Below the pieces are notes generated by a model. That model had not been told where the DNA came from. It did no database searches and worked only from the letters and a program-made list of their open reading frames with translations. This document shows positions 1-64,000 of a stretch of DNA of 64,000 nt, piece by piece. Position 1 is the stretch's first letter. Each line of letters begins with the position of its first letter. The position numbers were made by a program, and so were the translations under genes. Source of the stretch: Diploptera punctata (lineage: Eukaryota > Arthropoda > Insecta > Blattodea > Blaberidae); the NCBI GenBank assembly GCA_030220185.1, contig JASPKZ010002338.1:248001-312000 (forward strand), in the 5' to 3' direction.

Positions 1-229
1 TCATTGTGATATGTGGTCAGCATGTCGGGTGCCCCCAGCCGTTATAGTTGGTTTTCTCAACCTGGAATCGCTACTTATTGGAGCTATCCAATTTCTAGGT
101 GGGCACCGGTCCCATACTGCTCGAAATTCTATAAGAACATTTGTTCACCTATGGGGACTCGAGTCAGCGCAAGTCCCGTAGCTCTGCGCCAAGGCATCAT
201 GCCTTAAACCACTTAGCTACGGCGCGTAG
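1..229 (-). mobile_element. SINE-D copy (tRNA-headed SINE), cut by the window edge
   Basis: Reverse-complement copy of the SINE also seen at 41166-41509 and 47268-47610. The head lies at the right end (about 150-229). On the minus strand it reads a tRNA-like A box, then a B-box-like GTTCGAGT-type motif seen intact in the other copies. The body is about 80% like the others by eye. The 3' part lies outside the window. Any reading frame across it is incidental. Confidence 0.8.
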
Positions 230-273
230 CAATAGTAGTAATAATAATAATATTAATAATAATAATAATACAT
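230..273. repeat. (AAT)n microsatellite
   Basis: Imperfect AAT run on the left flank of a SINE-H copy. A second AAT run lies on that SINE's right flank, so the SINE appears to sit inside one pre-existing AAT tract. Confidence 0.9.
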
Positions 274-274
274 C

Positions 275-574
275 GTAATTCTGCCCGAAGGCAGGTCCTT
301 CACTGCAATCATAGCATTTTCATGCTATGCTTGCAGCTTTACTAGGGAATTGTAGGTGTGGTAGCTTCCCGTTGCTTTCCACACCGGTGAAGGATGATGA
401 TGGCCATATGATTTCGGGGACCGTTTGGGCCTTAAAGTTTTCCTGACATTTGTCTTACAGGTGAGGAAAAACTCCGATAAAAACCTCACCCAGAAAAATT
501 GCCCCGACCGGGGATCGAACCCGGGCCCGCTGCATGATAAGGCAGCACGCTACCTCGAGACCACAGCGGTGGAC
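275..574 (-). mobile_element. SINE-H copy, tail type 1
   Basis: On the minus strand it starts GTCCACCGCTGTGGTCTCGAG (tRNA-like A box) and has a B box GGTTCGATCCCC. A body follows with CCTCACCTGTAAGAC and a tail with two hairpins: CATAGCAT-GAAA-ATGCTATG, then CTGCC-TTCG-GGCAG. It ends in CAGAATTAC. The copy is essentially full length (about 300 bp) and flanked by AAT repeats on both sides. Confidence 0.9.
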
Positions 575-659
575 ATTAATAATAATAATAATAATATCAA
601 TAATGATGATGATAATAATAATAATAATAATATAATAATAATAACAATAACAATACTCT
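575..659. repeat. Imperfect (AAT)n/(GAT)n tract
   Basis: AT-rich trinucleotide tract next to the head end of the SINE-H copy. Poly-Asn or poly-Ile reading frames here are products of the repeat. Confidence 0.9.
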
Positions 660-716
660 ACTTATGTCCGGCGCAATTTTATGTCGAGGAATGACATGAT
701 CAGAAAATCTTATTAT

Positions 717-718
<2 letters not shown>

Positions 719-750
<32 letters not shown>

Positions 751-761
751 TAATAATAATA

Positions 762-830
<69 letters not shown>

Positions 831-831
831 T
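719..831. repeat. Long (AAT)n microsatellite
   Basis: About 113 bp of nearly pure AAT repeat with a few interruptions (TGA, TAG). It gives a poly-isoleucine frame on the minus strand, which is not a gene. Confidence 0.95.
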
Positions 832-1289
832 GCCTGGATATGTCCAGGAATGAGATAAGGTGTGTGATATAAAGAATGCCAGGTGACCAGACCTGTCGCA
901 CGATTACAAAGAAAGACAAAATGGAACTAAATGTTTCTGATTAATATAAAAAAGCGTCGAATGAAGCAAAGAGACCAACTCCGAGGAAGAATTACACTGG
1001 CTCCTATTGGTACACTGAATAGATGAGACGGAGAACGAACTCGAGACACAGAGCTAGAGGGCGTGTTGTCTAAACACTTGCGCTACGGATTCCATGACAA
1101 TAAATATAAACATGCCATTGTAGCTATGTGAACGACTTGCCCTACGCCAACTCCAGATTCTTTTAAATAGCCACTCACGAAATTTAAAAATTAAAAACAC
1201 TTGCTACATGATTATAAAAAAACAATAAACTCGAAACTACCCAAACGGTTTTTCTGTTTGAATAATTTAAAAAAAAATCATTACTTATT
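832..1289. other. Unassigned AT-rich stretch
   Basis: No LINE, SINE, tRNA or protein similarity recognised. No internal repeat noticed. Confidence 0.5.
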
Positions 1290-1528
1290 CATTGAGTCCA
1301 TCCCCTGGGATTTAAACTGGCGGATGAAGCACGATTGGTCGGTTCGTAGAGCCGCGGTCATCTGATTGGTTGCCCCTCTTCGTCCCGGACAGCCGACCAT
1401 TTCCAACACCGCTGCAGAGACGAGACCAGATCGGAGTGAAGACTACTGGGTGTTGGGTGTTTAACAAATTCCACTGTGCATTTGTGTGTCTGTGTAATCT
1501 ACTCACATTTACAGTTCTATATCCACCG
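1290..1528 (+). promoter_or_regulatory. Candidate CpG-rich promoter and 5' non-coding exon
   Basis: This block has many CpG dinucleotides between about 1319 and 1440, in contrast to the AT-rich surroundings. Two ATTGG motifs (inverted CCAAT boxes) lie at about 1333 and 1366. It is followed by GTAAGT at 1529-1534, a consensus-like 5' splice donor. No long reading frame is conserved. This combination fits a promoter plus first non-coding exon, but it could also be the 5' end of an unrecognised repeat. Seen: base composition and motifs. Inferred: promoter role. Confidence 0.3.
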
Positions 1529-2019
1529 GTAAGTCTCTTTTCACACATTTATCAATTAAGATTTATTCATTCTATTATAAACAATGGCTAACCAATCCGT
1601 ATTTTATCATTTGATTACTATCTTCGATTGTTTATCGATTATTTTGAAACATGTTTACGGTGCTAATTCTTTCTTCTTTAACAATATTTATTTTAACTCT
1701 GTTTATGTGATTTATATATCTTAATTTATCGTTTGTCATATACAACTATTAATACATCTTATTAAATATATTTGAATTTATTTTATGTGTTTTGAAGCTA
1801 CTGTTTAAGTCCAGATAAATCAACCGAATTCATTGCACTCGATTGAAAATGTATTGTTTTATCGACTTTTAAGGCGGTATAAGCACCAAATTCACCGGTT
1901 AAGTGAATGTATTTATATGTACTGATAGTTTTGTCCAATAAGTGTTATATTTTTTTTACATATTTATTATTTAAATTTCAACAAAACAATATAACATTTT
2001 TATAAAGTTATTTGAAATA

Positions 2020-2040
2020 ATGGCTGAACTTCACCATTTT
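2020..2040 (+). other. Candidate short initial coding exon (7 codons) with splice donor
   Basis: ATG at 2020 opens MAELHHF, and GTAAGT begins exactly after the seventh codon at 2041. A T-rich stretch ending in AAAG just upstream could act as an acceptor. Together with the CpG-rich block at 1.3-1.5 kb this could be the start of a host gene whose later exons lie outside the window. Short motifs like this also occur by chance. Confidence 0.2.
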
Positions 2041-2323
2041 GTAAGTACAACATATTTATCAGTGATATTTCAGTTTACATAGCCTATTATGTCTGCATTA
2101 TAAATTGAAGAAACGCCCTTCATATTCTGGTAAACTCTTAAAAAAATCTATTAAAATATATGATATATACAAACATCCAGTTAAATATATTTTTCAAAAT
2201 CATACGGAAGTGTTGATATTCCTTTACGTAAATGTATTTTTTATAGGTTAATTATTTTTTCTTAAGGTTTTATTCCCTAAAATAAAACTTTATTAGAACC
2301 AAGTACATCAATAATAGGAAATA

Positions 2324-2835
2324 GTCTTCTTCTTCTTCCTTTCCAGGATTAGGTCAATGCGACCTGTTCCGGTCTTAAGACTATCGTTTCCTTGGCCGTC
2401 CCAAATATCTTTTTTCCATGCGGTTTGTAGGTGTTGATCTTTTTGGGTAATCTTGTATTGTCCATTCTGTCTAAATGTTCTTTTCATTGGTATTTGTGCT
2501 CTTCTAGTTTATCGAGTATTGAAAATACTCCAGTTCATTTCTTATTGATTCATTGTGTAATCTATCCATGCGTGTACATCCTTTTACGGATATTAAAATT
2601 TTAATTTCAGTGGCTTGAATGTGTGAGATATATTTTTTTGTAAGTATCCAAGATTCAGATCCATATAAAAGAACAGGAACAGCCATAATTTTATAAAACC
2701 TGAGCTGAGTTTCTCTTCGAGTCTTTCGGAGGGTTCTTCTTATGGCGCCACACATCATTTGATATCAGTTTAATTTATTATGTATATCCCAATCATCTGA
2801 ACCAAAATACTCCCACTTATTTTTCATATTTACGA
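2324..2835 (-). mobile_element. LINE-C group fragment (3' end)
   Basis: On the minus strand it encodes the C-terminal part of an RTE-like reverse transcriptase. A reading frame from 2758 to 2504 includes RFYKIMAVPVLLYGSESW and a Q.TEIKIL..VKGCT block, and similarity continues upstream to about 2835. The 3' end is an AGGTC-AATGC-GACCT hairpin (plus strand 2351-2365) followed by a (GAA)n tail. The copy is 5' truncated and broken beyond this frame. Confidence 0.8.
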
Positions 2836-3212
2836 GTAAAATATATTAATGATAATTAAGATTCGCACCTGAATTCGTTTAATATAACATTTTATGAATA
2901 TTTATTGCATTGAAGTAGTGTTAAAGTGGGTAAATAAAAATATGGTCTTGTTCCACGGCGCCAAATGATATTCTACTAAGCTATAACGTAATAACTTGTA
3001 ATATGTAGGCATATTAAGAATTTATAATCATTTATACACTTAATTACACTCGGTAAAATACACTCAGGATTTGTACAATTTAACACCAAACCAAAACTTT
3101 TGATTGACTCCATAACAATATTAAAATATGGTTAACCTGTACATTTTTGTGAATACTTCAAATGTTACTTAATTTCCATTCAAGATCATTTGGTATTTTA
3201 ATATGTTCTCAA

Positions 3213-3785
3213 CATTCTTCTTCTTCTTCTTCTTCTTCACGGTTTAGGCTTATTTACTAGCCTGTTCCGGCTCCAAATTGCTGCTCTTTCCATCTTTTCC
3301 TTGGTCTTCCCAAACTTTTTCCTCGTGGTGAATAGCTGTATGCTGCTTTTGGTATTCTATTCTCAGTCATCCTTGCCAAGTGTTCTTTCCAGTTTGTTCT
3401 GTATTTCACTATTGTTGTGTTTAATTCATCTACTTTTAGTTGTCTTGTTTCTGTGTTATGTTTTTTGTCTGTTCTTTGATATCATGCTATTGGTCTGAGG
3501 AATCTCATTTCAGCAGCTTGTATTCTGGCAGATTGTTGTGTTGTCACTGTCCATGTTTCGGATCCATAAGTAATAACAGGCACTGCCATTGTCTTGTATA
3601 ATTTCATTATAGAGTCTTTCCTGGCTTTATTTTTCAAAGTTCTTTTTAGTGTTCCTGTTATATAATTAAACTTATTTAGTTTGTTATTTATATCTTTCCG
3701 CTGTGTATGATATTTTGCAACCTAGCGAGTTATATCTTACCACTTGTTCTATTGGTTTATTTTCTAATATTATCTTTGTCCGAAC
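3213..3785 (-). mobile_element. LINE-C group fragment (3' end)
   Basis: The minus-strand reading, with stops and shifts, shows ENKPIEQV, LGCKISY, then a diverged 'IQDNGSACYYLWIRNMDS' region matching the YGSE.W segment of related copies. The 3' end carries hairpin AGGCT...AGCCT (3246-3250 and 3259-3263) followed by (GAA)n. It is inactive. A SINE-K copy abuts its 5' side. Confidence 0.75.
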
Positions 3786-4063
3786 TGGAAGAGCGGTCAT
3801 ATTACTGGGCTCGTCGCACCGCTACAAGCCGGAAGGTCGGTGATTCGAGTCCCGGTGGAGTCAGGGTTTTTAAAGTCACCCAAACCTTCTAGTGCACCAT
3901 AGCTGGGTCGATTCAGCCTCTAAAGGAAATTAGTACCAGACAGTTGTTCTGAGGTAAAGACGGTCGTTACGGAGGGCTGACAACCTGTTAATTAGAAAGT
4001 TGAAAGCATTAACCTTCTACTACCCTAAGGCCTGTAGTGGGATCACTTTACCTTGTTTTACAG
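3786..4063 (+). mobile_element. SINE-K copy, diverged
   Basis: Related to the better copies at 19164-19466 and 28019-28320. It has a tRNA-like head with B box GATTCGAGTCCC, then GTCAGGGTTTTTAAAGTCACC, and an end reading GTAGTGGGATCACTTTACC. Many substitutions suggest an older insertion. No clear target-site duplication. Confidence 0.75.
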
Positions 4064-4331
4064 CCTTATGATATGTTATTTGTAATAAAATTCCAAATTT
4101 ATCTAAACTCAAAGTATACTGTATTAAAAAAAGGGGCTAACGTCTATAATCTTCACTCTCTAACTCATGATGATTTATAAATTTGATTCTGAAAGGTCTT
4201 ATATAAATATATTTGATTTAGATTAAACATAATATTTACCTAGTAATCAAATCCAGTACCTAGGAATTTATTTTTAATGTATGTATATTCAGTTATAAGC
4301 TAAAGATCATGTATGTGTGTGTATATATATA
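4064..4331. other. Unassigned AT-rich stretch
   Basis: No feature recognised apart from a short (TG)n(TA)n run at about 4308-4332. Confidence 0.5.
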
Positions 4332-4690
4332 TACTTACTTATTTACTCACTGGCACTATCGAACCCGTAGGTTCATGGCCGCGCTGACAGCTCTCCATAC
4401 ATCCCTATCCTGAGCTAATGCTTTCCAATCATTCCCTGTATAATCTACTTCCCTCAAATCATAGTTAATGTTGTTCTCCCACCTCATTTTTGGTCTACCA
4501 ACTGGGCGTTTTCCCTCTGGCTTTCCTACAAGAAGTTTCCATTCACGTCTTTCATTCCCCATACGTGCAACATGTCCTGCCTATCGAAGTCTACGAGACT
4601 TAACTGTTCTTATTATATCTGGCTTCCTATAAAGACCATGTAGTTCATTGTTGTGTAGTCTTCTCCATTCACCTGTATGTTCATCTCTCA
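4332..4690 (-). mobile_element. LINE-A 3' fragment
   Basis: The plus strand opens with the (ACTT)n complement of the tail, then the 3' hairpin GAACCCGTAGGTTC complement. The minus reading gives MGNERREWKLLVGKPEGK and GRPKMRWENNINYDLREV, the C-terminal end of the LINE-A protein. It is 5' truncated at about 4690, where SINE-H sequence begins. Confidence 0.9.
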
Positions 4691-4691
4691 T

Positions 4692-5009
4692 ATCCATAGT
4701 AATTCTGCCCGAGGGCAGGTCTTTCACTGCAATCATAGCATTTCCATTCTATGCTTTGTAGCTCTACTAGGGAATTATAGATGTGGTAGCTTCCCGTTGC
4801 TTTCCACACCGGTGAAGGATGATGATAAGGATGATGATGGTGGCCGGATGATTTTCAGGGACCGTTGAGCCCTAAGCTTCCTGACATTTGTCTTACAGGT
4901 GAGGACAACCCCCAAAAAAACCTCAACCCAGGAGCCTGTCCCGACCGCGAACCGAACCCGGGTTCGCTGCGTGACAAGGCAGCACGATACCTCGAGATCA
5001 CAGCGGTAG
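4692..5009 (-). mobile_element. SINE-H copy, tail type 1
   Basis: Full-length reverse copy. The tail end (TCCATAGTAATTCTGCCC) is at 4692 and the tRNA-like head is at the right. Relative to other copies its CATAGCAT hairpin has lost pairing, while the CTGCC-CTCG-GGCAG hairpin is mostly kept. Confidence 0.9.
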
Positions 5010-5012
5010 ATG

Positions 5013-5013
<1 letters not shown>

Positions 5014-5069
<56 letters not shown>

Positions 5070-5083
5070 CTGTGTGTATATAA
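5014..5083. repeat. (TA)n(TG)n microsatellite
   Basis: Alternating TA run followed by TG run. Tyr-Ile and Cys-Val repeats in translation are products of it. Confidence 0.95.
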
Positions 5084-5644
5084 AACAATAATATTCCCTG
5101 TTAATATACACGCAGAGGTTCTAGATGCGATATGACCAAAGATATTCAATCGTATAACAATAAAAAATATACTAAAATAATTTCGATTGATTACAAAATC
5201 CTAACAATGAACGAAAATTGAGGAAAACACGAAAAAGAAATTCAATCAAAATGTCGGTCCTAGATTTGAACTCGGAAACTTGGGGAATGAGAATGTCAAA
5301 TGTTGTCAGATGGAACTCTTACATTATAGAATGGATTGGTTTATTTGTTGTGATGCAGTGGGTGTAGCTTTGAGGTTAGGAATCCAGTCTGTGTGGCAAT
5401 GCGACCTGGCTTATGCTTGAATGGGACGTGCACACTCGGTCAATATTCCACACACCGATATTTATAATCTCCCAGTTTACTCACACCAACTTCAGCCTCT
5501 GCTGCAGTTCATAATTCCCAGAAACATCGCGTATCTTGTAAAAATTGTAAGCACCTTCGTAATCGGCCAGCTGCTTACTTGTTCGCTGTATTAATAAAAA
5601 AACTCTAATGCAACATTTTATATGTATTATTTATAGATTTTTAG
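5084..5644. other. Unassigned stretch
   Basis: No protein similarity recognised. A weak tRNA-like B box lies on the minus strand at about 5258-5268 (GAGTTCAAATC), which may be an eroded SINE head. Confidence 0.4.
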
Positions 5645-6360
5645 AGTAGATTAGATTTATTAAGCCTGGTGGAGTTAAGGCCATGTGGCCTTCTCTTCCA
5701 CTCACCAGGACAAACATACATTGTATCAGAATCACAATTAACTCTAATATTAAACACTAAGTAAAAATTTGATCAAAAAGATAATATCTATTATATTACG
5801 ATCTATAATACAACCAGTTAATGTTAGTTAAAATTAAGACTAAAACTAATAATAAAATGTATACAAGCAAGACATATTAAATTGTCCCTGTCTAATGTAT
5901 ATAAAAAACAAAGAAAAATAATGAGATATAGAAAACTAATTTTACGAATATACAATATTTAAAACAAAACAATAGAAACTATTTGTTAATTTTAATATTA
6001 TTTTCATAAATAATTAAATTTATTAATTGCTAAAAGAATACTATCAGTGAGGTGTATAAGTTAATTTGTTATTAAATAATTCTTCAGTTTGTTTTTGAAG
6101 GATGTTATAGTTTGACAGTCTCTGACATAGGACGGAAGGGAATTCCATGTTTTGGTAAGTGAGACCGTAAAAGATAATGAATAATATACAGTGTGATGAG
6201 GCGGGATATAAAGGACAATGTGCTGATGGGATCGAGTGTCAAGATTATGTGTGTCGGATAGTCTGATGAAGCGGCGTGATAAATAATTAGGCGATGATGT
6301 GTGAAGTATTTTATAGAGAAGGGATAAGGAATGGACAGTTCTACGATCTCTTAGACGAAG
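5645..6360 (-). mobile_element. LINE-R fragment: C-terminal domain and 3' UTR of a Jockey/CR1-like LINE
   Basis: On the minus strand a stop-free stretch without a start codon (about 6355 to 6080) reads RRTVHSLSLLYKILH...SPNYL, then TWNSLPSYVRDCQTITSFK, KNKLKNYL, then stop. This layout is typical of the last domain of Jockey/CR1-type LINE proteins. The 3' UTR follows and ends near 5645 in an AAGGCC-ACAT-GGCCTT hairpin and AATAAA. The rest of the element is missing (5' truncation). Confidence 0.65.
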
Positions 6361-6410
6361 CCACGATAATTATCCAAAGAAATATTTATTGATTTCTCCC
6401 AATAGAATAC

Positions 6411-6660
6411 CTAACTCACCGCGAGGTTGTAGCTTTCATGGCCGCTTCTCCAACACAGCCCTATCCTGATCTAATGTTTACCAAGCATCCCCTGTAAATT
6501 TAAATCTCTCAAATCATGGTTAATGTTATCCTCCCACCTCTTTCTTGGTCTACCTACTGGTCGTTTTCTTTCTGGTTTCCATACCAGAAGCTTCCATGCC
6601 CCTCTTTCATTACCCATTCGTGCCACATGTCCTGCCCATCGCAGTCTCTCAATAGAGTAC
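6411..6660 (-). mobile_element. LINE-A 3' fragment, diverged
   Basis: The minus reading gives MYSIERLRWAGHVARMGNER and PVGRPRKRWEDNINHDLRDL. The 3' end is eroded: the terminal hairpin is replaced by GCGAGGTTGTAGC and no tail repeat is left. It is one of the older LINE-A pieces in the window. Confidence 0.85.
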
Positions 6661-6977
6661 ACACTTTTTCAACAAACGTTAGTTTCAGTCTTTTTTTTTT
6701 AATGGAGACTTAATATTGCCTCAAACTATGTGGTTTGAGTCAAAATATGCCTATATTTGTAAAACTAAATTTTATTCTATCAAAAGCTATATGATGATTG
6801 GAGACCGGATGTTAAAAGGAATGCCTTTTTTTTCATCACATATCAATATTGCACGGTTTCAATCTTCCTTTCCCCCATTTTTTAGTGTGTTCCCTTTTCT
6901 GCAACAATTTCGTTATTATTCCTCTTTTAGCAATGTACTGTATTAGAAAACATTCAATAATTTTTATTTAGGATATG
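6661..6977. other. Unassigned AT-rich stretch
   Basis: Nothing recognised. The last 13 bases (6965-6977) are the left target-site duplication of the following SINE-H copy. Confidence 0.5.
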
Positions 6978-7340
6978 TCCACAGCTGTGGTCTCGAGTTA
7001 GCGTGCTGCCTTGTCACGCAGAGGGCCCGGGTTCGATCCCCGGTCGGGACAGTTTTTCTGGGTGAGGTTTTTATCGGGGTTTTTCCTCACCTGTAAGACA
7101 AATGTCAGGAAAACTTTAAGGCCCAAACGGTCCCCGAAATCATATGGCCATCATCATCATCATCATCATCATTCACATTCATATTCATCTTAGATTAAGC
7201 TTAGGATTAAGGACTCTCCTGGCGCACCGCTATCATCATCATCACCCACGGGGCAATGTAACCCCGCCTTCCAGGCGCCCCAACCTCAGAAGTGGGTTAC
7301 AAGTACACCAGGAACGTCGAAGGGGCATTTGAAAAAAAAA
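6978..7340 (+). mobile_element. SINE-H copy, tail type 2, with 13-bp target-site duplication
   Basis: The head has A box TGGTCTCGAG and B box GGTTCGATCCCC. The body is shared with the other SINE-H copies up to CATATGGCCATCATCATC. The 3' half is different: ACTCTCCTGGCGCACC, CCGCCTTCCAGGCGCC, GGGGCATTTG, then poly-A. It is flanked by TATTTAGGATATG at 6965-6977 and 7341-7353. The same 3' half occurs on SINE-J. Confidence 0.92.
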
Positions 7341-7353
7341 TATTTAGGATATG

Positions 7354-7660
7354 ACCAGACTCACGGGCTAGTGGTCAGCGTTTTTGACTACTGTTCATGA
7401 CGTCCCGGCTTCGATTCCCGGTCAAACCATAGGCATTTTTCATTAAGGCGGATTGTTCCTATGGTCTGGAATTTAGGTTAAGTTTAGGCTAAGAACTCTC
7501 CTGGTGCTTCATTATCATTTATCACCCATCATATCATCGGGGTAACGTAACTCCGCCTTCCAGGTGCCCCAACCTAAGGAATTGATTACAATTTCGCCAA
7601 TGCCAGGAGAGAGAGCCAGAAATGTCATAAAAGTCAACCTGGTGGCATTAGACAAAAAAA
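7354..7660 (+). mobile_element. SINE-J copy (other tRNA head, same tail type 2)
   Basis: The tRNA-like head (CTAGTGGTCAGCG A box, GGCTTCGATTCCC B box) is unlike SINE-H. The 3' half (ACTCTCCTGG, CCGCCTTCCAGGTGCCCC, poly-A after GGCATT) is the same as in tail type 2 of SINE-H. It lies directly after a SINE-H copy that carries that tail. A second SINE-J copy is at 49749-50027. Confidence 0.85.
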
Positions 7661-7689
7661 ATCTGCTATTTATATTCTGTAATAATTTA

Positions 7690-8402
7690 TAGGAACCCCT
7701 CAGGGGTCCTCATCTAGGGGATATGTGGATGGCGACCACAAGGTTCTCAAGCTGTGCAAAACATTGCTTCCACTTACTTGTGTTTTGCTCCTTACTTTTA
7801 TCTTTAACCCTTAAATTGACAAAACACAAATTTCTTCTGTTAGATATTTGAATGTGGCGGATCGCAATGAAAACGGAATCTTGTATAACTGTTATTATTA
7901 GGTATATTGCAGAATTAGACATACATTTAAGTGGTTTATATTTGTTCTTTTTCTTCTGATTTCTTTAAAATATTAAATTAACTAAACAAACTGATGTATC
8001 CAAAAGGATACATTACGAATTTAAGGGTTAACCGATCTGGTATTTCTTTCTTTCTTCCACTTACTTATACCAGACTCTTTTAACTTTATTATCTAACCTC
8101 TCTTGGTTAACTCTTGCTTTTTGGACCCCGACGCTATTAGGGCATCCGAGGCCTAGGGAGTTTTTCCTTTCTTCCATTTCTTCTTTCCTTTCTTTTCTTC
8201 TCCAGAGAAGCCTGACCAGAGGCTATAAGATGGCAGCCCCATCACTGGTCTTGCCTTCCTTTGGCCAGCAACCAATCGAAGGGACTATTATTATGCTTTC
8301 AAATCTTATACGAGAATTTCCCGGAAGGATCTTGAGGCTGGAGGGAAAATTTTCCATAGGATCGTAACAGGCCTTGGCCTAATACTGAAGGAAGAAGAAG
8401 AA
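7690..8402 (+). mobile_element. Element Q: non-autonomous retroelement with a LINE-C-type 3' end
   Basis: Paralogue of 35852-36282 (shared blocks such as GGGGATATGTGGATGGCGACC and CCCCGACGCTATTAGGGCATC). Its last about 70 bp match the end of the LINE at 63395-63596: CTGGAGGG, ATAGGATCGTAACAGGCCTT, GGCCTAATAC, then (GAA)n. No protein is encoded. A 220-bp MITE is inserted at 7808-8027. Likely mobilised by a LINE-C group element. Confidence 0.8.
7808..8027. mobile_element. piggyBac-type MITE inside element Q
   Basis: Terminal inverted repeats CCCTTAAATT...AATTTAAGGG are flanked on both sides by TTAA (7804-7807 and 8028-8031). The paralogous Q copy has a single TTAA at the same place (near 35957) and no insert, so the ends and duplication are supported by an empty site. 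A subterminal palindrome ATGTATCC...GGATACAT lies near the right end. It has no coding capacity. CCC termini and TTAA targets are hallmarks of the piggyBac superfamily. Confidence 0.88.
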
Positions 8403-8818
8403 TTTATAGGAATTACATATAATCTTGAGACTTACAAGCAAATCCCTGTGGATAGCGTGCAGAAACAACACATTTTATAGTGATTCATATTGAAGCGAAT
8501 CTGCTTAGCAACACGACAGGGCCACCAACAAAATCAAGCACAAGTAACACAACCAAGGGACACACTTCGAAAACCAAGATGGGAGATCGAACATTCTTTA
8601 TACGGCCGATAATCGAACTCGGACGCCAGTATCGATAGGTAGGTCTCTACCTACCACACCTTGGCAACGACCAGAATTAGTTGTATCACCCCAGCTTCGA
8701 TCGCGATTCCGTTGACCCAGATATTAAAGAGCAGGATTCCTATGTCTATTTCAAATTATCTTCAATAAACATATGAATTTTTCACATCAGTTTAAAAAAA
8801 GTTGCACTAAAAAAAAGA
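8403..8818. other. Mostly unassigned; possible eroded tRNA-headed SINE
   Basis: On the minus strand, about 8585-8685 contains CCGAGTTCGATTATCGG (B-box-like) preceded by a possible A box, suggesting an old SINE head. No other feature recognised. Confidence 0.35.
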
Positions 8819-9535
8819 TAGTGTAGTATTATTAGGCGATAGCGACGAGAAATAGGGACTGGAAGTAAATATCAATAAATCTAAATATATGTTGACACAT
8901 AGAAGTACATTATATAGTAAAAATGGATAGTTAATGACAAATGAGGGAAATTTTGAAGAAGTGGCTGAGTTCAAATACTTAGGATAATAATTAAAAATAG
9001 GAATGAGATGCGCAAAAATATTAAACATAGGCTCAATTCTAAAAATGCGTGCTATTAGGCCCTATGCATTACAGGGCTGCTGTTATTCTCCCAGTTATAT
9101 TGTGTGGATGCGAAACATGGACTGTTAACTTTAAGGGAGGAGAAAGTATTACGAGTATTCGAAAATAAAGTTGTCAGGAAAATTTTTGGACCAAAGATAG
9201 ATGAACAAATAGGCGAGAGGTCAAGACTACATAATAGAAGTACATGGTCTTTATAGGAAGCCAGATATAATAAGAACAGTTAAGTCTCGTAGACTGCGAT
9301 GGACAGGACATGTTGCGCGAATGGTGAATGAAAGAGGAGCATGGAAGTTTTTTTGTTGGAAAACCAGGAGGAAAGCTCCCAGCTGGTAGACCAAGAATGA
9401 TGTGGGAGAATAACATTAACTATGATTTGGGAAAAATAGATTATATAGGGGATGATTGAATAACATTAGCTCAGGATAGCTTATGTCCGCGCAGCCATGA
9501 ACCTTTGGGTTCGATAATGCCCGTGAGTTAGTTAG
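8819..9535 (+). mobile_element. LINE-A fragment, diverged
   Basis: Runs from the YADD region remnant (GTAGTATTATTAGGCGATAG) through GLEVNINKSKYM-like sequence to the 3' hairpin AACC-TTTG-GGTT and (AGTT)n. It has many frameshifts, an internal deletion near 8850, and stops throughout, so it is an old pseudogene copy. Confidence 0.88.
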
Positions 9536-9663
9536 TTTTATTTTTTTAATAAACAGAATATATACATTAATACATGTTTTTGGTGCTATATAAATAATTC
9601 TTGATACAATATTTAAATTTGATGTTAGTTATTTTGACCAAAATACCTCTAACAATTTTATTG
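9536..9663. other. Unassigned AT-rich spacer
   Basis: No feature recognised between the LINE-A tail and repeat G. Confidence 0.4.
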
Positions 9664-10411
9664 ATGACTATTTAACTCGTGCCCCAAATGGGAGTCAATG
9701 AGCAATCACGTTTCAATGATTTTTATATACAACCAATCACAGTCGTGTTTCGCCTAGAATTTACCAACTAAAGTTTATCATAATAAAGGAAACACCTCCT
9801 TTTTAACATACTGAATAGCTCATAGCATTATTTTGCAGTGACTGACTCCCCAAGAAATACGGCTACCAGATTGTATATATAGTGCATGAATGTCAACACA
9901 TAGCACATGCGGGAGTTAATATAAAAACATTTGTAGCAATTTATTATACCACCAAAAAAAGAAACCACTGTTTGCACTTTCTTAAATGTATTTTTTCCCA
10001 GGTAATAACATTCCAGAAAAATATAATTGTCATATTTACATCATAGGACATCAGAAATCAATTACTATACAATTTGGTATGTTTCATTTTTTCTCCACTA
10101 GAGTGCATTCTTACAATATTGCATTCCTTTGGCAATAAATAATATGATCTGGTTGCAGTGATTAACAAAAGAAGCAAATGAAGCGTCCCAATCGTTTCTG
10201 ATTTGTTTTCAAACATCGCCGTTTACATTAAATATATAAATATTTTATAATAACTATATTTAAATAATGATTTGTGAGTAAAGAGCTTAATTTTATTTGT
10301 TAAATAGTCCTAACAAATGCCACTCTTGATTTCCAAATTCTCTAGATAAATTGACTCCTCAATTCATGAGGATACTTTGGAAATCACTCGTGGCAGTACT
10401 TATGATATTTT
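9664..10411 (+). repeat. Repeat G, near-complete unit
   Basis: Starts TGACTATTTAACTCGTGCCCCAA and ends with a long imperfect hairpin in which AATGCCACTCTTGATTTCCA pairs with TTGGAAATCACTCGTGGCA, followed by TACTTATGA. Units elsewhere in the window (10.9, 11.1, 30.8, 31.4, 38.3, 39.2, 62.7 kb) show the same ends. In this copy the hairpin is partly deleted. Class unknown: no coding capacity, about 745 bp. Confidence 0.85.
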
Positions 10412-10852
10412 TTCAACAGATTTCATTAACACTTATCCAAAATCACGTAACATCTATTGACAATACGCGACTGTATTTAATTATGCTAATATTTCTGGAA
10501 ACCTTGTTTGCCATGCTTGTTGTTAGAGATTAGATTCAACTTTTTTATATACATTTGATTGAAAGCAAAAAACCTCCAACGGATGTGGAATTCCTAATTA
10601 TTACGGGAACTAGGGTAATAGGATTTTTCTAAATATATGCGAAGACATAATCCACTCAATCTAACTTACCTCACTACACTTTTAATAATCATGTTTCAGC
10701 ACCGTTGAGGTTAAAATTATTTAAACTATAACAGTTTTTGTACCTTATATAACACAGTCTTCCTCAACTACAATAATTTCTATTATAATCGTTGTTATAT
10801 TATTAACATTCATATATTACGGAAGAGGGGAGTGAAGTGCTTTGTGTGGAGT
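10412..10852. other. Unassigned AT-rich stretch
   Basis: Nothing recognised between two G repeats. Confidence 0.45.
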
Positions 10853-11087
10853 CTAACAAACGTTTCTCATTTGTTTTAAAACATCGCCGTTTACATTAAA
10901 ACTATAAATATTCAAAAATAGCCATATTTAAATAAAGATTTGTGAGTAAACAGCTTAATTTTATTCGCTAAATAGTCCTAACAAATGCCACTCTTGATTT
11001 CCAAATTCACTGGATAAATTCACTCCTCATTTTGTCAGTCGTGAATATATCGATAATTTGGAAATCACTCGTGGCATTACTTATGAC
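10853..11087 (+). repeat. Repeat G, 3' part
   Basis: Contains the last about 235 bp of the G unit including the terminal hairpin and the end GGCATTACTTATGA. The next G unit begins immediately with CTATTTAACTCATGCCCC, a direct head-to-tail junction. Confidence 0.88.
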
Positions 11088-11528
11088 TATTTAACTCATG
11101 CCCCAAATGGGAGTCAATGACCAATCACGTTTCAATGATTTCTGTTTTACAACCAATCAGAGTCGTGTTTCACCAAATATTTATCAGTGTTATAATTACC
11201 ATATTAAAAAAAGCTCCTCCTTACAATATTGCGTTCCTTTGGCAATAAATAGTATGATCTGGTTGCGGTGATAAACAAAAGAAGCAGTAGAAGCGTACCT
11301 ATCGTTTCTCATTTGTTTTCAAACATCTCGTTTACATTAAATATATAAATATTTTAAAATAACTATAGTTAAATAATGATTTGTGAGTAAACAGCTTAAT
11401 TTTATTCGTTAAATAGTCCTAACAAATGCCACTCTTGATTTCCAAATTCTCTAGATAAATTCACTCCTCACTTCGTGAGTGGTGAATTTATCGATAATTT
11501 GGAAATCACTCGTGGCATTACTTATGAT
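11088..11528 (+). repeat. Repeat G, internally deleted unit
   Basis: Both ends of the G unit are present, but about 300 bp of the middle are missing (jump near 11220). It is fused head-to-tail to the preceding unit. The terminal hairpin (about 11429-11521) is well kept. Confidence 0.88.
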
Positions 11529-12203
11529 AAGTACATAGTAGAGGATCTTTCATTTCGCAGTTGACAGGACATGGCTGTATAGAGCATAGGACTCCAGTCG
11601 CAATGTCTCCTTATCAAATGATATAAGGCCTAAGATAAGTTGATGAGAGACGCCGTGTAGATGAGAAATGCCACTGAGCAAGTGCAGGTTTTTTAAACCT
11701 CGCTGTCTGAAGGCCAAATGGGATTACTCAAAAAAAAAAATACTTCCAGTACAGTTACAAATGGTGACAGCGCTAATGAAAAAGGCCAAATTGGTTAATT
11801 AAATATTGTTTGTGTATCTTTTACCACGTGACTTTCTGCTAACAGACATTTGAGAATTCAGTTCCCGGGACTGACACAATTTTCCTGACAAGGGAACTGT
11901 CAACCGTTACATGCCACCAAATCTACCTTGAAATTTCTTCCAGAGAAGCGTTGTGATGTACAAAGGTTGTGTTAAAAAAATCTGCCTTTTTAACTGCAAG
12001 GCACTAAAATCCAGCGCCAAATTTCTAATTTAAAGTATAGGGAAAGTAAGATTGAATAATTCTCACTACCAGCCGTCCGCGCCACGTCCCAGCGCGCAAA
12101 GCCGGAGATCTTGAGTTCAAAACTCGGTTTAGGCATGCATTTCTCTCTTCAGTTGTATTAACAATTGCACGCGGATTACATTAATTTCAATAATACATTC
12201 CCG
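11529..12203. other. Mostly unassigned; weak SINE head
   Basis: A GAGTTCAAAACTC motif near 12112 resembles a B box next to GC-richer sequence (12066-12105), possibly an eroded SINE. Otherwise nothing recognised. Confidence 0.35.
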
Positions 12204-12700
12204 TCATTTGTCTTCTTCTTCTTCGGCTTTCCTCCACTTATAGGTTTGCCGTCTTCAGTTTCCATTTATCTCTATCATTCCAATCTCCCTCTTCCAAATT
12301 CCTATCATCCATTATAATTATGACGTAGGTTTCCCATTTCCATCTTGGTCTGCCACATTTATTTCTTCCAGGGGGTGACCACTGGTATATATTTTTTGGC
12401 CATCTTTCATTTTCCATTCTTTGTACATGGCCATACCATTTAAGCGTTTGATTTTAAATCCTCTTAACAACAAATGTGGTGACATTCATTTCTCTCCTAA
12501 GGAATTAATTTCTTATTTTATTCTGTCTTGTTTTTTTGGAGGCTTCTAAAATAATCAAATTCAACTGTTCTAATTTTATTCTTTTGTAATTCCGTCAGAG
12601 ACCAAGTTTCACTTCCATATGACAAAATATTATACATTATGCTCTTATACATTTGCATTTTAGTTTCCTTTGTGATATTTTGTTCCAAATTTAATTTGTC
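12204..12700 (-). mobile_element. LINE-N fragment (3' end of a non-LTR retrotransposon)
   Basis: The minus reading contains KMQMYKSIMYNILSYGSETW followed by S.TELQKNKIRTVEFDYFR, the segment after the RT domain in RTE-like LINEs, then stops and shifts. The 3' end carries a (GAA)n tail at 12209-12222. It is a separate lineage from LINE-A and the C group at the sequence level. Confidence 0.7.
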
Positions 12701-12800
12701 TTAAAGTTGAAAAAACAACGAAAGAGGTAACTTGTCCCGACCGATGATCGAAACCGTGGCCGCTGCATCCGAGGCAACTATTATACCCAGAAACCATAGC
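12701..12800 (-). mobile_element. Eroded SINE-H-like head
   Basis: The minus strand shows CCGCTATGG, GGTATAATAG..., then GGTTTCGATCATCGGTCGGGAC, an altered version of the SINE-H tRNA-like head. The tail is not recognisable. Confidence 0.5.
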
Positions 12801-12949
12801 GGTGAACCACATATTTTATTAAACTATTTAGGGTATATTATATTGCGCAATTGATTACTGTGTAGGAAGACTAAAAAATAATGTTAAAAGAATGTACCCT
12901 ACAGTATGTTTAATGGCAATCTTTGCATTTTGACTGCTATGGGTTTTGA

Positions 12950-13680
12950 GTGTTGGCCTTTAGTATCTCCTCGCTATAGTAGCCTACTAAAGGCCAACAC
13001 ACTATTGAGTAACACTAAGAAATTAGGACTGGAAGTAAATATCTAAAACTACATATATGGTCACACGTAGAAATGCATTATTTAATGGAAATGGACAGCT
13101 AATGACAAATGAAGGAAATTTTGAGGAAGTGGCTGAATTCAAATACCTAGGAACAATAATCACAAATAAGAATGAGATGCACAAAGAAATTAAACATAGG
13201 CTCAATTCTGGAAATGCGTGCTGTTATGCATTGCAGGGAACCTTGATGTCCCAACTCCTTTCAAAAAAACGTTAGGCCCTAAACTGAAAATATATAAAAC
13301 TGTTATTCTACCAGTTAGCCTATAATATATGGATGCGAAACATGGACTTGTACTTTAAGGGAGGAAAGGAGATTACGAGTATTTGAGAAAAAAAGTTCTT
13401 AGGAAAATTTTTGGACCAAAGAGAGATGAACAGACAGATGAATGGAGAAGACTACATAACAATGAAATTTATTCTCAAATACTCGTAATCTCCTTTCCTC
13501 CCTTAAAGTAAGAGTCCATGTTTCGCATCCATATAATATAACTGGTAGAATAATAGTTTTATTTTATTTTTTTCAGTTTAACGTTTTTGAAAGGAGTTGG
13601 GACGTCAAGAGTCTCTGCAATGCATAATAGCACGCATTTCCAGAATTGAGCCTATGTTTAATTTCTTTGTGCATCTCATT
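12950..13680. mobile_element. LINE-A inverted pair (fold-back arrangement)
   Basis: Three LINE-A segments lie in alternating orientation: minus 12950-12977, plus about 12985-13465, minus about 13468-13680. The first junction gives a 16-bp perfect inverted repeat (GTGTTGGCCTTTAGTA at 12950 and its complement at 12985-13000). The last two segments share about 200 bp in opposite orientation with a loop of about 70 bp. All are 5' truncated, and the plus segment is broken by stops and shifts. Confidence 0.88.
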
Positions 13681-14279
13681 TTAAATCTTAGGCCCAGAGT
13701 TTAAAATTTTTGGCCTAGTTTATAATCTGAGTACATGTTAAGTTGCCAGGTGTACAGAACAATCTTTGCTGTGTTCGACATCGCTAATTTTGCCGGATTT
13801 ACAAACAGATGTTCACACCTTGAGATATGTGTTGTTGGATCCGCCTGCTGGGAAGTTACTACCTCCCTGTATTAAGGCAATCACGTTAAGAATAAACCTC
13901 ACAGTTTTTACTTCTAGTGTCGCATCTGTAGCGGTTACGGGTGTGCACAGGCATTTGTTTTTGTGAGATGTCACATTAATTCGGGTTAGTAAGAAAGGAG
14001 TAATTTGATGGTTCAGTGATCACAAAAATAGTAGGGTTGTCCAGAATTAACAATACATAGGCCTACATCATTTTACATATATCTTTATATAGTATATTAA
14101 TCACACTTTGGGGCATCTGATTATCTCATATTTTTCCAGAAAAATTAAATTTCCACATAAAATTAACTCCAAACACAAATTAACCTAACTCTATGTTTTA
14201 CTTTATTTTTCCCCAAAATAATTTCTGCAACTAATTTTTTCTACTAATTCATTTTTTAAATTGCAATCTGACAGACACA

Positions 14280-14311
<32 letters not shown>

Positions 14312-14469
14312 GTTATAACATATAAATATACAAGCGTTACTGCTATAAAGTAAATATTCTCTTTAAAAATTTGCTTACCTGTTATGCTGGCAACTAGATG
14401 TCAGTTGGAACGACTTCCCGCTACCTCTTGTATGAATTGAGAATACTACATATGTAAGAAAAATGTATG
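13681..14469. other. Unassigned, with upstream part of a tRNA-cassette repeat at its right end
   Basis: 13681-14330 shows nothing recognisable except an (AT)n run at 14287-14312. 14344-14469 is homologous to 52275-52409 (CTCTTTAA..TTTGCTTAC.TGTTAT, ACTAGATG.CAG), the region upstream of a tRNA-like cassette. Confidence 0.5.
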
Positions 14470-14483
14470 TTTCTGTTGGAATA

Positions 14484-14557
14484 CTTGAGTAGCTCAGTTG
14501 GTTAGAGCGCTAAACGTACAGAGTTTAGAGACTCGGGTTCAAATCCCGCGACTCAAG
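14484..14557 (+). tRNA. tRNA-like cassette TLC-1 (probable pseudo-tRNA or mobile cassette)
   Basis: A 74-nt cloverleaf. Acceptor CTTGAGT pairs 7/7 with ACTCAAG. The D arm is GCTCAGTTGGTTAGAGC. The anticodon stem TAAAC/GTTTA has a 7-nt loop GTACAGA (anticodon position ACA), and the T arm is CGGG-TTCAAAT-CCCG. It is preceded by the 14-nt leader TTTCTGTTGGAATA and AAGAAAAATGTATG, and followed by CATTCATTTTTCTT, which pairs with that flank. The anticodon is not one normally used by insect tRNAs, so a working tRNA is doubtful. Confidence 0.5.
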
Positions 14558-14630
14558 CATTCATTTTTCTTTTGATATCATTATATATGTCATATTGTCG
14601 AATTTCGCGGATATAAGCATGAATAAGAAA

Positions 14631-14772
14631 GTTTTCTTGGGTTTTTCGCATCATGGATTCAAGGTTGGCCTCTGGCCACTGATCCCTACGTTTCGACATG
14701 ATTCCATGTGCCATTATCATTCCTTATCCAGAAGCCAACCTCGAATCTATGACGCGAAAAACCCAAGAAAAC
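14631..14772. mobile_element. Inverted-repeat element, possibly Penelope-like
   Basis: Two 45-bp arms (14631-14675 and 14728-14772) match with 4 transitions. The 52-bp loop contains ACGTTTCGACATGATTCCATGT. Its complement has a small stem followed by CGAAACG, recalling the hammerhead-bearing modules at 37.8 and 50.9 kb, but the CUGAUGA core is degraded. It is flanked by (AT)n. Confidence 0.45.
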
Positions 14773-14779
14773 TGTCTTA

Positions 14780-14822
14780 ATTATATATATATATATATAA
14801 TTATATATATATATATACATAT
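14780..14822. repeat. (AT)n microsatellite
   Basis: Alternating AT run interrupted by TAATTATA. Confidence 0.9.
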
Positions 14823-14832
14823 ATACACAGGA

Positions 14833-15138
14833 TGTCCACGCTTGGTCTCGAGGTAGCTTGCTGCCTTGTCACGCAGCGGGCCCGTGTTCGATCCCCGGTC
14901 GGGGCAGTTTTTCTGGGTGATGTTTTATCGGGGTTTTTCCTCACCTGTAAGACACATGTCAGGAAAACTTTAAGGCCCAAACGGTCCCCGAAATCATATG
15001 GCTATCATCATCATCAGCAGCAGCAGCAACAGGAAGCTAACACACCTACAATTCCCTAGTAAAGCTGCAAGCATAGCATGAAAGTGCTATGATTGCAGCG
15101 AAGGACGTGGTTTCGGGCAGAATTACTATGGATGGATA
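14833..15138 (+). mobile_element. SINE-H copy, tail type 1
   Basis: Head GTCCACGCTTGGTCTCGAGG and B box GTTCGATCCCC. The tail has hairpin CATAGCAT-GAAA-GTGCTATG (one G.U pair) and ends CAGAATTACTATGGATGGAT. It contains a GCA/ACA run in place of the usual ATC run. Confidence 0.9.
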
Positions 15139-15267
15139 TACAGGGTGTAAGAGGACCTCACCGACAAAATGATACGGATGATAGGCCATGCAGAGATGAT
15201 CATTTTTTGTGTAGGAACATATGGTCGCAAACACTTCGTTTATGAGTTATGCGCAGATGAAGATGTT

Positions 15268-15537
15268 CACCCGTAAGGGTCGGAATTGAATACAAACAAA
15301 TATACATGTTACATTTTATTGAAAAAAGACAGGATTTTACAATAAGTGTTCAAGCAATAAGTGTTTTGACGTCAAAAAAAGAATCATGGCATGCTCGGCC
15401 GTGCTGGCCAATCGTTGCTTTCACGATATCAAACATGGAATGAGGCACAGGGTCGACTGTTGGGAAAACATGTCTTTTCCAATAAAATGATACATTTACA
15501 ATTGTTTGTATTGAATTCCGACACTTACCCTATCATA
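15268..15537. mobile_element. MITE-like element with about 50-bp terminal inverted repeats
   Basis: Left end GTAAGGGTCGGAATTGAATA...CATTTTATTG matches in inverted orientation the right end CAATAAAATG...TATTGAATTCCGACACTTACCC. It has no coding capacity. Superfamily and target-site duplication could not be fixed, and the outer boundary may extend to the ACAGGGTG motif near 15141. Confidence 0.55.
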
Positions 15538-15776
15538 AATGAGAATATTAGAGAGGAGCTAAAGTACAACCACTTCTTCAACAAATAAAAGAACACAGAA
15601 ACAATTGGATAGAACATCTGCAAAGAATGACAGAGGATAGGATAACAAAGATGGCACTGATATAGGTTAATCCTGGAGGACGAAGATCGGTAGGAAGACC
15701 AAGAAGGTGCTGGGCTGAACAGATGTGAGACCGGAACAGACAAATACATAATGTTTGATGATGATGATGATGATGG
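15538..15776 (+). mobile_element. LINE-M 3' fragment
   Basis: Encodes (with a shift) NENIREELKY..., then RMTEDRI.KMALI... and RRSVGRPRRCWAEQM, followed by a short 3' UTR and a (GAT)n tail at 15750-15776. It closely matches the longer copy at 42805-43403 and is 5' truncated. Confidence 0.85.
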
Positions 15777-16193
15777 GTTCACTGAATTACAATCAATTGC
15801 TGAAGGTTATGTTGACAACAATTTCGACATTTAGGGACAACCCTACTTTTTGCAGATCATTGTTGGTTGAACCGATAATTCACCCAGGAGGTCGTGATAT
15901 CAGAATTACGTTCTTGTTTTGTTCCAATGACTCACAAAGGAGGCGTTATTCCTTTGTTTTCTTAATTCACTGATTCCTGTTGATAACGCAGAATAGCAGT
16001 CGATCTTCATCTGTCAAACATTAGAAATATTAAAACATTAACCCAAGGTATTTTAGAAGTATAGACCTATACACCAAATTGTACGAAATAAAGAGAGTAT
16101 GGCTTTAAACAGACAAGCCAGAATTTGTATACCCTAAAATACAACCCACTTTTATAGCTTGTGGAAGTCTGTGTAAAATATAGACTACAGGCC
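15777..16193. other. Unassigned AT-rich stretch
   Basis: Nothing recognised. Bases 16194-16200 (TATCATT) are the left target-site duplication of the following LINE-A. Confidence 0.45.
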
Positions 16194-16200
16194 TATCATT

Positions 16201-17063
16201 AAGGCTTACAACTGAATGGTATTAATAAGCTGTTAGTTTTTGCTGATGATGCAGTACTATTGGCTGATAGTGAGGAGATACTAAAGGACAACACGCACAC
16301 ACTATTGAGTAACACTAAGAAATTAGGACTGGAAGTAAATATCAGTAAAACTAAATATATGGTCACACGTAGAAATTCAGTATATAATGGAAATGGACAG
16401 CTAATGACAAATGAGGGAAATTTTGAGGAAGTGGCTGAATTCAAATACCTAGGAACAATAATCACAAATAGAAATGAGATGCACAAAGAAATTAAACATA
16501 GGCTCAATTCTGGAAATGCGTGCTATTATGCATTGCAGACTCTTGATGTCCCAACTCCTTTCAAAAAACGTTAAACTGAAAATATATAAAACTATTATTC
16601 TACCAGTTATATTAGGCGTATATGGGTGCGAAACATGGACTCTTACTTTAAGAGAGGAAAGGAGATTACGAGTATTTGAGAATAAAGTACTTAGGAAAAT
16701 TTTTGGACCAAAGAGAGATGAACACACAGGTGAATGGAGAAGACTACATAACAATGAACTGCATGGTCCTTATAGCAAGCCAGATATAATGAGGACAGTT
16801 AAGTCTCGTAGACTGCGGTGGGCAGGACATGTGGCACGAATGGGGAATGAAAGATGTGCATGGGAACTTCTTGTAGGAAAGCCAGAAGGAAAACGCCCAG
16901 TTGGTAGACCAAGAATGAGGTGGGAGAACAACATTAACTATGATTTGAGGGAAGTAGATTATACAGGGAATGATTGGAAAGCATTAGGTCAGGATAGGGA
17001 TGTATGGAGAGCTTATGTCCGCGCGGCCATGAACCTACGGGTTCGATACTGCTAGTGAGTAAG
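16201..17063 (+). mobile_element. LINE-A copy, 5' truncated, with 7-bp target-site duplication
   Basis: Begins just upstream of the YADD-type motif (here FADDAVLLADSEE), covers the rest of the RT domain and C-terminal region, and ends with hairpin GAACC-TACG-GGTTC (17031-17044) and AGTAAG. TATCATT flanks it at 16194-16200 and 17064-17070. A 2-bp loss near 16537 shifts the frame, splitting the protein at 16574 and 16474. The second part runs to 17055 (193 residues from its first Met). A TACTGG change adds YC after the usual NLRVR end. Confidence 0.92.
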
Positions 17064-17070
17064 TATCATT

Positions 17071-17510
17071 TTACATTGTCATTCGTGTAAATTAAGTGAA
17101 GAATGATATACCACATAGCCTACTAATTCTGAATTATATTTGAAAAATTATAGTTACCTTTTAAATACCGTATAAGGTACATATTTTAACACTGTTTTAC
17201 CATAATTGCAGTTATAGGTTCTAAAATGCGGTAAGCATATTGTATAGTTAAAAAATATAGGCATACATTGACAAAAAATAAGTAAATATTATATATATAT
17301 ATATATATAATCAAAATAATTATTGATTTAATTTTAAATTATAGTGATTTCTTTTTAAGAATTCAAATTCAAGTTAATATTTTAAGTTTTAAGGATGCGT
17401 TCATGTTGTATGTGCAGCGAATCTCATAATATTTCCAGGCTCAAAATACAGAGTTTTAAAAATCATCTAATATGTCGATTTTGATAATACAATTTGAAAA
17501 CCAAAATAAC
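17071..17510. other. Unassigned AT-rich stretch
   Basis: Nothing recognised apart from a (TA)n run at about 17289-17309. Confidence 0.45.
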
Positions 17511-18099
17511 TAACTCATTGGCACTATCGAACCCGTAGGTTCATGGCCGCGCGGACATAAGCTCTCCATATATCCCTATCCTGAGCCAATGATCCCCTGT
17601 ATAATCTACTTCCTCAAATCATAGTTAATGTTATTCTCCCACCTCATTCTTGGTCTACCAACTGGGCGTTTTCCCTCTGGTTTTCCTACAAGAAACTTCC
17701 AAGCATGTCATTCATTCCCCATTTGTGCCACATGTCCTGCCCATCGCAGTCTACGAGACTTAACTGTTCTTATTATATCTGGCTTCCTATAAAGACCATG
17801 TAGTTCATTGTTATGTAGTCTTCTCCATTCACCTGTCTGTTCATCCCTCTTTGGTCCAAACATTTTCCTAAGTACTTTATTCTCAAATACTTGTAATCTA
17901 CTTTCCTCCCTTAAAGTAAGAGTCCATGTTTCGCACCCATATAATATAACTGGTAGAATAACACCATTATATATTTTCAGTTTAACGTTTTTTGAAAGGA
18001 ATTGGGACGTCAAGAGTCTCTGTAATACATAACAGCACGCATTTCCAGAATTGAGCCTATGTTTAATTTCTTTGTGCATCTCATTCCTATTTGTGATTA
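17511..18099 (-). mobile_element. LINE-A 3' fragment
   Basis: The minus reading from 18079 begins MHKEIKHRLNSGNACCYVLQ and runs to RLRWAGHVAQMGNE at 17708. A frameshift then breaks the frame before the C-terminus. The 3' end has the complement of GAACC-TACG-GGTTC and a short (AGTT) tail. Confidence 0.92.
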
Positions 18100-18529
18100 T
18101 AAGTGACTGTAGGAATATATTATTTTAACAGTTTTGATTATTAATTTGCTTCCTTGTGGTATACTTAATTGTGTTTATAATTTTTAACTGTTCCATTAAT
18201 TTTTCTCCTTGTCCAATCCGCCTGGCAATTTCTTCACACGCTGTTCAATTTTTTGTGATTTACTTTTCTAAGGAAATTATTTTGATCATAAAGTTTTGTA
18301 GCACATTGAAACATTTTGATATATAATTTCATAACAACTGTCTTTTCTTCACTCATCTTAACACCATATTTTTAAGATATTTATATAAATTCTGTCCCAA
18401 GGCCACGGAAGCATTCGTCATATGTACAGGAGACAAGAGTATTAATTTGAAAGTTCTACAATGATTCACTCTGTTCATAATTTTAAAAAATGAGTCAAAT
18501 GCCCATCTCCTACAATACTCAACATCATC
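18100..18529. other. Unassigned AT-rich stretch
   Basis: Nothing recognised. Confidence 0.45.
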
Positions 18530-19610
18530 CTCTTATCGAGTCCTCCTTTCAGAAGGTCGATTCCAAATGTGCCTCCAACCCTCTCTATCTTCCCATGCTT
18601 TGCTTCTTTTTAGTTCTTCCCAGTCGTATCCTCTCTCTTGTAGACTTTTCTTCACTTCGTTAACCCATCTTTCTCTTGGTCTACCTCGTTGTTGTTTTCC
18701 TTGTATCTTGAGATTTAACAGTCTTTGTTGGAGTCTTTCCTTTTTCATTCTTTTTTTAAATGTCCAAACCATTTTAGTCTACTTTTTCTATGTCTGTTGT
18801 TAATTTTTTTACACTTAATGTCTCCCTGATTTTGTCATTCCTTATTCTATCTCTCCTTGCTTTATGTACAATTCCACGTAAGAATTTAATTTCTGTAGCT
18901 TGGATTCTGCTCAAGTCCTTCCTTGTATATGTGCAAGTCTCAGCTGCATGTGTTACAACTGGTTTGAAATAAGTTTTATACATTGCCATTTTACTCTTGG
19001 TGGGTGTATCATTATTCCAGATTAATTGTTTAGTTAAATTATATACTTTTAATCTTTTCTCTATTCTTTTACTGATTTCAGTCTGCGTTTCCCATTTAAA
19101 TTTATCACTGATATGTAAAATTTTCCACTTTTCGTAATTTATCCCTGATAACTTAATATTCCAGGGGCACGCCGTAGCGTAGTCGTTAAGGCACTGCGCT
19201 ACAAGCCGGAGAGTCGAGGGTTCAAGTCCAGTTGGGGGTCAGGATTTTTAAACTGACCCAAACCCTCTGGCGGCACTATGGCCCTGGGGTCGACTCAGCC
19301 TCTAACGGAAATGAGTACCAGACGCTTGTTCTGGGGGTAAAGGCGGCCGCCACGCAGGGCTGACAACCCGGCTGACGTAAAGTGCCGATTGTCTAGAAAA
19401 AGTGGGAGCCTTAACTTCCTACTACCCCAAGGGCCTCCGGGCCTGTTGTGGGATCACTTTACTTTTTAACTTAATATTCCAATCATCTTTTGGTTTATAC
19501 ATATTTTCATGACTGCCATTTTCTCGATATTTATTTTTAAACCATGTTCTTCTGAAACCGTTTTCCAATGTTCAAGTGTGTGTTCTATGGTATTTTTTGA
19601 ATTTGCTACA
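18530..19610 (-). mobile_element. LINE-L fragment split by a SINE-K insertion
   Basis: The minus reading upstream shows the EKMAVMKI and NY.KWKILHISDKFKWET region. A frame from 18989 to 18774 follows (MAMYKTYFKPVVTHAAETC, RIQATEIKFLRGIVHKARR), then 18772-18533 (KIQGKQQRGRPRERWVNEVK, WEELKRSKAWEDREGW). This is the post-RT and C-terminal region of an RTE-like LINE in two frames. SINE-K occupies 19164-19466. The lineage differs from LINE-A and C in the C-terminus (SERRTR end). Confidence 0.75.
19164..19466 (+). mobile_element. SINE-K copy with 15-bp target-site duplication
   Basis: tRNA-like head with A box TAGCGTAGTCGTTAAGG and B box GGGTTCAAGTCC. The body has GTCAGGATTTTTAAACTGACCC and GGGTCGACTCAGCCTCTAACG, ending GGGATCACTTTACTTTT. 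It is flanked by TAACTTAATATTCCA at 19149-19163 and 19467-19481, within LINE-L. Confidence 0.95.
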
Positions 19611-20478
<868 letters not shown>

Positions 20479-20600
20479 GTAACGGAATCTTTCAACGCGA
20501 TTTTCACCCACTTAAGAAACATTGGATCGACTTGAAACTTTGTATACTTGTAGAGGACCCGTGACAATACAATAATTTCATATTTATTTTCTAAACTTTA

Positions 20601-20851
20601 TTAAGGCCCAAACGGTCCCCGAAATCATATGGCCATCGCAATCATCATCATTCATATTCATCTTAGATTAAGCTTAGGATTAGGGACTCTCCTGGCGCAC
20701 CACTATCGTCATCATCACCTATCATATCATCGGGGGCAACGTAATCCCGCCTTCCAGGCGCCCCAACCTCAGAAGTGGGTTACAAGTACGCCATGCCAGG
20801 AGAGAAACCAGGAATGTCGAAAGTCAACCTGGGACATTTGAAAAAAAAACA
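20601..20851 (+). mobile_element. SINE-H, tail type 2, 5' truncated
   Basis: Begins within the body (AAGGCCCAAACGGTCCCCGA) and continues into CTCTCCTGGCGCACC, CCGCCTTCCAGGCGCC, ending GGGACATTTG and poly-A. The tRNA-like head is missing. Confidence 0.88.
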
Positions 20852-21277
20852 TTGCAAGTACTGTATAACAAGTTTTCTTTGATGTTCCTTTTATTTAAAT
20901 ATATTTTGATGTGGTTTTATATCTTACAAAATTTTGTTTTGTGTAATTAAGTAGGTATATTTAATATATTTTTAATGTTAATTTCTGATCTTCTAAATTG
21001 TAGATACACTTTAGAATGTTCTGATTATGTATGTTTTGTATGCCCAATAAATACTTGGCTATTGTATGCCACCGTATACCAGTCAATATTCGATCGGAAA
21101 CAAGTGACTTTATGTGTCGTGTTGGCCAGTATAATATCACGTGTTCCCGCTCGAGCCAACTGCCTACACGTTTTCTCACATATAAGGGGATTCTATCCGA
21201 AAAATCAACCTACATTTGTGGGCAAGTTAGGGTGAGAAAATTTACAAGTTAATGTTAGGTGGCAAAATTAATGATAG
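20852..21277. other. Unassigned stretch
   Basis: No known family recognised. Short local repeats of GGGCAAGTTAG occur near 21220 and 21281. The latter forms part of a LINE target-site duplication. Confidence 0.45.
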
Positions 21278-21295
21278 TTTGGGCAAGTTAGTGTG

Positions 21296-22113
21296 GTCAT
21301 TATAGGAAGCCAGATATAATGAGAACAGTTAAGTCTTGTAGACTGCGATGGGCAGGACATGTGGCACGAATAATCATCATCATCATCATCCGGTATCATG
21401 GCAGCTGCCGCCGTCTTCCGGAAACCAAACGCCATTCCTCTCTATCCATCCATTGATCTTCCGCCATTCCTCTGATATTCATAGCTGCTTGTACCCCTTC
21501 TATCCAAGTTTTCTTCGGTCTTCCTCTCTTCCTCCTTTCCATTGGGATCCATTCCATAACAATTTTTGGCAATCTTTGCTCTGGCATTCTTCTCTTTTCT
21601 ATAATGTCTATGATGTCCGGCTCCTGTTGTACGCCCATAATTTCCCTTATTTCTTTATTTCGTATTCTATCCATTCTAGATTTTCCAGCTGATCTTCTTA
21701 AAACATCCATTTCTGTACTTAAAATTCTTTTCATTTCCCTGGTAGGAATTTGCCAGACTTCAGCACCATATGTTCTGAAATATGGTTTGATATATTTGTA
21801 ATTTTCTATTTTTTGTAATATTTTTGCTCCACCAAACAGAGTTTAAAGCATTCATTGCTTGTTTTGTTTGTGGCACGAATGGGGAATGAAATACTTGCAT
21901 GGAAGCTTCTTGTAGGAAAACCAGAGGGGAAACGCCCAGTTGGTAGACCAAGTTTGAGGTGGGAGAATAACATTAACTATGATTTGAGGGAAGTAGATTA
22001 TACAAGGGGATGATTGGAAAACATTAGCTCAGGATAGGGATATATGGAGAGCTTATGTCCGCGCGGCCATGAACCTACGGGTTCGATAGTGCCAGTGAGT
22101 TAGTTAAGTTGTT
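21296..22113 (+). mobile_element. LINE-A copy with 18-bp target-site duplication, interrupted by LINE-B
   Basis: 5' truncated LINE-A (about 320 bp without its insert) covering GLYRKPDI.RTVKSRRLRW to the 3' hairpin and (AGTT) tail. TTTGGGCAAGTTAGTGTG flanks it at 21278-21295 and 22114-22131. It is interrupted at 21372-21868 by a LINE-B fragment. Removing the insert and one 12-bp repeat rejoins the sequence exactly at TGTGGCACGAAT. Confidence 0.93.
21372..21868 (-). mobile_element. LINE-B fragment nested in LINE-A, with 12-bp target-site duplication
   Basis: TGTGGCACGAAT at 21360-21371 and 21869-21880 flanks a 497-bp insert. Its minus strand encodes MKRILSTEMDVLRRSAGKSR...RIRNKEIREIMGVQ, RRMPEQRLPKIVMEWIP, RRKRGRPKKTWIEGVQAAM (21734 to 21396). 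The 3' tail is (GAT)n. Upstream in another frame is QTKQAMNALNSVWWSK. It is 5' truncated. The retained frame suggests a fairly recent insertion. Confidence 0.93.
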
Positions 22114-22384
22114 TTTGGGCAAGTTAGTGTGAGGAAATAGGCGGTTTAGTTTAAGGTTAATTTGTGTTAGCGGATATTCGTGATAAATTGGCTACACTGT
22201 CTGAGTAATGACTAATATACATTTTACATTGCAAATATGCTGATTTTAGGTTACTTTGAGGTCAATTTCTCACTATTTTAAGGTATTTTTCACATTTTTT
22301 TGGAAAAAAATCAACATATATTTCTCTCATGTAATTATTCACTTACTGCAATAAATTGAGCTTTTCCCGTGTTTTGTTTGTATA
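22114..22384. other. Unassigned stretch (starts with an 18-bp target-site duplication)
   Basis: Nothing recognised after the LINE-A duplication at 22114-22131. Confidence 0.45.
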
Positions 22385-23125
22385 TACCAGACGAACAGGT
22401 ATTAATAGCGCAAGATCATGATGACATAGAATGTATGGCAAGAAAACTAAAAGAAGAATATGAAAAATGGGGGCTTTATATACGAGTAAATATAGAGAAA
22501 ACTAAATACCTGTGTATAGGAGAAGAAATGTAAAATTAAAATTTCAACAATGGAGAAGAACTAAAACCTAGTATTGAATGCACTTATTTAGGAACAAAAT
22601 TAGACCATTCAGGTGATAACACAGTGGAAATTAAAAATCGAATCGCACAAACAAAACAAGCAATAAATACTTTAAACTCTGTTTGGTGGACCAAAATATT
22701 ACAAAAAATAAAAATATATCAAACCATAGTTCAGAGCGTTTTAACATATGGTACTGAAATTTGGCAAATTTCTACCAGCGAAATGAAAATAATTTTTTAG
22801 TACAGAAATGGATGTTTTAAGATCAGCTGGGAAATCTAGAATGGATAGAATGCGAAATAAAGAAATAAGGGAAATTATTATGGGTGTACAAATTCAACAC
22901 ATAACCAAATTTATTGTAGATAGGTGAATGTATTGAGAAGATCATGTAGAAAAAATGGAAGACAACCGACTTGCAAAAAGAACTAAAGAAGATAGACCAA
23001 TGGACGGGAGACGAACGAGAGGATGACCAGCCAAGAGACGGATGACAATGAATGCCCATCCAATATGTCTTCCTCCGAGGAATGGTTTAGGAAATAAACA
23101 GGAAGAAAATCCTACAAATGATGAG
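22385..23125 (+). mobile_element. LINE-B-like fragment, pseudogenised
   Basis: Reads through stops as YEKWGLYIRVNIEKTKYLCI, CTYLGTKLDHSGDNTVEIKN, AQTKQAINTLNSVWWTKI, SVLTYGTEIWQISTSEM. It then decays, with remnants of a DRPMDGRRTRG-type C-terminus, and ends in AATGATGAG. The homology to the 21.4 kb copy is clear in the SVWW region, and the C-terminal part is a different subfamily. Confidence 0.8.
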
Positions 23126-23137
23126 TAAGAAATAGAA

Positions 23138-23800
23138 GGATATGGGTGTACAAGAGGACCCGGACATCATAGACATTATAGAAAAGAAAAGATTACAGTG
23201 GTATGGCCATGTCAGAAAAATGCCAGAGCAAAGATTGCCTAAAATGTCCACGCTGTAGTCTCGAGGTAGCGTGCTGTCTTGTCACGCAGCGGGCCCGGGT
23301 TCGATCCCCTTTTGAGACAGTTTCCTGGGTGAGGTTTTTATCGGGGTTTTTCCTCACCTGTAAGACAAATGTCAGTAAAGTGTAATGCCCAAACGGTCCC
23401 CGAACATCATATGGCCATCGCAATCATCATCATTCATATTCATCTTAGATTCATCTTAGGATTAGGGACTCTCCTGGCGCACCATTATCACATCATCACC
23501 CATCATATCATCGGGGCAACGTAACCCCGCGTTACAATTACGCCAATGGCGGGAGAGAACACCAGGAATGTGCAAAAGGGCAAACTGGGGCATTATAAAA
23601 AATATATTGCCTAAAATTATTATGGAATGGATCGCAATGGAAAGGAGGAAGAAAGGAAGATCAAAGAAAACCTAGGTAGAAGGTGTGCAAGCGGCTATGG
23701 TTATCATAGGATTGGAGGAAGATGAATGGATGGACAGAGAGGAATGACGTTTGGTTTCTGGAAGATGGCGGCAGCTGTCATGATACCGGATGATGATAAT
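23138..23800 (+). mobile_element. LINE-B 3' fragment split by SINE-H
   Basis: Encodes MGVQEDPDIIDIIEKKRLQW then, after the SINE at 23246-23605, PKIIMEWIAMERRKKGRSK, and a W.DREE..LVSGRWRQL-type end with a (GAT)n tail. It has stops in the last part. Confidence 0.85.
23246..23605 (+). mobile_element. SINE-H copy, tail type 2, nested in LINE-B with 12-bp target-site duplication
   Basis: ATTGCCTAAAAT flanks it at 23234-23245 and 23606-23617. The head is GTCCACGCTGTAGTCTCGAGG with B box GTTCGATCCCC. The tail type 2 has lost the CCTTCCAGGCG hairpin region, with a deletion of about 25 bp after AACCCCGC, and ends in GGGGCATTATAAAAAA. Confidence 0.93.
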
Positions 23801-24337
23801 GTTTGTATTTATTGTTGGTGGCATAGAATCCCCGAATAGTTAATGATCTTCTAGTTTCCAATATACATTAAGTAGTTCTGTAACTGAAGTTCTGGATGTT
23901 TCGTGTTACTGCAGTCTGGTGGAATGTGCTATTTTTCCTGTTATGTAATTTTCATAAGTCACGCACGGACAGCGCCTGAAGATGCAGTCCATGTGAGTGA
24001 CTCGCACGGCCTGCTTGATAAGTGTATCAGGCAGGGCCCGCTTTAATGCTTCCGGACATAACGCTGCGAAGTTCGCTATATAACATTCCAGATCCAAACA
24101 TGGTGAATATTCAAGAAATTGTAGAGTCAACCATTTTATTTCCTACTTGTGCCATTTGATAAAAATCGTAGGTCCTTATGTCCACAGTCCCATGGGCCTT
24201 TATAATTCGTTAATGACAACTTTTAAATATAAACTTTCCTTGTTTCTTTTTATGATAGTCTTTATGTTATTTTCTTTGCATGGCCTAGATACTAAAGAGG
24301 AATAAATAATATCAAAGAATATTTTAAGATAAAAAAT
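23801..24337 (-). other. Unassigned; contains a 74-residue unrecognised frame
   Basis: A GC-richer patch holds a minus-strand frame (24130-23906) beginning MTLQFLEYSPCLDLECYIAN and containing a CPEALKRALPDTLIKQ helix-like stretch and several Cys. I do not recognise the family. It may be a fragment of a transposon protein or chance. The rest is AT-rich without features. Confidence 0.25.
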
Positions 24338-24390
24338 TATAAGCTCAGATTGGGGTTTGAACCCAGGACCTACTGTCGAGTTTAAATTCA
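24338..24390 (-). other. Half tRNA-like cassette (3' half), inverted relative to TLC-2
   Basis: The minus strand reads GGTCCTGGGTTCAAACCCCA, then ATCTGAGCTTATAATTTTTT, matching the T arm, acceptor strand and T-rich end of the cassette at 24508-24578 in opposite orientation. The 5' half is missing. Confidence 0.5.
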
Positions 24391-24507
24391 CAATAAATGT
24401 CTTCTTAAACAAGAAGCCGCCATTTGCATGATCGAACATATGCTCATAGCATTCGGCGATCGGAATTCACAGTGTGTAAGAGAAAAAATTGCGTTTAGTT
24501 TGGAGTT

Positions 24508-24578
24508 TCTCAGGTAGCTTAGTGGTAGAGCATTGGCCTAGAAAGCTAAAAGTCCTGGGTTCAAACCGCAGTCTGAGC
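24508..24578 (+). tRNA. tRNA-like cassette TLC-2
   Basis: 71 nt. Acceptor TCTCAGG pairs 6/7 with TCTGAGC. The D arm is GCTTAGTGGTAGAGC. The anticodon stem TTGGC/GCTAA has loop CTAGAAA, and the T arm is CTGGG-TTCAAAC-CGCAG. The leader TTTAGTTTGGAGTT is 14 nt. The flank AAAAAATTGCG on the left pairs with CGTATAATTTTTT on the right. The body sequence differs from TLC-1 while the layout is the same. Confidence 0.5.
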
Positions 24579-24641
24579 GTATAATTTTTTTTCGAATATA
24601 ATTTATCCTTCAGTGCGAAGTGTTGAATTAATAATAAAACA

Positions 24642-25330
24642 CCTACTTACTTACTTACTTACTCACTGGCACTATCGAACCCGTAGGTTCATGGCCGCGC
24701 GGACATAAGCTCTCCATATATCCCTATCCTGAGCCAATGTTTTCCAATCATTCCCTGTATCATCTACTTCCCTCAAATCATAGTTAATGTTATTCTCCCA
24801 CCTCATTCTTGGTCTACCAACTGGGCGTTTTCCCTCTGGCTTTCCTACAAGAAGTTTCCATGCACGTCTTTCATTCCCCATACGTGCAACATGTCCTGCC
24901 CATCGCAGTCTACGAGACTTAACTGTTCTTATTATATCTGGCTTCCTATAAAGACCATGTAGTTCATTGTTATGTAGTCTTCTCCATTCACCTGTCTGTT
25001 CATCTCTCTTTGGTCCAAAAATTTTCCTAAGAACTTTATTCTCAAATACTTGTAATCTCCTTTCCTCCCTTAAAGTAAGAGTCCATGTTTCGCACCCATA
25101 TAATATAACTGGTAGAATAATAGTTTTATATATTTTCAGTTTAACGTTTTTTGAATGGAGTTGGGACATCAAGAGTCTCTGTAATGCATAATAGCACGCA
25201 TTTCCAGAATTTAGCCTATGTTTAATTTATTTGTGCATCTCATTCCTATTTGTGATTATTGTTCCTAGGTACTTGAATTCAGCCACTTCCTCAAAATTTC
25301 CCTCATTTGTCGTTAGCTGTCCATTTCACT
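24642..25330 (-). mobile_element. LINE-A copy, 5' truncated
   Basis: A (ACTT)n tail complement and the 3' hairpin begin the plus strand. The minus frame 25172-24672 (166 residues) is open from MMSQLHSKNVKLKIYKTII to RAAMNLRVR. Further upstream, FEEVAEFKYLGT-equivalent sequence continues out of frame to about 25330. A clean C-terminal frame suggests a recent copy. Confidence 0.93.
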
Positions 25331-25345
25331 AAAGAATATATTTAT

Positions 25346-25426
25346 TTTTTTACGAAATTCTTCAGACTCGGAATCTAAGGCTTATCCCTTGCGGAGGACT
25401 TGACTTAGAATTTTTCTAATAAACCT
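25346..25426 (-). mobile_element. SINE-P fragment
   Basis: Contains TCTTCAGACTCGG, AAGGCTTATCCCTTGCGGAG and GACTTG, matching part of the SINE-P copies at 36285-36688 and 61905-62234. Both ends are missing. Confidence 0.6.
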
Positions 25427-26244
25427 AACATACGCTAATATAATCTTTGATTGACGTCATTTTTGATGTAACAATGTACCATTTTCTAAATCACGCTAAT
25501 ACGTATTTAAGAAATCTAAATTAGAAGTGTAAATATTATTTAGAAATGAGAGGGAAATATGAGACATTCTAAAAAAAAAAAAATAGACATTTTGGTCCAT
25601 AAACGCGCCTATTAAGAACTAGAATGCATGAAAGAGGATAATTCAAAATGTACACTCAGTTGTAATTATTTTTGCGGACAAATTGTTTATTTCAGTTTTG
25701 TTTACGATTGAATTATTAATTACCTTAAACAAATATGAATGAACTGTTCTGAAACTAACAACTGTGTCAACGAACCGGTAATTACTGTGACTATTGCCAA
25801 CATTATATAACCGGAAGTTTGCCATTCAAGGTCATCTGTATGACATCTATTTGTGAAAATGTTTTCATGTACCGTCAGTACACACTCAACTGTTATTTCG
25901 TCACCTAGCAACCTTTCAAAACACTTGCTATTGTTTCCCTTTCTTTACTTGTTTTGCATATGCACTTAGATAAATACTTATCTATTTACATCCTGGCTTC
26001 TTATAGAGCGGAAGTGTTTTATCACGTACTGATATTACAAGTCTAGCAACTACGACTTTACTCTCGTCAATGAACTTAAAAGGTCATTGCTTCAAACACA
26101 ACCTGCATTGGAACGACACAAACACAGGCCATGTTTGTATAGTTGTTTAATAGTTATTTAGATGATTAGTTACAAAAACAGAGGTTTAGAAACCAACTTA
26201 GAACTAGACCGAAGGGAGCGCAGCAAGTAAAATAAAACCTAATT
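25427..26244. other. Unassigned AT-rich stretch
   Basis: No repeat family or protein recognised. Confidence 0.45.
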
Positions 26245-27114
26245 TTGTTATGTGTTGTAGAGAATGAGGAAGGCTTACAACTGAATGGTATTAATAAGCT
26301 GTTAGTTTATGCTGATGATGTAGTATTGTTGGCCGATAGTGAGGAGATACTAAAGGACAATACGCACACACTATTGAGTAACACTAAGAAATTAGGACTG
26401 GAAGTAAATATCAATAAAACTAAATATATGGTCACACGTAGAAATACATTGTATAATGGAAATGGACAGCTAATGACAAATGAGGGAAATTTTGAGGAAG
26501 TGGCTGAATTCAAATACCTAGGAACAATAATCACAAATAGGAATGAGATGCACAAAGAAATTAAACATAGGCTCAATTCTGGAAATGCGTGCTATTATGC
26601 ATTGCAGAGACTATTGATGTCCCAACTCCTTTCAAAAAACGTTAAACTGAAAATATATAAAACTATTATTCTACCAGTTATACTATATGGGGGCGAAACA
26701 TGGACTCTTACTTTAAGGGAGGAAAGGAGATTACAAGTATTTGAGAATAAAGTACTTAGGACAATTTTTGGACCAAAGAGAGATGAACAGACAGGTGAAT
26801 GGAGAAGACTACATAACAATGAACTACATGGTCTTTATAGGAAGCCAGATATAATAAGAACAGTTAAGTCTCGGAGACTGCGAAGGGCAGGACATGTTGC
26901 ACGTATGGGGAATGAAAGACGTGCATGGAAGCTTCTTGTAGGAAAGCCAGAGGGAAAACGTCCAGTAGGTAGACCAAGAATGAGGTGGGAGAATAACACT
27001 AACTATGATTTGAGGGAATTAGATTATACAGGGAATGATTGGAAAACATTAGCTCAGGGTAGGGATGTATGGAGATCTTATTTCTGCGCGGCCATGAACC
27101 TACGGGTTCGATAG
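26245..27114 (+). pseudogene. LINE-A reverse transcriptase, C-terminal 289 residues, open frame
   Basis: The best preserved coding stretch in the window. LINE-A sequence begins at about 26259 (ENEEGLQLNGINKL). The RT palm motif LLVYADDVVLLADSEE lies near residue 20, GLEVNINKTKYMVTRR near 50, and FEEVAEFKYLGTIIT near 78. IYKTIILPVILYGGETWTL is followed by the C-terminal LRRAGHVARMGNERRAWKLL, GRPRMRWENNTNYDLREL and AAMNLRVR, then stop. No frameshift is present. It lacks the endonuclease and the first half of the RT, so it cannot be active by itself. The first 5 or so codons come from flanking DNA. Confidence 0.9.
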
Positions 27115-27135
27115 TGCCAGTGAGTAAGTAAGTAA
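26259..27135 (+). mobile_element. LINE-A copy, 5' truncated, open C-terminal frame
   Basis: Contains the frame described at 26245-27114, followed by the 3' hairpin GAACC-TACG-GGTTC, GATAGTGCCAGTGAG and AGTAAGTAAGTA. It is very close to the 24.6, 29.1 and 54.6 kb copies, consistent with one recently active source. Confidence 0.95.
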
Positions 27136-27369
27136 ACACTTAAGCCTATATAAGAGGAAGTAATAAATTGCATCATGGATCATTTTAATAATCGTAGCGA
27201 AATTAAAATGTTGTTGGTAAATAGATAGAGGTAGGCCTTGGCTCGTTGTCCTACCGTAGGTCAAGCAAGAGATTTGATTCGAACCTGTGATAATTTTAGC
27301 AATAAAACGGTTCGTTTCTTTAAAAAAGTCCCTCATCAAAATCTTACCTCGGTTCGCTTATTTTTTTGC
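27136..27369. other. Unassigned spacer between two LINE-A pieces
   Basis: A weak GATTTGATTCGAACCTG (B-box-like) motif is at about 27271. Nothing else recognised. Confidence 0.4.
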
Positions 27370-27705
27370 TTTGTGCCATTTAGACACATTCGTATAAGTC
27401 TAACTAACTTTTTAGGAATTCCGAACTCCAGCAGGATACTATATAACTTCTCCCTCTTAATTGAATCATATGCTTTTTTGAAGTCTACATACAGTTGATG
27501 TACAGTACCATTATATTCCCATTTCTTTTCTAAAATCTGTCTTATACTAAAAATCTGATCTGTTGTAGACCTGTTTCTTCTAAATGCACATTGATGATCT
27601 CCTAGAATGTCATCAATATAGGGAGTAAGTCTGCTGACTAATATATTTGTTAGAATTTTGTACGAAGTTGAATGTAATGAGATGCCCCTGTAGTTGTTAA
27701 GTGTT
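27370..27705 (-). mobile_element. LINE-A middle fragment (RT fingers/palm only)
   Basis: Matches 55573-55908 of the longest LINE-A copy. The minus strand codes for the segment from NNYRGISLLS through FRRNRSTTDQIFSIRQILEK and LYVDFKKAYDSIKREKLYSI to the KLVRLIR region, in the same orientation as that copy. It lacks both LINE-A ends, which is unusual for target-primed insertion and suggests a deletion or rearrangement. Confidence 0.88.
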
Positions 27706-28005
27706 TACGAATGGAAATTTCAGTAAATGTTGCGTTATGTTTTTCGATCCGTTTATTTATTTCTTTTTACTTTCTTGTTAACATTAGACTATTTTTTTTT
27801 ACTTTCTTTCAGATGAGGATGGCGATTTTATGACACTGGTTCTCTTGTTAGTGTATAAATGAGGTCATGGTCACGCATGCGCAGTTCACTTTCGCTTTCT
27901 TCCCGACCGGTCCATCTCTATATTAATCAATTTGTTAAAATCTAGAGTCTCCGGTTCTTCAAACTTGCATTTTCAACTGTTTAATATGCCCGTACATAAT
28001 GCAAT
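27706..28005. other. Unassigned stretch
   Basis: Nothing recognised. The last part (28006-28018) is the target-site duplication of SINE-K. Confidence 0.4.
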
Positions 28006-28018
28006 GAAGAAAAATATA

Positions 28019-28320
28019 AAAGTAAAGTGATCCCACAACAGGCCCGGAGGCCCTTGGGGTAGTAGGAAGTTAACGCGCCCACTTTTTCTAGACAATCGGC
28101 ACTTTACGTCAGCCGGGTTGTCAGCCCTGCGTGACGGCCGCCTTTACCCCCAGAACAAGCGTCTGGTACTCATTTCCATTAGAGGCTGAGTCGACCCCAG
28201 GGCCATAGTGCCGCCAGAGGGTTTGGGTCAGTTTAAAAATCCTGACCCCAACGAGACTTGAACCCTCGACCCTCCGGCTTGTAGCTCAGTGCCTTAACCA
28301 CTACGCTACGGCGTGCCCCC
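28019..28320 (-). mobile_element. SINE-K copy with 13-bp target-site duplication
   Basis: Full-length reverse copy, 302 bp, flanked by GAAGAAAAATATA at 28006-28018 and 28321-28333. The head (B box GGGTTCAAGTC on the minus strand) lies at the right. It is nearly identical to 19164-19466. Confidence 0.95.
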
Positions 28321-28436
28321 GAAGAAAAATATACGAAGTTTAAAATGGAAATTCATCAGTCAATATGTAAATAAAAAGTACGTGTTCAATCCCATCCATT
28401 GTACTTCTTTCTGAATTCACCCATTTTCTGATTTTC

Positions 28437-29010
28437 TTCTTCTTCTTCTACTACAAGGTTTAGGCTATGCAGCCTGTTCCGGCGAAGTTAAAAGTGGAGT
28501 CCATCTTCTACGTGGTCGGCCAACATCTCTTGTTCCTCTGGGATTATACAGGAAGGTTCTTTTTGGTATTCTTTCGTTGTTCATTCTCATTAAGTGTTCT
28601 GTCTATTTCTTATTATTTTCGCTGATTTTATCTTCAATTTTATATATATTTAATTCTTCTCGTATAGTTTCATTCCTTATTCTGTCCGCTCTTGTGCATC
28701 CTTTCACATTACGTAAAAACAGCATTTCCGCAGTCTGTATCCTGCTTTTATCCCTTGATTTCATTATCCAATTTTCACTTCCATACAACAACAAAGGAAC
28801 AGCCATTGTTTTATATAATTTAAGTTTCGTATCTTTCCTTGTTTTCCGACCTAAGGTTCTTTTTATGGTTCCACAAATATCCTGAAATTTTGTGATTTTT
28901 CTATTTATAATTTTTTGCAGTCGATATTTTCTGGCAGCTCTTTTCCAAAAATCCATTTCAACTGCAGTTATTCTGTTGACGTATCATTGTCCAAACTTCC
29001 GATCCATACA
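28437..29010 (-). mobile_element. LINE-C group fragment
   Basis: The minus frame 28956-28603 (117 residues) includes KFQDICGTIKRTLGRKTRKD, KLYKTMAVPLLLYGSENW, IQTAEMLFLRNVKGCTRADR and IREELNI. The end is degraded but keeps hairpin AGGCT-ATGC-AGCCT (28462-28475) and (GAA)n. It is 5' truncated. LINE-A has inserted just downstream on the plus strand. Confidence 0.85.
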
Positions 29011-29073
29011 ACATTATGCTTTCTAACAATTGATTTTATTGTCCTCAGCTATAATAAGGAACTTTAATATGTA

Positions 29074-29850
29074 AAGGCCAACACGCACACACTATTGAGT
29101 AACACTAAGAAATTAGGACTGGAAGTAAATATCAGTAAAACTAAATATATGGTCACACGTAGAAATTCAGTATATAATGGAAATGGACAGCTAATGACAA
29201 ATGAGGGAAATTTTGAGGAAGTGGCTGAATTCAAATACCTAGGAACAATAATCACAAATAGGAATGAGACGCACAAAGAAATTAAACATAGGCTCAATTC
29301 TGGAAATGCGTGCTATTATGCATTGCAGAGACTCTTGATGTCCCAACTCCTTTAAAAAAACGTTAAACTGAAAATATATAAAACTGTTATTCTACCAGTT
29401 ATATTATATGGGTGTGAAACATGGACTCTTACTTTAAGAGAGGAAAGGAGATTACGAGTATTTGAGAATAAAGTACTTAGGAAAATTTTTGGACCAAAGA
29501 GAGATGAACAGACAGGTGAATGGAGAAGACTACATAACAATGAACTACATGGTCTGTATGGGAAGCCAGATATAATAAGAACAGTTAAGTCTCGAAGACT
29601 GCGATGGGCAGGTCATGTTGCGCGTATGGGGAATGAAAGACGTGCATGGAAGCTTCTTGTAGGAGAGCCAGAGGGAAAACGTCCAGTTGGTAGACCAAGA
29701 ATGAGATGGGAGAACAACATTAACTATGATTTGAGGGAAGTAGATTATACAGGGAATGATTGGAAAGCATTAGCTCAGAATAGGGATTTATGAAGAGCTT
29801 ATGTCCGCGCGGCCATGAACCTACGGGTTCGGTAGTGCCAGTGAGTAAGT
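29074..29850 (+). mobile_element. LINE-A copy, 5' truncated, with 9-bp target-site duplication
   Basis: Starts at AAGGCCAACACGCACACAC and ends with the 3' hairpin (GAACCTACGGGTTC) and AGTAAG. TAATATGTA flanks it at 29065-29073 and 29850-29858 (one base shared with the tail). The frame 29095-29355 (KLGLEVNISKTKYMVTRR) is broken by an extra or missing base in the poly-A run at 29354, and a stop (TGA) near 29792 truncates the C-terminus. Confidence 0.92.
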
Positions 29851-29858
29851 AATATGTA

Positions 29859-30342
29859 TCCTATGGTTAAATTTTACTCTAAGAAGATGAAATAAATATT
29901 TCTCTTTTATGTATTTTGTTGTTGTGAGTGACGTAAAAGAACGGGAAGCGCATTTGAAAGTTGGCAACATAAAGTTAACATGGTTACACCTCGATATATC
30001 TTGCAACTATCGATATGAGCTGGTCTCTAGGGACATTGAGAGCATTAAGGGCTCAAACATGTCTCTACATCTGCAGGGACTAAACAAATCCGGGAATTAC
30101 CTATCTGTGTGTTGTCTTACAACATCTCTCTCCTCTTTTGTTTCGACCTCAATTTTACGATTTATTCATATTATTCATTTGTCTTGTGTTTTTGTTGTGT
30201 ATTTAAAGTTCAGTCTATTATCTGAAACTCATTTATTTTATCACGCCATCACCTGAACTCTATCCTTCGCCACTAGCAGTACTCGTAACGAACTAGCAGT
30301 AGGAGTAGTAGTAGTAGTAGTAGTAATTACACTGAGCAACGA
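29859..30342. other. Unassigned, with (AGT)n at 30298-30326
   Basis: A 115-codon plus-strand frame from 29909 shows no recognisable domain and is probably chance. A trinucleotide AGT run precedes repeat T. Confidence 0.4.
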
Positions 30343-30660
30343 AAAATATTTGTTTTGTCTCAGAAAGAAAAATTTGTGATTCTGATCGTATTTTTTCTCC
30401 TGAATTCAAATATGATATCGGTTTTCTCCATCACGCAGGCATTTATAATTTCAAACACTTTAATATTTTCTACATTCGTAACTATACAATATTTGAACAT
30501 TTGGACTCACCTAGAAACTAAGAAATGAAGATTTTCTGCTATATTTCGCCTGTGGAGCATCCCTCTTGATGGTCCAACAATAATCGGTCAGCATATTAGG
30601 ATTCCATTTGCCTTGATATCTCTTTTCCATAGCTGAAATCTCCTGAGTTAGCTCATTTAG
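30343..30660 (-). repeat. Repeat T, copy 1, with an exon-like C-terminal coding end
   Basis: A 318-bp duplicate of 46113-46410. On the minus strand it encodes ELTQEISAMEKRYQGKWNPN, MLTDYCWTIKRDAPQAKYSR, KSSFLSF, stop, which is also readable in the other copy. The motif of a hydrophobic start, YCWTIKRD and a basic tail resembles C-terminal exons of insect transposon-related proteins, but I cannot name the family. A tRNA-like cassette abuts the right end. Confidence 0.6.
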
Positions 30661-30663
30661 GAT

Positions 30664-30734
30664 GCCTGGATAGCAGAGCGGATAACGCACTAACATATAG
30701 AGTTAGAGGTCCCGGGTTTAAATCTCATTCAGGA
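30664..30734 (+). tRNA. tRNA-like cassette TLC-3
   Basis: 71 nt. Acceptor GCCTGGA pairs 6/7 with TTCAGGA (one G.U). The anticodon stem CTAAC/GTTAG has loop ATATAGA, and the B-box region is GGGTTTAAATC. The T stem is poorly paired. The last 8 leader bases are TTTAGGAT. It is followed by ATATACTTTTTTTCTTTT. Confidence 0.45.
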
Positions 30735-30754
30735 ATATACTTTTTTTCTTTTCA

Positions 30755-31397
30755 TGACTATTTAACTCATGCCTCAAATGGGAGTCAATGGTCAATCAAT
30801 TTCAATGAATTTTGTTTTACAACCAATGACAGTTGTGTTTCACCTCGATATTTATCGAATTACGATTACCAAAATAAAGAAAGCTCCTCCTTTTCAATAT
30901 TCTGAACAGGTCAGAGTATTATTTTGCAGTGACTGATTCTCCAACAAATACATTGAATATAGCAAATAATGAACGAATTCCTTCAAACTATACATTTGAT
31001 AATTGTGTGTTCAATAGTTGTGTTTTAAATAATGATTTTATTGAGTTGTTTCCTAAAAAAAATAAATTAATAACCTATAAAGTTGGTTATAATATACAGT
31101 TTGACGTGTTCCTTCATTTCTCCAGTAGGGTACATTCTTACAATATTGCGATACTATTTGTCAATAAATAATATGAAGTTGCAGTGGATGAACAAATTAA
31201 ACATAACCAAACATGTCTCATTAGTTTTCAAACATCGGCGTTTACATTAAATATATAAATATTTTAAAATAACTGTATTTAAATAATGCCTTTTGAGTAA
31301 ACGGCTTAATTTTATTCGATAAATAGTCCTAACAAATGCCACCCATAATTTCCAAATCCTCTAGACAAATTGGAAATCACTTGTGGCATTACTTATG
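30755..31397 (+). repeat. Repeat G unit, shortened
   Basis: Begins TGACTATTTAACTCATGCC and ends GTGGCATTACTTATGA. The terminal hairpin region is shortened (CCTCTAGACAAATTGGAAATC). The next unit begins with no spacer. Confidence 0.88.
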
Positions 31398-32141
31398 ACT
31401 ATTTAACTCATGCCACAAATGGGAGTCAATGACCAATCACATTTCAATGATTTTTTATTTACAACCAATCACAGCCGTGTTTCGCCTAAAATTTGCCAAC
31501 TAAAGTTTATCATTATAAAGAAATCACCCCCTTTTTAACATTTTGAATAGGTCATAGCATTATTTTGCAGTGACTGACTCTCTAAGAAATACGGCTACCA
31601 GATTGTATATATAGTGCATGAATGTCAGCAGAAAGCGCATACGAGAGATAATATAAAAACATTTGTAACAATTGATTATACCACAAAAAAGAACACTAAA
31701 CACTTTCTTAAACGAATTATTTTCCAGGAAATGACGCAGAAAAATATAATTGACATATTTACATCATAGGGCATCAGAAATTAATTAATACGTATAACGT
31801 TGGTTATAAATTTCTCCACTAGGATGCATTCTTACAACATTGCGTTCCTTTGGCAATAAATAATATGATCTGGTTGCAGTGATAAACAAAAGAAGCAGAC
31901 GAAGCGTCCCAATCGTTTTTCATTTGTTTTCAAACATCGCCGTTTACATTAAATATATAAATATTTTAAAATAACTATAGTTAAATAATGATTTGTGAGT
32001 AAACAGCTTAATTTTATTCGTTAAATAGTTCTAACAAATGCCACTCTTGATTTCCAAATTCTCTGGATAAATTCACTCCTTACTTCGTGAGTTGTGAATT
32101 TATCGATAATTTGCAAATCACTCGTGGCATTACTTATGATA
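31398..32141 (+). repeat. Repeat G unit, full length, head-to-tail with the preceding one
   Basis: Runs from CTATTTAACTCATGCCACAAA to GGCATTACTTATGA, about 744 bp, with the complete terminal hairpin at about 32037-32133. The 650-bp interior contains no coding region. Confidence 0.9.
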
Positions 32142-32153
32142 ATTATATATATA

Positions 32154-32345
32154 TAGTTACCCATGCCGGACTGGTCGAAGGTGATAAGCCAGACGAAAAA
32201 AGTACCTTGGGCGAAAGAGTGACGATCTTTCACCGTAAAAATACAACCGTCAAGAAATGCGGACATGGGTTCATCTGGGAGAGCTTATGTCCGCGCGGCC
32301 ATGAACCTACGGGTTCGATAGTGCCAGTAAGTAAGTAAGAGTAAG
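32154..32345 (+). mobile_element. SINE-F copy, internally deleted, with LINE-A 3' end
   Basis: The left part (GTTACCCATGCCGGACTGG, TCGAAGGTGATAAGCCAGAC, ACATGGGTTC) matches 60517-60819. It then joins GAGAGCTTATGTCCGCGCGG, hairpin GAACC-TACG-GGTTC, GATAGTGCCAGTAAGTAAG, the last about 65 bp of LINE-A. About 110 bp between these parts, present in the other copy, are missing. Confidence 0.8.
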
Positions 32346-33056
32346 TAATTAGAGTGGTCATTAAGGTCAACAATTATATAATTTATAATTTAGTAATTTA
32401 TAATTTAACCAGTGTCAACCCTAATTAGAAATTTGAATTTTTGTTAGTAAATAATGGTTGAGGAAAATGGAAGAATCTTTACCACGACTGATAGTGGCAT
32501 TTCAGTTTGTAACGTGAGTTACCGCTTGACTGTGTTAACTCTTTGTCATCTCGGTTTTCACATCCGCAACAAAAGAGCGTCGTATCGCGTTTCCAATTAT
32601 TGCGTTAAGAGGGCAGCAGAATCTCGAGGAGCTAAACAAACGAAGAACCAGCATCTTATTATTTTTTTCTCTCTTTTCTTCCTCGTTTGTGGGTTAAGTG
32701 CCATCATTAAACAAATGAATATGCGGTATAATTAATTACTTCTCATTTTTGTCTTCTCTTTTATTTATTATTGTTTTTTACGTCATTGGAGAATATTTCA
32801 TTTAAGAACTAAACAGGGGTGGTTAAATTTGATGTTGCAAAGCATATATGAAACTAATTTCAAATGTAGGCCTATATCCCCTTCGATTTATGCTATTTTA
32901 ACAGGCTACCGAGATAGTTTGATAATTCGGTAGTGTTTGTTACATGTATTTGAAAGGTTCCAGGTTCGATCAGTTTGGCCGATGATTCAGGTTTTCTCTC
33001 AGCCGTCAGAACAAATTCTGAGTTATAATTTCATTATCAGGACCCATTTCAAAATA
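32346..33056 (+). other. Unassigned; contains an unrecognised 93-codon frame
   Basis: Plus frame 32454-32732 starts MVEENGRIFTTTDSGISVCN, and GTGAGT (a donor-like motif) lies directly after codon 20. The C-terminal part is rich in hydrophobic residues. No family recognised. It could be an exon start or chance. Confidence 0.25.
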
Positions 33057-33590
33057 ATTATCATCATCATCATCATCATCATCAACAACAAGGATTAAGC
33101 CCAATGGCCTGATCTCATTATAGGTCGAATTGGTCCTTCCATCTCTTCAATGGTCTTCCCAACAATCTTCTCCCTTTTGGTTTATAATTATACATTCTTC
33201 TTGGTATGCGCTGTTCATTCATTCGTAATACGTGCTGAAGGTAAGCATTTTGATAGTATTTTATTCTTTCACAGAGATTAAATATATTAAGTTCTGTTCT
33301 TATATCTTCGTTTTTATTTTTATCGGTCCTTTGGTATCCTGCTATTGTTCTCAACATCTTCATTTTTGCAGCCTCTATTTGTTTACTATCTGTCTTTGTT
33401 AATGTCCAGGTTTCACATCCATAGATAAGAGATGGAACTGCCAAATCTTTGTAAAATTTTAAAATAGTTTCTTTTCTAGTTTTATTCAATAAAGTACGTT
33501 TAATTGTGCCACATAGATAATCGAATCGTTCTATTTTAGTGTGTTTATCTAAATTTCTGTCGGTCAAAATAATTATAATGTATGTAATTA
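33057..33590 (-). mobile_element. LINE-C group fragment with (GAT)n tail, frame fused to LINE-A sequence
   Basis: The minus frame 33657-33118 reads first a LINE-A piece (MRAIMHYRDSCLNSFKNVKL), then LINE-C sequence: FDYLCGTIKRTLLNKTRKE, FYKDLAVPSLIYGCETWTLT, KMKMLRTIAGYQRTDKN, RRLLGRPLKRWKDQFDL, stop. The fused frame is an accident of adjacent insertions. The end hairpin AGGCC-ATTG-GGCTT (one G.U pair) is followed by the (GAT)n tail at 33059-33084. Confidence 0.88.
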
Positions 33591-33592
33591 AA

Positions 33593-33719
33593 ACTTTCAG
33601 TTTAACATTTTTGAAGGAGTTGAGACACGAGTCTCTGTAATGCATAATAGCACGCATTTCCAGAATTTAGACTATGTTTAATTTCTTTGTATATCTAATT
33701 CCTATTTGTAATTATTGTT
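33593..33719 (-). mobile_element. LINE-A internal fragment
   Basis: About 127 bp matching the EIKHRLNSGNACYYALQ and SKNVKL region on the minus strand. It abuts a second LINE-A piece in the same orientation at 33721. The two may be parts of one copy with a deletion, or separate insertions. Confidence 0.8.
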
Positions 33720-33720
33720 A

Positions 33721-34239
33721 TTCACTGATAGCATGGAACCCGTAGGTTCATGGCCGCGCGGACATAAGCTCTCCATACATCCCTCTCCTGAGCAAATGTT
33801 TTCCAATTATTCCCTTTATATAATATACTTTCCTCAAATCATAGTTAATGTTACTCTCCCACCTCATTCTTGGTCTATCCACTGGGCATTTTCCCTCTGG
33901 TTTTCCTACAAGAAGCTTCCGAGCTTGTCTTTCATTCCCCATACGTGCAACATGTCCTGCCCATCGCAGTCTACGAGATTTAACTGTTCTTATTATATCT
34001 GGCTTCCTATAAAGGCGATGTAGTTCATTGTTATGTAGTCTTCTCCATTCACCTGTCTGTTCATCTCTCTTTGGTCCAAACATTTTCCTAAGAACTTTAT
34101 TCTCAAATACTCGTAATCTCATTTCTTCCCTTAAAGTAAGAGTCCATGTTTCGCACCCATATTATAACTGGTAGAATAATAGTTTTATATATTTTCAGTT
34201 TAACGTTTTTTGAAAGAAGTTGGGACATCAAGAGTCTCT
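33721..34239 (-). mobile_element. LINE-A 3' fragment
   Basis: The minus frame 34122-33748 gives MRLRVFENKVLRKMFGPKR, HRLYRKPDIIRTVKSRRLRW, WESNINYDLRKVYYI, then decays. The 3' hairpin complement GAACCCGTAGGTTC is kept, but the downstream GATAGTGCCAG has diverged to a CTATCAGTGA-like form. Confidence 0.88.
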
Positions 34240-34689
34240 CTGACGCACATCAAATATAGTAAATTTCTGTACGAATGTTAACACCATTTCTGTTGAATGT
34301 AAAGCTTCACTTATTCTGTTAAATTGAAATGTTTGTTGAAATCTAAGGGTAGAATTTATTATAGTTGAAGCACTTAAGTGGAGGTGTGGGAACATCATTC
34401 TCACAGTAATTTATGACACGGAGCAGCCCCTAAGGGCCTGGGGGAGGGAGAATTAAAAGTAAAGTGGTGAGTGCCCATTTTCCCTGATTTCTTGCAATCT
34501 GCACTCCAAATAGATTATCTTTAAGCATGCTTGCACGTTATTTGTTTAGGTGAAATTCCCTTTTTCATCACATTATCGTTGCCATGGTGATAGGTTTAAG
34601 TCTTCCTTTTGTTGGAATAATTTACACTCGTTGTGTTGAGAATGTCTTTACCAGGGCAAAAAAAAGACCTCTTCAACCGAGATATTAAG
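34240..34689. other. Unassigned AT-rich stretch
   Basis: Nothing recognised. The left arm of the following LINE-A duplication starts at 34690. Confidence 0.45.
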
Positions 34690-34702
34690 TAGGTATAAAC
34701 CC

Positions 34703-35534
34703 AAGCTGTTAGTTTATGCTGATGATGTAGTACTACTGGCCGATAGCGAGGAGATACTAAAGGACAACACGCACACACTATTGAGTAACACTAAGAAATT
34801 AGGACTGGAAGTAAATATCAATAAAACTAAATATATGGTCACACGTAGAAATGCATTATATAATGGAAATGGACAGCTAATGACAAATGAAGGAAATTTT
34901 GAGGAAGTGGCTGAATTCAAATACCTAGAAACAATAATCACAAATGAGATGCACAAGGAAATTAAACATAGGCTCAATTCTGGAAATGCGTGCTATTATG
35001 CATTGCAGAGACTTTTGATGTCCCAACTCCTTTCAAAAAACGTTAAACTGAAAAACATATAAAACTATTATTCTACCAGTTATATTATATGGATGTGAAA
35101 CATGGATTCTTACTTTAAGGGAGGAAAGGAGATTACGAGTATTTGAGAATAAAGTACTTAGGAAAATTTTTGGACCAAAGGGAGGTGTACAAACAGGTGA
35201 ATGGAGAAGACTACATAACAATGAACTACATGGTCTTTATAGGAAGCCAGATATAATAAGAACAGTTAAGTCTCGTAGACTGCGATGGGCAGGACATGTT
35301 GCACGTATGGGGAATGAAAGACGTGCATGGAAGCTTCTTGTAGGAAAGCCAGAGGGAAAATGCCCAGTTGGTAGACCAAGAATGAGGTGGGAGAACAACA
35401 TTAACTATGATTTGAGGGAAGTAGATTATACAGGGAATGATTGGAAAGCATTAGATAAGGATAGGGATGTATGGAGAGCTTATGTCCGCGCGGCCATGAA
35501 CCTCGGGTTCGATAGTGCCAGTGAGTTAGTTAGG
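34703..35534 (+). mobile_element. LINE-A copy with 13-bp target-site duplication (one mismatch)
   Basis: Starts AAGCTGTTAGTTTATGCTGA (YADDVVLLADSEE region) and ends with an altered hairpin (GAACCTCGGGTTC) and AGTTAGTTAGG. TAGGTATAAACCC at 34690-34702 and TAGGTGTAAACCC at 35535-35547 flank it. The frame 34781-35062 breaks near 35056. The C-terminal frame resumes to 35537. Confidence 0.92.
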
Positions 35535-35631
35535 TAGGTGTAAACCCTTCTTCATTCGTGTGTTAGGTATGCCATTGGTGCTGCATGACATCCTCTATTT
35601 GTATCAACGAACTTGGATGGGAAGAAGTGGT
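35535..35631. other. Short unassigned spacer
   Basis: Begins with the right target-site duplication of the preceding LINE-A. Nothing else recognised. Confidence 0.4.
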
Positions 35632-35810
35632 TAAATTCAGCCTTGAGGTTCTTTTACGAACCCGAAAATCTTGAGACTTGATACCCGCGACCTAAAGTCC
35701 CTTCCGTCTCTTGAATTTTTACATTATGAAAATTCATTGACCTCGATCGGGTTTGATTCAGCAACTCTCCGGAACAGGAGTTGAAATTCAACCTCTAGGC
35801 CATCGAGGCC

Positions 35811-35812
<2 letters not shown>
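35632..35812 (-). mobile_element. SINE-P copy, 3' truncated
   Basis: The minus strand begins at the right with a tRNA-like head (GGCCTCGATGGCC...) and includes blocks seen in the 36.3 and 61.9 kb copies (CCCGAAAATCTTGAGACTTG complement, CGGGTTTGATTCAGC). An (AAT)n tract abuts its head. Confidence 0.6.

Positions 35813-35850
<38 letters not shown>
35813..35850. repeat. (AAT)n microsatellite
   Basis: About 38 bp AAT run between SINE-P and element Q. Confidence 0.95.
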
Positions 35851-35851
<1 letters not shown>

Positions 35852-35853
<2 letters not shown>

Positions 35854-36282
35854 GTAAGTCTCTCAGGGGTCCTCATCTAGGGGATATGTGGATGGCGACC
35901 ACAAGATGCCCAAGCTGAGTAAAACATTGCTTCCACTTAGCTCCTTACTTGTATATTTAACCGATCTGGTATTTCTTCCTTTCTTCCACTTACTTATACC
36001 AGACTCTTTTAACTTTACTATCTAACCGCTCTTGGTTAACTCTTGTTTTTTCGACCCCGACGCTATTAGGGCATCCGAGGGCTAGGGAGTCTTTCCTTTC
36101 TTCCATTTCTTCTTTCCTTTATTTTCTTTTCTTCTCCATAAAAGCCTGACCAGAGGCTATAAGATGGCAGCCCCATCACTGGTCTTGCATCCCTTTGGCC
36201 AGAAACCAATCGAAGGGACTATTATTATGCTTTCAAGTCTTATACGAGACGTAACAGGCCTTGGCCTAATACTTGAAAGAAT
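35852..36282 (+). mobile_element. Element Q, copy 2 (lacks the MITE)
   Basis: Collinear with 7690-8402. It keeps a single TTAA at about 35957 where the other copy holds the piggyBac-type MITE, so it shows the empty site. The 3' end has CGTAACAGGCCTTGGCCTAATACTTG but little (GAA)n. Confidence 0.85.
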
Positions 36283-36284
36283 TA

Positions 36285-36688
36285 TTGTAAGCCCTTGTTT
36301 GTCTCAACGAGACAAAGGCGCTCTCCCCCTACAGGGGAGAAATTCAACCATACTAATTTAGTTAGGCTACACTTGCTTTCTGATATATGTCATCGAGTGA
36401 TCCGGAGTGAGAGTTCCATCTCATAGTGACATCTAGGAAACCAAGGTAGTAAGTACTAGGACGCGAAAATTCGGCAAATTTTTCTTAGGGGTCTCTTTAT
36501 TTAGGCTTAAAGATCATTTACGAGCCTGAAAATCTTCAGACTCGGCACCCACGGCTTAAAATTCCTCCCGGAGGACTTGCTCCTTGGATTTTTCCGTCCT
36601 AAAAATTCCATCGACCCCAGCCCGGGTTATAACTCATGAGTCTCGGGACCAGAGGCAAGGAGCAGAACCAATAGTCCACCGCGGTCGA
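36285..36688 (-). mobile_element. SINE-P copy, longest
   Basis: Shares long blocks with 61905-62234: CTCCCCCTACAGGG, CCATACTAATTTAGTTA, TCTAGGAAACCAAG, AAATCTTCAGACTCGG and TAAA.TCCCTCC. The head at the right end is tRNA-like, with a B-box region TAACCCGGGCTGGGG on the minus strand. An AAT tract follows. Confidence 0.75.
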
Positions 36689-36750
36689 ATAATAATAATA
36701 ATATAATAATAATAATAATGAAGAATTAATAATAATAATAATAATAATAA
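36689..36750. repeat. (AAT)n microsatellite, interrupted
   Basis: AAT runs separated by GAAGAATT, next to the SINE-P head. Confidence 0.9.
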
Positions 36751-36805
36751 TTCATATTAGTATTTAGTATTATTATTCCATTTTAAGTTAATTAATATAA
36801 TTCAT

Positions 36806-37090
36806 CATCATTTCATGAACAAATTCGTTTCTAGGCATTGTGGCCTGTACGGTTTAAAACCTAGCGGGAAGAAGATGGTCTTGATCTTTCCACCGATGTT
36901 TTGGTATTCCTTGGTCCCTATGTCCAGTTTGTGTTAATATTGGAATGCCAATTTTGGAAAGTCTATTTTGTTTGCCATTCTCCTTCAGGATGTTGTTTTT
37001 TTCCATTCTTGTTGGTATTCTTGTATATCTTCATTTTTAAAAACTTGTTTACTCCAAGTTTTCCTCTGATTAATAGTGTTCCTGTGGTTT
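36806..37090 (-). mobile_element. LINE-C group fragment
   Basis: Matches the plus-strand element at 61485-61795. The minus reading gives remnants of RGKLGVNKFLK, NIGIPTLTQTGHRDQGIPKH and RWKDQDH, then an end hairpin AGGC-CACAAT-GCCT, CGAATTTGTTCATG and ATGATGA. It is pseudogenised. Confidence 0.8.
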
Positions 37091-37759
37091 AATTAATATT
37101 AATATATTATTATTATTATTATTGCTAATATAGGCCAGAGGATTTTAGAAAACTCTGTGTGAGCGCGGGTACAGTTTTCGATCTCTTATAAACGGTATGA
37201 ACTCGGGAATCAGTGGGGGTTACAATGCTTTTTGTCACCAGTAAATTTATTACTAAGGGATTAAGGAATTTTGAAAAGAACATAGCATCTTGAACTGGTT
37301 TGTTATTTCTTTCTGATATGTAGTCAGTGCGGGAATGTGTGTGTTAGCGCCATCGGCAGAGGCTAAGAGTACGAAAACCCCATCCCTTGTGATAATTGAT
37401 GATAATTAAATGTCGATTAAAAAGAAAAGAAAAAACTATTAAAATCTGTTGAAAATCTGGGCAAAATAATTGGGATATGGTGTTGTTTTTGTAATTAATC
37501 TTAAATTGTATTTTCCTAAAGAGTTTACTTTTGTTTACATCTCCCGAATTCCAGAAAAAAAATTATTAATTTGATTTATTTCACTTTTTCAGGTGAGTTA
37601 CCAACTGCACTGCACAATTAAACGTAAGTTAAGCTGTCTGTATTTTAATTGATTTTATTGCTGTTATTTTCTACGTCATCAATATGGCATTATGCAGTAT
37701 TTTATTAATCGCTTTAATGCACTGAATGAATTAATACTAATAAAATTCATAAGATGAAA
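37091..37759. other. Unassigned stretch
   Basis: An (ATT)n run lies at 37108-37124. No other feature recognised. Confidence 0.45.
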
Positions 37760-37829
37760 GTTAAAAATTAAATTGTACCTGTTGGTAGGTGCCGTCGTCC
37801 TCAACTTTGTTAAAATATTGTATATAAAA

Positions 37830-37876
37830 TTAACTGGAGCGCTTTCGGAAGTTAACTTCCATCATCAGCAGGTTAA
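37830..37876 (-). ncRNA. Hammerhead-ribozyme-like motif
   Basis: On the minus strand the order is stem I strand TTAACCTG, core CTGATGA (37868-37862), one extra T, stem II GGAAGTTAACTTCC, GAAA, minimal stem III GCGC, TC, then CAGTTAA pairing with stem I (7 bp with one bulge). The extra T between core and stem II and the tiny stem III depart from the textbook form, though very short stem III is known for dimer-acting versions. Confidence 0.55.
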
Positions 37877-37954
37877 ACTTCTGCTACTCGTTGTTGTTGC
37901 TGCTACAAACAGTTGGAGTATACATAATCGTGAACAACAACGAGTAACAGAAGC

Positions 37955-38001
37955 TTAATCTGCTGATGATGGAAGTTAACTTCCGAAAGCGCTCCAGTTA
38001 A
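37955..38001 (+). ncRNA. Hammerhead-ribozyme-like motif
   Basis: TTAATCTG / CTGATGA (37963-37969) / T / GGAAGTTAACTTCC / GAAA (37985-37988) / GCGC / TC / CAGTTAA. Stem I pairs 7 bp with one bulged base. Predicted cleavage is after C at 37994. It is the mirror copy of 37830-37876 and differs in two stem I or bulge bases. Confidence 0.55.
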
Positions 38002-38068
38002 TTTTATATACAATATTTTAACAAAGTTGAGCACGACGGCACCTACCAACAGGTACATTTTAATTTTT

Positions 38069-38071
<3 letters not shown>

Positions 38072-38118
<47 letters not shown>
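38072..38118. repeat. (AT)n microsatellite
   Basis: About 47 bp of alternating AT directly after the Penelope-like module. Confidence 0.95.
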
Positions 38119-38119
<1 letters not shown>

Positions 38120-38152
38120 CCTATTTGAATCCAAAACAAATAACAAAATACA

Positions 38153-38255
38153 ATCCTAAAGGCACCCGAGATGTGGGCAGACCTAGAAAGAGATGGGCTG
38201 AAGTCGGAACGGGTCAACAGACCTAATCCATGAATGCAGATGATGATGATGGTGA
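38153..38255 (+). mobile_element. RTE-like LINE 3' stub
   Basis: Encodes NPKGTRDVGRPRKRWAEVGT, then a stop, short UTR and (GAT)n. Only the last about 100 bp are present. Confidence 0.75.
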
Positions 38256-38256
38256 T

Positions 38257-39213
38257 GCATTTTTTAACTCATGCCCCAAATGGGAGTCAATGACCAATCA
38301 AATTTCAATGATTTTTTTATTTACAACCAATCACAGTCGTTTTTCCACCTCGATTTTATCAGTTTAATTTTATCAGTTTAAAATCAAGCTCCTCCTTTTG
38401 AACATTCTGAATACGTCATAGCATTATTTTGCAGTGACCACATGTGGCTACCAGACTGTACACATACTGCACGAATTTAACCTTATCGTGGTTGCGGGAG
38501 ATAATATCAAATTTGTAGCAATTGCTTATACGACAATAAAAAAACACTGTTTACACTTTCTTAAACGTATTTTTCCCAGGTAGTGTTCCAATTGACATAT
38601 TTACATCATAGCACATAAAAAATTAATTAATAAACAGTTTAATGTGTTTCATTTTTCCTCCACTAGGGTGCATTCTTACAATATTGTGATCCTTTGGCAA
38701 TAAATAATATGATCTGGTTGCAGTGATGAACCAACAAACGTTTCTCACTTGTTTTCAAACATCGCCGTTTGCATTAAATATATACATATTTTAAAATAAT
38801 TATGTCCACCGCTATGGTCTCGAGGTAGCGTGCTTCCTTGTCACGCAGCAGGCTCGAGTTCGATTCCCGGTCGGGACAGGCTCCTGGGTGAGGTTTTCTT
38901 CGGGGTTTTCCTCACCTGTAAGACAAATGTCAGGAAGCTTAGGGCCAAACGGTCCCCGAAAATCATCCGATCACCATCCTTATCATTATCATCATCATCC
39001 TTCACCGGTGTGGAAAGCATCGGGAAGCTACCACACCTATAATTCCCTAGTAAAGCTGCAAAGCGTAGCATGAAAATGCTATGATTGCAGTAAAGGACCT
39101 GCCCTCGGGCAGAATTACTATGGATGGATATTTAAATAATGATTTGTGAGTAAACAGCTGAATTTTATTCGTTAAATAGCCCTAACAAATGCCACACTTG
39201 ATTTCCAAATTCT
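38257..39213 (+). repeat. Repeat G unit interrupted by SINE-H
   Basis: The left part (38257-38803) runs from TTTAACTCATGCCCCAAATG to TTTTAAAATAATTA. After the SINE it resumes at ATTTAAATAATGATTTGTGA and reaches CCACACTTGATTTCCAAATTC. There it meets the inverted end of the next G unit instead of completing its own hairpin. Confidence 0.88.
38804..39128 (+). mobile_element. SINE-H copy, tail type 1, nested in repeat G
   Basis: Full length. Head GTCCACCGCTATGGTCTCGAGG, body, hairpins CATAGCAT-GAAA-ATGCTATG and CTGCC-CTCG-GGCAG, end TATGGATGGAT. The A box and B box are intact (GTTCGATTCCC). Confidence 0.92.
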
Positions 39214-39966
39214 CATAAGTAATGCCACGAGTGATTTCCAAATTATCGATAAATTCACGACTCACGAAGTGAGGAATGAATTTATCTAGAGAATTTGGAA
39301 ATCAAGAGTGGCATTTGTTAGGACTATTTAACGAATAAAATTAAGCAGTTTACTCACAAATCATTATTTAACTATATTTATATTACAATATTTATATATT
39401 TAATGTAAACGGCGATGTTTGAAAACAAATGAGAAGCGATAGGTACGCTTCATCTGCTTCTTTTGTTTATCACTGCAACCAGATCATACAATTTATTGCT
39501 AAAGGAACGCAATATTGTAAGAATGCTCTCTAGTGGAGAAAAAATGAAACACATCAAACTGTATATTAATTCATTTCTGATGTCGTATGATGTAAATATG
39601 ACAATTATATTTTTCTGGATTGTTACCTGGGAAAAATACATTTAAGAAAGTGCAAACAGTGGTTTCTTTTTTTTGGTGGTATAATCAATTGCTACAAATG
39701 TTTTTATATTAACTCCCGCATGCGGCATGTGTTGACATTCATGCACTACATATACAATCTGGTAGCCGTATTTCTCGTGGGCTCAGTCACTGCAAAATAA
39801 TGGTTAGACCTGTTCAGAATATTAAAAAGGAGGAGCCTTCTTTAATATTGTAATTATAACACTGATAAATATTTCGTGAAAAACGACTCTGATTGGTTGT
39901 AAAACAGAAATCATTGAAACGTGATTGGCCATTGAGTCCCATTTGGGGCATGAGTTAAATAGTCTA
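39214..39966 (-). repeat. Repeat G unit, full length, inverted against its neighbours
   Basis: Starts with the complement of the unit end (CATAAGTAATGCCACGAG) and ends with the complement of its start (GGGGCATGAGTTAAATAGT). The terminal hairpin lies at about 39222-39315. With 38257-39213 it forms a long inverted repeat. Confidence 0.9.
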
Positions 39967-40042
39967 TATACATTCACTCCTCACTTCTTGAGTCGTGAAT
40001 TTATCGATGATTTGGAAATCACTCGTGGCATTACTTATGATG
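39967..40042 (+). repeat. Repeat G terminal fragment
   Basis: ATTCACTCCTCACTTCTTGA to GGCATTACTTATGA: the right half of the terminal hairpin only, directly after the start of the inverted unit. Confidence 0.8.
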
Positions 40043-40719
40043 AACTAAATGGAGTTACTGATGATATGAAATGCTACATTCAACCACGGGTGTCATAGCA
40101 TATGAATTAGGCATGTTTGTAGGTATAATAATATGGTTTAAATCAGGTATAGAACCTAAATTAGTTGAGTTAGAAACGGGAAGTAACATATCGATAGTTG
40201 AATCTGAAATGTAAAAATATTGCTCAGGTCTGTTGTATAAATATCCACTTATAAAACCCACTGTTACAGCGTTTTATAGGAGAATAACTGTACAAATACG
40301 ATAAAATATCTCTCATAATATTATTAAGTTATTTATGAACAAAATAAATATTTTCTGATGTTTCCAGCATTTGTTGATTCAGTGGAAATTATTATTGACT
40401 TGCGCACAGACGATGCGGCGTTTCCATAGAGACTGCAAACAGTTGTTTACCGATAACGCAACATTCTGTTGTTTTCTGACTTTTCAGTTCAACAGCTGAT
40501 AGTCTTTTTGTTGACGCATGCGCCAATATATTTGTAATGACAACATGGCAATTTCACGATGTGCAATTTTTAAAATATGAAAATGTAAAAAAGAAGAAGC
40601 AAAATTATTAATTCTCATAGAAATATGCGAAACGATAAAACTGCAGGAATTACATATAATGGATAATGGGGATAAAGTAAGAAAACATTATGGCTATGTA
40701 ATTTATCCCGGATACAAAA
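40043..40719. other. Unassigned AT-rich stretch
   Basis: Nothing recognised. Confidence 0.45.
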
Positions 40720-41727
40720 CTAACTCACTGGCAGTATCCAACCCGTAGGTTCATGGCCGCGCTGACATAAGCTTTCCACCCGTACCTATCCTTGACTAAT
40801 GTGTTCCAATCATCCCCAATATAATATACTTCCCTGAAATCATTGTTTATTTTTTTCTCCCACATCATTCTAGGTCTACCAACTAGGAGTTTTGCCTCTG
40901 GTTCTCCTACAAGAAGCTTCCATGCACCTCTTTCATTCCCCATTCGTGCAACATGTCCTGTCCGTTGCGTCGCAGTCTACGAGACTTAACTGTTCTTATT
41001 ATACATGGCTTTCTAAAAAGATTATGTAGCTCACTGTTATGTAGTCTTCTCCATTCACTCGTCCGTTCATATGTCTTTGGTCCAAAAATTTTCCTAAGAA
41101 CTTTATTCTGAAATACTCGCAATCTCCTTTCCTCCCTTAAAGTAAGATCCATATAATATAACTGGAGTCCCGCGCCGTAGCCGAGTGGTTAAGGCAAGAA
41201 GCCTTGGCGCAGAGCTACGGGACTTGCGCTGGTTCGAGTCTCCATGGGGGAAGACATGTTTCTTATGGTATTTCTGCCAGTATGGGACCCGTGCCCACCC
41301 AGCATCGTGAGGCATTTGGGTAGCTACAATAAGTAGCGGCTCCAGGTTGAGAAAACCAGCTATAACGGCTGGGGGACCCGACATGCTGACCACATGTCAC
41401 GCCTACACTGGATTTATGATCGTCTACCACTGTGATTAACACATGTGGATGTGAGGCCAGCAGCCGGATAGAAGGCCTAGGACCTTCAAGGAGCGTCGCG
41501 CTTGGAGTTTATAACTGGTAGAATAATAGTTTTATATATTTTCAGTTTAACGTTTTTTGAAAGGAGTTGGGACATCAAGAGTCTCTGTAATGCATAATAG
41601 TACGCATTTCCAGAATTGAGCCTATGTTTAATTTCTTTGTGCATCTCATTCCTATTTGTTATTATTGTTCCTAGGTATTTGAATTCAGCCACTTCCTCAA
41701 AATTTTCCTCATATGTTATTAGCTGTC
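40720..41727 (-). mobile_element. LINE-A copy, 5' truncated, interrupted by SINE-D
   Basis: The minus reading after removing the insert runs from FEEVAEFKYLGTIITNRNE through SKNVKLKIYKTIILPV, then DLTLREERRLRVFQNKVLRK, to MGNERGAWKLLVGEPEAK and NLRVGYC. It has frameshifts near 40930 and 41000, where an extra GCGTC-like unit is present. The 3' hairpin has lost its outer pair. The element's 5' end abuts a (TTA)n tract. Confidence 0.9.
41166..41509 (+). mobile_element. SINE-D copy nested in LINE-A, 9-bp target-site duplication
   Basis: TATAACTGG at 41157-41165 and 41510-41518 flanks it, and rejoining restores the LINE-A sequence. The head is CGCGCCGTAGCCGAGTGGTT (A box) with GGTTCGAGTCTCC (B box). 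The body includes CCAGCTATAACGGCTGG and the end GCGTCGCGCTTGGAG. It is the complete reference copy in this window, 344 bp. Confidence 0.94.
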
Positions 41728-41730
41728 GAG

Positions 41731-41790
<60 letters not shown>
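41728..41790. repeat. (TTA)n microsatellite
   Basis: About 63 bp of TTA repeats at the truncated 5' end of a LINE-A copy. Confidence 0.95.
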
Positions 41791-41793
<3 letters not shown>

Positions 41794-41984
41794 CAACTTT
41801 CCTCATTAGAGGACTGCCTCAAGGACAAAGTGATACAGACAATTAATTTTTGAATTTATGAAATACATTTTGTAAATACATTAAAAAAATTAAAATTGTA
41901 GGCCTGATTGAAGTATACATACTACAAAGTAGAAATTTTGTAAAAATGGTTTTTTAAAATTGAAATTAATCCTCTAATGGCAGC

Positions 41985-42240
41985 GATGGCAATTTTAGAA
42001 AGATACACCCTGTTCAAATCTAAGGAATTCCAAAATTTGCCAAGAATCCTGGTATAGTACCTCTTGCCCCGATCATCAATCCTGTGACAGTTGTACTATC
42101 TAGTTGGTATTTATCTTTGTAATAGTCAATTGTTGGCTCATATATGGCTTTCTTTTCAGAGTCAACTTCCTCAGGTTGGCTTTGAATTCCTTAAAGCCAC
42201 ATTTTTCTATAAATATATCTTACTGTAAGTTTCCCTGTAT
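41985..42240 (-). mobile_element. Retroelement C-terminal remnant, unplaced clade
   Basis: The minus reading gives EPTIDYYKDKYQLDSTTVTG, LMIGARGTIPGFLANF, then after a shift WNSLDLNRVYLSKIAIAAIR. The pattern VIGA.GTIP...L followed by a helix and IL occurs at the C-terminus of non-LTR pol proteins in several animals. It is a short, frameshifted piece. Assignment is from memory of the motif only. Confidence 0.35.
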
Positions 42241-42589
42241 GAAATAGTTTTATTCCTAAGTGACCAACTATTTCAATACTTTTATAATATTCATTGTTAA
42301 CCATGGTTGAGGTTATTGTGTACAAAGTGAAAATAGTAAATTTTGTACCTGTGATCTCAGTCGTTCTCAATAAATTAAAATTTCATTAATATTTGTTCAA
42401 ATACTTATCGCATATTTTGTGATAATGAGATAAATGGAGCAAAATACGCAGACTATATAAACATCTTAATATTTTTTGTTTCACATAATATTTACATGTC
42501 TTTTTTTTAAATACTAATTTTTTTCCTATTTTCGTTTACACTGTTTTTCCTTCTTGTTTTACCTTTTTTGTTAAGTTTCTTTTATTCTC

Positions 42590-42700
42590 ACATATAGAAA
42601 CAAGAACAGGACACACACCCAGACCCAAGGTGGAAATTTAAAATCCCCTTCCCCGCTGGGAATCGAACCCGGGTCGCCGGAGTGTCTTGATAGGCATATT
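42590..42700 (-). mobile_element. tRNA-headed SINE fragment, unnamed
   Basis: The minus strand has GACCCGGGTTCGATTCCCAG (B box) followed by a GGGGATTTTAAATTTCCACC type body. The A-box side is eroded. Confidence 0.5.
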
Positions 42701-42790
42701 TCTTAATTTTACTTCTCATTTGTTTTTGTTATTCAAACGCATTAATAAAACCATGGATAAAAAAAACTAAATTTTACATAGTATTTCATT

Positions 42791-43360
42791 ATGTGCATAT
42801 TTGTGATTTTTTTAAAAAATGTGTTCAATGGAAAGCACCCAGTAAGAACAAAATTAGTAATAGAAGATAAAGTGTTGGAACAGGTTTCACACTTCCAGTA
42901 TTTGGGCTGCGATATAACTTATGAAGAAGAACAAGATATAAATAAGAAAATGCTGAAATGTCATCATATTTGTGGAACAATCAGACGAACACTGAGGAAC
43001 AAAGTAAGAAAGGATACGCAGCTAAGATTTTACTCAACGATGGCGCTACCAGTGGCGATGTATGGAAGTGAGGCCTGGGTCCTGAAGGAAAAAGAAAAAA
43101 GTAAAATTCAGGCAGCGGAAATGAGATTCCTACGAGCTGTGAAAGGTTGTACAAGAGAAGAACACATTAGAAATGAGAATATTAGAGAGGAACTAAAAGT
43201 ACAGCCACTTCTTCAACAAATAGAAGAACACAGCAACAATTGGACAGAACATCTGCAAAGAATGACAGAGGATAGGATACCAAAGATGACACTGATGTAT
43301 AATCCTGAAGGACGAAGGTCGGTAGGAAGACCAAGAAAGCGCTGGGCTGAACAGTTGTGA
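42791..43360 (+). pseudogene. LINE-M reverse transcriptase C-terminal region, open 189-codon frame
   Basis: From about codon 12: NGKHPVRTKLVIEDKVLEQV, FQYLGCDITYEEEQDINKKM, CGTIRRTLRNKVRKDTQLRF, STMALPVAMYGSEAWVLK, KIQAAEMRFLRAVKGCTREE, then RRSVGRPRKRWAEQL, stop. This is the region after the RT palm in RTE-like LINEs. The frame is intact, but the endonuclease and catalytic RT motifs are missing. The first about 11 residues come from flanking DNA. Confidence 0.85.
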
Positions 43361-43403
43361 GATCGGAACACGCAAAGACCTATTTCGTGAAGGATGATGA
43401 TGA
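42805..43403 (+). mobile_element. LINE-M copy, 5' truncated
   Basis: Carries the frame at 42791-43360, then a short UTR (GATCGGAACACGCAAAGACC) and a (GATGAT) tail at 43392-43402. It is very close to the 15.5 kb copy in the shared part. Confidence 0.88.
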
Positions 43404-43406
43404 TCT

Positions 43407-43490
43407 TTAAATTATAAGTTCCTATATTATTCTGCAATTTTTTAATTGGCATGATATAAAATTTCATCCCAAAAGGTTAGTGCCGATAAT

Positions 43491-43534
<44 letters not shown>

Positions 43535-45206
43535 TACGGAGCAATTTTTGAAAATTTAGTCATAAGACAATATTTTAGACTATGCATAACTATAATTTTA
43601 GGTCAAAAATTGTAGACGGATTGATAAGCACCAAGCGTTGATAAGATCTACAGTAGAGATTTATTTTATGATACTTTGAGCAGGCTTATTTCTACCAGTA
43701 TATTCTATTCTTGATTGTTTGATATAAAAATTATTGCTAAGGACAAAAACTTTTCTCTAAAATCTAATTTAATATAGAAATATTATTTAGATCTTACGTT
43801 TGTAAATTTGGGTCGTAAGTGGATATTTTAATGTACGAAATTTGACAATTGAAAGCATAAAAATAGCCCAAATCACATCCTTAGTGTAAAAAAATGCATT
43901 ATTACATATTTTCAAAGCATATTTATGGAATTTTAGATCATTAGTGCACTTTCTGAGGATAAGAATCTTATCCTAAAATATCATAACAACCATAATATCG
44001 ATAAATGAGAAGTTTTCCAAGATTTATCTCATAGATCGATAAATTTGCCTCTTCCTGTTGATAAAATTACCTCTTCCCGTTCCGCAAATTAACTTCTTTG
44101 ACAAGGATATCGATTCAACAATGTACGATCGGTATAGTACAGCAAGAAATGCTAAAAGAAAACAACTTCAAAAATTATCAAAAAAAAGTTCTGTTGCTCT
44201 AAAAATGTATTAAATGCTGTATAATGGATCTGCATTATTGTTAATAGTTATTTCTCATACAATCATCTGTTATTGATTTTTCCCCAAGCCCAAAGAGATT
44301 TAACAGTAAAGATATGCTATTTATAACTATTCACCCGGCTTAGAAATCGCCCGGAAGTAACATCGGAATATATAACCTCACATTTGGTAAATATTAAACA
44401 ATATAATTATTTTTAGTTTCTGATCTATTATTTTTAAGAAGAAATACAATCTCTTGTTAGATTACTGTTGATAAGAAACAAAAATTCTATTTTTTTCTTG
44501 ACTTCTATCGGTGTATGGGATTGCAATATTTTAAAAGTCTGTTTTCTTATTCAAATGCTGTGTTAAGTGGGACAGAATCTAAATTCATGTCACACGCCTA
44601 TATCCAACGGTTCACACCCACCGGTATTAAAGCTTCCTAAACAGAGATTTAGGACGTGCGCAGATTGAAATGTTTATAACAAGACGTCACATAAACAAAT
44701 GCCAAACACAAACCAGATCTATTAAAGCAGTGAAAAACAAATGCCACATCGTTTATACCACGTGTCTTAGAAATTGACTTGATACATTTCAGAATTCTTT
44801 CTCAAAACATAAATTCAGACACACCGCTAACCTAAAAAACATAATTTAAATAAATACTGTTTATAAAGTTCTAAAAAGTGATCCCAGATTTGATTAACAA
44901 GAAATTAAAAAAAAAACCTCGTCAAACACGTGTCTCCGTGACACAAATTTACATTTAAAACAAAACACAAATCTATTTTTAAACTGGATTTATAAAGCGC
45001 AGAGTTCATTTTATTTTCAAACATAAATTGACTAGTTTAGCAAACATTAAAAAAAAAGTTTAAAAAGGAAAAAGAAGGGAACTTCAAAGTACGGTGTTTT
45101 CTAAAAAAGGATTCCTATATTTAGAAGAGAGCAACACTGCAAGCGCCCTAAAAAGGATCCTGTACGCTCGTAACTTAAAATTAATGTAGGGGTATTCTAA
45201 GATATT
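43407..45206. other. Long unassigned AT-rich stretch
   Basis: An (AT)n run lies at 43496-43530. No LINE, SINE, TLC or coding similarity recognised over about 1.8 kb, the largest featureless block in the window. It may be host intergenic or intron sequence. Confidence 0.45.
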
Positions 45207-45885
45207 GTATACTCAACTAACTAACTAACTCACTGGCACTATCGAACCCGTAGGTTCATGGCCACGCGGACATAAGCTCTCCATACATCATTATCCTGAA
45301 CTAATGTTTTCCAACCATTACCTGTATAATCTATGTCCCTCAAATTATGGTTATTATACTCCCACCTCATGCTTGGTCTATCAACTGGGCGTTTTCCTGC
45401 TGGTTTTCCTAGAAGAAGCTTCCATGCACGTCTTTCATTCCTCATTCGTGCCACATGTCCCGCCCATTGCAGTCTACGAGACTTAACTATTCTTATTATA
45501 TCTGGCTTCCTATAAAGACCAAGTAGTTCCCTGTTTCGAAGTCCCCACCATTCCCCTGTCTGTTCACCTCTCTTTCTTCCAATAATTTTCCTAAGAACTT
45601 TATTCGCAAATACTCGTAATCTCCTTTCCTCCCTTAAAGTAAGAGTCCATGTTTCCCATCCATATACTATAACTGGTAGAATAATAGTTTTATATATTTT
45701 CAGTTTAACATTTTTTGAAAGGAGTTGGGACATCAAGAGTCTCTGCAATGCATAATAGCACGCATTTCCAGAATTGAGCCTATGTTTAATTTCTTTGTGC
45801 ATCTCATTCCTTTTTGTGATTATTGTTCCTAGGTATTTGAATTCAGCCACTTCCTCAAAATTTTCCTCATTAGCTGTCCATTACC
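45207..45885 (-). mobile_element. LINE-A copy, 5' truncated, long open frame
   Basis: The minus frame 45850-45239 (203 residues) runs from MAEFKYLGTIITKRNEMHKE through LLMSQLLSKNVKLKIYKTII, ETWTLTLREERRLRVFANKV, RRLQWAGHVARMRNERRAW to RVAMNLRVR without a break. The 3' end has the intact hairpin complement and (ACTA)n. The protein has unusual changes such as IGRKRGEQTGEWWGLRNREL. Confidence 0.93.
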
Positions 45886-46112
45886 ACAGTGAATTAAAAT
45901 TTTAATAATAGACCAAGCAAGTGTTTTGATATGAGTTATTTGACAATAAACAACATAGCAAATGGCATGCATGTTGTATTTTATCAAGTGGACACCGCGG
46001 ACTGCGGGTAGTGAGGGTTTTCCAGTCTGCCAATACAGAAGTTACATTATTTCCTTATAGTTTGAATGAGAGATTTGGCGCTTGATTATAGTGTCTTGAA
46101 GTTAAAAATACC
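45886..46112. other. Unassigned spacer
   Basis: Nothing recognised. Confidence 0.4.
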
Positions 46113-46410
46113 TTTTTTTTTGTCTCAGAAAGAAAAATATGTGATTCTGATAGCATTTTTTCTCGTAGATTGAAATATGATATCGGTTTTGTCCGACAGA
46201 CAGGCATTTATAATTTTAAACACTATAATATTTTCTACATTCGTAACTACACAATATTCGAACATTCGTACTCACCTAGAAAGTAAGAAATGACGATTTT
46301 CTGCTATATTTCGCCTGTGGAGCTTCCCTCTTGATGGTCCAACAATAATCGGCCAGCATATTTGGATTCTTTTCCATAGCTGAAATCTCCTGAGTTAGCT
46401 CATTTGGTTT
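46113..46410 (-). repeat. Repeat T, copy 2
   Basis: Duplicate of 30343-30660. The minus strand still reads NELTQEISAMEKNPNMLADY, CWTIKREAPQAKYSRKSSFL, TF, stop, with an in-frame deletion relative to copy 1. No tRNA-like cassette follows here: the sequence after GAGTTAGCTCATTTGG is different. Confidence 0.6.
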
Positions 46411-46703
46411 TATTTTACAATGGACAAATGGACGAAAAAAATGTTTAATAAAAATAATTATTTAAATCGATTAATTGAAATTGAAATAAAAAAAACTGTG
46501 GGTGATGGAGAAATTCCGAATACATATTTAAAAACACGATAAAAACTGCATTAAGTACAGCTATTGTTACTCATGAGACAAAAATCATGTTGACCAGTTG
46601 CTTGTTAGTTTCGAACCACCGAGGGCATATTTATCTTTAAAGGACTTAATTTGAGGACCCATTTATAGGATTTCTATCTGTCTATCTATCTATATCTATC
46701 TTT
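46411..46703. other. Unassigned spacer
   Basis: A short (TCTA) run is at about 46672-46700. Nothing else recognised. Confidence 0.4.
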
Positions 46704-46943
46704 TTTGCACGATAGTGCGTTCTGTCGTACTTACAGCAATGATGACAATGACTGAAAATTCAATTTCCTAAATTTCGGGTTTGCCAACCTATGAATAACT
46801 AAATAACTATATTGTAATATTACAAATAAGTTACCTAGTGCGGGAAGTAAAATCACTACCCTTCATGTATACTACGTACAATGTATATAACAAAAATATA
46901 TCCAAATATAATAAACATTATACTGAACAAATCACTGCATTTT
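46704..46943 (+). repeat. Repeat V, copy 1
   Basis: About 240 bp similar to 53173-53427, sharing TGCGTTCTGTCGTACTTACA, AACTAAATAACTATA, TGCGGGAAGTAAAA and TTATGTATACTACGTA-like blocks. Class unknown, no coding capacity. Confidence 0.7.
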
Positions 46944-46982
46944 TAATTTACTGAATTTTATTTAAAAGAATATAAAACAATA

Positions 46983-47168
46983 AATTCGTATGAATTAAAT
47001 GAATCGTGATTTCTTCTTACCTCATACTTCTATGTTTTTTTAAACACAGCACTGCAGTATCAGCTGAGGATGGTGACAATGGGTCGCTGATACTGCAGTG
47101 CTGTGTTTAAAAAAAACATAGAAGTATGAGGTAAGAAGAAATCACGATTCATTTAATTCTCATGAATT
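46983..47168. repeat. Large near-perfect palindrome
   Basis: Arms 46983-47064 and 47086-47168 (82 and 83 bp) match with a handful of mismatches at the outer end and a one-base difference in the A/T run. The 21-bp loop is TGAGGATGGTGACAATGGGT C. The loop starts with a CTGAGGATGG motif, like the CTGATGATGG of the Penelope-like modules, but without GAAA. Confidence 0.9.
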
Positions 47169-47267
47169 GAACCTCATAATGTTAAAAATTCCCAAATTTG
47201 ATATATAAAAAAAAAATTCGTAGCTGCCGCTGTTTTATGTCTGATTGGTGTCACGACCTGCTATAGA

Positions 47268-47610
47268 AAAAACTCCTGGCGCGACAGGCCTACAAGGCCC
47301 TTAGCCTACCAACCGGCTGCTGGCCTCACATCCACATGTGTCAATCACAGAGGTAGATGATAATCAGCCAGTGTAGGGGTGACATGTGGTCAGCATGTCG
47401 AGTCCCTCAGCCGTTATAGCTGGTTCCTCAACCTGGAGCCGCTACTTATTGTAGCTACCCAAATGCATCACGATGCTGGGTGGGCACCGGTCCCATACTG
47501 GCCGAAATACCATGAGAAAATTTCTTCCCCCATGGAGACTCGAACCAGCGCAAGTCCCGTAGCTCTGCGCCAAGGCTTCCTGCCTTAACCACTCAGCTAC
47601 GGCGCGGGAC
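47268..47610 (-). mobile_element. SINE-D copy, full length
   Basis: Reverse copy of 41166-41509. The head (GTCCCGCGCCGTAGCTGAGT on the minus strand) is at the right, with B box GGTTCGAGTCTCC. No clear target-site duplication. Confidence 0.92.
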
Positions 47611-48959
47611 GTCTCAACTAAATTATTTTCGGTAATACCGTATAAACATTGGCCATACTGTTAACGTTAGTCAGTTGTTTATAATGAACGCAAGTATTTC
47701 TAACAAAGATGTTATTATTTTACTGTTATTTAATAATTTGAAAACACCATCGTGCAAAAAGTAATGTACAACGCACGTTTGTGAAGTGATTTACTGAATC
47801 TCGGAAATTAAAAACTTTTTAATAATTTCCTCCCTTCTGTAAAAACCAGTTCCTAACCTCTCATTGTAGTATACTATTTTTTTGCAAAGCTCGATATATT
47901 CTCTGTGAGTACTGGATCCTTTTTCTCAAAACGCTTGACATATAGAACTAATATGCCATTCTCTTTAATTAAGTATTTCAAAAACCTTATTGCACATTCT
48001 TATTTAAGATGGCCGTATTTTTTTTCATGCAGTAGAAAGCACAGGTAGTGTGTATAAACACGTGTTTATGACGTCAGCACATTAACACCCTCTGCTGGAG
48101 ATAAACGAGAACCTGCAAATCCAGGAGTTTGGTCTCCACATTAATATAATCCAGTCCCACCGGGGACTCGTGGCTCTGTCCCTTACGTTAATTACTGTCC
48201 CGCTCTCCTGATGCAAAGCATATCACCGCCATTTCTATTTTTTTACACATTCATTTCATCATCTTTAGTTTCACAGAGTTACAAGTCTATGTATGCCCAG
48301 CAGACATAATACACCGGGTTCGGGTTTTAAGTAGACTCCAGTATAGCTTTACAAACGAAATTGGATTCGTGATTTCATTTGTTATAATGAAAGAAAAACT
48401 GTGAACATTTCATATCCTGTAGCAGTAATTTGTTTCTTGTCATTATTACGTCACATGATTAGACTTGTGAAAATGGCGATTCCTGTACAAAAGTAATTCT
48501 ATGTGTTTCGATTTGCGAGGTCTGGTTCCATTGTTGCAGTGCAACGAGCTTTCCGACGGCAATTTTGAATTGATCCTCCGACAGAGAAATGTATCCGTCG
48601 ATTCTAGAGACATCTGGACTCGTGCCTCCACCCCTTGGGATACGTCGGTCAAAGACCACAGGATACGCCGGTCCGAATGACATTGTTTATTCCCGATGAC
48701 CTCCACGGTCTCCCGATCTCACACCTTATGATTTCTTCCTGTGAAGGACCATGTGTACGTACCACCACTTCCCGTCGACCTTCCAGACTGAGAAGAAGGA
48801 TTGTTGTTGCTGTTGAATCCATTACTCCAAATGTTCTGACCAAAGTTTGGGACTGTAGAGGGGACTTAGTAGATAAAGTTTTGATAAGGAACCCATGTCC
48901 GGAAACGTACTATTTCGATGCAAAATAGGTTTGAAGATTGAAACACAATGGGCAGATAT
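47611..48959. other. Unassigned stretch, possibly transposon UTR on the right
   Basis: Several short overlapping frames between 48446 and 48930 do not form a recognisable protein. The right part may belong to the mariner-like remnant that follows. Confidence 0.35.
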
Positions 48960-49190
48960 TGCAGACTTCTAGGAGTTGGAGTGTGGTTCCACGTGGCGAT
49001 TCTGTTTTTCATTGCACAAAGTGTACGTGCGACGCATGTTTTCATACACACGCCCCAAAAGACCTACTGTGTGCTCAATAATTTCTGCTGCCGCCAGAAT
49101 TCGTGCAAGAAGATCTTCCTGAGACTCGACAGGTGCAGTACAACCTCTAGAAGTCTGTAATACTTGTTCCGAAACACAAGACACACAATA
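48960..49190 (-). pseudogene. Mariner/Tc-like transposase C-terminal remnant
   Basis: The minus reading VESQEDLLARILAAAEIIEH, TVGLLGRVYENMRRTYTLCN, EKQNRHVEPHS matches the usual ending of arthropod mariner/Tc-type transposases: an E.L..RI..A helix, a V..NM.RR..C block, then G..E.. near the terminus. The catalytic D,D motifs are not in readable form nearby. Assignment from motif memory. Confidence 0.45.
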
Positions 49191-49210
49191 TCAGCCCATT
49201 GCGTATCGAT

Positions 49211-49479
49211 CTTCAAATATATCATCGAAATGGTACTTTCCGTTCATGGGCTGCTTATCAAAACTTTATAAAATTAAAATTAAATAAATCAATTAACAGA
49301 TATATTTTCATTTCATGGTCCATCAATGGGTCTACTGTGAAGAGAATTTTTTCAATGTTGGTCTATATTTTCTTGTGAGTTTTCTAAAGTTGGGACAATT
49401 TTCGTAACGCTAGCAATTAATTGTGCGAATATTTTGTGCTTTGCAACTCGCCCATTCACATGTCTATACACAGACATAT
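49211..49479. other. Unassigned spacer
   Basis: Nothing recognised. Confidence 0.4.
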
Positions 49480-49742
49480 TGTATCGCGTAGTTGCTACCA
49501 TCCTCGTCTCTGTGTTAAAAATTTATGGGTTCAAACCTGGTCAGGTTCCATGTATTTTTATGTAAAAATCCTGAGCATGATCTCATTCATTCAGGAAGTA
49601 AAACCGTGAGTTTTAAGTTTATGGAACGTAAAAGAACCTCTGACCTTAAATGAGAGGCAGCTGTGTATAATGTATCGTTCCTTTCGTGGCTACAGTTGAA
49701 TTCCGTAAGTAAAGATGTGAACTATTAAAGAACATTTTTTTT
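49480..49742 (+). mobile_element. Possible tRNA-headed SINE, unnamed
   Basis: ATCGCGTAGTTGCTACCATC and GGGTTCAAACCTGGTC resemble degraded A and B boxes. The block GTAAAAGAACCTCTGACC is typical of SINE bodies. It ends in a T-rich run. Only one copy in the window. Confidence 0.35.
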
Positions 49743-49748
49743 AAAGCA

Positions 49749-50027
49749 TTCAATGCCCCAGGTTGTCAATTCGACATTTCTGGTGTTCTCTCCTGGCATT
49801 GACTTAATTGTAACCCACTTCTGAAGTTGGGGCGCTGGGAAGGCGGAGTTACGTTACCCCGATGATATGATCGATGACAAATGATAATGATGGGCCAGGA
49901 GAGTTTTAACCTAAATTCCAGACCACGGGCAACCACACGAAAGATTGCCTTTTAAGGAAAAATTCCTATGGTTTGATCGGGAATCGAACCCGGGACCTCA
50001 TGAACGTTGACCACTAACCCATGAGAT
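49749..50027 (-). mobile_element. SINE-J copy 2 (tail type 2)
   Basis: The minus strand carries the SINE-J tRNA-like head (GGTCAACGTTCATGAGGTCC, B box GGTTCGATTCCC) at the right and tail type 2 at the left (ATTCAATGCCCCAGGTTG complement, CCGCCTTCCCAGCGCCCC). This confirms the pairing seen at 7354-7660. Confidence 0.88.
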
Positions 50028-50039
50028 TAGTAGTTAAAT

Positions 50040-50261
50040 GAAAAAGGTGCATGGGAGCTTCTGGTAAGAAAACCAGGGGGAAAACACCTAGTCGGTACAC
50101 TAAGAATGAGGAGGGAAAATAACATCCATGATTTGAGGAAAGTAGATTATACAGGGGATGATTGGAAAACATTAGCTCAGGCTATGGATGTTCGGAGAGC
50201 TTATGTCCGCGCGGTCATGAACCTACGGGTTCGATAGACCCAATGAGTTAGTTAGTTAGTT
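50040..50261 (+). mobile_element. LINE-A 3' fragment
   Basis: Begins in the KGAWELLVRKPGGK region and ends with intact hairpin GAACC-TACG-GGTTC and (AGTT)n. It abuts a SINE-J copy on the left. Diverged. Confidence 0.88.
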
Positions 50262-50393
50262 ATATTCCGTAATACCAAATAATGTGGTATGAACTTGTGG
50301 AACAATAATGAAAACTGCCAATTTTTCATATTTTCGATAACTGAGCCGTAGAATTCAATTTATCACTCTCGAAATGAACTTATATTGTGTTGG
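50262..50393. other. Short unassigned spacer
   Basis: Nothing recognised. Confidence 0.4.
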
Positions 50394-50591
50394 ACTAACT
50401 CACTGTCGCTATTGAACCCGTAGCTTTATGGTCTCGCGGACATAAGCTCTCCAAACATCCCTTTCCTGAGCTAATGTTTTCCAATCATCCTCTGTATAAT
50501 CTAATAAAATATAAAAATATCATACAGAACTAATAACAAATTAAACAACATAATAAACAATAACATTGAAGAAAATAACATTTTCAACAGC

Positions 50592-50830
50592 AAATGAGTT
50601 TATAAATTGACATGTAAGGACTGCAACAAATTTTATATAGGAAGAACAAACAGAAGTTTTAACATCAGATTCAAAGAACATTTTCGACACATTTTATTCA
50701 CGCAGAAGGAAAATCAAGCTATGCAAAACACGTTATCCATGAAGGACATCGCATGTTAAATATTGAAAACACCCTAACAGTAATGCACAGAGAAAATAAT
50801 CCAGCGAAGAGATGGAAATCATGAAAGCAG
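50592..50830 (+). pseudogene. GIY-YIG endonuclease remnant of a Penelope-like element
   Basis: Reads VYKLTCKDCNKFYIGRTNRS, FNIRFKEHFRH, then after a frameshift HAEGKSSYAKHVIHEGHRML, NIENTLTVMHRENN. The FYIGRT block with conserved R and KEH, the H..EGH block, and the E of the IEN helix fit the nuclease core. A Cys pair (C.DC) precedes it, as in PLEs. A stop precedes the domain and one frameshift is inside, so it is not functional. A further NPLYQIF near 50880 fits the protein's C-terminus. Confidence 0.85.
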
Positions 50831-50913
50831 CTCACAACAACGACAACCTGATAAACGAAAACGAACCCAATACATGTAACCCCCTCTACCAGATCTTCAG
50901 TGAAACACCAGTT

Positions 50914-50960
50914 TTGAATCCTGCCGATGATGGGACAAGTCCCGAAAGCGCTACAGTTAA
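50914..50960 (+). ncRNA. Hammerhead-ribozyme-like motif, degraded core
   Basis: CTG / CCGATGA (50924-50930, one base off CUGAUGA) / T / GGGA-CAAG-TCCC (stem II) / GAAA (50944-50947) / GCGC / TA / CAGTTAA. Stem II has a different sequence from that at 37.97 kb but the same pairing, which is covariation. The core change probably impairs cleavage. Confidence 0.5.
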
Positions 50961-51273
50961 ATAACTAATTAAGTTGAGGAGACGAACCTTTCAGGTGAAT
51001 ATTCCATAATTTTATATTTTAATTCTGTATAATCTCCTTCCTTGATTATTGTTAAACTCCCACCTCAATCTAGGCCTGCTTACCTACTGGCCCTCTGGGT
51101 TTCCTATTATCAGTCTCCGTGCCTCTCTTTCATTCTACTGGTCCTCTGGTTTTCCTGTAATCAGTTTCCGTGCCTCTCTTTCATTCCCCATTCGTGGGAC
51201 ATGTCTTGCTCATCGCAGTTTACGAGACTTAATAGTTATTATATCTGGTTTCCCATAAAATGTACATAGTTCA

Positions 51274-51934
51274 CTCTTTAGTTTACTACTTTTATAAAAT
51301 ATTCTTGAAGCACTTTCATTAAATTCAGTTTCAGGCGCGCAGCTTTGATAATAGATGTTGCATATAATATTTCCATTATTTATAAGACAGATTTTTTTTT
51401 TGCTGTCGTTTCAAAAAAATCAAATAAGGTCGATATTTACAAGGGAAGCGAGCGGTATCATGGAACAGAATGCAAATGTGGGAAGTAGGCAAACAAATGA
51501 AGTCCATCTCCCGCACAATCAATTTTGTTTGCACCAACATTACGATGTAAAATATACCCTTGCAAAACACTGTTACAATTTGTATATTTTAGTCATAAAT
51601 TTCTCTATTTGTGTAAACGATACTAGTTTAAAATTGAAGCAATACACTGATAGACGCGGAATAATTGACAGAAAATTCGCATCTGTGGAACATTTGTTTC
51701 AATACAGAGGGAATTCAGTTTGCTTTCCTGGTAAATTCTCGACTATCTGTTGGTAGTCACTCTGAAAAGAGTACGTCAATTTTCTGTTTCCTCACTGTAA
51801 AATCATATTTATAAATAGTTCTTTATCTAATTTGCATCTACTCTCTGAAATATGTTCTACAATCGAAAAGTGGTAATATTTTAATCATAGAAATTTGATG
51901 AACAATAGGCTATATTTATTTGCCTTTTTATATA
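51274..51934. other. Unassigned stretch
   Basis: A 133-codon plus frame (51355-51753) shows no recognisable domain, and its composition is like the local AT-rich DNA. Likely chance. Confidence 0.4.
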
Positions 51935-52001
51935 TATGTTATAATTAAATGTTTAACATTGAGCAATGCAAGCTTAATATGGTATGATAAGAAAAATAAA
52001 T

Positions 52002-52070
52002 GCCGGGACGGGATTCGAATCCGGATCTTTGAGTCTGTATCTCAGCGTGATATCCATTACACTACCAGGC
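52002..52070 (-). tRNA. tRNA-like cassette TLC-4
   Basis: Acceptor GCCTGG pairs with CCCGGC (one G.U). The D region is TAGTGTAATGGATATCACG, like tRNA-Val. The anticodon stem is CTGAG/CTCAA (4 of 5) with loop ATACAGA, and the T arm has GATTCGAATCC. The leader TTTGAATTGGATTC and the AAGAAAAATAAG flank lie on the 5' side. Confidence 0.5.
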
Positions 52071-52149
52071 GAATCCAATTCAAACACTTATTTTTCTTAT
52101 ATATGTATTATATTCTCCATTATTACTAGATGTCGCGAGAACTGGATTC

Positions 52150-52204
52150 GCCTGGTAGTGTAATGGATATCACGCTGAGGTACAGACTCGAATCCCGTCC
52201 AGGC
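52150..52204 (+). tRNA. tRNA-like cassette TLC-5, internally deleted
   Basis: Same as TLC-6, but about 14 bases between the anticodon loop and T loop are missing (ACAGACTC joined to GAATCCCGTCC). The leader is replaced by the GTCGCGAGAACTGGATTC junction. Confidence 0.55.
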
Positions 52205-52423
52205 ATTTTATTTTTCTTATCATACCATATTAAGCTTGCATTGCTCAATGTTAAACATTTAATTATAACATCTATAAAGCTAATAGATAAAAATATTCTC
52301 TTTAATTTGCTTACTTGTTATAGTCAGCTACTAGATGGCAGTGAAGACCGAGTTCTCGCGACATCTAGTAATAATGGAGAGTATAATACATATATAAGAA
52401 AAATAAATGTTTGAATTGGATTC

Positions 52424-52492
52424 GCCTGGTGGTGTAATGCATATCACGCTGAGGTACAGACTCAGAGATCCGGGTTCGAATCCTGTCCAGGC
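52424..52492 (+). tRNA. tRNA-like cassette TLC-6
   Basis: Acceptor GCCTGG/CCAGGC is perfect (6 bp). The anticodon stem CTGAG/CTCAG has loop GTACAGA, and the T loop is TTCGAAT. The leader TTTGAATTGGATTC is exactly 14 nt. The flanking inverted repeat ATAAGAAAAATAAATG (52394-52409) pairs with CATTTATTTTTCTTAT (52492-52507). It is the clearest member of the family. Confidence 0.55.
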
Positions 52493-52526
52493 ATTTATTT
52501 TTCTTATCATACCATATATATATATA

Positions 52527-52855
52527 GAGTAATTCTGCCCGAAGAAAAAGTCCTTCACTGCAATCGTAGTACCCCCATGCTATGCTTGCAGGTTTACTAG
52601 GGAATTGTAGGTGTGGTAGCTTCCCGTTGCTTTTCACACCGGTGAAGGATGATGATGATGATAATGATAAGGATGATGATGATGGCCATATGATTTCGGG
52701 GACCGTTTGGGTCTCAAAGTTTTCCTGACATTTGTCTTACAGGCGAGGAAAAACCCCGATAAAAAGCTCACCAAGAAAAACTGCCCCGACCGGGGATCGA
52801 ACCCGGGCCCGCTGCATGAGAAGGCAGTACGCTACCTCGAGACCACAGCGGTGGA
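52527..52855 (-). mobile_element. SINE-H copy, tail type 1
   Basis: Full-length reverse copy. The tail at the left has mutations in the CTGCC hairpin (CTGCCCGAAGAAAAAG complement). The head at the right has intact A and B boxes. It sits in an AT-rich context next to the TLC cluster. Confidence 0.9.
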
Positions 52856-52899
52856 CTTATATATAAATAAGGATGAACAATAAGTGTTTGTCCTGAAAT

Positions 52900-52972
52900 G
52901 TCTGAGTGGACAAGTTGGTATATCACTAACATACAAAATTAGGGGTCTCTCCGTTGAAATCCCGGTTCAGGC
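52900..52972 (+). tRNA. tRNA-like cassette TLC-7
   Basis: Acceptor GTCTGAG pairs 7/7 with TTCAGGC, counting G.U pairs. The anticodon stem CTAAC/ATTAG has loop ATACAAA. The B-box region is GTTGAAATCCC. It is preceded by a TTTGTCCTGAAAT leader and followed by GTTTATTTTTGTTTT. Confidence 0.45.
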
Positions 52973-53172
52973 GTTTATTTTTGTTTTAATCTTTTTTATA
53001 TATATATATATTTGAAACAGTATATGCTGTTTAAAAGAGCCTCTAACTTCTCACCGTAGCAATTTGGTGAACAAAAATAGTCAAAAATAGTTACCAACTT
53101 TTAACCGTAGCAACTTCGTTAACGAAATAAGAGCTGAAAATTTACCTGTAGAAACTTGGACAAAAACAAAAA

Positions 53173-53427
53173 CCATTTTATTGCATGATAATGCGTTCTG
53201 TCGTACTTACAGCATTGGCGACCGTGATTGAAAGTTCAATTTCCTACATTTCGGGGTTGCCAATCTATAAATAACTAAATAACTATACTGTAATATTACA
53301 TGTTACCTTCCTCGTGCGGGAAGTAAAACTACTGACCTTTATGTATACTACGTAGAATGTATATATACAAAAGTATATCCAAGAGGTAGTGTTAATATAC
53401 ATTATACGAAACAAATCAGTGCATTTT
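53173..53427 (+). repeat. Repeat V, copy 2
   Basis: Similar to 46704-46943 along its whole length. It ends GTGCATTTTA, where a truncated SINE-H begins without spacer. Confidence 0.7.
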
Positions 53428-53818
53428 AGGTGAGGTTTTTATCGGGGTTTTTCCTCACTTGTAAGACAAATGTTAGGAAAACTTTAAGGCCCAAACAGTC
53501 CCCGAAATCATATGGCCATCAACATCATCATCCTTATCGTTATCATTATCATCATCATCCTTCACCGGTGTGGAAAGCAACGGGAAGCTACCACACCTAC
53601 ACAATTCCCTAGTAAAGATGCAAAGCATAGTATGAAAATGCTACGATTGCAGTAAAATACCTGCCCTCGGGCAGAATTACTATGGATGGATGGATATCAT
53701 CTGGATAACGTAACTCTGCCTTCCAGGTGTCCCAACTTCAGAAGGGGGTTACAATTAAGCCAATGCCAGGAGAGAACACCAGACATGTCGAAATGACAAC
53801 CTGGGGCATTGAATAAAA
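53428..53818 (+). mobile_element. SINE-H composite: tail type 1 followed by tail type 2
   Basis: 5' truncated SINE-H (starts GGTGAGGTTTTTATCGGGG) with tail type 1 to about 53697. Then a tail type 2 piece (CATCTGGATAACGTAACTCT, GCCTTCCAGGTGTCCC, GGGGCATTGAATAAAAAA) runs to 53818. The two tails are joined in the same orientation, followed at once by another SINE-H head. Confidence 0.85.
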
Positions 53819-53820
53819 AA

Positions 53821-54158
53821 TCACCGCTGTGGTCTTGAGGTAGCGTGCTGCCTTGTCACGCAGCGGGCCCGGGTTCAATCCCCGGTCGGGGCAGTTTTTC
53901 TGGGTGAGGTTTTTATCCGGGGTTTTCCTCAACTGTAAGACAAATGTCAGGAAATCTTTAAGGCCCAAACGGTCCCCGAAATCATATGACCATCATCCTT
54001 ATCATTATCATCAACATTATCATCCTTCACCGGTGTGGAAAGCAACGGGAAGCTACCACACCTACACAATTCCCTAGTAAAGATGCAAGCATATCATGAA
54101 AATGCTATGATTGCAGTGAAGGACCTGCCTTCGGGCAGAATTACTATGGATGGATGAT
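53821..54158 (+). mobile_element. SINE-H copy, tail type 1
   Basis: Full length. Head TCACCGCTGTGGTCTTGAGG, B box GTTCAATCCCC. Hairpin CTGCC-TTCG-GGCAG is intact. The CATAGCAT hairpin has one mismatch. Confidence 0.92.
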
Positions 54159-54159
54159 G

Positions 54160-54582
54160 ATTGTTAAATGGTTATTTTGAATTTACGATTAAGCTTGCCC
54201 AAGAATGTAAGAGAGTATGTCATGTAACAAAATAGTGTAAAATACACACATTCAACAATATTATCAGAAAATAAAGAGATAATTTTTGTGAGTGATGTAA
54301 CTTGAAAGATAAACAGAAGAGGTGGCAAAAAAAGTGTTAATAACGTTAGGAACTGGAGCTGCACCTGGTGAGAACAGCTGGCACGTGGCTATTTATACAC
54401 ACGCGCCAGCCTCCTCCACTTTTGCGAACTATAAATCTCCACTCCGCACCAATAAGTCATTTTTATGTATTTGACCTATTTGTACCGATATAAAACTGCA
54501 GTGAATTTCTTAATGCGCATTCAATACACATTTATATTTATGTTATTTCTCTAATTTTTATAACAAGAGGTAATTTATTATA
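54160..54582. other. Unassigned AT-rich stretch
   Basis: Nothing recognised. Confidence 0.45.
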
Positions 54583-56480
54583 ACTAACTCACTGGCACTA
54601 ACGAACTCGTAGGTTCATGGCCGCGCGGACATAAGCTCTCCATACATCCCTATCCTTAGCTAATGCTTTCCAATCATTCCCTGTATAATCTACTTCCCTC
54701 AAATCATAGTTAATGTTGTTCTCCCACCTCATTCTTGGTCTACCAACTGGGCGTTTTCCCTCTGGCTTTCCTACAAGAAGCTTCCATGCACGTCTTTCAT
54801 TCCCCATACGCGCAACATGTCCTGCCCATCCCAGTCTACGAGACTTAACTGTTCTTATTATATCTGGTTTCCTATAAAGACCATGTAGTTCATTGTTATG
54901 TAGTCTTCTCAATTCACCTGTCTGTTCATCTATCTTTGGTTCAAACATTTTCGTAAGAACTTTATTCTCAAATATTCGTAATCTCCTTTCCTCTCTTAAA
55001 GTAAGAGTCCATGTTTCGCACCCATATAATATAACTGGTAGAATAATGTTTTATAGGCTATATTTTCAGTTTAACGTTTTTTGAAAGGAGTTGGGACATC
55101 AAGAGTCTCTGTAATGCATAATAGCATGCATTTCAGAATTGAGCCTATGTTTAATTTCTTTGCGCATCTCATTCCTATTTGTGATCATTGTTCCTAGGTA
55201 TTTGAATTCTGCCACTTCCTCAAAATTTCCCTCATTTGTCATTAGCTGTCCATTTCCATTATATAATGAATTTCTACGTGTGACCATATATTTAGTTTTA
55301 CTGATATTTACTTCCAGTCCTAATTTCTTAGTGTTACTCAATAGTGTGTGCGTGTTGGCCTTTAGTATCTCTTCGCTATCGGCCAGTAGTACTACATCAT
55401 CAGCATAAACTAACAGCTTATTAATACCATTCAGTTGTAAGCCTTCCTCATTCTCTAAAGATTTAATGGCATGCTCTAGTACAAAATTAAATAGTAGAGG
55501 AGATAGTGCATCTCCTTGCTTCAACCCATTCTGGATTTCAAAAGTGTCCGAAAACTGTTTGCCTACACGCACCCTACTCTTTGTGCCGTTTAGAATTATT
55601 CGTATAAGTCTAACTAACTTTTTAAGAATTCCGAACTCCAGCAGGATACTATATAACTTCTCCCTCTTAATTGAATCATATGCTTTTTTGAAGTCTACAT
55701 ACAGTTGATGTACAGTACCATTATATTCCCATTTCTTTTCTAAAATCTGTCTTATACTAAAAATCTGATCTGTTGTAGACCTGTTTCTTCTAAATGCACA
55801 TTGATGATCTCCTAGAATGTCATCAATATAGGGAGTAAGTCTGCTTACTAATATATTTGTTGGAATTTTGTACGAAGTTGAAAGTAATGAGATGCCCCTG
55901 TAGTTGTTGCGATCAATTTTATCTCCTTTCTTATAAATTGGTACGATATAATTGACTCCTTCCATTCATCTGGAAGAGCTTCTTTTTCCCAAATCATACT
56001 AAGCAACCAGCGTATCTTGTCCATCAATTTTTCTCCCCCTGATTTTATTAGTTCTGCTGGGATCTCATCTGAACCTGATGCTTTATACATCTTCAATTTT
56101 TCAATCGCCATTTCAACCTCTAATGCACTTGGCTCTGCGACTAGCATTTATGCTGTATGTAAATTATCCTCCTCAATGTCCTGTTCTGTATGTATATTTA
56201 ATAGCTGATTAAAGTAACTTTTCCATCTATTTAGTATACTCCTGGAATCTGCAATCATATCCCCATTTTGATTCCGAATTATGTTTGTTCTAGCCTGAAA
56301 CCCTTTCTTCTCTATACTAATTCCCTGATATAATTCTCTAATTCATTTCAAGATCATTAATCTTCTCTCTCAAATATTCCCTCTTTTTACTCTTTAGAAG
56401 CCTGGTGGTTTCCCGTCTAATACTACCCAATTGCTCTGAATTTACCTCATTTTGTAACCTATTAAGTTGTATTCGTACTG
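54583..56480 (-). mobile_element. LINE-A, longest copy in the window (about 1.9 kb)
   Basis: Covers on the minus strand the RT N-terminal linker (RNQNGDMIADSRSILNRWKS, YFNQLLNIH), the whole RT domain, the C-terminal region and the 3' end with tail (AGTT). The terminal hairpin has one broken pair. It has at least three frame breaks (near 56155, 55950 and 55105). The endonuclease domain is absent: 5' truncated at about 56480. Confidence 0.95.
55099..56210 (-). pseudogene. LINE-A reverse transcriptase, nearly complete RT domain
   Basis: Upstream part (56147-55848): EPSALEVEMAIEKLKMYKAS and SDEIPAELIKSGGEKLM. After a frameshift near 55950 the 288-residue frame (55965-55099) carries VPIYKKGDKIDRNNYRGISL, HQCAFRRNRSTTDQI, LYVDFKKAYDSIKREKLYSI (first catalytic Asp), GLKQGDALSPLLFNFVLEHA, LLVYADDVVLLADSEE (catalytic YADD), GLEVNISKTKYMVTRR and FEEVAEFKYLGTMIT. 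A 1-bp loss near 55132 then ends it. The motif order is that of non-LTR RTs. Clade unsure: RTE-like by C-terminus and tandem-repeat tail. Confidence 0.9.
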
Positions 56481-57001
56481 GAAAATATAATTATTCCCCG
56501 TACACTATAAAATGATATAGTTAATTAGTTTATGTTAGATAGCAATCCTTGAATAGTATGGAATTTTCTAGGTTCATCAAAAAATTAAATCTTATAATTT
56601 AGTAGATTTATTGAAATTTTTGGTTTCTTGTGTTCATTGATACATATTTTGATATTTGCTAACTCATTGTGTTTAAGATAATTTATAAAGTTGATAATCT
56701 TATTTATTTTTCTGTTTTAGATGTTTTATAGCAAAGTCGACATAATTGCAAACTTTTTTATTCGGTTTTGTCGCTTTCATAGGCATTTTTATTGATTTTT
56801 CTTCAACTTTTCCGGATATCGCCAAAACGCGCCCCTGCCTTTTTTTTTTCTTTCCAGATACAGTATTTTTAAAGAATAGCATGGCAATGCCTTATCTTAT
56901 ATTTAAAGAGTGGAATATCATTTTGTATTTCAAATTTTAAGTATATGTGGGGGTTTTTCTTGTTATTTTTATAGCTGCATTAACTGATTTAACTACAACA
57001 G
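56481..57001. other. Unassigned AT-rich stretch
   Basis: Nothing recognised. 56991-57001 is the left target-site duplication of the following SINE. Confidence 0.45.
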
Positions 57002-57323
57002 GTCCACCGCTGTGGTCTCGAGGTAGCGTGATGCCTTCTTACGCAGCGGGCTCGGGTTCGATCCCCGGTCGGGAGTTTTTCTGGGTGAGGTTTTTATCCA
57101 GGCCTCACCTGTAAGATAAATGTCAGGAAAACTTTAAGGCCCAAACGGTCTCCGAAATCATATGGTCATCATCATCATCCTTATCATCATTCTTCACCGG
57201 TGTGGAAAGCAACGGGAAGCTACCACACCTACAGTTCCTTAGTAAAGTTGGAAAGTATAGCATGGTAATGCTATGATTGCAGTGAAAGACCTGCCCTCAG
57301 GCAGAATTACTATGGATGGATGG
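57002..57323 (+). mobile_element. SINE-H copy, tail type 1, with 11-bp target-site duplication
   Basis: AACTACAACAG flanks it at 56991-57001 and 57324-57334. Full-length copy with head GTCCACCGCTGTGGTCTCGAGG, A and B boxes, both tail hairpins (CATGGTAATG loop variant, CTGCC-CTCA-GGCAG) and end (TGGA)n. Confidence 0.95.
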
Positions 57324-57334
57324 AACTACAACAG

Positions 57335-58016
57335 TGGCATAAAATTCCACTTATGTTTGGAATTGCAGAACATCCTTCTGAATTATAATGAACAAAAAAA
57401 CAAGTAAATAAAATTGGAACTTATGCGAACTTGCATAAAAGTTAAGATGAAGCGTATAAAGTGCAAGTTTTAATAACAACCCACTAACTGTATTTTCTAC
57501 AAATTCCAGAGTATATTAAAAAAGAAGACCCTTACTTTAAGGCAGAGATTTGCATATAACATTACATTGACGAAACTATAAAAATTGACGATGTTAAAAG
57601 AATTATGCACACAACGAAAAGTAACAAATAAAATTATATTTTTCATTCATTTTTTGCTTTAAATTAAAGTCAAAGTTTTCTTAAATGACCAGTGAAAGTT
57701 TAATTCTTCTGCTAATAATGAATTCATAGAAAACATGCATTATTTTAAGGGCACACAGTACTTATTTGGGCTAAAAAAATTGATTTTTTTTTTCGGTTTG
57801 TTTAAAAAATCCAGGAAGGTCTATTTTATCGATGTATAATATTATTTGGTCGATTTTGGACATTTAAACCCATAAAAATGTATTTTTTTAAATGGCGTCT
57901 CTGTGTTCTACTAATGTACAATTTTTTTGTATTTTTTCGTATTTTGGTACACTTTTCTCTGAAACTATCAAAGATAGGAGAATAATTTTTGGCTTGAATA
58001 TGTAGTTTAAAGAGCT
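57335..58016. other. Unassigned AT-rich stretch
   Basis: Nothing recognised. Confidence 0.45.
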
Positions 58017-58222
58017 CTAACTAACCAACTCACTGGCACTATCGAACCCGTTGATTCATGGCCGCGCGGGCATAAGCCCTCCATACATCGCTATCCTGAG
58101 CCAGTGTTTTCCAATCATCCCCTGTATAATCTTCTTCCCTCAAATCATACTTAATGTTATTCTCCCATCTCATTCTTGGTCTACCAACTGGGCGTTTTCC
58201 CTCTGGTTTTCCTACAAGAACT
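58017..58222 (-). mobile_element. LINE-A 3' stub
   Basis: About 206 bp from the 3' end to the VGKPEGKRPVGRPRMRWENN region. The hairpin reads GAATC-AACG-GGTTC (one G.U pair), so base pairing is kept despite a change. Confidence 0.9.
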
Positions 58223-59146
58223 CTATAATAATAAGGTAAATGTATCTTTGTGCTGTTGATAGTGTTTGAAATAAAGAAAAAAATGTATGCACATTTTTTA
58301 ACAAAAAATTTTTGGTCTCTGAATTTTTTAAAAATAAATCACAACCCATATCTGAACACAAGCAAACCTTATTATTGTCAAATGAACTATGGACAATAAC
58401 ATAGTAAGTTTTGGAAACAATTGGAGGAGTAGTTTTTGAGAAAAATCTACCAAGACAATACTTTTAAGAAGTTGGATTTTTATTTTCATTTCTTTGCGTT
58501 TTAAATTACTGATGAAGAAATATGTGTAAAAAGTTAACCAGAGTGTCATTATGTTCAGGAAGACGTGTTTAATTAGTGACATAATAATCATGCAGAATAA
58601 GCTGAAAAAATAATTTTTGTATGTTACATATTTTTAAATCAAATTGCAAGGAAATTAGTGCCAGGTGCTGATTAGTGACTGGCTAATACCCGGCGTGCGC
58701 TGCTACTCATAAATAAATGCTAACATGTTTTTACCACCAGCCGTGCGCTGTTCGGGAATCTGCTTATCCCGATATTCTTGTCATCAATGAAAGACAAAAA
58801 TGGTTATTGTGAGTTATCCGTAGAAGATAAACATATGCTGTCCCGGACGTTTTTGTAGAACTTTTTGAGATATTCAATTCTGTGTACTTTAATTTGATGT
58901 ATTTGTTATGGTTTAGGCAGCGTAAGCCATTTAAGCTTCAAAATAGCGACTTTATTACAAGTTTTTCACTACAAAGGGTGATTTTTACGGGTGAAGGGGT
59001 TGTCTATTACAACTCTCTTATAGCCTATGTTCATCCCGGGTATCTTCTGAACATTTTGCAAAAAAAACCCATCAAAATCGAATCAACGGTATGGCCGCGC
59101 ATAGAATACGAACAAACAAACAAACCAACAAACATACAAATAAACA
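58223..59146. other. Unassigned AT-rich stretch
   Basis: Nothing recognised apart from a short AAAC-rich run at about 59108-59148 next to the LINE-S tail. Confidence 0.45.
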
Positions 59147-59925
59147 AACATTCTTCTTCTTGTTCCGAATGCAGTATTGGGTGAAGATGCCCGCTCTGCG
59201 ACTACAAAAACTGATCTTTCCATCGGTTGAAGGGTCTTCCGAGGTCTCTTTTGCCTTTAGGGTTGAGGTGGTAAATCATCTTTGGTAAACGGGAATTTGA
59301 CATTCTCTGGACGTGTTGGAACCATTTAATCTGATAATTTTGTATATGTTCAACCATTTCCCTACTATTCCACTGCACCCTTATGTCATCACTTTTCATT
59401 CTATCCCTTAATGTTACTCCAGTTAGTGATCGGAGGAATCTCATTTGTGAACTATTAATGCGGGATTTATCTTTTGCTCGAAGTGTCCAGCATTCACTTC
59501 CGTATAGTAGAGCAGGTTTGGCTATGGCATTATGAAATCTCAATTGGATTTCTTTCCTCATTTGTTTTCCAAAATTTCTCCTAATTACACCATTTAATCT
59601 GTTATATTTTTCTAAATTTGTTTCCACATCTTTTTGATTATGAAACTGTGATATATTATTACCTAAATAATTAAAGTGTGTTACTTGTTCTATTGGTTTA
59701 TTATTTAATATTATTTTTACTCTCGAAAGTCCCTTTCCAGTGATTGCCATGAATTTGGTTTTATTTTCAGATATTTTCATGTTGTATTTTTCAAGGGTAT
59801 TCTGCAATTTAAACACTGATCTCTGCAAATCATCTTCATTCTCCGCTAGAAGTACTTGATCATCTGCGAAGATTATAATAATTATTGTTTGTATTTGGTT
59901 TCCTCTACATATTTTTACTCCTGGG
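59147..59925 (-). mobile_element. LINE-S copy, 5' truncated
   Basis: Carries the frame at 59202-59828 plus upstream IIIIFADDQVLLAENEDDLQ to about 59880, i.e. the catalytic box in FADD form. The 3' end has a short UTR and a (GAA)n tail (plus-strand CTTCTTCTTG at 59151). Confidence 0.85.
59202..59828 (-). pseudogene. LINE-S reverse transcriptase C-terminal region, open 208-codon frame
   Basis: Open frame reading KYNMKISENKTKFMAITGKG, INPKGKRDL-type end: RVKIILNNKPIEQVTHFNYL, VIRRNFGKQMRKEIQLRFHN, IAKPALLYGSECWTLRAKDK, SQMRFLRSLTGVTLRDRMKS, WFQHVQRMSNSRLPKMIYHL, RDLGRPFNRWKDQFL. It follows the FADDQVLLAENEDD box in the same frame upstream. It is typical of the second half of an RTE-like RT. The frame is intact but lacks endonuclease and RT fingers. 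Confidence 0.88.
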
Positions 59926-60445
59926 GGTTAAGTTTTTTCCACTATAAACAAACACTGATTTTTATATATAAGATACATGCAGGGAATGTTAACTGAGTTT
60001 GGCATCAAATGACATATATATAGAGTAGTGAAGTTCATTCTGCAATAGTTGGGAAATGTTTGTGCACGGAGTTGGTGACACCGTGGCAGGGTCTGACAAT
60101 GAATGTTGGACATAAAGTGATATAAAGAGCAGGATGCTGGATAAAGCACGGGTCGGAACGTCTCCAGGAAGACAGACTTGCCTGTGGCTGGAACAGGGCG
60201 ACGATCTGTTCAAGGTCAGCAGAGGTGAGCACTGACCTCCCGGCAGACAACCGTCCAGTACAACTTAACTCAAAATGTCCCCCTCCCCCTTCTTAAGTGT
60301 TACGCTCCGATTAAAATATACCCACTTTCTCATATATTTATTAGGTCCGGTGATAGTAATTATATTAGGTAACTATGACAACCAGCAATCGACATTCTAG
60401 AAGCAACTGAACAAAATATTTTAATAGTCATATTCTATTCCAATC

Positions 60446-60448
<3 letters not shown>
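59926..60448. other. Unassigned stretch with a GC-richer centre
   Basis: 60035-60290 is richer in GC and has three overlapping short minus frames, none recognisable. It may be an LTR or transposon UTR fragment, unproven. Confidence 0.35.

Positions 60449-60516
<68 letters not shown>
60449..60516. repeat. (AAT)n microsatellite
   Basis: About 68 bp of pure AAT at the tail side of SINE-F. A second AAT tract lies at its head side. Confidence 0.95.
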
Positions 60517-60522
<6 letters not shown>

Positions 60523-60819
60523 CTTACTCACTGGCACTATCGAACCCGTAGGTTCATTGCCGCGCGGACATAAGCTCTCCATACATCCCTATCTTGAGCT
60601 AATGTTTTCAGCCTTTGGCATGGGTTCCCTGAAGTAGTCCCCGCCCGGAGAACCGAATGGGGGACTATTTGACCTCCGGAAAATTTTACGCCAGTAGAAC
60701 CCATGTCCGCATTTCTTGACGGTTGTATTTTTACGGTGAAAGATCGTCAATCTTTCGACCAAGGTACTTATTTCGTCTGGCTTATCACCTTCGACCACTC
60801 CGGCATGAGTAACCCTATC
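60517..60819 (-). mobile_element. SINE-F copy, full length, with LINE-A 3' end
   Basis: The minus strand starts GATAGGGTTACTCATGCCGG and contains TGGTCGAAGG (A-box-like) and CCTTGGTCGAAAG. Then come CCCATGTCCGC and GGAACCCATGCCAAAGGC, and at about 60607 it changes to the LINE-A end (ACATTAGCTCAAGATAGGGA through GAACCTACGGGTTC and AGTAAGTAAGT). About 210 bp are unique and about 90 bp are LINE-A. No conserved protein: differences from copy 1 are nearly all amino-acid changing. Confidence 0.85.
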
Positions 60820-60851
60820 TAATAATAATAATAATAATAATGATAATAATC
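60820..60851. repeat. (AAT)n microsatellite
   Basis: AAT run with one GAT at the head of SINE-F. Likely the other half of the tract at 60449-60516. Confidence 0.9.
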
Positions 60852-60944
60852 TTGTAATCTTGTAAGCCCATGTTTCCCTTAACAGACATTTTGGCGCTCT
60901 ATCCATTTGTTATTTAAGATTTATTTTTTTAAGATTGTCTAGAT

Positions 60945-61440
60945 TAGATTAGTTTTTTTAAGTGTATATTTTTATTTTGCTTTCAACAAGAAAATGGTCA
61001 CTATCAATTTCACTTCCTCTGTATACTCTAGTATCATTTACAGACTTTTTAAATGTATTATTAATTAGTACATAATCTATTATAGACTTTGATCCCCTTG
61101 CTGCCCATGTATATTTGTGTATTTTCTTGTGTCTAAAGAAGGAGTTTGTGATTCTTAAATTATTGAATATGCAAAAATCTATTAGCAGTTTACCATTATT
61201 GTTGCAAGTTGGTTCTCCTTCTGATCCAATGCATTCTCTTATCGGTTGATTTCCGACTCTTGCATTAAAATCACCAGCAATTATGAGATAATCTTGTTTA
61301 TTTACTTTGTCAATGGTTTCTTGTAAAATATCATAAAATTCTATGGTTTCTGAATCGTTTCCTTCTACAGGGGCATAAATTCCAATTATATTCAAATTAT
61401 GTCCTAAAATTTTTATTCTAACTGCTCTAAAATACGAAAG
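60945..61440 (-). mobile_element. LINE endonuclease-domain fragment
   Basis: Isolated 5' region of an RTE-type LINE, without an RT nearby in the same orientation. The frame continues upstream of the first Met to about 61435 (RAVRIKILGHNLNIIGIYAP). Confidence 0.8.
60958..61395 (-). pseudogene. APE-like endonuclease of an RTE-type LINE, 145 codons
   Basis: Contains NIIGIYAPVEGNDSETIEFY, YLIIAGDFNARVGNQPIREC (GDFN metal-site motif), NGKLLIDFCIFNNLRITNSF, KYTWAARGSKSIIDYVLIN (T.W..SIIDYVL motif) and GSEIDSDHFLVESKIKI (SDH catalytic His). These are the middle to C-terminal motifs of the exonuclease-endonuclease-phosphatase fold that nicks target DNA. The N-terminal motif is missing. The frame is open but ends at a stop at 60958 before any RT. 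Confidence 0.9.
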
Positions 61441-61484
61441 TGAAATTTGGATTTTAAATAAAAGAAACTCTCATAAACTTCAAG

Positions 61485-61795
61485 TAAGCCAAATGCGCTT
61501 CTTACGATCATTGTTAGGAGTTAGTAGACTGGATCACCAAAGGAACACTACTATCAGAGGAAAACTTGGAGTAGCAAGTTTAAATGAAGATATCCAAAGA
61601 TACCAACAAGAATGGAAAAATCATCTGAGAAGAATGGCAAGAAATAGACTTCCAAAATTGGCATTCCAATATACCCCAACTGGACATAGGGACCAAGGAA
61701 GACCAAAACATCGGTGGAAAGATCAAGACCATCTTCGCTAGGTTTACCGTACAGGCCACATGGCCTAAAACGAATTTGTTCATGATGATGAAGTG
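61485..61795 (+). mobile_element. LINE-C group 3' fragment, open C-terminal frame
   Basis: Frame 61493-61738 reads MRFLRSLLGVSRLDHQRNTT, LNEDIQRYQQEWKNHLRRMA, RDQGRPKHRWKDQDHLR, stop. It is followed by hairpin AGGCC-ACAT-GGCCT (61753-61766), CGAATTTGTTCATG and a (GATGAT) tail. It matches the minus copy at 36806-37090. Confidence 0.88.
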
Positions 61796-61904
61796 TATAT
61801 TTTATTATAAAGGAATTAATCTATTTTGGATTTTATTCTAAAGACTTAATTTTAGAAATGGTTTCATTAAGATATTTATATATTTTTTAAAATTTTATTT
61901 TTCG
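61796..61904. other. Short unassigned spacer
   Basis: Nothing recognised. Confidence 0.4.
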
Positions 61905-62234
61905 CTCTCCCCCTACAGGGAAGAATTTGAACCATACTAATTTAGTTACACTTGTTTTCGTATAGATGTCATTTGAGTGGTCCGCGGTCGGCGTTCCACC
62001 TCGAACTGACATCTAGGAAACCAAGATAGTAAGTACTAGGACGGGAAAATTCGGTAAATTTTGCTTAGAGGCCTTTTCATTCAGGCTTAAGGATCTTTTA
62101 CGATCCTGAAAATCTTCAGACTCGGGACCCACGGCTTAAAGTCCCTCCCAGAGGACTTGCTCCTTGTTTTTTGCGTCCTAAAAAATCCATCGACCCCGGC
62201 CGGGTTGAACCCGCGACCCTCGGTACCAGAGGCA
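61905..62234 (-). mobile_element. SINE-P copy
   Basis: Shares its length with 36285-36688. The minus-strand head at the right is GCCTCTGGTACCGAGGGTCG with B box GGGTTCAACCCGG. The head abuts an (AAT)n tract that is also the tail end of LINE-R. Confidence 0.8.

Positions 62235-62294
<60 letters not shown>
62235..62294. repeat. (AAT)n microsatellite
   Basis: About 60 bp. On the minus strand it directly follows the LINE-R end (CCAGCTAAAATAAAGC), so it may be the LINE-R 3' tail (ATT)n into which SINE-P inserted. Confidence 0.92.
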
Positions 62295-62295
<1 letters not shown>

Positions 62296-62640
62296 CTTTA
62301 TTTTAGCTGGCAGAGTTAAGGCCATAAGGTCTTCACTTCCACTCAACCAGCGAATAGTAGAATTACACCAAAATTAGATACATATAACAATTTTAAAATA
62401 CCGACTAAACAAAAGACAATGGTGATGTGATGCAATACTAGGTAATACCAACAAAATAGGGAATATAATAAAATTAAAATAATATAAAGCAAGTTAGTAT
62501 AATGCCATAATCTTGATGTAGCCTATTATATTTCTGACAGGATGCCATTAATAACACCTGCTCTTCTGAAGAAACGTTCTACAACAGTCAAATGGTTTTA
62601 TCTCCGCGAGCTGCAAGCAGGTGAAAGTAAATAGTCTATA
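62295..62640 (-). mobile_element. LINE-R 3' fragment
   Basis: The 3' UTR end (GGCCTTAACTCTGCCAGC, AATAAA) matches 5645-5700. Further upstream a KTI....NVSSEEQVLLMASC-like remnant is heavily decayed. It is 5' truncated. Confidence 0.6.
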
Positions 62641-62714
62641 ATTAATCCACGACCCCATTGATTTTTCCCTAATTGGTTATGTGAGCACATTTTAAAGTCA
62701 CTGTCAGATTTTAT
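62641..62714. other. Short unassigned spacer
   Basis: Nothing recognised. Confidence 0.4.
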
Positions 62715-63375
62715 CATAAGTAACGCCACGAGTGATTTCCAAATTATCGATAAATCCACAACTCACGAAGTGAGGAGTGAATTATCTAGAGAATTTGTAA
62801 ATCAAGAGTGGCATTTGTTAGGACTATTTAACGAATAAAATTAAGCTGTTTACTCACAAATCATTATTTAACTATAGTTATTTTAAAATATTTATATATT
62901 TAATGTAAACGGCGATGTTTGAAAACAAGTGAGAAACGTTATGTTTCATTTGTTCATCACTGCAACCAAATCATATTTATTGCCAAATGGAATCGCAATA
63001 TTGTAAGAATGCACTCTTGTGGAGAAAAAAATGAAACATATCATTACAGGTTATAAATTAATTCCTGATGTCCTATGATGTAAATATGTTAATTATATTT
63101 TTTTTGCAACGTTGATTCCTGGGAAATAATACGTTTAAGAAAGTGCAAACAGTGGTTTCTTTTTTTATGGTATAATCAATTGCTACGAATGTTTTTTTGT
63201 TATATCTCGCAAGCAGAATCTGGTTACATACGTGCACCATATATACAATCTGGGAGCCACTTGTTAAAATGAAAGTGATAAAATCGAGGTAAAAAACGAG
63301 TGTGATTGGTTGTAAATAAAAATTAATTGAAATGTGATTGGTCATTGACTGTCATTTGGCGCTTGGAGTTAAGTA
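62715..63375 (-). repeat. Repeat G unit, inverted
   Basis: Starts CATAAGTAACGCCACGAGTG (unit end complement, hairpin at about 62724-62816) and ends near TTTGGCGCTTGGAGTTAAG, a diverged form of the unit start. About 660 bp with deletions in the middle. Confidence 0.85.
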
Positions 63376-63394
63376 GTGATTCTAAAGTAATAAT

Positions 63395-63596
63395 TGGAAT
63401 ATATTAAACAGTACCAACTAATTTGGAAACACCATCTTGAAAGAATGAGTTCAAATCGGATCCCAAAGCTGTTTATAATTATATACCAAGAGGACGAAGA
63501 TCACTGGGCCGTCCTATGAAACGCTGGAGGGAGAATTTTCTATAGGATCGTAACAGGCCTTGGCCTAATACTTGGAAGGAAGAAGAAGAAGAAGTA
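63395..63596 (+). mobile_element. LINE-C group 3' stub sharing its end with element Q
   Basis: With shifts it encodes YQLIWKHHLERMSSNRIPKL and RGRRSLGRP-KRWRENFL. The 3' end ATAGGATCGTAACAGGCCTT, GGCCTAATACTTGG, (GAA)n is the one found on element Q. Hairpin AGGC-CTTG-GCCT at 63555-63566. Confidence 0.85.
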
Positions 63597-64000
63597 ATTA
63601 TAAAATGAAGAGTAGTGGTGAAACGGATATCGATAATTGCCCTGATGACTGAAGGAATTATCGCAATTTAATTGATCGTTTCCGGGTTTCGAATTAGGTG
63701 TCTCCCAAAAATGAGGCAAACTTTACCTTCTGAACCAACTCATTCGGTATATAATTCCGTTATTGATTACAAACATGGATTTAAAGTATTATGTAAAATT
63801 GACCCAAATTAGAAAATTTAAATAAACCCTTCTTCACTATATTATTATTATTTTTTATCTGGCCGGATGCACCAGTTGGATTCTGCTGAAAATGTTTGCA
63901 CAAGTGCGCACGGTTTGCTGTGGTTTCTAGTTGCTTGTTGCGTGGGAAACAGAAACTATGAGAATTATTATGATTCACATGACAGCCCTAGTGTCTGTAG
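63597..64000. other. Unassigned AT-rich stretch to the window end
   Basis: Nothing recognised. Confidence 0.45.

What the first reader, a model, noticed from the sequence alone, without database searches (positions are those of the whole stretch)
52394..52507. A tRNA-like cassette family: different tRNA-like bodies in one fixed frame
Seven cassettes occur (14484, 24508, 30664, 52002-, 52150, 52424, 52900). In the four best copies (14484, 24508, 52002- and 52424) a 14-nt leader (TTTnnnTTGGAnT type) lies between an A-rich flank (AAGAAAAATAAATG type) and the acceptor. The 3' acceptor strand is followed at once by the T-rich complement of that flank (CATTTATTTTTCTT type). The tRNA-like bodies differ in acceptor, D and T arms, yet each keeps 6-7 acceptor pairs. 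Five of the seven have loops of the form RTAYARA. A single SINE that simply decayed would not keep pairing with different sequences. This suggests a cassette that is exchanged or reinvented inside a mobile frame, possibly an RNA polymerase III unit with a built-in T-run end.
Basis: partly seen in the sequence, partly recalled or inferred. Interest (0 to 1): 0.78.

Follow-up and report, generated by a model that had tools for sequence, protein, structure and literature searches.

The report
tRNA-like gene family, cockroach-like DNA
Several related tRNA-shaped DNA units appear to share start and stop signals for RNA polymerase III, but their paired stems differ in a compensating way, which looks more like a small family of tRNA-derived RNA genes than one decaying repeat.

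Summary
Seven related cassettes are in the window; a covariance model built from four recovers the other three, two of them independent copies. The host looks like a cockroach or termite relative. The "frame" reads as RNA polymerase III anatomy: an AT-rich box near -31/-24 in the full-frame copies, a predicted start 11 nt before the A box (a purine in 7 of 7) and a T-run terminator. Copies 14484 and 52424 are homologous over about 290 bp. On the structure-based alignment 9 of 19 stem pairs differ on both sides yet pair in both copies; unconstrained change at the flanks' divergence gives a mean of 0.19 and a maximum of 4 in 20000 runs. Stems are less alike than flanks (78%): 45% on the structural alignment (p 1e-4), 58-60% on a sequence-optimised one (p 0.015-0.026); whole bodies do not differ significantly (p 0.1). 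The shared anticodon loop and the lack of a close canonical tRNA parent favour one founder over swapping. I read it as a tRNA-derived Pol III gene family of the 4.5SI kind, spread by DNA duplication. Expression and genome-wide copy number are unknown; the genome search did not complete.

The parts
14312..14605 (+). Unit copy 1: upstream DNA, promoter, leader, tRNA-like body, T-run; homologous to 52250-52540 (right end approximate)
   Evidence: Local alignment, score 230; upstream part alone 61 against a shuffle maximum of 21
14456..14482 (+). A-rich flank and leader of copy 14484; predicted start at 14479
14484..14558 (+). tRNA-like body, called Cys(aca); 20 of 21 hand-set pairs
14559..14576 (+). 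T-rich tail / terminator
24326..24413 (-). Partial inverted copy of the 3' half of 24508
   Evidence: 90.5% over 42 bp; 25.4 bits, E 0.0012
24479..24507 (+). A-rich flank and leader of copy 24508; predicted start at 24504
24508..24579 (+). tRNA-like body, called Ser(aga); 19 of 21 hand-set pairs; T-rich tail follows to about 24594
30657..30752 (+). Copy without the A-rich flank, between two unrelated repeats; predicted start at 30660
   Evidence: Left repeat ends at 30658; 97.7 bits, a training copy
51984..52099 (-). Copy 52002-: flank, leader, body (52000-52071) and T-run; 15 of 21 hand-set pairs
   Evidence: 94.6% to 52424 over 167 bp; Rfam tRNA 32.1 bits
52139..52223 (+). Copy 52150: inverted duplicate of 52002- without the A-rich flank, internal deletion
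52250..52540 (+). Unit copy 2, the reported site with its upstream DNA (ends approximate)
52388..52395 (+). AT-rich ACATATAT at predicted -31/-24
52396..52422 (+). A-rich flank and leader; predicted start at 52419
52423..52493 (+). tRNA-like body, called Cys(aca); 18 of 21 hand-set pairs
52494..52508 (+). T-rich tail / terminator
52870..52990 (+). Copy 52900: frame kept, T stem poor; 17 of 21 hand-set pairs; held out of the model, 43.4 bits

Best explanation
A small tRNA-derived family of RNA polymerase III units. Each full unit has an AT-rich box at about -31/-24, a start at a purine 11 nt before the A box, a cloverleaf-capable body with A and B boxes, and a T-run beginning about 80-86 nt after the start. 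Units multiplied by DNA duplication that carried upstream DNA (14484 and 52424), by tandem copying, and once by a fold-back inversion (52002-/52150); 30664 may be a reverse-transcribed copy. The paired stems changed largely by compensating changes, so the fold was kept in the better copies while its letters were rewritten. Shown from sequence: homology, spacing, pairing and compensation. Inferred: transcription, the start site, selection on the fold.
For: All 7 cassettes are found by one model, two independent ones held out. Purine at the predicted start in 7 of 7; first T5 at +80 to +86 in six and +67 in the deleted copy. The upstream DNA of 14484 and 52424 aligns far above 300 shuffles (61 against at most 21). 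9 of 19 pairs changed on both sides and paired in both, against a mean of 0.19 and a maximum of 4 in 20000 unconstrained runs at 0.12 change per lineage, and a maximum of 7 at 0.30. Over 7 copies 82.9% of cells pair, 15 of 19 pairs have a change on both sides, covariation score 0.534 against 0.299, each reached by 0 of 500 shuffles; further pair types by 16 of 500. Anticodon loop RTAYARA in 6 of 7.
Against: No expression data. Predicted transcripts of 14484, 24508, 52424 and 52002- do not fold best as a cloverleaf (0 of 4) and have z-scores of -1.96, 0.32, -1.05 and 1.25. Keeping 18 or more pairs in both copies is not surprising at the flanks' divergence (P 0.34 and 0.07 at 0.10 and 0.15 per lineage). 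Whole-body identity (46/69) is not significantly below the flanks (p 0.1), and the stem deficit falls to p 0.015-0.026 on a sequence-optimised alignment. 52002-, 30664 and 52900 have 15-17 of 21 pairs. The alignment behind searches was fitted to the structure and holds three related rows. 24508 and 52900 show no clear upstream homology to 14484 or 52424.
Confidence: 0.5

Rival explanations
1. An old tRNA-only SINE with several subfamilies: each copy is a member of a different subfamily whose source gene kept a folding head, so heads differ while most still pair.
For: Many independent copies in 64 kb would be common if the family were abundant; 30664 begins near the predicted start and ends in a T-run between unrelated repeats. 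Cockroach SINEs start 11 nt before the A box (PMC9191728, abstract and passages).
Against: 14484 and 52424 share about 145 bp upstream of the A-rich flank, outside any transcript from the predicted start. No body or tail after the T-run; the unit is far below the 150-bp limit used for cockroach SINEs.
Confidence: 0.27
2. Cassette exchange: bodies are swapped into the frame by gene conversion with other tRNA-like genes.
For: Stems of 14484 are nearer to 24508 than to 52424 on hand-set pairs (0.55 against 0.33) although frames are nearer to 52424 (24/32 against 17/32).
Against: The anticodon loop is shared (7/7 between 14484 and 52424) and the arms align. The D-arm region is uniform among tRNAs; no whole body exceeds 0.69 identity to a recalled tRNA. 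On the model alignment 14484 shares about as many pairs with 52424 (8) as with 24508 (7).
Confidence: 0.12
3. Template switching during replication repairs the arms of hairpins, so pairing and compensating changes arise by mutation without selection on an RNA.
For: The mechanism makes multibase compensatory changes and reverse-complement arms (PMC8794818, abstract and opening text). The locus holds fold-back duplicates: 52002-/52150, with a 5-nt overlap at 52139-52143, and a partial inverted copy beside 24508.
Against: One switch copies one arm and leaves the other ancestral; many pairs here differ on both sides across several helices.
Confidence: 0.08
4. [quoted passage not shown]
Against: No second direct copy lies within 1 kb of 14484 or 24508; 52150 and 52424 are direct neighbours but their upstream sequences differ. 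End duplications were only looked for by eye.
Confidence: 0.03

Closest known systems
4.5SI RNA genes of mouse-like rodents (PMC10137851 and PMC7279448, passages)
   Same: tRNA-derived, short (98 nt), type 2 promoter with A and B boxes, TATA-like box at -31/-24, T-run; three genes 4-40 kb apart in mouse and rat
   Different: Rodent RNA is expressed and of one sequence type; here expression is unknown and bodies differ strongly. No sequence relation was tested.
German cockroach tRNA-derived SINEs Sbg1-Sbg9 (PMC9191728, abstract and passages)
   Same: tRNA-derived head in a cockroach, start 11 nt before the A box
   Different: Those are at least 150 bp with a body and tail; here only the tRNA-like part. 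Their consensus sequences are in a supplement I could not open, so identity with one of the heads is not excluded.
Helenus TRIM elements (PMC10886601, abstract, passages, section 3.3)
   Same: tRNA-like sequence with a Pol III promoter inside a repeat frame
   Different: No paired LTRs seen here

Membership tests
tRNA-derived Pol III gene family (4.5SI kind) | A and B boxes, start and T-run at Pol III spacing | tested here: met
   7 of 7 copies have a purine 11 nt before the A box and a T5 run at +67 to +86; A-box matches were chosen by eye; 52150 has a partial deletion around the B box
tRNA-derived Pol III gene family (4.5SI kind) | AT-rich or TATA-like box at -31/-24 | tested here: inconclusive
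   ACATATGT, TGTGTAAG, ACATATAT, ACATATAT, AAATAAGG in five full-frame copies; ATAGCTGA and TCTCCATT in the two truncated ones; function not testable
tRNA-derived Pol III gene family (4.5SI kind) | Stable RNA is made | not testable with these tools
   No RNA data
SINE (criteria of PMC9191728) | Length of at least 150 bp with head, body and tail | tested here: not met
   T-run begins at +67 to +86 and no shared body follows except a short AT-rich stretch and the 52-kb duplicates
SINE | Target-site duplications and many dispersed copies | not tested
   The genome search unanswered; duplications only looked for by eye
Functional cytosolic tRNA gene | Intact cloverleaf with an anticodon used in translation | tested here: inconclusive
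   ARAGORN calls Cys(aca), Ser(aga), Cys(aca); that ACA is not a usual Cys anticodon is recalled, and isotype was not tested
Inverted-repeat DNA transposon (MITE) ending at AAGAAAAAT | Homology between copies ends at the inverted repeats | tested here: not met
   14484 and 52424 stay homologous for about 145 bp further upstream
Helenus TRIM | Two direct LTRs around a short internal part | tested here: not met
   No direct second copy within 1 kb of 14484 or 24508; 52150 and 52424 do not share upstream sequence
Helenus TRIM | Primer-binding site, polypurine tract, 4-bp duplication | not tested
   Not searched with a tool

The most novel reading that the evidence does not exclude
A lineage-specific family of working tRNA-like small RNAs in which the anticodon loop (RTAYARA) and the Pol III frame are held fixed while stem after stem is rewritten by compensating changes or replacement, as fast as or faster than the flanking DNA; the 5' flank and 3' tail may also form a long alternative hairpin that competes with the cloverleaf.
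Probability: 0.13. Interest if true: 0.7.

Novelty: new variant of a known kind. Interest (0 to 1): 0.4.

Why it matters
If the stems really turn over this fast while the fold is kept, the family would be a compact natural case for separating selection on RNA shape from hairpin repair by template switching and from gene conversion. It would also show how such units come to be called Cys or Ser tRNA genes in insect genomes.

Tried and rejected
One decaying SINE: not compatible with 9 of 19 doubly changed, still paired pairs between 14484 and 52424. Inverted-repeat transposon ending at the A-rich flank: homology continues upstream. Helenus LTR: no LTR pair seen. Coevolution of flank/leader with the copy's own 3' side: full length, own is the best 3' partner in 4 of 5 copies but the best 5' partner in only 3 of 5, two of these ties; leader only, own is best in 1 of 5; flank only, best or tied in 3 of 5; so not shown. 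The plus strand pairs better than the minus strand in 5 of 5, but copies are not independent. Against 4000 of 6661 composition-matched window pairs, the own energy is reached by 30, 18, 11 and 77 for 14484, 24508, 52424 and 52900 (52002- left out as a duplicate; the cassettes were not removed from the background). Outside copies: the leader pattern gave 22 stretches in genome contigs and 5 in viral contigs; 7 of these 27 loci hold a tRNA, the nearest 807 bp from the match, so I read them as chance. A body pattern in viral contigs gave 0. No collection of insect genomes could be searched. Literature: eight answered searches listed no paper on this family; supplements could not be opened. An earlier hand count of stem identity (20/42, typed into) was wrong and is withdrawn; one search replaces it with 23-24 of 40. 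The odds of the novel case were lowered from 0.15 to 0.13 and interest from 0.42 to 0.40 for that reason.

Full report
What is there. The window is eukaryotic and repeat-rich. A reverse transcriptase frame at 55099-55965 (minus) has 5786 hits, of which the best 120 were listed: first an unnamed protein at 90%, and among the named ones Cryptotermes secundus, Periplaneta americana and Blattella germanica. The host is therefore probably a cockroach or termite relative. ARAGORN reports three tRNA-like genes (14484 Cys aca, 24507 Ser aga, 52423 Cys aca) and Rfam adds 52000-52071 minus. Of the three not used in training, 14484 and 52900 are independent. At E <= 10 there are 41 matches; those between 1e-6 and 0.01 are 28227-28328 minus (another tRNA-headed repeat of the window, by its sequence), 24326-24413 minus (a partial inverted copy) and 12046-12152 (doubtful).

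Independence. 52002-, 52150 and 52424 are one group: 52002- is 94.6% identical to 52424 over 167 bp and 52150 is its inverted neighbour. Sequence matching the promoter of 52002- runs to 52143 and sequence matching the leader begins at 52139, a 5-nt overlap that fits a fold-back. At most five bodies are independent.

The frame. German cockroach SINEs are reported to start 11 bp before the A box (PMC9191728, abstract and passages). By that rule the start is a purine in 7 of 7 copies, and a run of five T begins at +80 to +86 in six and at +67 in the deleted copy. Rodent 4.5SI and 4.5SH genes carry a TATA-like box at -31/-24 (PMC10137851 and PMC7279448, passages). Here that place reads ACATATGT, TGTGTAAG, ACATATAT, ACATATAT and AAATAAGG in the five full-frame copies. 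The two copies without the A-rich flank begin close to the predicted start: 30664, with its left repeat ending at 30658 and start at 30660; 52150, with its junction at 52139-52143 and start at 52145. This is inference from spacing; no RNA was examined.

Homology beyond the transcript. 14484 and 52424 align over about 290 bp. The DNA upstream of the A-rich flank alone scores 61 against at most 21 in 300 shuffles. Reverse transcription of an RNA from the predicted start would not carry it, so DNA duplication is the better source for these two. 24508 and 52900 show no such homology to 14484 or 52424; one weak score, 52002- against 52900 (2 of 300 shuffles), pairs two tRNA-like stretches.

The bodies. 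Identity of 14484 and 52424, gaps left out, is 109/140 upstream, 21/27 in flank and leader, 46/69 in the body and 16/20 in the tail. Upstream plus flank and leader is 130/167. On the model alignment, stems are 17/38, loops 23/31 and the anticodon loop 7/7; stems against flanks p 1e-4. On a sequence-optimised alignment, stem sites are 23-24 of 40 and p is 0.015-0.026, or 0.011-0.083 for sites in stems of both copies; the whole body against flanks is not significant (p 0.1). The stem deficit is therefore real but its size depends on the alignment. The stronger sign is compensation. On the model alignment, for which 14484 was held out of training, 8 of 19 pairs are identical, 1 differs on one side, 9 differ on both sides and pair in both, and 1 is unpaired in one copy. 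Unconstrained change at 0.12 per lineage (78% identity) gives 0.19 such double changes on average and at most 4 in 20000 runs; at 0.30 per lineage at most 7. The other nine comparisons of the five independent copies give 2 to 6 double changes and 4 to 8 pairs broken in one or both, so compensation goes with some decay. The hand-set structures give 11 of 21 double changes for 14484 and 52424, with a one-base slip of the acceptor register. Over all seven copies, 82.9% of cells pair against 70.2% shuffled, and the covariation score is 0.534 against 0.299 (0 of 500 each); that alignment is fitted to the structure and holds related rows. Merely keeping 18 pairs would not be surprising at the flanks' divergence (P 0.34 and 0.07 at 0.10 and 0.15). 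Stem identity is below loop identity in 10 of 10 comparisons (p < 0.05 in 3), but below the leader-plus-tail frame in only 8 of 10.

One founder or many. The anticodon loop is RTAYARA in 6 of 7 and its arm aligns. D-arm positions resemble Ile, Cys and Val in three bodies, but this is the most uniform part of tRNAs. I prefer one founder; exchange stays open.

The inverted flanks. The A-rich flank plus leader pairs with the T-arm/acceptor 3' side and T-run better than shuffles in four copies and weakly in 52900. Full cassettes fold with z-scores of -2.63, -2.66, -2.79, -6.31 and -2.65, against 0.20 for 30664 without the frame; predicted transcripts alone give -1.96, 0.32, -1.05 and 1.25 for four copies, and none of these four best folds is a cloverleaf. 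The 52424 hairpin uses the acceptor 3' strand and would exclude the cloverleaf. Tests of own against cross pairing are mixed, so coevolution is not shown. Template switching can make and repair such arms without function (PMC8794818, abstract and opening text).

Verdict. The best reading is a tRNA-derived Pol III family comparable in layout to the 4.5SI genes. The main missing facts are the genome-wide count, since genome search was unanswered sixteen times, and any RNA evidence.

Noticed in passing
52690-52870, also 408-588, 6964-7143, 53822-53985, 14834-14997, 57002-57161 and others: A separate tRNA-headed SINE-like repeat with about ten matching places in the window, 73-92% alike.
   Followed up: no
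24326-24413 (-): Partial inverted copy of the 3' half of the 24508 cassette, about 100 bp away from it: a second inverted pair besides 52002-/52150.
   Followed up: partly
12046-12152: Weak match to the family model (22 bits, E 0.009), mainly in the T arm and tail; may be a decayed copy or chance.
   Followed up: no
37846-37985: Long near-perfect hairpin that scores 53 bits with Rfam MIR7526, far below its gathering score of 110; probably an inverted-repeat element.
   Followed up: no
14611-14790: Inverted-repeat element right after the 14484 unit (arms about 65 bp, 85% alike).
   Followed up: no
52327-52339 and 14394-14405: CTAGATG(G/T)CAGT in the shared upstream DNA resembles, from memory, a CTCF-type motif; not tested.
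   Followed up: no
26236-27114, 55099-55965 (-), 59202-59927 (-), 60958-61470 (-): LINE remnants with reverse transcriptase or endonuclease domains.
   Followed up: partly
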